Assembly: GCA_963966185.1 (NCBI GenBank)
Contig: CAWZYM010000300.1
Span: 801,001 to 865,000, forward strand
Direction of reading: 5' to 3'
Origin: Rhabditoides inermis
Taxonomy: Eukaryota > Nematoda > Chromadorea > Rhabditida > Rhabditidae
Length of the DNA: 64,000 nucleotides
Numbering within the stretch: position 1 is the stretch's first letter; every line of letters starts with the position of its first letter. Both the position numbers and the translations under genes were made by a program. The notes under the pieces were generated by a model that ran no database searches, was not told the origin of the DNA, and worked only from the letters and a program-made list of their open reading frames with translations. Below are positions 1-64,000 of the stretch, piece by piece.

Positions 1-827
1 ACACTGAACCATTCGCTCTGAAAAAAGTAATCAATAATTGAATCAATCGATACTCCACCCACCATCTGCACCGTCTTGCCGTTTCTCTTGTAGATGAGTG
101 TCTGGCACGCGGGCCGACCATCGAGCAGCGAGAGCGAAAGGATGGCGTCGGCCACCTGAACGAAAATAGGCAAATCGAGATTATGTGATCTTTCCAAGAC
201 AACGGACACTGCAGCTCATTTACTGAGTGAGCTTTCTGGTTCGAGGTGAAACCTCACATACTCTCAGTGCAGTACACTGTGCCCACCTGGTCTAGCCTTT
301 TCTCATCCACAGCGGACAGCGTCGACGAGTGAGTCAGCGCCACCACACAACGGCAACCTGTAGAGGTTTCTCTTCCTTTCTCTCCCTCTTTCTCCTTCCC
401 GGCCTGTCACTCCCCCACTCACTCTTGACCCTGGCCAGCCACGCGGCCGTCTTGTCGCATCCCCACAGCAGTAGCAGGTAGTCTAGATGGGGGAGGACGA
501 CGGGCCGGGCCCCGCCTGCCTTCTCCACTGCAGCACACAGGGCGGCCGGAGTCGAGTCGGCAGAGAGGGGAAGGAACGACACACTGAAAAAGAGTAATAC
601 AAATCTTTGTTCAGTGTGGATCACAGTGTGGAAATGCTGGCAATAGAGAGCCGGCCGCATTTCGCGCCGCGCCAGATTATGATTCGCGCATGATCTGCAA
701 GCACACAGTGGTGGCGGCGAGATAAAAGCGAAACCGCTTCGCACAGGGCTCGCGGAGCGTTTCCATTTGCGCCGCGCGCCGCTGCCTTCGTGATCGCCCA
801 TGTAACTACTCTGAATGGTCTCCTCAT
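1..827 (-). CDS. 3'-incomplete gene, probable Elongator complex protein 5-like
   Basis: Minus-strand exons join in frame: a first exon from the ATG at 827, an exon starting near 588 after CTTTTTCAG, one ending at GTGAGT near 415, one near 290-355, one near 90-155, and one running off the window at 21-1. The joined protein has a hydrophobic strand followed by PHLDYLLLLWG, then VVALTHSSTLS, a helix ending in VADAILSL, and IYKRNGKTVQM followed by SEWFS. This order (buried Asp with Leu-rich strand, VALTH strand, final strand, R-x-GK, then an aromatic WF-S motif) resembles ELP5, a RecA-fold subunit of Elongator, which modifies wobble uridines of tRNA. Identification rests on family memory only. 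ELP6 or an unrelated RecA-like protein remains possible. The start is the first ATG of the exon and is uncertain. Confidence 0.4.
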
Positions 828-1787
828 TTCCTACTTTTCTGCGAATGCATTTTTTCATAATTGTTGCTCACTATTTCTTGGACTATACTTTATTCTTGAA
901 ATAACAACACTAAACTAACGTGTTCACTAAAATAGCCTCTGGCAATATTCTTCTAATATAGCACACATGTAATGGAACTATGGCGCCTCGGGCGTCACCC
1001 ATCCACTCCACGTATGCTTAAATAGTCCGCTCTACGATTGACTACTCATTCTCATCACTCTATCCAGCACAGACATGCTGTTGTCCCTTCCCAACGAGCT
1101 AACATTTTTGCAGAACAACGACAACCTCCCTGGTCTAGAACCCTTTATCCAAGCCGTCTACTCCCCGTGTTAAGAACACTACTAACCTTTGTACATAATT
1201 ATAATATTTATAATAAACATTAATAATACGTTGTTTGTTACTTGAATGTCAATCACCTCACCGAACGGCTATGTGTTGCGAATGATAATCTAATGAACAT
1301 AAAATGTTTTTTTCTGTTCATTTTTGAAAGCAAAAAAGTACAAAACGAAGAGTTGAAGGCAAAGACGGCATCCGCGACCGGGAGAGAATTACGTTGATGT
1401 TATAGATCGATATGCGGAGCCGTTCACTGTGAGACGATAGGTAGGATCCAAATAGGCTTATTTGGAGTGCACAAAGTCGGAAACTCACTAATTTCTTGGA
1501 GAAACATGAAGATGACAAATGGACAAACCGGAAAAAAGTTATGCAAATGAGGGAAAAATACAATACTAAACGTTAATTGTGATATTTTCTTCGACACAAT
1601 GAGTTTTGTGTGATGTGCAAGTGCGCCTCTGGACAGGTTTCTGCATTGGAGAGGTTCATGTGATGAATGGGGTTCATGTGACGGATGTGCCAGCGGCGCG
1701 CGCGCGCGTCATTTCTCAAATTCAGAAGTGTACGTGCGTTGCTTGTACTAATTCATCGCTTCCCATCTTCATAATACCTCCTCCAGA
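828..1787. other. Intergenic stretch
   Basis: This is the AT-rich interval between the divergent Elongator-like gene and the F-box-like gene. I see no coding exon with plausible splice sites, no RNA gene and no long repeat. Short hydrophobic open frames are present but lack family resemblance. Confidence 0.5.
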
Positions 1788-2622
1788 ATGCTCGGCCAAC
1801 TCCCCAACGAGCTCATCCTCAATGTGCTCAGCCAAGTCGATCCACAGGTAAGCCATAACTCTACCCATTCTAGTCGACACTCTTGCATTCAAGACTTTCT
1901 GCACATCCGCCTCGTTTGCCGTTTTCTCTCCCAATTCGTGCTCTCCCACCGCCACAGCCTGCCTCTCATCCTCTCCTGCGTGCGCTTCCCAAACGATCCG
2001 AAACACGATAAAGAAGAGTGCACTCACGTCACAAATGCAGGTAGCCGACAACTTCTACAACTGACATTCATGAACTATGCGAGTGACAAGGGCGTGGGCA
2101 GTAATGTTAAGGTTAATATATACACGTGCTTCCTTACACTACTTTTTGTACCTTGTTACCTTTTGTAAGGTTACTGTATACAACTGCAGATCACCATAGT
2201 GTCTTACACCAACAAGGTCAACATCAAGACTGTTCTCTGCGAGAGAAGCCCCGACATTCCGCCCTTGCTCTTCGCCCCGCGACGCATAGTCTCCCTCATC
2301 GAGGTGAGTCAATGAAACAGGAAAGAAGAATCCGGTTCTTCACTCAAATTGAGTGGAAAACATAATGACATTTTGATCGGGATATCGTATATCGTCGATT
2401 CTCCATACCCGACATTGCGCTTTGCAGGACGAGCCCGTCTGCCCCTCCGTGCACTCTGCCATCTAGTCTGCCCTCGTCTCCGCCCGCTGAGCGACGCACA
2501 ATCGAGTGGGGCCGCGAGATGTCCGGCCGATACAGAGGGGCCATCCCCGACTACTTCCAACGTCGGATCGGACGCGTGCGCGACCCGACATGGCGGCAGT
2601 CCAGCGACGAGGATGATGAGTA
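1788..2622 (+). CDS. F-box-like protein (tentative model)
   Basis: The ATG at 1788 opens with MLGQLPNELILNVLSQ, and about 30 codons later the same frame reads DFLHIRLVCRFLSQF. Together they match the F-box core (LPxELhxxIhshh, then dLxxhRxVCrxF), which binds Skp1 in SCF ubiquitin ligases. A GTAAGC at 1848 looks like a donor, but the obvious acceptors do not restore frame, so either the 14 intervening codons are read through or the intron differs from what I can see. Further exons are likely at about 2040-2110 (QLTFMNYASDKG) and 2191-2303 (ITIVSYTNKVNIK), with a final exon from about 2429 whose best frame ends in DPTWRQSSDEDDE and TAA at 2620-2622. The phase of that last junction does not fit cleanly. 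Substrate-recognition repeats are not recognisable. The F-box call is better supported than the exon structure. Confidence 0.4.
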
Positions 2623-3502
2623 ACAAACACCCAATGCATTTCCTATTGTACACATTGCTGTTATCTATCACTTATAATTAATATAATACAATGAATCAAC
2701 GGAGTAGTTGTGTACTTGAAATCTTGAAACACTCAATACTTGCAATTGAACCCACCTCTCTGTCCCTGCTGCCGTCTCCCCTGCTGTTCCCCCCATCCTC
2801 CTCCGCACCGCTCCCTCCGCCCCCTCCACGCACACTACCACTGCCCCGCCTCCCTGGGTGAACGATAGACATGCTGGCTCCCCGTTGCACGCCAGCGAGT
2901 CTCAACACGCAACATGTACAACTACAGTAATAAGTGCATCTGCAGTATGTCATACCGTAGATACAATCTGTACAACTACAGTAACAAGTGCATGTACCTA
3001 TCTTATCATAATGTCGGCAGTGTTCAAACTCTTTCCACAGTAACCAACTAGGCGCATCATGTTATACCCACCTCGAATCAAAATGAGCCCATCGAGTGGT
3101 ACAGAATCCATTCCGCTCTGCTGTCTCTCAAACTGTTTATTCACTTTCTTGCCTCATTCCTAGTTCCTAGAAAAGGTACTCACATCGTTGAAACGATTCC
3201 CTTTCCACAACGACGAACAACTGATTCACAATAACCGTTTATCAACATGGAATCTACGAAATTCATACAAAACGGAGACGTCACCATCACACACACAAGG
3301 ATCTTCATCGAAGAATATGCACTAAATACTCGGTATAAGATCGCCATAAAACTGGGAACAACAAAAGAGATGCTTGGTAACACGGATTAATCATACAACG
3401 TTAACGTAGTCACGAACTACACAACAAACACGCTTGTGTTACGATTCAAGCGACAAACAGATGACAAACAACTCATTACATGGGTTGAGGGGATGAGATG
3501 GC
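2623..3502. other. Convergent intergenic stretch
   Basis: This lies between the 3' ends of the F-box-like gene (+) and the CHD gene (-). A short direct repeat, ACAACTACAGTAAYAAGTGC, occurs twice, near 2917 and 2970. I see no coding exon or RNA gene. Confidence 0.5.
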
Positions 3503-12019
<8,517 letters not shown>

Positions 12020-12491
12020 CGTCTCGTCTCAAGCGGTAACAATCAGTATTGAGTGTACATGGAAACAATAATGTTAGAAAGAAAGAAGTGCGCGCGGCAG
12101 CTCTCTTAGCTTATGTGGATATCTCCTCAAAAGACCGTGCCCCTCCCCCTTCTCTCATTCCCATGGCCTAGCAGCCGGCTGGACACTCGGGTATATCGAT
12201 CGATATGAGAGCTCGCACCAAGTGAATGTCACCGGCCGGCAGCGGCAGCGCGCGCAATCGGCACACAGGGTGCACTGGTTAACGCGCCGGGGACAGGGGG
12301 TGCACCGGTGTGCGGCATGGGACAGAGCGCGTGGGTGAGACAGAAGCTCCGTGGAAAAGACAGGCTAGAAATCCATAATCACGAAAGACCAAACGGATAA
12401 GGCAAAAAGGACTATGCGAGTAAACTACAACTGCGACAAATACAACAGAGGAGATAGGAGAAAAGACACTAATTCCGAAACTTGGTCTTAC

Positions 12492-12534
12492 TGTTGGTCT
12501 CTCCGGTTTCGTTCATGTCTGCATCGTCGGACAT
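12492..12534 (-). CDS. Candidate alternative first exon of the CHD gene
   Basis: On the minus strand the ATG at 12534 begins MSDDADMNETGETN and ends at a good donor (ACA followed by GTAAGACC). Joined to an acceptor GCTTGAG just upstream of the ATG at 12019, the frame stays open and adds N-N-E-T before MEDDS. The acidic composition matches the CHD N terminus. The acceptor is weak for a nematode, and a frame match occurs by chance one time in three. Confidence 0.4.
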
Positions 12535-14042
12535 ACTGATGAGATCACAATAAAGCTGATCTGTAACAAGAATTTAACTGAATCGTATCACATCAATCCA
12601 ACAAAAAAACGAATATCGGAACGAAATGGTCATTAAAACATCTAGTTGAAAATTGTATAGAAAGACAAGCGTTGAGCTGAGACGAGTAGATCGAGTACAA
12701 TATAACATATGCAAATTATGCACATAAAACGCGAAATTAGCGGGAAATGCGAACAGCGAACGTTCATTTTTTTCGAATGACGAGATCGCGCTGCGAAAAG
12801 GCGCGAATGCGCAGAGAGAATGAGAGAGCACACAAAGACGAGAGGGCGCAGAGTGGGCGGAGCTTGGGTCCTACCACGAAACTGCTCCAAAAGACATCGG
12901 GATGAACATAGAGGTCACCACACATATTCAAGAGAGGCTCGAGCAGGCGTCAGCGTTCACCTGTCAGGTACTACCGTAATCCACTTCCGCTCTCATGATC
13001 CGAAGGATCAAGAAAGTAGAGGATAGGGAGACGTGAAACATAGAATAAAAGGCTTTAATAAACTTACATATCATAAAATATACCACAAATCTATCCTATG
13101 ATCATTCTGCACGGGTGAATTAAACAAACATTAAAGAACAGAGAGAGCAGGACGTAAGAAGAGGATAGCGCGCGGAGAGAGAATGCGGAAAAACGCTGGC
13201 AACTCGGAGGGTGCACCGGTCAAGGGGCGGGGACATATCGATCGGAAGTCCCAGCTAGGAGCCAGTGCGCCGTAACCAACAATCATGAAACAATGATTCC
13301 TGATAAGCCAAAACAATTAGAATCCAGTGAAATTATGGAAAGGGATACGGTAGACAACAGGAACACTACTTCACGATGATAAAACGAATGAACCTGAACA
13401 CGATACATATTCAATATGAATCTTTATATACTTGAACTGAAAAAAACACCTAATAAACAAAACACATTCACATTGTGACGTTAGCGGGAGAACAATGTAG
13501 TACTAGAAACAAACACTCATCTCACACACTCAACAAGACTCATTCTCATACCCGAAACATCACTCAGAAATTGCAACTAACTCATATGTCACTGATATAT
13601 GTGGTCCACAAGCTCATAGTGAATACGTCAGAACATTAACAATTACCTATCAATCAAAAAATCAATAATCTAGAAATGAGATACGCGGACTGTATCGGTA
13701 GTGTTCCGTGAATTCGCAATCGTGACAGACAACTCCAGGCCTAGAGGGTGCACTGGCTAACTGCAGGGGACAAGTCCCCCGAATCCACCAGTGCACCTTC
13801 CGGTCTCTCGCCGGTAGCCCTCAAAGAGCCAGTGAAATACGGTGATACCTGAAAACGAAAAGTCACAATTTCCATCGAAATACGAACAAACCATGCTTTC
13901 GCATTCTAAAACTTTGAAACACCTGAAAAACTGTACTCAATCAATATTCAAGCCAAAATGCTCTAATCAATCGATAATCAATCAATGATTGTTTGACGGA
14001 CCGTGCCGGATGGGGTCCGATCGGCGCGGCATCGGCCTCATC
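12535..14042. other. Intergenic/5' region upstream of the CHD gene
   Basis: No convincing coding exon. A motif GGGTGCACYGG followed 8-10 bases later by GGGGACA occurs at 12268 (inside the CHD 5' region), 13209 and 13746, with an inverted GTGCAC core near 13788. The remainder is AT-rich and unassigned. Confidence 0.5.
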
Positions 14043-19125
<5,083 letters not shown>

Positions 19126-19836
19126 CGCCTGAAACGTATCGAAACGTATAGGGAAACGTAACACAAAATAAAATATGAAAAGAAACGTGCGCGCATGGAA
19201 CACGGAAGATACGAAGGGATTCCACCCACACATTAGTGGCCACTCACTAGCCGGGGCTAGCCAGCGCCGCCCCCTCTCTCCATTCCCTCTCTAGATTCTC
19301 GCTCTCCTAACACATTGCACGTGAATTCCACGAGACATCGCGCCATCATTTTTTTCGCCGAATAAAACGACCGCTTTTCCCCTAGAATCTTCTCTATCCA
19401 GATATCAAACCGCTGGAAACAGTTTCTGCCCTCATATTCCTTTCACTCAAACTCCTCACTATTGTACAAGTACTTTATATTGCACCATGACAACGCTTAC
19501 AAAAACACACACACACACTCGCCTCGAGAGCGATCGATACCGTGTAAAACATAGTACAAAATACAAAAACATATCAAAATGAACAAGAATCATATCAGTA
19601 CTGGTACACAGAGACACTCGAGTCGACACCCAGTAGAGGGGACTCGTAGACAAAATGAAAACTCGCAAAATACAGACAGACGAATAAGTTACGGGCTCGG
19701 GAATAGATACAGAAATAGGAGAATAGTGCATCTTATCAGAGCACGTGGGCGAGACAAAAGGGATAAGAGAGCAAACACGAGGAGTGAAGGGGTGACGTCA
19801 CTGTCTTTCTCCTGCTCCTGCTCCTTCTCCTCCTCT
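19126..19836. other. Intergenic stretch between rars-2 and the SLC35F6-like gene
   Basis: About 0.7 kb with a short AC repeat near 19503-19519. No coding exon or RNA gene is visible. It holds the rars-2 5' flank and the 3' flank of the transporter gene. Confidence 0.5.
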
Positions 19837-20501
19837 TCACGGCTCGACATCGTCCTGCAGGAGGTTCTGCCTGTCCAGCTCCGTCGTATCCGCGCCGCAG
19901 AAAGAGAAGCAGCAGGTGGTGCACGAACCTGCAAGGGAAACTCTCTCTCTCTTCCTTCCTTCCTTCCTTCCTCTCTCTCTCTCTCTCTTCCTTCCTCTCT
20001 CTCTCGCTCCCCTCTATCTTTACCTCTCTCTTTCTCTCTTCCTTCTTCTCTCTCTCTCTCTCTCACCCTATCTCTCTCTCTTCTCCTCACCTTCTCCCAT
20101 GCGGGGCAGCACATTCCTCCTGAACCACGGTCCGAGCAAGATGTCGTTGTAGACAAACATTCCAATGATGAGCAGACCGAAGCCGATAAGCTAAATAAAA
20201 AAAATGTACAAGAATTTTTCGCAATTGTTTCTCTCTAAACATCTCTTCTACATTTCGCTTATTTACCCACACCCTACAACACTGTTTCAGCTTTAATTAT
20301 AACAATTTTCATATTGAAAAAAGACCTCTATAAGGAAAAGCACGATTAAAAAACATTTCAATTTTTTTAACTACAGTACCCACATACTTCCTACTACAGT
20401 TCCCTTACCTGAACCGGGATGAACTGCTCGCCAAAGAGGGGGATGGAGACACACCAGATGATGAGAGTGCGGACAGAGTCGAGAACCTGCAACACGAATG
20501 G

Positions 20502-20540
<39 letters not shown>

Positions 20541-23065
20541 GACCATGCGAGTGGTGGCCGACAGCTCCTTGGTCACCGACACACCGGCAAAGTTGAAGAA
20601 GGCAATGCTGAAATGTGGAAGTAAAAAATGGCTATTTTTAACCACCAAATGCATGTTTCATTACTAACACTAGACCATAAACGACAATAATACTTAATTC
20701 ATTCACGTTACTGTAATCAGCAAAATCACTCTCAACAACCCCTTCTACAATAGATCGAAAAGAGGGCGTGACCTGGGTGGGCGGAGCCATTCACTCACCT
20801 CACCACCGTTCCTGCAAGAGCCACGGCGATCATCGGCGTCTCGCAGATCTCCTTCCATGCAAAGAACACGTCCTCCAGACTGAAACCAGCGGGAATCGTC
20901 GTCTTTATAACGTCTAACATACACATACTGTTTCATAGAGAAGATGGGGTTGTTCAGGAATCACACTCGCCCCCCACTCACCGTCCCTCCGGGTTGGTCG
21001 AGAAGGTGCTGCTCACGTGGATGTAGTACATGGGGATCATCAGCAGGGACAGGATCGTCATGCCGAACAGACCTGCAAGATACAGTCACTTCCTCCCACA
21101 TCAGGTGGGCGTGGCCCTAGTGGGCGGGGCTTACCCTCCAGTCCGACGGCGAACAGGGCGGGTACGTCGTACTGGTGGAGGAACTTCTGCTCGTACACCA
21201 TCTGGATGGCGACGATGATCTGCGCCATGATGATCAGCAGGTTGCCTGAAACAGACGGTACGGTAGGGGTACGGTAGAATGAAGATTAATTGTGCGTATG
21301 CCCAAATTATATACTATCTTAGGTTCTCATGAGTGATTTTGTTTTGTGCGTGTCAGAATCATGTTTGCGATTCCGAACAAGCATTTTATATTATTTGATT
21401 TATATACGGTGCCAGGCACGTATACGGTGCCTTTCCTCTCTCCTATCCTTTTACTCCTAGAAAGATATCATGATTTGTGCACATCCGTGATTCGTGAACG
21501 ATCAGACATGTGGAGATCAGTCAGACTGTCAGACAACAAGTGCGAAAAGAGTGCAGACTCTTCACAGCACTGCCACCAGAATAGAAAGATAAGGGGAGAG
21601 TGTACGACAAGGGTGCGGTCAGCACTCCCAACCAAGCAGTAATCATAGTATATAATCCAAGTTTCCTGCACTGCACCACATCCTAGAATATTCCCCAACT
21701 CCTCCCATTACACCAGTTATGATGGTATTGCACCCACACTACTAGTCAGAACAGAAAGATATATAAATAGAGTATACGGTACGGTTACCGTACTCCCCTC
21801 GAGTACTCCCCCCACCCACCCGTGATGATGGCGTTCGTGTCTGCTTTAGGGTCGTCGTCGAACATGATGTCAGTCACTCCCACCTGAAAGCAACACAACT
21901 ACATTCAAGCCACACAACTACATTCAAGCCACACTCCACTACTCCACACCTTCTTACCTGTGCCATAAAGTTGATTGTATATTTATACTTCACTACGACG
22001 GCACCTCTACTACTGTCTGTATCCCAAGCCCCGCCCCCTCTCGCCCCGCCCACCCACCACGATGAGTCCGAGCATGACGAATAGCATGCCGAGCCACTTG
22101 TACGGCTGGAAGCGGTAGCCCAGCATACCCACCGACAGAAGACCAGTGAACAGAATCACGGCTCCTGAAACATGGTACTGTAATTACCGTATCCGAGCAC
22201 CTGATATCTAAACTCACAGTAAGTCACACGCTACAGTTTCTTTGATAGTACAGTACCCCCTCCCAATGTACCGTACCCCTGAGCATCTGGAACGAGGAGG
22301 CGGTGGTCATGTTGAGGCCAATGTACATGAGCGACGTGGCCAGAATGTCGCAGCACGCCGGAGGGAGGAACACCTAGAGCAAATCGACAAATCAATATCA
22401 ATCATCAATCCGATATACGCACCAGCGGGTTGAACTGCGGCAGCTGGGGCTCCGTCTCGGAAGTGATGTCAGTGATCGAGCCCTGGTCGCCTGCAACACC
22501 ACAAGTATGTAAACAAGTAAACAAGTAAACAACTAGTGTAAAGTACCCTGGATGTTGGCCGTGTTCCACTTGTGCTTCTTGTATGCGTAGACGATGAAGA
22601 AGGCGACCAGACAGAGGAACTCGCCGAAGAACATGCACGTCGCCTGAACAAAGCTAGTTATTGATATGCACAGCAATAGGTATATTGAATGATTATTGAT
22701 TTATCGATCGAATATACCTGCAGGAAGGGGTGGTTGAAGGCGATGCCCTCCGCCTTCTGACTATCCGCCCATCTGAAATGTTTCAATAAATATGTTTCAA
22801 ACACAATTTATAGCAACACATTCAATGTTGTAGCAATTTAGGAAATCCAAAACCACACGAACCCAAACCCGCGTTCTAACTATCATCAAAACAAAATACT
22901 GTTTCTTCGTATTTCACACTTCCTCAATGAATCAGCCCATCTCCCTCCCTCCTCCCCCCCCCCCCCCACCCACTTGGCGCAGATCGTGTTCAGCGATCCG
23001 GTCACCACCATCAACACGGATATGAACAGGGCAAACGCCCGGCCTCTGCTGCCCTCGTCCGCCAT
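19837..23065 (-). CDS. slc35f6: SLC35F6-like drug/metabolite-superfamily transporter
   Basis: A predicted ten-helix DMT-family membrane protein. The ATG at 23065 (MADEGSRGRAFALFISVLMV) comes directly after TTTGCAG, a likely trans-splice site. Exons in order give ATCMFFGEFLCLVAFF, FLPPACCDILATSLMYIGLN, MTTASSFQMLRGAVILFTGL, YKWLGMLFVMLGLIVVG, NLLIIMAQIIVAIQMVYEQK, FGMTILSLLMIPMYYIH, AFFNFAGVSVTKELSATTR and LDSVRTLIIWCVSIPLFGE, followed by IGFGLLIIGMFVYND. The CCDILATSLMYIGL, LRGAVILFTGL and SVTKELSATTRMVLDSVRT segments are characteristic of SLC35F6, a lysosomal/mitochondrial-associated member with undefined substrate. The last exon adds a Cys-rich stretch (CTTCCFSFCG) and an acidic tail ending DDVEP and TGA. 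About 12 short exons; no lesion seen. Confidence 0.93.
20504..20540. repeat. CAA microsatellite in an slc35f6 intron
   Basis: A perfect run of about twelve CAA units that ends close to the next exon boundary. Confidence 0.9.
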
Positions 23066-24291
23066 ACCTGCAAAACAAACATGTAAACAATCACTGTGAA
23101 CAATGACGTCACCAATCCACAGAAATACGACATTCGACAATAAACACAATTCAATAATCCCATTTCAACACAGACATCACGCGCCTGCGCGCTGTGGAAA
23201 AAAGAACGACGAACGACAGCAAAGAGATGGGAGGGCACAGAGAAGCAGGAGAACGAGAGAGCGTACGAATACGGAGGGTGCAGACAGTGGCGCACGATGA
23301 AATCAGCTGTTGTATTGAAAAGAAGGGAATGGTCAGGCGTCAGGCCAGCGAGTGAGACACGCACAAGAATCCAGAAATGCAGGATGAAGAGATGCATCAG
23401 AGAAAGATCGATAAACCAAGACACAACTACTCTAACAATTACCAGTAACCCACTAACGCACACACCTCATAAGAAATCCTATGGGTAATCGATTGACCCA
23501 ACTCTCCCGGCTCCCACAAAATGATTGCAAATACTGGATGAGAGAGAATGCGCCAACCACCCACTAGCCCCGCCCAATCACACATATGTCACCACACACT
23601 ATGCACAATCATACACTATGCTAATAATTTCCGGTGAATCACATCTGGTTGGGCGGAAAAAAACGCGCAGCAGTCAATATCAGCAATCCAATCAGAACTG
23701 ATGGGCTCGCAAAATGCGCGAGAGAGGTCCAAACCTGTAAACAACCACCGCTAGAGTAAACAAACTACACACTCGCACCCAGCAATGCGGGAGGGGTAGA
23801 TCAGCAACAGATATCCAGCCGAGACACACAACGGCTTCATCACATCAGATCAATCAATCAATCAATCAGACAAACGTTTATGCATGTACAAAGAGGGTGT
23901 GACAATGGAGTGGGGAGTGAGAAGAGCGGACAACGTCTGTCCAGGCTAACCACGACCTTATCACCCCGTTATCAGCCCCTGGCGGTCAGTTGTGTGTGGA
24001 CATCCAACTGATAACAAGGGTCAATCCAGGAGAGGAGGCATTCAGGGAAATTGAGAAATCAAATTTGCAGAATGAGACCATAATTCAAACGCGCAGAGTA
24101 TCAAAGTGACAAAAAGTGAGCAAGATACAAAAGAGAGGCAAGTATTCAAGTGAGCGACCGGAAGTGACGTCATAGACCGCGACCTTCGTATATACATATA
24201 CAAAAGTGAAAAAGTATTTGAATGAAGGGTGGAAATAATCTAGCTACCGAAAGTGACGTCATAGGGTGTATGCAAATGAGGGGCTGTGACG
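23066..24291. other. Intergenic stretch between slc35f6 and orc-2
   Basis: About 1.2 kb. An imperfect inverted repeat with GATA-type ends (TTATCAG near 23969, CTGATAAC near 24010) is present. There is no recognisable gene. Confidence 0.5.
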
Positions 24292-24701
24292 TCATTCGTC
24301 GAGGCTGAGTCCCTTCGACTCTAGGAACTTCTCGACCAGGCCTCTGTCGAGGGCGGGCGCCAGCTTCTCGTTTAGATCGCTGCCCTTCATCCACCTACAA
24401 ACATTGCGTTTGCGTAGTCGAAGAAATCGATAAATCAATACATACCTGACGAGTCTGTGGTCGACGAACTCGACGAGCTGCTGACGAAGAGCAGTGTCCG
24501 TCGACACCAGAAACTCCTCCCTGGAAATCAATCGATAAATCAATTAATCTAATAACCAATTATCCACCCATCCATTATGTTCCTCGACAGATTTCCGACC
24601 AGTAAGACACAACAACCCACTCATCTTGCCAGTCTTCCCCTCTTCTTCCCCTATCTAGTCGCTCTTTTCGTGTAATCTCCCACTCCCCCACTGTGTCCAC
24701 T

Positions 24702-24738
<37 letters not shown>

Positions 24739-26312
24739 CTAATCGTCTCGCATCGATAACAACCAACAGATAACTATTTTCCAAGCCGGCAATGCGAAAA
24801 AGAAAAGACCTCCTAAATAATCCAGCCAAACACTGAAACAACATTGTACTGTAAACGTAATCACCAAATACCGTATTCCATAGAGTATACAGTAATATTC
24901 CCCTACTCACTTGCACTTCGCGAACAGGTCCCAGAACGAGACGGAGCCGTCGCCGTTGAAGGCAGTGGAGAAGAGCAGCCTGCAACGGACAGACATCAGC
25001 TATTGGGTGATCAGAGTCACTCTCGTTCATTGAAAGTATTGTAAGGATGGGTGATTCAACAGGAGTTGCGAATAGATTCGAGGAAACTGACAGTTTCTTC
25101 TAAATCACAAATAACACGTTTCACATCTCAATGAGAACAAACGCGATTCGTAATTACTAATGAGACGCGATCGTCAAATAGCTTATAAAAAGTACACACA
25201 TACAAATCACAAAATCCAAGTTTCAAGGCAACCGTACATACACTCAACATTCCATTCTGACAATTGTCTTCCGTCCCAAAGCCATTACTAAAACCTACAC
25301 AGCTTCAAAAAATAAGGGGATTTGAAAGAGACTATACTCTGCGCCAGAGCGATAGTTTTCGATCTACCTCGCTTGCAGCTCGGAATACGGTGCCGTCACC
25401 GTCTGTCTCTCTTGTTTCGCGCGCTATTGCCGTGAGCTGACTCTCCGTCTTACTCTGATCTACCCCACCGCGCGCAACTTATTGCTAAAGTGGACAAAAA
25501 TCCCAAATGATTGACTGAATCTTAAACAAGTTATGATTCGCAGGCACATTGCTACGGTAGCAAGGTTTCAGCAAAACACCTGACGTAGAGTGGATTCGAA
25601 CTCGCGACATGAACCAGCCGAACAGATTGCTAGGCGAATCTCTTACCGGTTGCGCCATATAGGCGATGAGTGCAATATGCTATTATTGAGACATCTAGTT
25701 GATTTGCGATCAATCAAAGACGGACTGTGCGAAGGAAAACCATTCATTTTCAGCTGAAACGTATGTTTTCGAAAACAATCAAATCGTCTCACATGCTTGT
25801 GTCTAATTGTTGTCTACTTGTCTTCACGAAAACCACAAGCGCGCAGTAGATCATCGCTCAATGAAAGGATCATGCCACGTCCTCAATGGCGCAGTCGGTT
25901 AGCTGTTAACCTAGCAATCTGCGGACTGCGCTCTGTCGCAGGTTCGAGTCCTGCTACCGCTCGTGTTTTACTTTCTTTCAAATTTGACTGTGCTCTTAGT
26001 TACCGTACCACCCGTTCGTGGTCTGTTCCCCCATGGGGGAGATAGTGGGTCTTTTCAATTTTTTGCCAATTTTAGCAAAGAACTATATTGTCTGCTCACC
26101 TGAATATCGCAACTCATGCTTCGCAATGTTTCTGCTTAAGTAACACGGCAATAAATGCATATATATCTGCTGTCATGTGCTGACCTGAATATCTTGTGGC
26201 TGTTGGCGCAGAGGGACTGCCAGAGGACATCGAGGGAGGCGAGAGAGTGGGCGGAGCCAGACGAGGAACACTTGGCCGACAGGCCCAGCAGCCTGCACAA
26301 CGAGACTTTCTT

Positions 26313-26344
<32 letters not shown>

Positions 26345-28933
26345 CTCCCACCCCCTACCTCGACTGTCCGGCCAGCAGTTCCTGTTCTGGCTGTCGGAAT
26401 GTGTTCACCTCCAGCCACGCCCAGTTGAACGAGTCCAGCGTGCGCTGAAAAAAGAAGAACAATACACTCAAATTTCACAACCATTGTGAATACATAAACT
26501 AAGAAGACCAAACATCTTTTCATACACTCAATAGGATGATTCTTGATTCGTCAACGACTGTTAATAAGTTTTTTCACTTCATGACAACAAACATGGTAAT
26601 GATACAGACAATTCGTCGGCTATTTGGATTTGCCAACTATAGATAATGGTATCATGGCGCTTTCCTATATTCCTAACACTAAATAAAACCGTATTCCTGT
26701 AAAAAACGAATTGACCGACCAACGACACCATCCACAAAAAGTATTCCACGCCAACAGAATGTCAATCAAGACTAAGTTTCGCCATTGCCATACCACGAAA
26801 AAAACCGGCTCATCAGATTTCTAATTCGTGCTCTTTACCATTTCTCCATTTCACAATCCCCTCCCCCACCGTGTTCCACAGCATGGTTGCATTAATGTGG
26901 TCGATGGAGGCGACGAATCGGATCGAGGCTGACTCGGCCAGGATGCGCAGCACGTTCTGCTCCGACGGATCACTCAACACACAACATCAACACAATAGAC
27001 ACAACTTCCATCCACTTAACAAATCTCTAATATCTTTTCAGCAGACAGGAGTACAGAATAACAAACTCAAACCGTATGGCAACGTACCGGAAATTGACGC
27101 CGTCAATGTTGTGGAATATGAGGTAGAGCTGCTCGCCCTGCCTGTCCAGCCTCTCCCCCAGTGCCTTGGCCCACTCGGCCGGAGAACGACGCGCTGCCTG
27201 CACAATGCAAGCATCGGCCACAACAACATCTTATGAATTCTCAAAGTTCAACATGCAGTGAGTGAGTTGGTGCAGAAGTGTGGAATACCAAAAAAAAACA
27301 CTAACCGGGCAGTTGAGCTTCATGTTGGAGTCAATGGCTGCCAGGAGAGATTTGACATTCGCCTCCTCCCTGCAATCCCACAGTCTCCTCCTTCTCGTCT
27401 CTTTCTTATTCCTCTCTCTTTCTCTCTCTCACCCTTTTCCTTCTATCTCATCTCTCTCTCTCGCTCACTCTTTTGTCTCCCTCCTCTCTCTACTCCCTCC
27501 CCCTCTCTCTACTCCCTCCTCTCACTCTCTCTCTCTCTACTCCCCCCACCTGAACCCGTCGACGACCATCGTGTTCAGCTTGTCCAGCTCGTCTCTCGCG
27601 AATGCCGCCAGCAGCTCGCGCTTCGAACCACACCCGTGCACCTGAGTGAACAATGATATTTGAATTGTTGCATTACTTTTTTCACTTGGTACGCGACAAC
27701 AGTCAAAATTCAACTATTCAATAACAAACACTCCTGTATATATAAAACGCGTTAGATGCAACTGAGCCGGTCATTGTATTTTATGTACCAAACAAATTCT
27801 GGTTATATTGCAAAGCGCATCGACATTCAGATACTAAAGAGGACCGAAACATAATTCCAACCGCACACACGCCAAAAAATGAAATGGCAGCAGAGCTACA
27901 TAAACGACATCCACTCCCCCACTGACCAGGAGGTTGAATCCAAAGTAGAGGTAGGCAGTCCATCGGGGGAACTCCTCCTCCTCCACACGCTCCACGCGGG
28001 TAGCCACTGAGGGGGCCACAGTCGACAGAAGCTCGTCCGCAACCTCAACACACATCTATATAAATGTTCTCTCCTTCTCTTATATCCATGTTTAATATAA
28101 GACCCCCTACAGTACCTGGAAGTAGTCCCTGAGTGCGGGCAGGTCGCAGTTGGCGTAGTCCTCCTTCGCCTCCCCGCCCCCTTCCTCCTCCTCTTCCATC
28201 TCCTCCTCCACGTTACGGTCGATTCTCAAACACCTGACATTCAAGCAACTCGAACAAAGACAAAATACACAACAGCATGCTTCTACTTCCCTACATGCTA
28301 CATCGATGAATAAATCGTTCAAAATACGATTCATCACATATAAGAGTACAGTAAACGGTAAACAAAGCAATCATAGGGCTGTTCGACTTCGAATCAACAA
28401 ACCACCCCCCTCCCCACTGACACTCCGTCGCCTCGCTTGGACATCTTGCCGCGCCGGCCGCGGCCACGGTTCATCTTCACCGCCTTGCCCTACAAGGAGA
28501 ACAGTATGGAAACAACGACAAAAGATAAACACATTCACACATAAACAGGCTCACCTGCATAAAGTAGTTGTGAATGGCGGCTTCGCTGACCGCTCCGAGC
28601 TCATCCTTGAAATCATCGCCAAAATCCAGGAACCTAAATCCAATTAAATCAATAAGCCAACAAATAATGACTCACTTAACAGTCTCCTTCTCCCTCTCGT
28701 CTCCACTCCCGTCATCGAACTGCAGCTTCTTGGCAGTTTTCTTGAGAGAAGGTGTCGCTTGCTGAAAAAATAGACCTTCGTTTTTGCAAGCCGTGGTGGA
28801 CAAATAAATTCTGACGACAACAGTAAACAAGTAAACAAGCACATACCGCTCTTTTCTCGGGTGTAGGTTTCTTGGCGCTTCCGGCAGCCGCGCCTCCGTT
28901 CGTCGCTCGCTTCGCAGGAGTGCGTCCACTCAT
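24292..28933 (-). CDS. orc-2: Origin recognition complex subunit 2
   Basis: ORC2 is a core subunit of the nuclear replication-origin complex. The ATG at 28933 (MSGRTPAKRATNGG) follows AACAG directly, a likely trans-splice site. The N-terminal region is basic and disordered, with an AT-hook-like RGRGRRGK (about 28455), then a Glu-rich segment. The ORC2 core follows: WTAYLYFGFNLLV (about 27935), GCGSKRELLAAFARD (about 27610), LIFHNIDGVNFR (about 27100), VASIDHINATMLW (about 26890), SFNWAWLEVNTFR (about 26420), a conserved helical exon at 26190-26290, and the C-terminal winged helix with EEFLVSTDTALRQQLVEFVDHRLV (split here by its position at 24450-24525), ending KGLSLDE and TGA. FNLLV-GCGSKRELL and SIDHINA are diagnostic. 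An intron of about 1.2 kb (25.0-26.18 kb) holds two tRNA-like sequences. Confidence 0.93.
25583..25664 (-). repeat. tRNA-like sequence (degenerate)
   Basis: On the minus strand it has an A-box TGGCGCAACCGG and a B-box GAGTTCGAATCC with tRNA-like spacing, but the acceptor and T stems do not pair. It shares CCTAGCAATCTG with the second tRNA-like element at 25879-25961. It is probably a tRNA pseudogene or tRNA-derived repeat. Confidence 0.5.
25879..25961 (+). repeat. tRNA-like sequence (degenerate)
   Basis: It has an A-box TGGCGCAGTCGG and a perfect T-arm GCAGG-TTCGAGT-CCTGC, but the acceptor ends (GTCCTCA versus TACCGCT) do not pair and the anticodon arm cannot be drawn. It is probably a tRNA-derived repeat rather than a working tRNA. 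Confidence 0.5.
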
Positions 28934-29415
28934 CTGTTCATTTTATCGATGAGCAGAAACCAATGGATAAATCAATACACCACCGTCAAGCAACAAAACA
29001 GGTAAGCTTTCACCACGTTAGAACATGTACAGTTTCACACATCCTTCATTTAAACTCGAAGATAACCATTTATCCCACATCATAAAACGGGCGCATCACA
29101 TATATCACATTGGCGGGAAACTAACACAATAAATAGTACAGTAATAATATTATATCTCAAAGCGATCTCATATGGGCGCGTCGTCTGGTCATCGGGGGCG
29201 AGTCGAGATGGGATCGATCGATAAATCAATCAGCGCACCCCGCTCGCCCCCTCCACCCAATGTACAGCAAGACCCATGTGACGCACGCACTTACACCCTA
29301 CCAACATCGACACGACGACACTCCAGACCACGTGGACAAGCAGAAGAGGGAGAGGAGCGATGGAGATGACGTCAGTGTAGATAGGGGCAGGGTGGGACGA
29401 CGGCCCGGCGACTGC
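28934..29415. other. Short intergenic interval orc-2 / copz-1
   Basis: About 480 bp holding the 3' flank of copz-1 and the presumed trans-splice site of orc-2. No gene seen. Confidence 0.5.
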
Positions 29416-29872
29416 CTACTTGAGAAGAGACCACTTGAGCTGCTCCTTGGCAGACCCGAACAGGTTCATGCCGACCTGAATGCAGAGTTGGAGGATGAGA
29501 AAGAGAGAGAGAGAGAGAGTGAGAGAGAGGGAGAGAGAGGAAGAGCCGAGAGTGAGTGAGAAAGGGAGAGAGAGATCAGCTCACCTGGCTGAAGGTCTGG
29601 TCAGAGAAGCTCATCTCGTCGTTCTTGAGCGCGCATCGCTGCACCACAGCCTGCGGGTCAGTCTCCATGATGATGCTGAAAGAGAACAGTATGCAAAACA
29701 ACTTCGTAACATCATAGCACGAAACACATAATCAAAGACTACTCACCCCTCGTCGCATATCTCGTCGAGCACTAGAATGCACGTGTCCATCGCGTCGAGC
29801 AGCGCCTTCTTCTCCACGTTCTTGCGCAGAACCAGAGACACCTGAAAAACAATACTATAAACACACACACAT

Positions 29873-29910
<38 letters not shown>

Positions 29911-30596
29911 GAATATACAGAAAGATAAACAAGAAAAAAAATCAATACTGACCGAGTCGTAGAGGCAGTTGAGGAGGCTCTCGAGGATGAGCTCGTTCTC
30001 CCTGGCCGAGCCGAGCACGTAGAAGTAGAGGTCGACGTTGGAGCGGTACACGATCGTCACGCCATCCAGCAGAATCACCTCGGCTGAAAAAAAAACAATG
30101 TAATCCTTCGAAACGTATAGTTTTCGCAACGCACACCCTTGCTTCATCGCGTAGAGACGTTTGAAAATGGGGTGATCGAATTGATTTTCGTATTCTTCGC
30201 TTAGGTTTGCTACAACACGTTAGACAAAGGATGGTGGGGGAAACGCTCACAATTCGAGTTGCGGTTCGTCTTGGAGAAGAGGTTCTTCTCGAATGCGCGC
30301 TGCTCCTTCGTAGAGCCGAACGCCTCCTTGTCAAAGTACTGAAATAATTACATTACATAACAACATTCTACAAATATGACGAATGACATTCTGGAACATT
30401 GATTTGCAACTGACCTTGGCGATGACGCGGTTTCCGTCCTGGTCCATGATGACGATGCCCTTCACGCTGTACAGCGAGGTCGGGTCCTGAACAATGGTTT
30501 ACTTTATATCATAATTTCTATTACAATTGGCATAGGTATTACGAACAATGTAATGAAGACAACTGGAAAGACACTTACGTTGTCGAAATCGGTCAT
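29416..30596 (-). CDS. copz-1: Coatomer subunit zeta
   Basis: A small AP-type longin-fold subunit of the COPI coat, which acts in Golgi-to-ER vesicle transport and pairs with gamma-COP. Exons: MTDFDN (ATG at 30596), [40 protein letters not shown], then [20 protein letters not shown] with [60 protein letters not shown], and the end [19 protein letters not shown] before [25 protein letters not shown] and the [10 protein letters not shown] end are hallmark zeta-COP segments, and the length of about 185 residues is normal. Upstream, TTTGCAG about 24 bp before the ATG is a probable spliced-leader acceptor. The apyrase stop lies 355 bp upstream. Confidence 0.96.
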
Positions 30597-30950
30597 TGTA
30601 GAGCGCAAGTGAAAGGTGTGACCTGCAAAACAACAGAATATTGTATGGTTTCTTCATGTGAACTTTATTGGCCAAGAAGTAATCAATAAAATCACGAAAT
30701 AAACAAGAAAAATACAAATAAACAAGCAAAAGTTTGGCGCGAAACCTCGCAACGTGTAAATAGGTTACGGTATAAAATCTTTCCGGCAAATCCGCGCGGG
30801 ACCATTGCCGGCAAGTAGTCCAGTGTGGACGAGGTGAGAGAATTTTTTTAAATTCTCTTTTTATTTCAATAACAGTAACATAATGTAGGAAATATTTATT
30901 ATATGTTTTGTACATTTCATACAAAGAACTACCGATATAATCTCAATATT
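30597..30950. other. Short intergenic interval copz-1 / apyrase
   Basis: About 354 bp, AT-rich, containing the probable trans-splice acceptor of copz-1. The interval is short enough for an operon arrangement. Confidence 0.5.
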
Positions 30951-31104
30951 CTATACTTCCTTGCTCTTGCCACTCTCTCCACTCTTGGTTGCTGCTCCCG
31001 AGCCCTCCAGAGCTGTCATCTCCCTCTCCTCCTCCTCCTCCAGATCATCCAATTTCTCCGGCACGGTCAGCGGCTCTGGCTCTTGAGAAATCGACGCCAC
31101 CTAA

Positions 31105-31145
<41 letters not shown>

Positions 31146-32915
31146 CTAACCTGCTGTTCTTGTGGCAGTTCCTCCAATCCAAAGTTCTCCATCCAATCGT
31201 AGAATTCGAGTCCCTCAAACTTGGTGTCTCCTGAAACAACTCAACATTAGGTATCTGAAGAAACTATAAAGCATAGCTGTGACACTTTAAATCAGAAACT
31301 TCTCCGTGGACGTTTACACGGATGGGACAGTCATTGAGAGAAAGAGAAAGTAAGAGAGAGGCGTTACCAGGTAGCTTAGTGGAGTTCATGAGGACAGTTC
31401 CTTCGATGTGGAATACGAGCATGTAGGAGGCAACAGGCATGTCGTCGACCTGCATTCAGTGGTTTATAGAGCTCCTTCACACATTATAAGTATCAGAAAC
31501 GTTTATACTTTGATACTAGACATTATAACACGCTTTATTGATCTCTTTCTCACTTTCACCGTTCAGACATGTAATTTCCTATTTAGCAAGAGTAACATAG
31601 TTTTCAATTGTTACAGAAGTTGAATCACCAACCTCTTCCGACTTCACCGCAGCGATGATCGAATCATTCGTTCCTAAAATGGTATTAATACTTTTTAAAC
31701 TTGTAATTTTTTTAAACAAACAAGTAAACAACGAGCCTGGAATGAACTGGAATGCGCTGAATCCCCTGGTGCCCACTCTGTGTCCGATCTGCGTCGCTGT
31801 CACCTCAATACCCATTGAATATATTGATTTAGTGATTTTATCGATTCACCTCGCAGAAGCAGTCCTTAGTAGACAGCAACATGTTGGTTCCTGATAAAAG
31901 AATATATATATAAATTCAAAACGAAATAAATAATATTTTACCCATTCTCTGCACGCCCTTGTAGTGCCAGGCGTCTGGAGAGAGTTGGCGGGGCAAAAAG
32001 AACCACTTCTGGTGTACCTGCAAAGGGTCCCATCTCTCTCTCTCTCTTTCTCTACCTCCGTTCGTACATATTAATTATTCTTTGCGCTTTCTTTTGGACA
32101 CAAATCGAAATTACTTCTCTCCCTGTCTTCAATTCTCTATTTCACAGACTGTTGACAATCTGATGTCGTCTAGTATTCTGAAGGAAAACTCACGCACTTT
32201 TCAGGAAAGTTTACTTGCAACTTGCAGTGCAACGAAAGAAGTATCAAGTGTCTAACGTATAAATCCTTCACCCTTTGATATCTTCGTGAATAACAACACA
32301 GACGCAGTTTTCATTGAGAACACTAACATTAAGCTGTTATTACTTTTCTTGCTCTCACGTGACAACTTAGAGGTAAATAAGTGATCTTCTTTGAAACATG
32401 GAGAGATAGCAATTTTTAGAGGTTTTGCAATGTGGTTTTGCAATTATGTATGAAAGGACCCACGTCACTCCACTGAGCAGCCTCGTGAATAATGAACCCA
32501 GGGAACTTGATCTTGAGAGATTGACGCAGCGCCTGAAATATTGAAAATATATATAAATATAAAAAAATCGTGGCACGTACGCATCGCACTACCGAAATCC
32601 GTGTTATTGAGACTCTTAGCTTTGCATTACTCTATTTTACCGTAACCTCCCGTAGGTTACATACGTGATTCCGAAACTAAAAAAAATCTCTCACTTTGAA
32701 ATGATTGGTCCAGTCGACTGCCACCTGACCACCGTTGATATCGATCTTCTAAACTAGTAAATAGTAAACAAAGACGGTGAACAACACGACCTTGACGAAC
32801 ATGGGGTTGTGGCTCTTGAGCTTTCCCTCCAAGGTCAGGGCTTCCTTACCATAGCCACCAACATAGAGGTAGCCATCACGGACCGTCAGCCATTCTCCCT
32901 TGTAAGCTGAAAGAG

Positions 32916-32965
<50 letters not shown>

Positions 32966-32975
32966 CGAGAGAGAG

Positions 32976-33042
<67 letters not shown>

Positions 33043-33432
33043 CACGCTCCGGATGACTTCCATCTCCATCAGACATGAACACCCACGGAATAGCCGTTCG
33101 GTTGCGGATCCTGAATGTACAAACTACAAATCACAGGTTTTAATATTTCAATTAATCGTAGTAGCGTACCAGTATATGAGCCCAGTCTTATCATCCACAG
33201 TGAGCAGCTTCTCATTGAATATCTTCAGATCACTCCACTCCATTCCGCGACCCCCATTCGACAGACCTCAAACAAGTGGTGAGATATGGAAATGACAGAA
33301 ATGATTTCATTGTCCGTTGCTCTGTGAATCCGAAAGTGTAACGCTCTCTGTGGATTCCATCAAACAAATACTCTTGTTACCAACATCCGGAATACGTAAC
33401 GCTTGTTTGGGTTTCATACCGTCATAGGAGAC

Positions 33433-33490
<58 letters not shown>

Positions 33491-34182
33491 GCCGACCGGA
33501 AGTGAAGTTGAGGCCACTGTGCCATGTCACGTAGGCATGGTTCCTGTTCTGAAATATTCACATGACAATACTTGAATCATATTGGAATATTCAAGAGATT
33601 TGCTTACACAAGAGACCACGTTCCACGTTCACATGCAATTCAATTCAATTATGATGACGTTTTTCAACCAAAAAAACATAATTTCCCTCTCATATTTCAT
33701 TTTTGAATTGATTTCTGATAAAGAAGATGTGTGAACACAAGTTCAAATTCTCCCGCCCACCTTATTGATGTGCAGGTTTCCCATGCGGAGGGTACTGTAC
33801 CACTGGTGCGACTCCGTCTCCACCTTTGTGTGCTTGTCCATGTCCGAAGCGATCACGATAGGGTGCACCTGAATGAGCAAACTACAAACTACAAGAATAT
33901 ATAATGATAATGATGAATCAATAATGGTAACTACTGATAACCTCGGATCCATCGGACTCGTGAAACCCGCCGGCCGGCATATCCACAACATGCTCCTCGG
34001 GCACTGGAAAGGAGAGGTTTCAAAGGATCATCCGATTCATCCATACAACGCCTGCCATCGTCATTGACATTGATAAAACCGAGAAGGTAAAGAATAAGCT
34101 GAATAAGCTCTCTGTCTGGAACATGCCTACCTGGCTTTGCCAACGCCGCCCAAACAAGTATCGATAGGTGGAGGAGAATCAT
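30951..34182 (-). CDS. apy-1: Soluble calcium-activated nucleotidase (apyrase, CANT1 family)
   Basis: A secretory-pathway Ca-dependent NDPase, known to support ER/Golgi glycosylation and proteostasis. The ATG at 34182 starts a signal sequence ([17 protein letters not shown]). Exons then give [171 protein letters not shown] and [11 protein letters not shown], which trace the five-bladed propeller of CANT1. The acidic residues that bind Ca and nucleotide (SDGDG, KSEE, EGLEF) are present. A Glu-rich tail ends SGKSKEV and TAG. The introns contain long GA microsatellites. It is the first gene of a possible three-gene operon. Confidence 0.95.
32911..33040. repeat. GA microsatellite in an apyrase intron
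   Basis: A run of about 130 bp of GA with occasional GC interruptions, almost filling the intron between the exons coding GDGSHPER and AYKGEWLTV. Confidence 0.95.
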
Positions 34183-34823
34183 GGCGGAAGGAGTGATATC
34201 TATTCTACACCTTCCTCCTCCCACTTCCGTCAACTAACCCCCCCCCCCCTCTTCCAATCAATCCACCAGGTGTGTTTGTGTGTGTGTCAGGTGTAACAGT
34301 GTATCCATCATTTTCTCGCCCTCAGGGCGGGCGAGTTTCATGCGTTCCCGGTTCATGTCAACAATCGGAAGAGACAACAGGGAGGTGATGGCAAAATGGA
34401 GGTTTGGCTGAGAGCGACCCCTTTTCGTAACTTCAAGTCGTTGGAAGGCATTCGGAAGTGGTTGAATCAGTGTCAGAGTTAGTATTACCCCCTCTGTCCG
34501 CTGCTGTATCACTCAACGCAAATGGACGCATGCTTTCTGCGTGTTTTGTCATTGCGTGAAAAGATTTCTATATGAACCAGATAGTTTGAAGGCAGACGGG
34601 AGCACTGTTTGAAGACGAGTGGAACAAGTGAATAGCCAAACACCCAGAATGTTTCCACATCCACTATTTTCTTCTGCCACGTCTTTACACTACAATAGTG
34701 CGCCGTCTCTCTAGTACTTACTTTCGTCATTTCCCCTGGTCGAACATTTATAAGCTCTTTGAAAGTATTGCAATTTGCATACGGTCGAATGAATTGACCG
34801 CTCGTATAATGGAAGCAGAGAGC

Positions 34824-34872
<49 letters not shown>

Positions 34873-35877
34873 GGAGGGGGAGAGGTGGAGGGGCGGAGGG
34901 AGGGAGGAAGGGAGGGGAAGGGACGGCCCACGCGCCGTTCACACCAGAGAGCAGCCCCGCCCTCTTTTATGAAATCCAGTTTGTCCCAAATGCATTATTC
35001 ATCATTTTTGAGTGAACATCAAAATACACTGCGCCCTACATATCCGACTTTTGTTATCACCTCCCTCCCTCTCTCTCTCTCTCTCAGTCCCTCTAAGATA
35101 CGCGTGGCTACGTGGTAGCAGGGAACACTTGGAGCCTCGCAACGCCATGGTACCTAATGTATTTACTATCGATAAAGAATCGTCGTCCACCACTCGATTG
35201 TAGTATTCCGAGCCCGACCACCGTGCCTTTCAAGACTGCGGCTCAGCTGTTTTTTTTTCGATTTTCAAATAACAATCTTTTTTCGACTTTTCTTGTCGCA
35301 ATTATATTTATCCTCAATGATACTCGATGTTAAATTTTTTTCAAACCAATGCGAATTATTCATTTACAAAACATATCTTTCTTCTTCTCTCATGTACTTA
35401 CCTATGAATGGTTGTATTTTCTATGCCCCTTCACATCCTCTCCCAGATTGTTTTTTTTGCCGGCCATAACCGGTAAACTTTCATTCATATATTATTTGTT
35501 CCGTGTTCACAATACGTAACAGTTTCACGTGCATTCTTGAACATCCGAATGTTCTGCTTAGTTCTGACCAGTTCTTCAAATAGCTCTACGTGACTTATTC
35601 TTGTATGGGTGATTGATACATAGGGAGGGGGCGCACACTCACAAGGATCTAAACCGCAATAACTTTCAAATGACGTTGAAAATCCAATTTTACTCGCGTG
35701 GAGAACTGGAGAACGGATCCTCATTCTCTCCCTCTCATTCTCTCTCTCTCAATGTCTAACACAATCTCCTCAAAAGAGGTTATCCGCGTTTTACTTCTCG
35801 GTTGAACGTACATTCTGATTTCCTTGTTCTAATATACGTCGTTTGAAATCAAAGAAAAAGTCAATTATAGTATCTGA

Positions 35878-35937
<60 letters not shown>

Positions 35938-36408
35938 TTCTCTCCTCTCTGCTGCCGTGCGTGCAATTCGTCATTCTAAGGCACACAACGTCTCCCAAGA
36001 CACTAATCTATGTTGTTCACGCAGAAAATGAGACAAAAATAAAGAGACCTTTCTCATTCTTTATTTATCTTTGTATCTTTCCCTCTCTCTTTTTCTCTTT
36101 CTCTTTCTCTCTTTCTCTCTCGCTTCCTTTTATCTCTATTCCAAAAGTGACAATATCAACCATTCTAATAGTGTGTTATAGACATTTTTATATAACAACA
36201 TACAATATCTTTCCTCCACTTCTCATGTTCCTCTCACAAAATTATGCGCCCATTGCTCAACGAAGTCTGTTTCGAAATACCGCCTACATCACGTTTTACA
36301 AATCAATTCGGAGAGCTCTTCATTTTGACGACGTCTTTTTTGAGCTGCGATTTCCGTATATTCTCTTTTGTGTTCAACTTTCTTCAATAATACTCCTCTA
36401 TCTACTAG
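34183..36408. other. Divergent intergenic region (strand switch)
   Basis: It separates the minus-strand block from the plus-strand block. It contains GA/CT microsatellites (about 34823-34871, 35885-35930), a C-run at 34240-34250 and AT-rich DNA. An 84-codon open frame at 34258-34512 on the minus strand matches no family I know. The region presumably holds the promoters of the apyrase gene and the secreted-peptide gene. Confidence 0.5.
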
Positions 36409-36749
36409 ATGGACGCTTTGCGGCTTGTTTTCATCGCTTTCTTGGGTCTTCTCGCATTCGTCAGCGCACAGGTATATTTATTTTACATAATTTGTAATCA
36501 CCGATGTGTTCTGTAAATCTACATTTACGTCAGATACACCTTTTTCTATAGGAAAATTGCCTCACTTCTTATTGGACGGGTTCTCTGAAACTGAATAGCT
36601 TTCTAACAAAAAACCAAGAAGCAATTGAATCGAGTTTCATCAGAATATTTTGTCAGCATCTTTTATACAATTTATAGCGGTATGAATGGTGTTTATTATT
36701 CTTCCTCTACTTAGCATAGTTGATATCTGCAAAAACTGAGAGAAAGATT

Positions 36750-36792
<43 letters not shown>

Positions 36793-37006
36793 TTCCATTT
36801 TTCCAGGAAGAATCCATTGGTGCTGCTCTCTTCACTCCTTTCAAAATTGTGGGAAAGCGGAACATGTACGGACTATTCAAGTGAGTGCATATCAATAATT
36901 CGAAAACTTGAGTAAATCAATAAATCAATAATTTTACAGGAAGATGCACTACGACGCCTACAAGCAGCATCCATACGCGGCAGAGTTCGAGAAGAGATTC
37001 TACTGA
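36409..37006 (+). CDS. Small secreted peptide, candidate neuropeptide precursor
   Basis: Three exons (36409-36471, 36807-36880, 36940-37006) join in frame to give 67 residues. Residues 1-20 form a classic signal peptide (MDALRLVFIAFLGLLAFVSA). The mature part starts QEESIGAALFTPFKIV, followed by GKR, which in peptide precursors marks dibasic cleavage with C-terminal amidation. It continues NMYGLFKKMHYDAYKQHPY and ends EKRFY with TGA at 37004-37006. CTACTAG abuts the ATG, consistent with trans-splicing. I do not recognise the family, and a non-neuronal secreted protein is also possible. The first intron holds a GA microsatellite. Confidence 0.6.
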
Positions 37007-38448
37007 TCTACCCAGCCAATCGATATCACTGATCTACCCGCCCGCCCCCCGCACTTTTCGACACTTGCCCTTTCCCAATATAGCCGGCCATACGGGGCGA
37101 TATGATAGCAACTCCCGTGAAAAACTAGTATTCGGATGATCTCATTCTTCTAACATCAGTGCATTTACCACTTCTCTCAAATCGAATCTCGCGTCTTCCA
37201 GAATAAATCGTTATATTGAAGGGATATCTGCTTAGTCCTGGGATGACTTTTTTGTCCGGTTTGTTTATCTGTGTGCAAATCTTTGCACACGCGGATACAC
37301 CACGTGGGTTGGATATTCTCTCTCTCTCTTCTCTCCCACTCTCTCTCTCTCTCCCTTTCTCTCTCTCTCTCCTTCTCTCTCTCTCCTTCTCTCTCTCTCT
37401 CTTTCTCCCCCTTTCCCTTTCTCTTTCTCTGCTCTCTCTCCTTGTCCCTCTCTATCCCTAACATTTCATAAAACACGTACATATCTGGACGCAATGTTTA
37501 TTTTTGTACCAGAATAAATTAAATCACTAATTGAGTATGTCATTTGTTCTTCTCGGTTATATTTGCGTAATGTGTCTGTTTTTAGTATGAGGATTCGGAA
37601 TCCTAACGACGTAGCATTGGAATTGCTAAGAATAGCATGTCTTTGTAATAATGTCCAGGATACCGAAAATTGTCCGTTTCCTTTCTTGGCTTTCCTACAT
37701 ACATATCGCGGACACTTCCCTATCTGCCTATCCCTTTATCCCGGGATAGACCAAGCATATCAAAGAATGACGCAACGGAATACAATGTGAACAATGCAAC
37801 TTGCAAGTCATCGATCTCTGAATACACACTTTACTCTTTACACATTGCATGCGTTGCACTAAAGTTGCAAAACATATATTCAGTCGCTGACCGATACGTG
37901 ACAACAACATAGTTATCCACCAGAGACCAGAGTATCCCAACCGTTTTTGACATCCATATTTGTGATGCGTGCACGCAAAACTTACCTTCAAGTGTTGTCC
38001 TTGTTAGTATCCGATCATGTCATTGATGTCATATGATATATGATGTCATGATGTCTCTCTTTTTTATTTTCCACTACTGAAATGATCTTATCCCATTTTT
38101 ATCACAACGACGTTTGATTCAACCACTGTTCTATTCGTCCATCTGTGAGTAGACATGAATGGTTTCGTCTTTGACAGTTCAAATGTGATGGTCATATGTG
38201 TCAATTCTCTATAGTCCTTATCACTATCACATCAATGATTTATCAGACCTTTCGAATGTGGTCTGAAAATATTCTTTGAATCGAGGACTATACCATAGAC
38301 AATGTGTTTCTAATAATAAGCTTTGATCTCATTGTTATTCGTCCCATTCGACATTTGTTGTTTCATTCAGGCTTTTGTTCCTATTTCATTTCCTTTCCAT
38401 ATAAAACGTGAAGCCACTTTTATTAGTCATCAAGTTATTTCAGAAAAA
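37007..38448. other. Intergenic stretch upstream of cln-3 copy A
   Basis: About 1.4 kb with a CT-rich tract at 37318-37458. No gene seen. Confidence 0.5.
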
Positions 38449-38571
38449 ATGGCGGAATTCACTCCGGACTGCAAAAACAGTCGAAAAATGAATGCGACGA
38501 GGAATCTCACATCGTTCTGGTCGGTTTCACGGGAATACGTTTGTGACAATGCAGGGTCCAGACAAGAGAGG

Positions 38572-38619
<48 letters not shown>

Positions 38620-40210
38620 CTAGATCTTCCAGGATCTTCGGTCTGTGCAACAATTTTGCCTACGTGGTGATGCTGTCAGCGGCCCAGGATATCCTCCAGA
38701 AAAGCACACCCACCTCGACTCGATTCGACGAGCACAGAAACGCCACCAGACACTGTCTCGTGAGTGTGGGCGGAACTTCGAGGGGCGGGGCATATCACAC
38801 GATTTAAACTGTGGGGGCGGGGCTTCAAGGGGCGGAACTTATACTTGCAGGAGGAGATCACCGATCGCGAGTGTCTGTCTCTGTCCACTGGCGCGGTTCT
38901 GCTATGCAACATCATCCCTGCTCTCCTCGTCAAATTGACCTTCCCATTCTTCATTCACAGAATACCGTACGGGTGAGTGAACGGTACTACAGTAATTCAG
39001 TACATTATGTTATTCCAGTTTTATGATTGATGTACAGCATACAGTATACAAGAATACAAGTATTACCTACCGTATTCCAGCATTCGGCATTCCATAGTGG
39101 TCATCACTCAGGCCATCTCTCTTCTGGTCACCGCCTTCTCTGACAGTGTCGCCGCAGCCTTGTTGGGTAAACAATATTTGACAATTGTGATTCGTACAAT
39201 TTTATTACAGGAGTCTGTATTGCATCGTTCTCATGTGGACTCGGTGAAATCACGTATCTCGCTCTCGCGTCGCACTATTCAAAGTAAAAATCGAAGTCCC
39301 GCCCACGGTGACCACGCCCCTTTTCAGGCATTCCATCTCAACTTGGTCGTCCGGCACGGGGGCGGCTGGAATAGCAGGAGCATTCTCTTATGCCGGCATG
39401 ACCGACAAGTGGGTCCTACAACGAAAACATGAGTTTCAATAGAAAACATCAGACACAGTCAACACGAACTGAAAGAAAGCACGTTTATTCTGCACATAGC
39501 GCATTCAAGGGTTGTACTCGATGGGGAGGTTCTTGCGGCGGACCATTCCGTCGCCCTGGAACCACTCGCGGCGGAAGGTCTTGGCGGCGCCGTCGGGGGT
39601 GTTGGTCCACTCGATGGTGATGCGGTCGTTGTTGGTGTCCTCCTGACCGTACTGGAACGCGTCGCAAGAGACGGCCATCAGCACGGCCTCTTTGGGGTCG
39701 AGCACTCCGCACGGCGGGTCGACGCCGAGGCGCTTCATGTTGGTGGTCTTGATGGCCCATCCGATGCGGCGACCTCCGGCGTTAGTGATCTGAACGGGAC
39801 ACAGTTAGAATCCATAAATATCAGTCGATATCGGTAACGTACCTTGATGTGGTAGGTGTGCTTGTCATCGTAGGGGGCGTTGAAGACGATCTTGGTACCC
39901 GGCTGGGTGTTGATATCTCCGGGAGGGACGGACTGAGCCATGACAAATGGATGCCGGCAGCCCGCCGCGCCCCGCTTTTGTACGAAAGGACGGCATGCTA
40001 ATCACCGAAACTCGCGCGATTTGCAATGCAAAGTGAATTAGGCGAGAGAGCATAATGCAAACTAGTTGGGAAGAATTTTTTTTTCAAATTTCAGGCATCT
40101 GCTCGGTTTGACTCCGAAATGCACACTTCTCATAATGCTCTGCGTACCTGCGATCTTTTCTATTGTGTGAGTTATGGAAGAGAGAGAGAGAGAAAGAGAG
40201 AAAGAGAGAG

Positions 40211-40252
<42 letters not shown>

Positions 40253-40498
40253 TACTTCAGGTACGCCTTTGTGCTTGTCCAACCCCCGACCATTCGCCCC
40301 ATCTCCATCAACCCGAACACTTGGATCGAACCAGCTGTGAGCACTTATCGATTGATTATCTATTGATTATCGATTGAGTTCAGCGCGCCGCGCCCGAAAA
40401 GCCGGTGCCCTCGAAGAATATTCCCCTACATCTGGCAGGAATAGACACACCGATCACTGGACTAGATCACCCGCATGGAAAGGATAAGGTGAGCGAGG

Positions 40499-40548
<50 letters not shown>

Positions 40549-43450
40549 TCTCCCCCTCTCTCCCACCCTACTTGTTCAGCGCAACTCTATCGCCATCATT
40601 TCTCCAGTGGAGGCGAGACACACGACTGTCGTTGAGAAGTTGGGTATCATCAAGGTGAGATGACCCTTCAGATGAACTCAGATGACGTCACTTCTTTTAG
40701 TCTCTTCTCCGTTACATGATTCCTCTCGGACTGGTCTACTTTGGAGAGTACTTCATCAATCAGGGACTCGTGAGTGGATTAATAATACGTTTCAACAATT
40801 ATTTGATGCACTGTTTTATTCACTCCTCTCCTCATATCAACCCTTGATAACTCTTTTGTCCTGTTACTATGTACCTATGTAACAACACTTACTGTACTTC
40901 TCCCCAGGTCGAGTTGATCAGCTTCGATTGCTCCCATGGCTTCGGCACTTCCCCCGGCGGGCAGTACAGGTGGTATCAGGTAAGCTGCGCCATATTTGAA
41001 AGGGTCACTATGTATATCACACCGTCTCTGTAAGAATCGGACACTTTTTGGGCATGTGGTTACTAGGAGCTATGCCGGCGCATACAAAGATTATCGAAGG
41101 TCCTCTACAAGATGTATAGGGTCGTTTTTGTCAAATATGCAAATTTGGCCCATTAAGGGACCACTACCTCAAATCGGTCAATTTTTGACAAAACACTTTA
41201 AATAAGAGCTCGTTCGATTCCTTATCAGATTCTAAGAACTTTTTCATATAAAATGTTTTTCGAAAAAAATAAGTTCAAAAAAGTTATGATCAAAAAAAAG
41301 AAAAATTTGCATATTTTCGATTTTTTTGAAAATGTTGCTGACCTGAGAAGCAAGAATAATCAGCACCATTTAAAAGAGCGTGTTTTGTTTGGTCTACATG
41401 ATTTTTATGAAGAAAATCAATCCTGACATCATCTGCCATCCAGACGGTTGAAAGTGGTCCGGAAAGCGATTATTCTGCGTTTTTCGATTTCTCGCCCTGT
41501 GTCACTGCGAAGAAGCAAAAAGCAAACACACCATGATAATCTACGCACTTTGTTTAGTATGTGGACGTGTTTTCATGAAAATCTATCATGACGTCATCTG
41601 CCATCCAGACGGTTGCAAGTGGTCCAAACATCGATTATTCGGCGTTTTTCGATTTTTCGCCCTATGTCACTGCGAAGAAGCAAAAAGCAAACACACCATG
41701 ATAATCCACGCACTTTGTTTAGTATGTGGACGTGTTTTCATGAAAATCTATCATGACGTCATCTTCCATCAGACGGTTGAAAGTGGTCCGGACAAGTTTG
41801 CAGGCATGGCAGATGACAGATGACGTCATGATAGATTTTCATGAAAACATGTCCATATACTAAACAAAGTGCGTAGATTATCATGGTGTATTTGCTTTTT
41901 GCTTCTTCGCAGTGACACAGGGCGAAAAATCGAAAAATGCCGAATAATCGCTTTCCGGACCACTTTCAACCGTCTGGATGGCAGATGATGTCAGGATTGA
42001 TTTTCTTCATAAAAATCATGTAGACCAAACAAAACACGCTCTTTCAAATGGTGCTGATTATTCTTGCTTCTCAGGTCAGCAACATTTTCAAAAAATCGAA
42101 AATATGCAAATTTTTCTTTTTTTTGATCATAACTTTTTTGAACTTATTTTTTTCGAAAAACATTTTATATGAAAAAGTTCTTAGAATCTGATAAGGAATC
42201 GAACGAGCTTTTATTTAAAGTGTTTTGGCAAAAATTGACCGATTTGAGTCAGTGGTCCCTTAAAGGGAGTGTACACTCTGAATTTCGAAGTTGAGTTAGC
42301 ACCGGGATGTGAAAGTATGCTGAAAACGGCTCAGTTTTGTCAATACAACCATTTGCTGAAAATGCCTGCAAGTTGGCAAAAATTGAGCGCAAAATGTATC
42401 AAAATGCAGAAATTGGTGCCAATTGGTGCCAATTTTCAATGTTCAACAGAATTTTCCATCGACTTATAGGTATCTCCGACACATAGTTGCATTGACAAAA
42501 GTACATCATTTTCAACATATTTTCACATCCCGGTGCTAACTCAACTTCGAAATTCAGAGTGTACACTCCCTTTAATGGGCCAAATTTGCATATTTGACAA
42601 AAACGACCCTATACATCTTGTAGAGGACCTTTGATAATCCTTGTATGCGCCGACATGGCTCCTAGTAACCACCTCGTCCGATTCTTACAGAGACGGTGTG
42701 ATATTTACGATTGTATGAATACGCCTTTGCTGGAAACTTTGATATGTTACGAGTTACGATTATGTCACTCATATAGTTAGCAATTGTTTCAGTTTTCTAA
42801 TAGTCAGTTTCCTTATGACGTCACTCATGATGACGTCACTCGACCGACTTGCAGGTGATCTACCAAGTGGGCGTGTTCCTGTCCCGGTCTTCCATCAATG
42901 TCGTCGAGTTCTCCATGCCACTCATAGCCGCCATGCCTGTGCTGCAGGTATACGGTAGATACAGTAATCGAAATGAAACATGTATGAGGTACAGTAACGC
43001 AGATAAATTACAGTAGCCCGTATGATACTACAGTATACCTAAATTTCTTTCAGCTTCTGAACGTGGCGATCTTCTACTTTGACGCCATCTTCCAGTACAT
43101 TCCGCACATGTGGATGCTCATCGCACTCATATTCTTCGAGGTGAGCACGCAAGCTTTTCGTCGCGGGACCCAGAACTGACTTTGATTGCTATCAGGGTAT
43201 CATCGGCGGCGCGAGCTACGTGAACACCTTCAATCACATTCACAAAGCGGTAAGCGTTACTATTTATGTGCCTGTTTCCGGGCGCCCGAAAAAATAACAT
43301 GTCCCCCATTCTGCCCCCGTTCAGGTTCCGGCAGAGGACCGCGAGTTCTCTCTGACCACTGTCTCACTCGCAGACGCGGTCGGAATACTCACGGCTGCAC
43401 TGTCTGCCATTCCCGTACACAACTACATCTGCGGACTGCCCCGCTTCTAG
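38449..43450 (+). CDS. cln-3: CLN3/battenin family lysosomal membrane protein, copy A
   Basis: Sixteen exons give about 465 residues (human CLN3 has 438). The ATG at 38449 follows TTATTTCAG, a likely trans-splice site. The exons encode [76 protein letters not shown], a lumenal/cytosolic loop, [21 protein letters not shown]-type [21 protein letters not shown] and the C terminus [20 protein letters not shown] ending CGLPRF and TAG. These are hallmark battenin segments; human CLN3 loss causes juvenile Batten disease and the protein acts in endolysosomal membranes. An intact MSP gene lies antisense in the intron at 39.42-40.09 kb, and a 1.7 kb foldback element occupies the intron at 40.98-42.85 kb. 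All exon phases are compatible, so the gene looks functional despite both insertions. Confidence 0.95.
39505..39941 (-). CDS. msp: Major sperm protein, nested antisense in cln-3 copy A
   Basis: Two exons (39843-39941 and 39505-39789) encode 127 residues: [20 protein letters not shown], then [56 protein letters not shown] and the end [10 protein letters not shown] with TGA. This is a canonical, full-length nematode MSP, an immunoglobulin-fold protein that polymerises to drive amoeboid sperm motility and signals to oocytes. The frame is intact, unlike the copy at 15707-16144. An AATAAA follows the stop. It lies wholly inside one cln-3 intron on the other strand. Confidence 0.98.
39942..40055 (-). 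promoter_or_regulatory. MSP upstream region
   Basis: About 114 bp directly upstream of the MSP ATG are conserved almost base for base in the pseudogene copy 24 kb away. They include TTTCGGTGATTAGCATGCCG and a GC-rich block next to the start, so this is the best candidate for the promoter. Confidence 0.6.
41015..42704. mobile_element. Large foldback (inverted-repeat) element in a cln-3 intron
   Basis: The two ends are long inverted repeats: the left starts ATATCACACCGTCTCTGTAA and the right ends TTACAGAGACGGTGTGATAT, and the arms can be followed inward for roughly 750 bp to a centre near 41.8 kb. The left arm carries a tandem duplication of about 170 bp (near 41440-41610 and 41610-41780). The right arm is interrupted by a 308 bp TTAA-flanked element. 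No transposase frame is visible, so this is a non-autonomous element. The exact target-site duplication is unclear. Confidence 0.9.
42264..42571. mobile_element. TTAA-flanked inverted-repeat element nested in the foldback
   Basis: A 308 bp element with terminal inverted repeats of about 55 bp (AGGGAGTGTACACTCTGAAT at the left; its complement at the right), flanked by TTAA at 42260-42263 and 42572-42575. The uninterrupted left arm of the host foldback near 41152-41165 shows a single TTAA at this point, which directly demonstrates the duplication. A TTAA target is typical of piggyBac-type insertion. Confidence 0.92.
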
Positions 43451-44865
43451 GAGGCTCTTCGTCGCGGGACTCAATTAGAACAAATGGTCTCGCCGCGAAC
43501 ATAATACAAAAAGCAATTGATCGTGTTTTGTAGTGTTCCGTTGTGCTTCATTGCTCTTATATATAACTGAAAAGCGACGTTCATTGTTAGAATCAGATGA
43601 ATCATGTACAGATTGTGACTTGCATACTACACAGATGAATAAATAAATAAATTTTACTTTCACATTTTATTCATTTTTTGCTCTTTTTTCCTAGTCCTCT
43701 CCATTTCTCCAGGGATAGGTGGAGCCTATTTTGAAACATGATTTTGAAATATACTTTTTGTGTTTCACTAAAGTTGAAAAAAAGATTCGAACCCTGGTCG
43801 CGAGAACGGCACGCGTCGCTCTTGCCACTGCGCCACGCAGTCAGTTGAAACAGAAAACTCTCATTGCCGATCGACTACCGAATTCAGGTGATAGGCAAAC
43901 AACGAACAGGGCTAGCTCGTAAAAGGTGTCAAATGGGGTAATAGGGCGGAGCTCTCTGACCGTATATAGACAACTTTATAAAAGAGACATTTTCAAAATC
44001 TTGTGCAATGAATCTCTATCTCGTTTTTGTGTTTTTTTTTCTGTGGCGATGGTGTGACCACAACTTTTCTTCCTGGTTCCCGCCCAATACGTTTTCTTTC
44101 TTTTATTATTTATGTCTTATCTTATGTGCCTTCTGATCACAGAATATGCATATTTTTAACGTGCAATTTTCAGAACATTTTTTTAGTGTCGAGATCGTTC
44201 CGATTGGCTAAGTTTAGCTAATTATGGTCATTATCGTTGTCTATGTCTATGTATGACTGAAACATCTCTTCACGATTTACTATAACTAATTATATCACAC
44301 CGTAAACTCTCAGTCTCATCATTCACAGAATGATCATGCAATGTCTCGGACATATTCTCTTCGTCTTCCCGCATAGTGCAAGATTTACATAAATCAGTCA
44401 GTCTCACTTGTCCCACAACAGACTACAGACAAGAACAGAAGGTGCGTGGGCATCCCTTCCCAATCCCCGCCACTTTGATTGATTCCCACACTTTTCCTAA
44501 TTGCGCGATGCGCATGATGTCTACTGCTCCTTCTCCTTCTCCATCTCCTTTCTCCTTCTCCTGGTGTAACAATTGGCCCTTATCAACACCGTCCATAAAT
44601 CAACATTTGTTCACACTCCGTACACAGTGCACTGACAAACACGCGACCATAAAAAGGCAATCGTTTTGTTCCTTCGCTGAGCAGAGATCGTTCATTTCGC
44701 TGTGTACCAAATGTTGATGGATGTCGCGATGAAAGGGATATGTTCTTTTTTGTGTGTGTTCGCGCGATCCCATTCATGGTGGTGGCATGTTTTCACAGCC
44801 ACTGATATGACTTGTGTTTGTGTCTGTTGAGTGTTGTTGTGCTGATGTGATATGATCATTTGAGG
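43451..44865. other. Intergenic stretch between the two cln-3 genes
   Basis: About 1.4 kb with AATAAATAAATAAA near 43637 (probable poly(A) region of copy A) and a tRNA-like sequence. No coding exon recognised. Confidence 0.5.
43781..43842 (-). repeat. tRNA-like sequence
   Basis: On the minus strand GACTGCGTGGCGCAGTGGC provides a good A-box and GGGTTCGAATC a good B-box, but the T stem is broken and the 3' acceptor strand is missing (a T-run follows). It is a tRNA pseudogene or tRNA-derived repeat. Confidence 0.5.
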
Positions 44866-46750
44866 ATGTCTGCTCCCTCTCGAACTGACTACTCCGCGGT
44901 ACGCAACTGGATCGCATTCTGGTCAGCTACGTTTATTATATTATTACTTTGATATATCATATTAAAATATGATTTATTATATTGTATATATAATCATAAT
45001 TTTCATTAAAATTTCAATATCATAACTGATATATAATATTATTAAAAACGACAAGAACGCACAGTTGTTGTGAGAGACTGAGAGACTGTTATGGTGTTCC
45101 CAATGCGCGCGCCGTAATCCACTTGAATCGGAGGCACATGATTTTCACGATCTAGGCGCCATCATCGAACACGGAAGTGAAGATTGTGCATTCATTGAAA
45201 ACCTTTAGTCACAAGTCACAACTATATGTATAGGTGGGGTCACAAAACTGTCTCACGCTTTTCTTGAGAGACACCAGAGTAGATAGAGAAAGTTGAAAAC
45301 CATTTGAAGAACACTTTATCATTATCGGTTTGTCATGCACCATCAACTGAGTAACGTATCAGCTTTGTGAGCGACAACGGACAAGTTGAAACGGAGTAAG
45401 AAAAAATCAAATGGTTATCATTGTACAATTCAGCACGAAGATGAACATGTATTTTGACACAAGCGAGAGATATTTGAGTACACTACTTTATCGTTAATTT
45501 GTGCTTTTTGATTGGATGGGCCTTGATTGCAGGATCTTCGGTGTGTGTGCCAACTTCTCTTTCACTGTGATGCTGTCGGCAGCCCAGGACATACTCAAGA
45601 AGGACGACATACGGGACAACAACAATGCCACAAATGAACACTGCCTCGTGAGTCGGGATTAGCTGATCATTGAACCTTTCACATTTCAAACTCTTATGCT
45701 GTCTCTGTGACGTTCACTGACCACTGACCATGAGAAGAGAGAGAAAAGCGGACGTCGCGCTTTCTGGTTGCGATCATATAGTTGAAACTCTGTGACGTCA
45801 TCGCTATCTGGCACAATAGTGACGTCATCGTGTTAAAGAGACATATACCACTCTAAATCACGTGTATAAACCAAGCATTTCACGTGCAGAAAAATGAAAA
45901 TACAATAACTTTTCATAAACATAACATAAATTAAAAATGAACAGGAAATGCCTAAAACGTGGTGCAAAAATATACGCATAGTGTACTGAGGGGACAATAT
46001 CTGCGGATGGGTGTGATTTACGACCGTAAAGCACACTCCATCTGCAGAAATTGTCCCCTCAGTACACTACATGCACTACATCCACAGAATGCGAAAATTT
46101 TGCGACGCGTTTTCTGCACGTTCTGTTAATTTTTAATTAATGTATTTTTTCTGAAAAGTGATTGTGTTTTCACGTTCTTTTAAGTGCTAATAGTAGTTTA
46201 TGTACGAAATTCAGAGTGGTATGTTCCTTTAAAGGATGTATCCGGACAATGTATTATTCCCTGATCTTCAGGATGGGGTCGCTTTCGTTCTCTTTAATGA
46301 AGACGAGTTTCGAAGTTCTGTTTGCGCAGAAAAATTGGTAAAAATACAAACAATTTTTCCACGTTTATTCAATTTCAAAAGAAGGTTTCATTGACGAGAA
46401 CAAAAGCGACCCCAACCTGAAGATCAGGCAAGATTACATTGTCCGGATAAATCCTTTAAGGAATCGATCAGCATCCGCCACTGTTCGCACCTGTCCACTG
46501 GGGCAGTGCTCATCTGCAATATCCTTCCCCAACTCCTACTCAAGTTCTCCCTTCCATTCGTCCTTCACAAAATACCCTATCGGTGAGTATACCGTAATCT
46601 ATGTATACCGTATATGGCTTACCGTATCTATTTGAATGTACCATATACCATGGTCGTTTCAGTGTTCGTCAGCTGATAATTGTGGCGCTGCAGGTGCTCT
46701 CTCTCACTGTCACTGCGTGCGCAGATAGCACACTTGTGGCACTCATTGGT

Positions 46751-46800
<50 letters not shown>

Positions 46801-49057
46801 TTCTCTCTCTCTCTCTTCCTGTAATTTGTTTATTTGTGAACGAATCTTTGCAGGAGTCTGCTTTGCTTCTCTCGCCGGTGGAATGGGCGATATGTCCTAC
46901 CTCTCTCTCACCTCGCACTATCACAAGTCAGTATTTCTTCCCCCCTCTCCCTCTCTCTCTCCCTCTTCTCCCCTCTCTCACTCCCCCTGTCAGGTCGTCT
47001 ATCACTGCCTGGTCGTGTGGCACGGGTGCCTCGGGAATCCTTGCCAGTATTACCTACGCAGTCATGACAGACAAGTGAGTCGGGTCTTCCTTGGTAAGTA
47101 ATTGCCAGTTGAAGCCTCAGGCAATCTTGAAGTCATTTTAAATCAGTACAGTTTCAGCAACAGATACCAACACTATCTGATGAGTACAAAACGCAACGAT
47201 TTGATTTGAGATTTGATTTATTACACCACACAAGGACAATGGGCTGCAGTAGACTAGATGTGATGGTACTATAACCAGCATATGAGAATCTATGATGGCG
47301 ATGTGTCTTCTGGCTAACGTCTTCCATTGCAGGCGTCTTCTCTCCATGTCCCCCAAGCACACTCTTCTCGCCATGCTAGTCGTCCCAGCCATCACTATCA
47401 TCACGTAGGGGAATTTTGATTATAATTATACAATCAATAGATTATCAATCAAATAATCAAATATTCAATCAAATTCAAATATCAATCAAATCGTTACATT
47501 CAAATTATTTCATTCAGGTACTTTCTGGTTCTCGTGAAGACGGACGATATCAAGGTTCGTTGCTCACATTGGATGATTTTCATTATTTGTACTTTCAGTC
47601 TTCTGTGCAACTCTCAACCGTCGAAGAGAAAGGAGTGAAGAAGAATGTACGTGCACTTATCTCTTTTTTTATGCTACTCCAATTGCACTATTCGTGAATA
47701 GCGGTTAAAGGAACAGTGGCGACTTAATTCTGCAACTAGCTCTCTTGAACGCGCTTTACCACTCATGCAAAACGTTTGCCGGAGACAGGACTCGCGAGAT
47801 CTGTGCCACTACGGCGCACACTCGCATTGAGCCACCTAGTACTTAAGTAAACGGGCTTCTTTCGTCTGGCAATATGTGTTCTCTCGCCATTTCTGCAGTA
47901 TTAAAGAGTTCGATGGAATGGAAGTCGCGGCGGGACCAAATTTTGAGTTTGAAAAAAATGTTGCAACAGCGAGTTGCAACATTTGAAAGCAACGAATAAT
48001 CGTTGTGTTTTCTCATGAATCGATTAAGATTTGGGTTAGTATGATTCTTTCAAACATTCCGAGTCAAAAATAAGTCGCCAGTGTACCTTTAAAAAACTAA
48101 TTTTCCATTTTTATTTTGTTAGATAGAAGATCTCTCGGACGCGGCTGTGGCGCGCCATACCACGGCAGCTGAGAAACTGGTTATCATTAGGGTGGGGTCT
48201 ATTCTCTATTGACTGGTTACTGTATTCGTCATGGTTACGGTATTATCACTAGCTATTTCAGTCGCTACTCAAGTACATGATCCCTCTCGGACTCGTCTAC
48301 TTTGGAGAGTACTTTATCAATCAGGGACTTGTGAGTACACGTTCTCTTTCTCTCTCTCTCTCCTACTCTACTCTCTAGGTTGAACTGATAACCTTCGACT
48401 GTGTACACTCCTTTGCCGCCTCTCCCGAATCGCAGTTCCGCTGGTATCAGGTGAGCCTGCGTCACGCCTTGCGTCATTTCTTACTTGACTGTGTCTCACT
48501 CACTATGTCTATGTCTCGATGTCTTTACGTTATTTGCGTCATCCGTCTTTACTTGCGCCACTCGTTGCGTCACAGGTTGTCTACCAAGTGGGTGTGTTCC
48601 TGTCGCGTTGTTCCATCTCCATCATCGCCCTTCCACTGCCGGCTATTATATTCACAGCTGTGCTGCAGGTGAATACTTAGATACAGTAACCCTCATTGAG
48701 TGAGAGATCGAATTGTTTTGTTACCGTAGCCCTAGAAGATAAAATTCTTTAGATTCCGTAACCAAGTAATCAATAAATCGATATGATTCAGCTGGCGAAC
48801 GCGGTGTTATTCTACCTGATAGCCGTCTACCAGTTCGTCCCTCATATCCTCATCCTCATCGCACTCGTCCTATACGTCGTACGTTTCCCATCTGAAACGT
48901 AACCCATGAAACGTATCTAACACACAAGTATCCTGAAAAGTATATCATTATGTATGGGAAAGATTACAAAAAACTTATTAAACGAATTCAGGGCTGTCTG
49001 GGCGGCGGCAACTACGCCAACACGTTTGCGCACATTCACAAGCATGTGAGTGCGAGG

Positions 49058-49105
<48 letters not shown>

Positions 49106-49284
49106 AGGGAGGGAGGGAGGGAGAAAGGGAGGGAGAGAGAGAGATTCCCTCCCAGGTGGCGGCCGAGGACCGTGCGTTCGCCCTGGCAGTTGGCACGATG
49201 TCGGATACGGTGGGCATAATCACAGCCGCCCTCCTCGCAATTCCAGTCCACAACCACATATGTGCAATGCCCTACTATCAGTGA
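44866..49284 (+). CDS. cln-3: CLN3/battenin family lysosomal membrane protein, copy B
   Basis: A tandem paralogue of copy A with the same order of exons, about 425 residues. It starts MSAPSRTDYSAVRNWIAFW. Diagnostic segments are [132 protein letters not shown] and the end CAMPYYQ with TGA at 49282-49284. All exon phases agree. Copy B lacks the long Pro-rich loop exons of copy A ([13 protein letters not shown] and following). Its introns hold three TTAA-type inverted-repeat elements, and exon 3 begins one base after the target duplication of one of them. Confidence 0.95.
45837..46228. mobile_element. TTAA-flanked inverted-repeat element (first of an abutting pair)
   Basis: Ends are inverted (AGAGACATATACCACTCT at the left; AGAGTGGTATGTTCCT at the right) and TTAA flanks it at 45833-45836 and 46229-46232. 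An internal inverted repeat has GTACTGAGGGGACAATAT at 45980 and the complement near 46060. No coding capacity. Confidence 0.88.
46233..46455. mobile_element. TTAA-flanked inverted-repeat element (second of the pair)
   Basis: Ends AGGATGTATCCGGACAATGT and ACATTGTCCGGATAAATCCT are inverted copies. TTAA flanks it at 46229-46232 (shared with the previous element) and 46456-46459. A second inner inverted pair (TGGGGTCGCTTTCGTTCT and AGAACAAAAGCGACCCCA) lies inside. The cln-3 copy B exon starts at 46461, right after TTAAG. Confidence 0.88.
47709..48088. mobile_element. TTAA-flanked inverted-repeat element
   Basis: Ends AGGAACAGTGGCGACTTA and TAAGTCGCCAGTGTACCT are inverted copies, flanked by TTAA at 47705-47708 and 48089-48092. 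Inside, a stretch on the minus strand vaguely resembles a degraded tRNA. It lies in a cln-3 copy B intron. Confidence 0.88.
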
Positions 49285-49443
49285 CGTCATCTCATTGTAT
49301 AAAGACGATAAAATATGATCGATTGTTCGTGTTTTTTGTTCTTTAGTGTAACGTGACATTGTTCACTCATTTTCCCAATTTTCATCTGCCTCTCTCACAC
49401 ATCGTATTTCCTCACCTCACATCACCAGTGTCATTTCATCGCG

Positions 49444-49510
49444 ATGCGGCGTCTCGAGTGGCAGTGAGTTGCCCATTTCCCCGTCTTCTCCCAGTCTTGT
49501 TCCTCCACGC

Positions 49511-49551
<41 letters not shown>

Positions 49552-49702
49552 CCTCCCTCCCTCCTTCCCTTACCCTCTCCTTCCAGTCACCCGCTGCTCC
49601 TTCTCCTTCTCCTCCTCCATGGCTCACTTGGCTATAGCATGTTCAAGACGAACACGTGGCGGGAGGACCTCTACACCCGATTCAAGATCATATCGAGTGC
49701 GT

Positions 49703-49741
<39 letters not shown>

Positions 49742-51390
49742 TCCCTCTTTCTCTCTCACCCTCCCTCTCTGCAGCCAGCTGCGGCAACGAGTCCAAGTCT
49801 GATTTGGTGTTCGACGTGGAGCCAGTCGTTTCCTCGTTCGGTGGCTCCTTCGATGTCTTTGTCCACTATGCCGCCCTCATATTCGCCCCCGCAGATGTTT
49901 TCGTTCCCCGCGACCATCTACTCAAGGCCGCCATGAAGGTATCGATTGCATATCGATCGATTATCGATTGGATTTGCATAAACAATTTGAATGAGCGATC
50001 GATTATCGATTGTTTTCAGTTTGTGCTGGGCATGTCCGAGGACATTGGAGATGCGCACCGATTCGTCGACGACTTTTCCCATTTTATCAGTGTGAGTGGG
50101 CGGATATCAATTGATTATCGATTGAGTATCGATTGATTTTCAGCTGCACTACATGCTGTTTGCGGGCGGCGCCCTCTACATTGTCATTTCTGGCATTCTC
50201 ATAATCAGTGCCATCTGGCACCTCGCTGTCGACCCGCCAGAAAATACGGTATACTGTACTCTACGGTACCCTCAACACAGTATTCCAGGTGGAGGAAGCT
50301 CCTCGCATCGTGGTAACCACGACGAAGGCCGAGCCCAAGTCGCAGTCCGTGGTGGGCGACACTAAGACAGACTCGAAGGTGGCGTCGAAGGCCGGGACAG
50401 TGTCGGGGGAGTCGAAGCCAGTGTCGAAGAACAAGTCGAAGGAGGGGGGAGTGGAGGGGAGGACTGGCAGGGAGAACGAGAAGAGCGGGGTCAGCGGGAC
50501 CGGAGTGACCGGCACGGATACACGGGACCTGGAGGGCGGGGTGAGTGGATGGAGGGAAGGGGGGAGGGGAACGACAGCGCGGTCGATGAGGAAACAGTGA
50601 AATGACAGATCCCACTTTCCACATTGCGATGATTGCGTGCCACCGATGAATACATAGCCACGCCGTGCGTGAATGGCTGGCTAGTGGCACAGGTTCGATT
50701 CTACCGGAGAGAGAGAGAGAGAGAGAGAGAGGCGCTGGTTCGATTCTAGCGGCCGCTGTCACCATGTGCTGATTCGTTTCAATATTCGCACTACGAAGCG
50801 ATTCACTGATTTCGCTCACATTTTAATCACATTTTTTTATTTTTCACAGCATCGAGTCATGCATAAATGATCAGAGACAAAAAATATAAGTAATTTTAAA
50901 TTGTGCTAGATGGTTGACAATACGAATTCATTGTGAAAGAAAATGCGAAATGCAATGTGGAACATTTGCAGGCGTCTGCTGACAGACAGAATGCGGGAGG
51001 AGACAACAGTAGCACGAAGACTGTGTCCAAGTCGGAAAAGAAGAAGGAACGAGCTAAGAAGAGAGAGGAGAAGCCGAGACTGCCACACAACTGGTCCAAG
51101 CGGACCAGGTGCATAAATGTGAGCGGGAGAGAGAGGAAGAGAGAGGAAGAGAGAGAGGGACAGAAAGGAAAATAACAGGAAAATGGGGAAGAAAGAGGAA
51201 GAAGGAGAGGGAGAGAGAGGAGAGAGGGAGGACGAGGAAGAAAGTGCTCTGTTCAGGTGTGTCTGGTGTTGATCATGCTGCTCATCTGTTGTCTTCTCGC
51301 CATTGGGGCTGTCCTTCTTGTCGCATTCGAAATGGTCAAAACTCGACCCGGAAACTACAGAGAACTCATCGATGAAGAGATTAAAAGTAC

Positions 51391-51438
<48 letters not shown>

Positions 51439-51440
51439 TC

Positions 51441-51488
<48 letters not shown>

Positions 51489-51490
51489 TC

Positions 51491-51532
<42 letters not shown>

Positions 51533-54492
51533 GTCTCAAATACAAATACTGCGCTTTTCATACCATTTTAGATGCGTACGCGGATATCGAGGCAATTTAT
51601 TGCAATGTGAAATTCTACACCGAAAACGAACACAACAATCTATATGATCAACTGAAAGTCGTCTATAAAGATCAGGTTTGAGATGATCAAATAATCAGTC
51701 GCATCTTTGTTTTCGTTCAGACTGCAGATATCGGCGCGTTGATCGAGCGAGACACGCTGAAGATGTTCCCATGTGATGATATGGTGCGCACAATCAGGCT
51801 GTCCATGTGATGTGGTGATTTCAGCCCAAGCTGTCGGAGCTGATCTCGTTCTACATCGCAGACGCCGAGTCTGACGTGCCGCGTCTGCTGGATCAAGCCA
51901 TGTCCTACGTACGCATCAACTCACCGCCTCGTCTCACTCTCTTTTGTCCAGGTGAAACAGGACGAGGCGGAGCTTGGCGCCGATATCGTCGCGTTGTTTC
52001 AAAAGGAAATCGATATGAAGAAAACCTACTTCCACCGGCTCGACGAACTCCAAAACATCATCTCTCCCGTCAGTGTTATTTGATGTGATGTATTTATCTA
52101 TATTTAGGCTTTACTGAATTTCGAAGCAAACATTACGAACATAATAAGTACAGAAAAGTCTACGAATCCCACTATTTTAAATTCATCGAGGACTGTGATA
52201 CCAGCCGTCGCAGACCTCACTTCAAACTTCCTGTCCCATAAGGTTTCAAAACAATAGTTTATGATTTATAATAACAACAAACATTTTAGTTGCACTTCGA
52301 GTTGTTCAATCTGCAGAAACCGAAAGAGTTGTATACAGTGAGGGGACCTGGTTGTAACCATTTGTTGATTTCACTCGTTCAGCTCTCCTACTCGGACCTT
52401 CTGTTCTACTTTGCTTGTGGTCCAATGGGCCTGCTGCTCATCGCTTGTTTCCTCACTCTGATTCTATTCAAATGTGTCAAGAGTGAGTGATTCACGTGAT
52501 GCGAAACAGTCGGTTGTGTTCGTTCAGACGTACATGTCCTTTTCTCTTGCTCGGTTATGATGCTGCTATTTGTCCTCATACCAGCAGGGATCGCAACGTG
52601 AGAACCGGGTGCTCTACTCTAATCATCACTCATTCAGAGCTATCCTTATGATGATCGGCCCCTATCAGCTCACCCTCAACTTCCTCGAAGCCAAACTCCC
52701 CGACGTCATACACTCCACATTCAACATGTCCGGACAATACTTCGACACAATCAACAAAACGTACAGTTGGAAGTTGGGATGGTCAGAAATACCAGCTGTT
52801 CAGGACGATTGACGCCTGTTTCACTCCAGTCATGATGCAAAATGGGGAAATGAAAAAGTGCCTTTACTCGGAGCTGTTTCGAGACAGCTTGGAGATTTTC
52901 TACGATAACGGTGGGTTTGGACGTATGTAGTGATGAGAGTTGTGTTGTGCGCAGAGTTGCTGCGTCCTCTGAATGCGATGCGGGCGAGGGTCGAAGCCAC
53001 TCCACCCACGGCACAGTACATCAACAGCATGGACGCACTACTCAAGATTGCAGAGGTGGGCACACCACATATGAAAGTGACAAAAAGACACCGAGTCCGG
53101 AAAGGATGCTCCAAAATAGCTGCTAAAATGACTGGACTAACTAGTTTAGGTTCCCCCACGAGCCCACGAACTGTTGAGCTCGGGAATTTTTAATCCAATC
53201 CGTTTTGCGTATTTAAAAAAAGTAACTAGTGACCTACGAGTCTATTTGCAGACTGCCGACTTCAACTATCACACGGCGTATACTGCGATGAGTCGTCCCG
53301 ACTACATAGTGGAGTGCACCCATAACGTCATCGACAGGAGCGACCGGGTAGCCACATTGTTGTACTCCAGTAGACACCATAACTACACGCTGTTGTATGA
53401 ACACAGATTCGGTGGCTACTTTCATCCGTCAAAGCATTCCTTTTCATGTACATACTTGTGCAGGTGTCGAGTCTAACGTACGACTCTGTGTTGTGTCCGA
53501 GCGGAATCGAATCGAAGAAAGTGGATGACAGGATTCCAACTGCTATCAAGAATGTCATCTATAAGCTAGACGAACTGCAGGTATATGGGAAAAACATCAA
53601 TATATGTGCAAAAAGTGCTAGAAAATAGATGGCGCACGCGTCGCGTGTCCTGCGGCGGCGCGCTGCGGTCGCTGGCAGAGTGCCAACAATGCTGTTTAGG
53701 AGCGCGTGGCACCGACGAATGGCTCTCCGCTGTTCAAGTCTGTCATCTCCACCATGAAACACCGTCGACTGGAGACGGCGGAGGCTGTCAAGATGCTCAA
53801 GCCCATATTCGATCATGTAGACAAGATCAAGGTGAAGCGATCAATGGCATATCGTGTCATTACACTACTTTGTCCTTTTGCAGAAATCTACGTCACAAGC
53901 GTTGGATTTGGAGTTCCAGCTACCGAAAGTCTACTACAACATCATGCATATAATCGGAGACGAATTCAAATCCATATACTTACTGGTCGCAACGCAATGT
54001 GAGGAGAGAGGAGAGAGAAATAGAGAGAAATAGAGAGAGAGATAGAGAGAGAGAAGGGATATCTTCAGGCGCGGCGGCATTGGGTCTCATTCTCATCTCC
54101 TTTGCGATTGTGTTGATAGCATATCACCGCATCATCAACCCATATGTCGACTTTGAATTCTCGAGAGATAAGGGCAAGGTACTAAGCACACATAATAATT
54201 TGAATCAATGACATTGTTGATTTAGCGTTTCTTCGTTTTGGATAAGCACGTGCGGTACTGTAACGGAGTATGCATCTTCTTGGTGAGAGGAGAGAGAAAG
54301 ACAGATAAATCCCGAGACAGCTGCCGAGACAGCGAGAGATGATGTGACTTCAGGAACAAATGGCGAACGATCCGCGAATGATCTACGAGGAGTTTGAGAA
54401 TGCGTTCAGCAAGGTGTCACCGGATGGGATTCAACCAGATAACGTCTATCCTCCCAATCCGAACATCAAGAAGTTCCTCGCCGCACAGAAGA

Positions 54493-54545
<53 letters not shown>

Positions 54546-56273
54546 TTATCCATCATTCCAGAATCGCCTCCCTCCAAATACGCAGCCGATTCTCAATTCG
54601 TCTTTCGTTGATGTGGGATGGATGGGAGGTCATCTGTTCAATGGTAGCTGGATAGTCCCGGGACAGGGCAACAGGTCTGACTGATTCCTCCTCCCCCCTC
54701 CTCACTTCTCTTCCCTCTCTTCTCCTTCTCCTTCTACAACTTTTTTCCAGTTACATCGTCACCCCTTCTCCCACAGAGAAAACTGCCATTGACATCTGGC
54801 ATCTCGTCTTCCAGTGCGTTCGATCCACTTTATACATCAATGATAATTTCTTTTTTAGACACAAGTGCAAGGCTCTGGTGACATTCTGCGACTATGAAAA
54901 GGAGAAGGCATTCCAGTATTGGAATAAGGACAAGGAGCTCACATTCAAGAACATTCACTGCAAATACAGGGTCTCTCACCCGCTCTCTCTCTCTCCCTCT
55001 CCCGCTCTCTCTCTCCCTCTCTCTCTCCCTCTCTCTCCCTCTCTCTCCCTCTCTCTCCCCTCTTCTCTCCCTCTCCTCTCCCTCTCCCTCTCCCTCTCCC
55101 TCTCCCTCTCCCTCTCCCTCTCCCTCTCCCTCTCCCTCTCCCTCTCCCTCTCCCTCTCCCTCTCCCTCTCCCTCTCCCTCTCCCTCTCCCTCTCCCTCTC
55201 CCTCTCCCTCTCCCTCTCCCTCTCCCTCTCCCTCTCCCTCTCCCTCTCCCTCTCCCTCTCCCTCTCCCTCTCCCTCTCCCTCTCCCTCTCCCTCTCCCTC
55301 TCCCTCTCCCTCTCCCTCTCCCTCTCCCTCTCCCTCTCCCTCTCCCTCTCCCTCTCCCTCTCCCTCTCCCTCTCCCTCTCCTCTCCCTCTCCCTCTCCCT
55401 CTCTCTCCCTCTCCCTCTCTCTCCCTCCCTCTCCCTCTCCCTCTCCCTCTCCCTCTCCCTCTCCCTCTCCCTCTCCCTCTCCCTCTCCCTCTCCCTCTCC
55501 CTCTCCCTCTCCCTCTCCCTCTCCCTCTCCCTCTCCCTCTCCCTCTCCCTCTCCCTCTCTCTCCCTCCCTCTCCCTCTCCCTCTCCCTCTCCCTCTCCCT
55601 CTCCCTCTCCCTCTCCCTCTCCCTCTCCCTCTCCCTCTCCCTCTCCCTCTCCCTCTCCCTCTCCCTCTCCCTCTCCCTCTCCCTCTCCCTCTCCCTCTCC
55701 CTCTCCCTCTCCCTCTCCCTCTCCCTCTCCCTCTCCCTCTCCCTCTCCCTCTCCCTCTCCCTCTCCCTCTCCCTCTCCCTCTCCCTCTCCCTCTCCCTCT
55801 CCCTCTCCCTCTCCCTCTCCCTCTCCCTCTCCCTCTCCCTCTCCCTCTCCCTCTCTCTCTTTCCCTCTCTCCCTCCCTCTCTTTCCCTCTCTCCCTCCCT
55901 CTCTTTCCCTCTCTCCCTCCCTCTCTTTCCCTCTCTCCCTCCCTCTCTCTCTCCATTTGCTGATTTAGGTGAAAATGCAGAACGAGAGCACGTCCCGAGT
56001 TTCCGGCATGAAGCAGTACGTGTTCATGATCACCGAGTGAGTGAAAGTGTGAAAAGGGGGCGGGGCGTGAGTGGGCGTGGCTTCAGCGGGATCACGGAGC
56101 ACTACGTGGAGCTGCTCCACTACCCGAACTGGATCGGACAGAGTGTCGCCGAGTCGGGAGATCTCGCAGAAATCATGCGAATCCTGTACGAAGACTGCGG
56201 AAAGTCGGAGGGGAACGTGCTGGTACAGTGCCCAGATGGAGTCTCCAGGAGTGTCGCCCTCGTCGGTGGGAGA

Positions 56274-56317
<44 letters not shown>

Positions 56318-58722
56318 GAGAGAGGGAGAGAGAGGGAGAGAGAGGGGGGAGAGAAGGGGAAAGAGAGGGAGAGAGAGGGAGATACTCATTTTAGGCATCG
56401 ATATGCTTGTTTCGATCATCAACGAGAGTGAGAAGGGAGTGCCCGATCCGTTTGCCCTCATCAAGGTGAAAAGTCCTTCTCAATGATAAATCAATAAATC
56501 GATATTCCAGAGAATGCGGGAAGCGCGAGCCAATTGCTACACGAATTCTTGGCAGTTCTACGCAACCTATGTCGCCTACTTCGAATTCGCACTAATGGTT
56601 GACAATAGATAATCTATCGATAATCAATCGATACTTCAGAACAACGTCTACTCTCGCACGTCCAAGTTCTACACCTATCTGATGGAGAAGAGGAAGGAAT
56701 ACGCGACTAGACTGAAGGAGAGCAGGGAACTGGACAGTGACGAATCGATCAAGAAGAAGGCTCGTCTCTTTCCCCCTTCTCTATCCCCCTCTCTTTTCTC
56801 CCTCCCTCTCTCCCCCCTCTCTTTCTCCCTCTCTTTCTCCCTCTCTCCCTCCCTTCCTCCCTCCCTCACTCCCATCTTTCTCATATCTCTACTCAACCAG
56901 TGTTTTCAGAAGGCTAAAGTGGAGGAGAGTGTGCGCAAGTTTATGGATTTCAAGCCGGATAAGACTGAAGAAGCAAAAATGAAGCACGAGAGGAATCTGT
57001 CTGGACAGAGGGTCAAGGGACGGAAGCATCTGTGAGTGGGAGAGGAGAGACAGAGAGAGACAATGAGAGACAAAGAGAGGAACAGATAGACATAGAGGGG
57101 ATGCATCTAGTAATATAGGTAAAGACCAGGATATTCTGATTCTGATATGCTTATGAGAGTGTCTTTCTAGGTTTATGGTTTGCGAGCTGATTGGTTCGGG
57201 AACCTATGGTCGGGTGTACGCTGCTTATAAGGAGATCGTCAAGTGGGGTCCTGTGAAGAGGGAAGATGACTCTGACCCGCCCCCTGAGTTCTTCGCACTC
57301 AAGACTGAGAAACGAGGCATCAACACATCTACACTCTTGGTACTCTTCCCCCCTCTTTCTCTCCTCTTTCCCTTCATCTCTTTCTCTCTCTTTTCCCTCT
57401 CTCATTCTCTCTTTCAGATGGAGATTGCAGTCCTGCATGAGATCACTGCCCACCGAGCAGACAGGCGAACCCAGATTGTTGCCGCAATCGATAAGGGTAT
57501 CGATTGATATTGATTGGCGTATCACTGATTAGTTGTTTGTCAGGCCACACAGACGAGTTCGCTTTCTTGGTTATGACGATTGTGGGCAAGTCGCTAGCGG
57601 TGATTAAGAAAGCATATCCATCGATGAAGTGAGAGGAAAGAGAGAGGGAGAGAGAGAGAGAGGGAGGGAGAGGGAGAGAGGGAGGGAGAGGGAGAGAGAA
57701 GGAGAGAGAGCGAGAGAGAAGGAGAGAGAGGGAGAAAGAGAGAAAGAGGGATAGGATCAAATGTGAGAACGATTGCAGCTCGTTTTCTGCGATGTACTAC
57801 AACATCCAGGCTTTCAGTGCCATTCAACAGCTTCACAAGTGCGGATTCATCCATCGGTACGCACTTCTCCCTCTCTCTTTCTCCCTCCCTCTTTCTCCCT
57901 CCCTCTCTCTCTCTCCCTCCCTCTCTCTCTCTCCCCCCTCTCTATTCCTTTTTACAGAGACATCAAGCCGGGCAACTTTGCGATCGGACTGAATTCGATG
58001 CAGAAACTCGTGCACATTCTCGACTTTGGAATGGCACGAAAGGTGGTGGATGAAAACGGAAAAATCGTGCCGAGGACAGGCAAGGAGAAGGGATTCGTCG
58101 GGACTCTGCGGTAGGTAAAGAGAGGAATGGATGGAGAGAGAGGGGAAACAAAGGGAGAGAGAGAAGGGAGAAAGAGGGAGAGAGAAACAGAGGGGAGGAG
58201 AAGGAGAGAAAGGGGGAGAGAGAGGGAAGAGAGAGAGGGAGAGAGAGGGGGAGAAAGGGAGAGAGAGAGAGAGACTACAGGTATGCTTCGCGGGCTGCTC
58301 ACGAGCTGAACGAGCAGAATATGATGGACGACATCGAGTCGTGGCTATACATGGCCATTGAGGTGATCTCTCCCCTCTCCCTCCCTCCCATCCTCTCTCC
58401 CTCTCTCCCTCTCTCTCTCCGTCCCCTCCATCTCTCCCTCTCTCATCTCCTTTCTCCTAGATGTTCACGAAGCTCAGTTGGAGTGGCTGTGTGGATCGCC
58501 CGAAAGTACACGAGGCGAAGAAACATCTCATGACCGGATTGAGTGGGTTTGGTAGAATGAACTACGAAAACAGTTTATGGTTACTGTACTAGCATGATCG
58601 TCATGTTCAACTACATAGAATAATACTTACTTTCAGTTTGCGATGAGTTGGAGAAGTCTGGTGTGCCGACCACTTTCAGACTGCTCATCAAGTGAGTGGA
58701 AATGGAAGAAAGAAGAGAAGAG

Positions 58723-58771
<49 letters not shown>

Positions 58772-59231
58772 TCAGGGAAATCACTGAAGCCCCGGCTGGA
58801 ATTGAACCTAATCACATGAAACTGATGAGTATCATCGCGACGACGGATATGAGCGTTGAGGTAGAGTGAGAGAGGGAGAGAGGGAGAGAGGGAGAGAGGG
58901 AGATAGGGAGAGAGGGAGAGAGGGAGAGAGAGAGAGGGAGAGAGGGAGAGAGGGAGATAGGGAGAGAGGGAGAGAGGGAGAGAGAGAGAGGGAGAGAGGG
59001 AGAGAGGGAAAAGAGAGATGGAGAGAAGGAGAGAGAGAGAAGGAGAGAGAGAGAAGGAGAGAGGGAGATGACGTCATTTCAGGAGGACGTGTGTTGGCCA
59101 GTGGGCGACGCTATCAACGCTCCAATGGATCCGAATGCGACTCGTGACACCACAGTCGACAAGAAGGTAATCGATAATCGATCGATTATCGAACAATGTC
59201 TTTTTAGGCTGCCCTTGCGTCGTTCCGTTGA
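49444..59231 (+). CDS. Predicted five-TM / PTP-like / CK1-TTBK kinase fusion protein
   Basis: About 46 exons join with compatible phases to about 1,620 residues and no stop until TGA at 59229-59231. A signal peptide (start MRRLEW, then [17 protein letters not shown]) is followed by an extracellular segment, TM1 (about 50160-50230), a Lys/Ser-rich cytoplasmic loop, TM2 ([20 protein letters not shown]), an extracellular coiled region, TM3 and TM4 ([29 protein letters not shown]), a second large loop with N-glycosylation sequons, and TM5 ([16 protein letters not shown]). This topology is that of prominins, though sequence resemblance is weak. The tail continues without a break into a PTP-like domain and then a CK1/TTBK-like kinase, described separately. 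The alternative is two or three genes in an operon: MANDPRM at 54360 or a site in the linker could be a start. One junction (56764-56906) needs a GC-AG intron or read-through. Confidence 0.65.
51394..51530. repeat. CT microsatellite with internal duplication
   Basis: Three CT runs separated by two identical TTACTCTATTT spacers fill the intron between the exon after TM2 and the next exon, indicating a segmental duplication of about 50 bp within the microsatellite. Confidence 0.9.
54981..55954. repeat. CCCTCT hexamer array nearly 1 kb long in an intron
   Basis: Almost the whole intron between the PTP-domain exons ending KYR and starting VKMQN consists of CCCTCT units, well over a hundred, with a few CT-rich interruptions near 55380, 55420, 55560 and 55850-55945. 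The complementary strand is G-rich (AGAGGG). Long apparent reading frames here are artefacts of the repeat. Confidence 0.97.
56269..56382. repeat. GA-rich microsatellite in an intron of the fusion gene
   Basis: A purine-only tract of GA and GGGA units that fills the intron between the exon with the CX5R motif and the next. Confidence 0.9.
58724..58769. repeat. CA microsatellite in an intron of the fusion gene
   Basis: A near-perfect AC run of about 46 bp directly before the acceptor TTTCAG. Confidence 0.95.
58863..59067. repeat. GAGAGG-type microsatellite in an intron of the fusion gene
   Basis: About 200 bp of GA and GGGA units, including a duplicated block of roughly 70 bp (near 58865 and 58935). 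Confidence 0.9.
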
Positions 59232-60327
59232 TCTCCCATCGTTCAGAACTTATCACTTATACAACCCTTATCAATTATCACTTAGAACACTGTTAGTTGG
59301 CGTTATCAACTGTTTAGTGTTACAGTGTCTAACTTTAATCCATGCAACTCGCGAACGATTCAAAGAAGAATAAAGGAGTTGTATAGGGTATCCCCCATTT
59401 TCACGGTACGCGAATTATCGGCGGTCGGCCAGACAGGGGCGAAATGACGATCTTTTTATGCAAATTGGAGAAATATCGGGGTTTTACTCCAAAAACACGG
59501 CAAAAATGAAAGAAATTGAAAAATCGAAAACTAGAGTTCTGTGTGGACACTATCAAAGTATCTTCTCCCTTAAACTGGGTTCTGTAGCATGGATTTGAAG
59601 TGAGTTATTAAGTTTTCTAGATTTCACCTATTGAACATCCTCAAAAACGTGGTTATCGAACGATAATAAGAGAACTAAAACGAAATTCAAAAATCGAAAT
59701 CTAGAGTTCTATGGGGTCTGGGGATTCACACCACATATCCGAAAATTGGAAAGATTCATCAATTCCGGAAGAAGTTATTAGCTCTGAAAGGTGAGCAACT
59801 CTGCTTCATCAGAATTGCAAATCACCTTCATTTCCCTAAAATCAGACCGCAAAGCGCGCGACTCGCGCGGTCGAATGATCTTGCGCGGACCGATAGCGCG
59901 GCTAGATGCGATGAAATGATGTCTGGAAAATATGCGGCGAGATGGCTGCCATACCGTGAACCGGGGGGACACCCTATAAGTAGTTTCAAAGTTGTGTTGG
60001 ATTGAAAGTTGAACCATATGTGAAACGAGAACAGCTAAGTAGTAAATGCATCAGCGAAATCGGCTGAATTCTTATAAATGTGTGTTCGAAATGATTCAAT
60101 GTGATTCGGGGGCATGGCTGCTCATAATACCAACACATAACACGAATACAACCACATCGATTCGTGTCCCATTGCCCCCGATACGCCTATGATTATCAGA
60201 GATTCAAACGGTTTCGGCAGAATATTGTCGATTCACAAAAGATCCGCTTTTATAGCGGATACTGACGACAAAGGCTGCAGGCGTGATTGTTCAGCTAGTC
60301 TATATTCCATTTTCTATCGATCGCGCG
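59232..60327. other. Intergenic region with a MITE
   Basis: More than half is the TA-flanked inverted-repeat element at 59384-59976. The remaining DNA holds the presumed 3' end of the kinase gene (AATAAA near 59369) and the C2-gene promoter. No further gene seen. Confidence 0.5.
59384..59976. mobile_element. TA-flanked MITE (Tc1/mariner-like ends)
   Basis: A 593 bp element with imperfect inverted ends of about 25 bp: TAGGGTATCCCCC and TTCACGGTA at the left, TACCGTGAA and GGGGGGACACCCTA at the right, flanked by TA on both sides. Two internal direct repeats contain CTAGAGTTCT (near 59531 and 59701). No transposase frame is visible. Confidence 0.85.
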
Positions 60328-62636
60328 ATGTTTGCCAGCACTCCGTCATACAATAGACATCTATATGCCTCTCTCCGTTCCAAATCCAAATCGAGCTCCA
60401 AATCCATGGACGATGAACCGGTGAGAATCTTTTTTTATGTTTATTATTTATTGTTTTAATGATTCATCATTGCGTAATGCATAATGTTACAGACTTCACC
60501 TCATTTGTGGATCGCTTTGGAGTATGTGAAACAGGAAGAGGTTGTTTGTTATTGATTTGTTATTGATTATTGATAAGTTGTTATTTGTTCCTTTATTCAC
60601 TTTGATTGATGATTTCATCTAGTTGTTTTAGACGATCAATTTCTACATCAAGAAAGTTAGCGATGCGCCGTTGCTGATTCCTGGAAACTTCCGGCAGAGC
60701 AGAGTGACGTCACGGATTAAGTGTGACGTCACTAATCGATAACGTTTAGGCTCGCATATATGTGGTTCAAGGACTTCACAAGAAGACGTGGATGGGTCGT
60801 CCGCGGGTGCCAACAGAACAGGTGAGCGTGTAAATGAGTAAACCCGGGGCGAATTGCACTCTACAGCTCCAGAAAGGCTCTGAGTGTGTTTGTTACTTCG
60901 AGATCATACTTCACAGGATCATTTCTGTAGTATGTATTTTGCCATCCCCTTGAAATTGGAGACTCTCCAACCGCGATGAACGGGAAAGGAGCGGGGCGCG
61001 AGCGGGAAGAAGCCTAGGCTTGAGGACCGCGGACGACTTTTGGTTGGCACCCATTACTAACTTTTTAGGAGATGTTGTCTCTCTCGCCTCCCCTCTTCCG
61101 CACCCTTTCCGTCACACGATGCTCCACCACTCTGTTCAATGAGTTCTTCACACAACGAGTGCCGATAGACATGTTCAACAAGGTCGCGTTTAGCAAGTTC
61201 TTCACTCGAAAACAAAAACTATGAGATTACCAAAACTGTTGCGTATCTTGTTACCCTCTGTTATGAATATGTGCCATATGTGCCAGAGCAGAGTGACAAG
61301 TGTCGAAATGTCCTCATAAATGGTTGTAGAAGATTATTCAATTATAGTTTAGTAATAAATGTTGTGTAATATGCCAGGTGAAACGTATCATTCTGAAAAC
61401 GTATTATAGCATGACACGTATCTTTCAGTGCATGCTCCGTGTCCAGCTGTGTGATGTGGATAAGAAGGATAGGGAGGTGGGTATTATGCGGGTGTGAGTG
61501 CCATTCTCAATCAAACAATCCATTATTGATTGATTATCGGTCTGACCTGACTGTTAATCGATTGCAGGTAGTAGTAGCTGAGTGTGACTACTGGATCGAT
61601 TCCAATCCCATCACAACATTTCGGGAGTATGTCGTCCCCATGCCAAGGGCTACACCGGTCAGACATTTGAATTATTTTTTCTCTTTGCATAAAAAAGGTG
61701 ACAGACTTACTATCTCTATCACACCTTCATAGTCCTTTAGTGGACTAAGTAGGTGTGATAGAAATGCGCCGGATACACGAGCATATCGAATTCCACCTCG
61801 ATTCGACGAGGACATCGTTAGTTTAGGACCTTGGAGAAGTGGAACTGGCTCTGTCATATCTACCGACCGCACAGAGACTAGTCGCCAGTATGATCAGTCT
61901 CACCAACATCAGGATTCACGAAGAGGCCGAAGGTGGAACTCTCTCTCCCCCCCCCCATTCTCTCTCTCCCTTTTCATTATTACTTAAATTCATCTCTCAC
62001 TCAGTTGGTTTGTTGTGAAAAAGTATGCACAATCTCTTTTCAGTTATCTTCTTCGAAATCCATCTGTACATCAAAGGGAAACTGATGGAAATGGAGAGAA
62101 GTGAGGAGAAGAAGGCGGATGTCGACTGCGAGATGACCAAGAAGCTAATACTTGATGTGAAGGTATTGATTGATTTCTGATATATCAATCACTTCCCTCA
62201 CTCTCAGAGAGTCGACATTTTTGACGCACAGGTTATCTTTTCGGTGTTCGAGAGACGGAGTGATGGAAGGTATGTGATAGTGAGAGCAGTGATAGAGCGA
62301 TAGTGTTAGAGTGGCGGCGGCTCCCAAACCGTGACCTCATGGCGCAATGGTAGCGCGTTCGACTCCAGATCGAAAGGTTGGGCGTTCGATCCGCTCTGGG
62401 GTCAAAATCTTTTGCTACACACAGTTTTTATAAAAGAATTGAATGATGCTACTCATACATTGTGAATCGTATCTCTACGTGTTTTTATAATACTTTGTAA
62501 TTTCAGTGTGTGGAAGGTTGGCTCGGCGGGAACGGGGGCGCACTTTTCGGACTGCGATTCCATCCACTGGATGGCTGCAATGAGAAACGCGAGGAAACTA
62601 GCAGTCGAAATACACAAACTACGACCTTGTGTTTGA
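60328..62636 (+). CDS. Synaptotagmin-like protein with two divergent C2 domains
   Basis: Starts MFASTPSYNRHLYASL (no N-terminal membrane segment). The first region (HLWIALEYVKQEETINFYIK, ARIYVVQGLHKKTWMG, then VTRCSTTLFNEFF and MLRVQLCDVDKKDREVVVAE) has the strand pattern of a C2A domain (a target-like T-T-LFNE-F and LRVQLCDVD). The second starts DLGEVELALSYLPTAQRLVA, the classic start of a synaptotagmin C2B, and ends VWKVGSAGTGAHFSDC then HWMAAMRNARKLAVEIHKLR before CV and TGA at 62634-62636. Several calcium-binding Asp residues expected in C2 loops appear absent, so calcium binding is doubtful. It probably acts as a phospholipid- or protein-binding module. About ten exons in compatible phases; the first and last parts are less certain. 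A tRNA-Trp lies in the last intron. Confidence 0.75.
62333..62404 (+). tRNA. tRNA-Trp (anticodon CCA)
   Basis: A complete cloverleaf can be drawn: acceptor GACCTCA pairs with TGGGGTC (one G-T), D arm GCGC-AATGGTA-GCGC, anticodon arm TTCGA-CTCCAGA-TCGAA with anticodon CCA, T arm GGGCG-TTCGATC-CGCTC, and discriminator A at 62404. There is no intron. A T-run follows within about 15 bases. It lies in the last intron of the C2 gene, on the same strand. Confidence 0.96.
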
Positions 62637-63712
62637 GAATTTGTTGAAATCAAAATAATCAAACACAATCAATTGTTAACTTGTGAACTGTAAATAAATA
62701 CATAAACAATTCGTATTCCAATTAATATTGTTTGTTACCCTGTGTTTACACCAGTCCAGTGATCCGGACGCATAAAACCCCCTTCACTGCGTCGTCTCAT
62801 CCGCCTTTTACGACTGCTTATATGTCTCATTTTCCCATCCACAGATCCGGCCGCTTTGATCTCGCCGCCGCGCCCGGAAACGTCTCGGATTCGCATATCA
62901 CGCCTTCCATATGAGAATTGAAGCATCTGCATAATGTCATTATGACTTTTACCAATAATTTTTACAGCAGATTACAAATACAGTTGCGTATAAGTCTTCC
63001 AGTTAGATTGTTACTTATAGATAATAGACAATGCAACTGTAATCGCCAGCGTTTTCGAGCCTCATTCATCTTACATTTAAAGTAAAGGTGTGTTCGTATG
63101 GGTATTGTTCGTGAGGTGCAAAAACAAAATACACATGTATTCGAGCTGCTTTCAAAGAAACACACAACGCAAAAAAAGGTCATCACAAAATCACGTTTCA
63201 TATCATCATATCATCCTCGCTAACTACGCGAGATACAGATGATGTTATCCGGAAGACTATAAATGATGCAAGTATCTACGATGATTAGTTCTCACGCTCT
63301 GCATCATAGGATTAACTTTCTCATACTTCCTTCCTCTTTCTACAAGGGTTTATCCAAATCTTTGCAGATTTCACTCATTCCGGTCCAAAAGTTCATCAGT
63401 GCAATAGCCAATAGCGTCACTTTCTTACATACTAATTTCTTACTTTTTTCGTCACTTTCTTCTCACTTTCTTACTACGTCACTTTCTGTTAGTATACTAA
63501 TCTCTATCAGTCTCCGGATTTCTAAAATGAGATAATGACACAATTCGGCTATCGGTGTATGTATAATTCTAATCAGTATAGCTCACTGAAGTGCGATTTA
63601 TACTACACATCTAGCATCTCACTCATTCCATCCGACCTTTCCCTCAAATATCCCCTTCTTTCATCTGTGTCCAGTCGCCCAAGCCAAGATGACATCTGTA
63701 TCTCATTCCACC

Positions 63713-63767
<55 letters not shown>

Positions 63768-64000
63768 CTCTCTTCCTCTGTCTGTCTGCCGTATGAAATA
63801 TGCGTGCTCATGTTGTCGCGAGATCAAAGACGCGCCGCCCCATATTGGAAGGGACTGGAATGGGTGGGTGGCACACCGTACTTGCACACACATTATCAAA
63901 CGACTTCCCTTCCGAGAAAGTTTACCCCGCTGTTTAGCGATTACCAATATTTCTATATGGCGGATGATAGTCTGATTTCTGATATTACTATTTTGTATTT
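62637..64000. other. Terminal intergenic stretch
   Basis: About 1.4 kb to the window end. It has a CT/TATC microsatellite at 63713-63775 and otherwise AT-rich DNA. No coding exon or RNA gene recognised. Confidence 0.5.

What the first reader, a model, noticed from the sequence alone, without database searches (positions are those of the whole stretch)
49444..59231. One continuous gene predicted to encode five-TM receptor, pseudophosphatase and kinase
Splicing by consensus sites keeps one frame from the signal peptide at 49444, through five transmembrane helices, into a PTP-like domain and then an intact CK1/TTBK-like kinase, with TGA only at 59229. The critical junctions are phase-compatible: the exon after TM5 (54226-54282, phase 0) into the PTP exon at 54354, and the linker exon ending AAG-CAT-CT into the kinase exon at 57172. 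A topologically prominin-like protein with both a phosphotyrosine-recognition domain and a Ser/Thr kinase on its tail would be a new receptor design. Sperm-enriched expansions of both PTPs and TTBK/CK1 kinases in nematodes suggest a reproductive role, but that is inference.
Basis: partly seen in the sequence, partly recalled or inferred. Interest (0 to 1): 0.88.

Follow-up and report, generated by a model that had tools for sequence, protein, structure and literature searches.

The report
Five-pass receptor with phosphatase-kinase tail
In this nematode one gene joins a five-pass membrane receptor to a degenerate tyrosine-phosphatase domain and an apparently intact protein kinase, and dozens of related genes in the same genome appear to be built the same way, which points to a large family of signalling receptors of a design I could not find described.

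Summary
A 46-exon model (49444-59231, 1579 aa, no internal stop) runs from a signal peptide through five TM helices, a PTP domain (Pfam 7e-32) and a TTBK/CK1-like kinase (1e-17). Frame continuity alone proves little: a naive finder also fuses the upstream CLN3 gene to it, and SL2 genes, hence possible operons, exist here. Relatives in the same genome settle it. Of 92 kinase loci clustered from listed hits, 68 have a PTP just upstream on the same strand, 0 downstream, 0 on the other strand. In 20 of 20 fetched relatives the modelled PTP-kinase intron is 36-53 nt; in 19 of 20 the 57-nt juxtamembrane exon recurs, and the next intron is 35-52 nt in the 16 measured. Relatives carry on one exon the residues around the window's PTP/kinase intron. 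A receptor profile from 17 relatives hits the window receptor at 1e-23. So this is one gene, a divergent member of a large 5-TM/PTP/kinase family. "Prominin-like" is topology only. The window PTP has lost its general acid; 16 of 17 relatives keep it. No RNA evidence; ligand and tissue unknown.

The parts
49444..59231 (+). whole gene, 46 exons, 1579 codons plus stop
   Evidence: spliced model without internal stop; alignment with 17 relatives from ectodomain to tail
49444..49696 (+). exons 1-2: predicted signal peptide ([22 protein letters not shown]) and start of ectodomain
   Evidence: translation; exon 1 is the least certain part and is not supported by relatives
50174..50230 (+). TM1
   Evidence: hydropathy; aligned with TM1 of relatives
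50289..51118 (+). exons 6-7: Lys/Ser-rich cytoplasmic loop 1, longer than in relatives
51266..51322 (+). TM2
51323..52409 (+). large extracellular loop 1 (exons 8-15); Cys344 conserved in 16 of 17 relatives
52410..52466 (+). TM3
52536..52592 (+). TM4
52593..54064 (+). large extracellular loop 2; Cys620 17 of 17, Cys706 16 of 17, Cys727 15 of 17 conserved
54069..54125 (+). TM5
54226..54282 (+). 57-nt phase-0 juxtamembrane exon [19 protein letters not shown]; counterpart found in 19 of 20 relatives
54354..56597 (+). PTP domain (exons 26-33)
   Evidence: PF00102 7.2e-32; PDB receptor PTP epsilon 2.3e-19
56226..56249 (+). PTP loop QCPDGVSR: Cys and Arg kept, Gln in place of the usual His
56640..57031 (+). 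linker exons 34-35; the end of exon 35 ([12 protein letters not shown]) aligns with the start of the relatives' kinase exon
56760..56909 (+). intron 34, GC-AG, weak donor, no stop in frame
57171..59231 (+). TTBK/CK1-like kinase (exons 36-46) and C-tail DKKAALASFR, stop 59229-59231
   Evidence: PF00069 1.2e-17; PDB TTBK1 1.1e-25
59369..59374 (+). AATAAA, 138 nt after the stop codon; the only other AATAAA within the gene is at 56493 in a PTP intron; the two disputed junctions hold only variants (GATAAA 54304, AATATA 57112)

Best explanation
One gene codes a plasma-membrane receptor: signal peptide, N-terminus outside, five TM passes with two large extracellular loops holding conserved Cys, and a cytoplasmic tail with a PTP domain followed by a TTBK/CK1-like Ser/Thr kinase. 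It belongs to a large paralogous family in this genome. Most likely mechanism (inferred, about 0.4): the loops bind a partner; the PTP domain, which in this member keeps the Cys and Arg of the active site but has lost the general acid, holds or shields phosphotyrosine on a partner or on the tail, and so places or gates the kinase, which phosphorylates nearby Ser/Thr sites. In most relatives the PTP may still dephosphorylate. Shown: gene structure, homology, motif state, mostly low dN/dS among relatives. Inferred: membrane orientation, binding, catalysis, coupling.
For: 46 exons in one frame. PTP and kinase Pfam/PDB matches. 20 of 20 relatives have PTP then kinase in the same order and strand. 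Modelled PTP-kinase introns 36-53 nt in 20 of 20, phase 0, and 16 of 20 have no in-frame Met before the Gly loop. The 57-nt juxtamembrane exon in 19 of 20, next intron 35-52 nt in the 16 measured. Relatives carry on one exon the residues around the window's intron 35. Receptor profile E 1.3e-23, best of 2000 shuffles 0.075. 5 of 7 extracellular Cys of the window gene conserved in 15-17 of 17 relatives at 15-18% identity. Kinase motifs GSGTYG, ALK, HRDIKPGN, DFG intact; HRD and DFG readable in the DNA of 20 of 20 relatives.
Against: No transcript data. Relative models come from my own simple gene finder (minimum intron 36 nt, partly trained on its own output); 3 of 20 PTP-kinase introns use poor donors (L030, L034, L035) and the models of L036 and L048 break at HRD/DFG although the DNA has both. 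Topology is by hydropathy only, and N-glycosylation sequons are not enriched outside (6 in 567 residues against 10 in 878 cytoplasmic). No ligand, tissue, activity or structure was tested. 23 kinase loci besides the window gene showed no PTP upstream at this sensitivity; at least one is a miss (C176:22018 has a PTP), others are probably plain kinases.
Confidence: 0.82

Rival explanations
1. Separate genes in an SL2-type operon: a 5-TM gene, a PTP gene (Met after 54354) and a kinase gene (Met 4 nt after the acceptor at 57170), wrongly chained by eye.
For: SL2 RNA genes are present (12 matches over cut-off). Reading past exon 35 stops at once (TGA 57034-57036), 134 nt before the acceptor, an operon-like spacing; Met codons lie just after both acceptors. 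Variant poly(A) hexamers lie in both junctions (GATAAA, AATATA). A naive finder also chains across the CLN3 gene end.
Against: In relatives the matching introns are modelled at 35-53 nt and mostly without a start codon; the residues around intron 35 lie on one exon in relatives; no AATAAA in either junction; reading past exon 25 stops only about 12 nt before the acceptor.
Confidence: 0.04
2. PTP and kinase are one gene, but the 5-TM part is a separate upstream gene.
For: The receptor part has no known family and diverges most (15-18% identity in the loops). If exon 25 is skipped, as the finder does at its strictest setting, a stop lies about 142 nt before the PTP acceptor.
Against: The 57-nt exon that bridges the two recurs between splice sites in 19 of 20 relatives, with short introns after it in the 16 measured; receptor-part matches lie upstream of the kinase in 40 of 92 kinase loci.
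Confidence: 0.03
3. The window copy is a decaying pseudogene of the family, as hinted by its degenerate PTP.
For: Loss of the PTP general acid and His, a weak GC donor, long simple-repeat introns. At least one relative is interrupted by an insertion (L033).
Against: 1579 codons without stop or frameshift, codon-position bias in all three parts, kinase catalytic residues intact.
Confidence: 0.06

Closest known systems
Prominins (CD133, Pfam PF05478)
   Same: Five TM helices, extracellular N-terminus, two large extracellular loops, cytoplasmic tail (prominin topology from passages of PMC10967083).
   Different: No sequence match; no Cys cluster after TM1; first cytoplasmic loop long in the window gene; tail carries two signalling domains.
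Receptor protein tyrosine phosphatases (RPTP epsilon/alpha, CD45)
   Same: PTP domain on the cytoplasmic tail; best solved relatives by sequence. Degenerate PTP domains are known in this group (recalled).
   Different: Five TM passes, not one; a Ser/Thr kinase follows; the general acid is lost (TM number of RPTPs recalled).
Tau-tubulin kinases / CK1 family
   Same: Kinase domain, best PDB match TTBK1 1.1e-25; catalytic motifs intact.
   Different: Normally not membrane receptors and not joined to a PTP domain (recalled).
Single-pass receptor Ser/Thr kinases (TGF-beta type; recalled)
   Same: Membrane receptor with a Ser/Thr kinase tail.
   Different: Kinase subfamily, TM number, ectodomain and extra PTP domain all differ.

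Membership tests
Prominin (PF05478) | sequence match to the family profile | tested here: not met
   no match in window receptor, none in 3 of 17 modelled relatives submitted, none in the genome at E <= 0.001 by exon-wise search (short exons limit it and no control genome bears a prominin)
Prominin (PF05478) | 5-TM topology with two large extracellular loops | tested here: met
   hydropathy and spacing in the window gene; by my combined reading all five segments in 11 of 17 relatives and four in the other 6
Prominin (PF05478) | Cys cluster at the TM1/first cytoplasmic loop border | tested here: not met
   window sequence there reads [18 protein letters not shown]
PTP domain | family profile match | tested here: met
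   PF00102 7.2e-32
PTP domain, active enzyme | Cys-X5-Arg loop | tested here: met
   QCPDGVSR; Cys and Arg in 17 of 17 relatives too
PTP domain, active enzyme | general-acid Asp of the WPD loop | tested here: not met
   W-I-G in the window gene; Asp in 16 of 17 relatives, Asn in one
TTBK/CK1-like kinase | profile and closest solved relatives | tested here: met
   PF00069 1.2e-17, TTBK1 1.1e-25
TTBK/CK1-like kinase, active enzyme | Gly loop, Lys, HRD, DFG | tested here: met
   all present; activity itself not testable
SL2 operon gene boundary | intercistronic gap of about 100 nt with poly(A) site and trans-splice acceptor | tested here: not met
   homologous gaps are modelled at 35-53 nt in relatives; in the window itself the gaps (71 and 139 nt) hold no AATAAA, only variants

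The most novel reading that the evidence does not exclude
The family is a diversified recognition system: dozens of five-pass receptors whose extracellular loops are old and divergent while their TM1-2 and TM5-PTP-kinase halves are kept alike by gene conversion, each receptor carrying both an eraser (PTP) and a writer (Ser/Thr kinase) of phosphorylation on one chain, with the window gene a PTP-dead member that acts as a kinase-only or trapping version. It could serve gamete, self or pathogen recognition in this nematode lineage.
Probability: 0.25. Interest if true: 0.93.

Novelty: categorically new. Interest (0 to 1): 0.82.

Why it matters
I found no report of a receptor that carries a tyrosine-phosphatase domain and a Ser/Thr kinase on the tail of a multi-pass protein (paper searches; open-licence PMC only). 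Here the PTP-kinase pair occurs at 68 or more loci of one nematode genome, 40 of the 92 kinase loci having a receptor-part match upstream. Members that keep the PTP general acid and the window member that lost it give a direct test of what a phosphatase next to a kinase on one receptor does. The loop/tail mosaic seen in some pairs suggests a recognition system worth testing.

Tried and rejected
Protein database searches with the full protein, the receptor part and the juxtamembrane-PTP-linker part: the full protein gave 4 matches among 4773 candidates, all kinase proteins; the other two gave none (7993 and 2466 candidates). That search needs shared 5-residue words, so distant orthologs may be missed; it is not proof that other nematodes lack the family. 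Pfam/NCBIfam for the receptor: nothing over cut-off. PDB with a single receptor sequence and with a 4-sequence profile: none, and two matches at E 1.4 and 3.7. Species name by contig number in papers and through the Parapristionchus paper (passages): not found. A reproductive role was considered; PMC8480184 (passages only) names kinases among regionally enriched domains but the passages say nothing on this design.

A naive single-gene finder was rejected as proof of one gene because it fuses CLN3 as well and cannot output two genes.
Full report
What is there. The hand-spliced model has 46 exons, 49444-59231, 1579 codons and no internal stop. 44 of 45 introns are GT-AG. All three parts show codon-position GC bias. 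Pfam finds a PTP domain (7.2e-32) and a protein kinase (1.2e-17), and nothing over cut-off for the first 884 residues. Hydropathy gives five TM segments: one after an N-terminal ectodomain, a second, a long loop, a close pair, a long loop, the fifth, then the tail.

Why the chain needed a second test. A simple gene finder trained on this model joins the upstream gene, whose end is CLN3 by Pfam (3.6e-55), to the receptor at all three settings tried, and at the strictest one it skips exon 25. It cannot output two genes. SL2 RNA genes are in this genome, 12 matches over cut-off, so operons are likely. Reading past exon 35 gives a stop at once, with an operon-like 134 nt to the next acceptor and a Met 4 nt after it. 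Frame continuity is therefore weak evidence on its own.

Relatives. Searching the genome with the kinase part and the PTP family gave hits that pair up: of 92 kinase loci clustered from the listed hits, the window gene among them, 68 have a PTP hit within 2.8 kb upstream on the same strand, 0 downstream and 0 on the other strand. The window gene itself is not among the 68, because its short PTP exons do not appear's listing. 40 of 92 have a match to the receptor-side half of a relative's TM3-to-PTP piece upstream, 32 if only matches that start before residue 310 are taken (using). The listings were capped, so these are lower bounds; identical-looking pairs of hits (for example C21/C346) could be haplotypes, so the number of genes is uncertain. 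I fetched 20 relatives; in 20 of 20 the PTP precedes the kinase on the same strand. Upstream of the PTP they show conserved hydrophobic segments with the spacing of the window gene; by my combined reading, 11 of 17 modelled relatives show all five and 6 show four.

The junctions. PTP to kinase: in 20 of 20 relatives the modelled kinase exon follows an intron of 36-53 nt, phase 0; in 16 of 20 there is no in-frame Met before the Gly loop (L036, L044, L045, L046 have one); in L030, L034 and L035 the finder used poor donors, so those lengths are rough. That exon (KLTGTYLKGCHDEYLLGKLLGSGTYG in L031) aligns without gaps with [25 protein letters not shown] of the window gene, that is, across its intron 35. 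Receptor to PTP: the 57-nt exon (RGLKVENQMMYGNSVGVSL and the like against [19 protein letters not shown]) is found between an AG and a GT or GC in 19 of 20 relatives (not in L030), and the intron after it is 35-52 nt in the 16 where my pattern recognised the next exon (not L040-L042). Such gaps are too short for an operon boundary (general knowledge of nematode operons, recalled). The window's own gaps are 71 and 139 nt.

Homology of the receptor. The 17 aligned relatives match the window gene from ectodomain to C-tail. Median identity is 15-18% in ectodomain and loops, 38% in the PTP and 45% in the kinase. 5 of 7 extracellular Cys of the window gene are conserved in 15-17 of 17. A profile built from the 17 without the window gene hits its receptor part at 1.3e-23; the best of 2000 shuffles has 0.075. 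Against the topology stands that N-glycosylation sequons are not enriched outside (6 in 567 residues against 10 in 878).

State of the enzymes. The window PTP keeps Cys and Arg (QCPDGVSR) but has Gln for His and W-I-G where active enzymes have W-P-D (recalled consensus). Relatives keep Cys and Arg in 17 of 17, His in 12 of 17 (Gln in 5) and Asp in 16 of 17 (Asn in L037), with Q, K or M in place of Pro. So the family may hold active phosphatases and the window gene a dead one. The kinase has all motifs; the Lys is kept in 17 of 17 relatives, and HRD and DFG were aligned in 15 of 17 but are readable in the DNA of 20 of 20, so the two misses (L036, L048) are errors of my models.

Selection and mosaics. 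In 12 pairs of relatives, not independent, 61 of 69 domain values of dN/dS are below 0.5 (my recount). The 8 others: linker 2.75 (L043/L048), 1.1 (L040/L042), 0.93 (L041/L042); kinase 1.06 at a dS of 0.006 (L031/L032); N-ectodomain 0.70, 0.77, 0.56, 0.76 in four pairs. Codons next to gaps or in stretches under 35% local identity were left out, which lowers dN. In the three pairs of L040, L041 and L042 and in L031/L034 the TM1-2 part (mostly 74-95%) and the TM5-PTP-kinase part with its introns (84-94%) are alike in DNA, while the stretch between, loop 1 to loop 2, is 66-71% or not alignable, apart from one 127-nt piece at 88% in L040/L041. This fits gene conversion of the flanks with old, divergent loops; L038/L039 (90% throughout) and L036/L047 (67-71% throughout) do not show it.

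Known or not. The receptor part matches no Pfam family over cut-off, no PDB chain and no protein in the searched database. PF05478 has no match in this genome by exon-wise search. Paper searches found no such architecture (listings only, except passages of PMC8480184, PMC9526060 and PMC10967083). Genome annotation databases were not available, so a predicted protein of this design may exist there unremarked.

Mechanism. The likely reading is a receptor whose loops bind a partner and whose tail reads or removes phosphotyrosine and writes phosphoserine/threonine. In the window gene the phosphatase step is probably lost and the domain would act as a binding or gating module for the kinase. This is inference from anatomy; nothing here shows ligand, activity or tissue.

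Noticed in passing
window about 47300-49284: A CLN3 (battenin) gene ends about 160 nt upstream of the receptor's ATG on the same strand; with SL2 genes in the genome the two could form an operon.
   Followed up: partly
L040, L041, L042, L031, L034: Mosaic divergence: TM1-2 and TM5-PTP-kinase parts mostly 74-95% alike in DNA, the extracellular loop stretch between them 66-71% or unalignable.
   Followed up: partly
L033: The automatic model of this relative runs into a reverse-transcriptase-like insertion in the receptor part, so some family members are probably broken.
   Followed up: no
window 54971-55968: Intron 29 of the gene is about 1 kb of almost pure CTCTCC-type repeat.
   Followed up: no
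L046 and L047, donor after the 57-nt exon: GC donors (gcaagt) occur in relatives too, so GC-AG introns are probably used in this family.
   Followed up: no
G000 contigs C176, C187, C79, C151, C104: Kinase hits sit in clusters of several loci per contig, as expected of tandem expansion.
   Followed up: no
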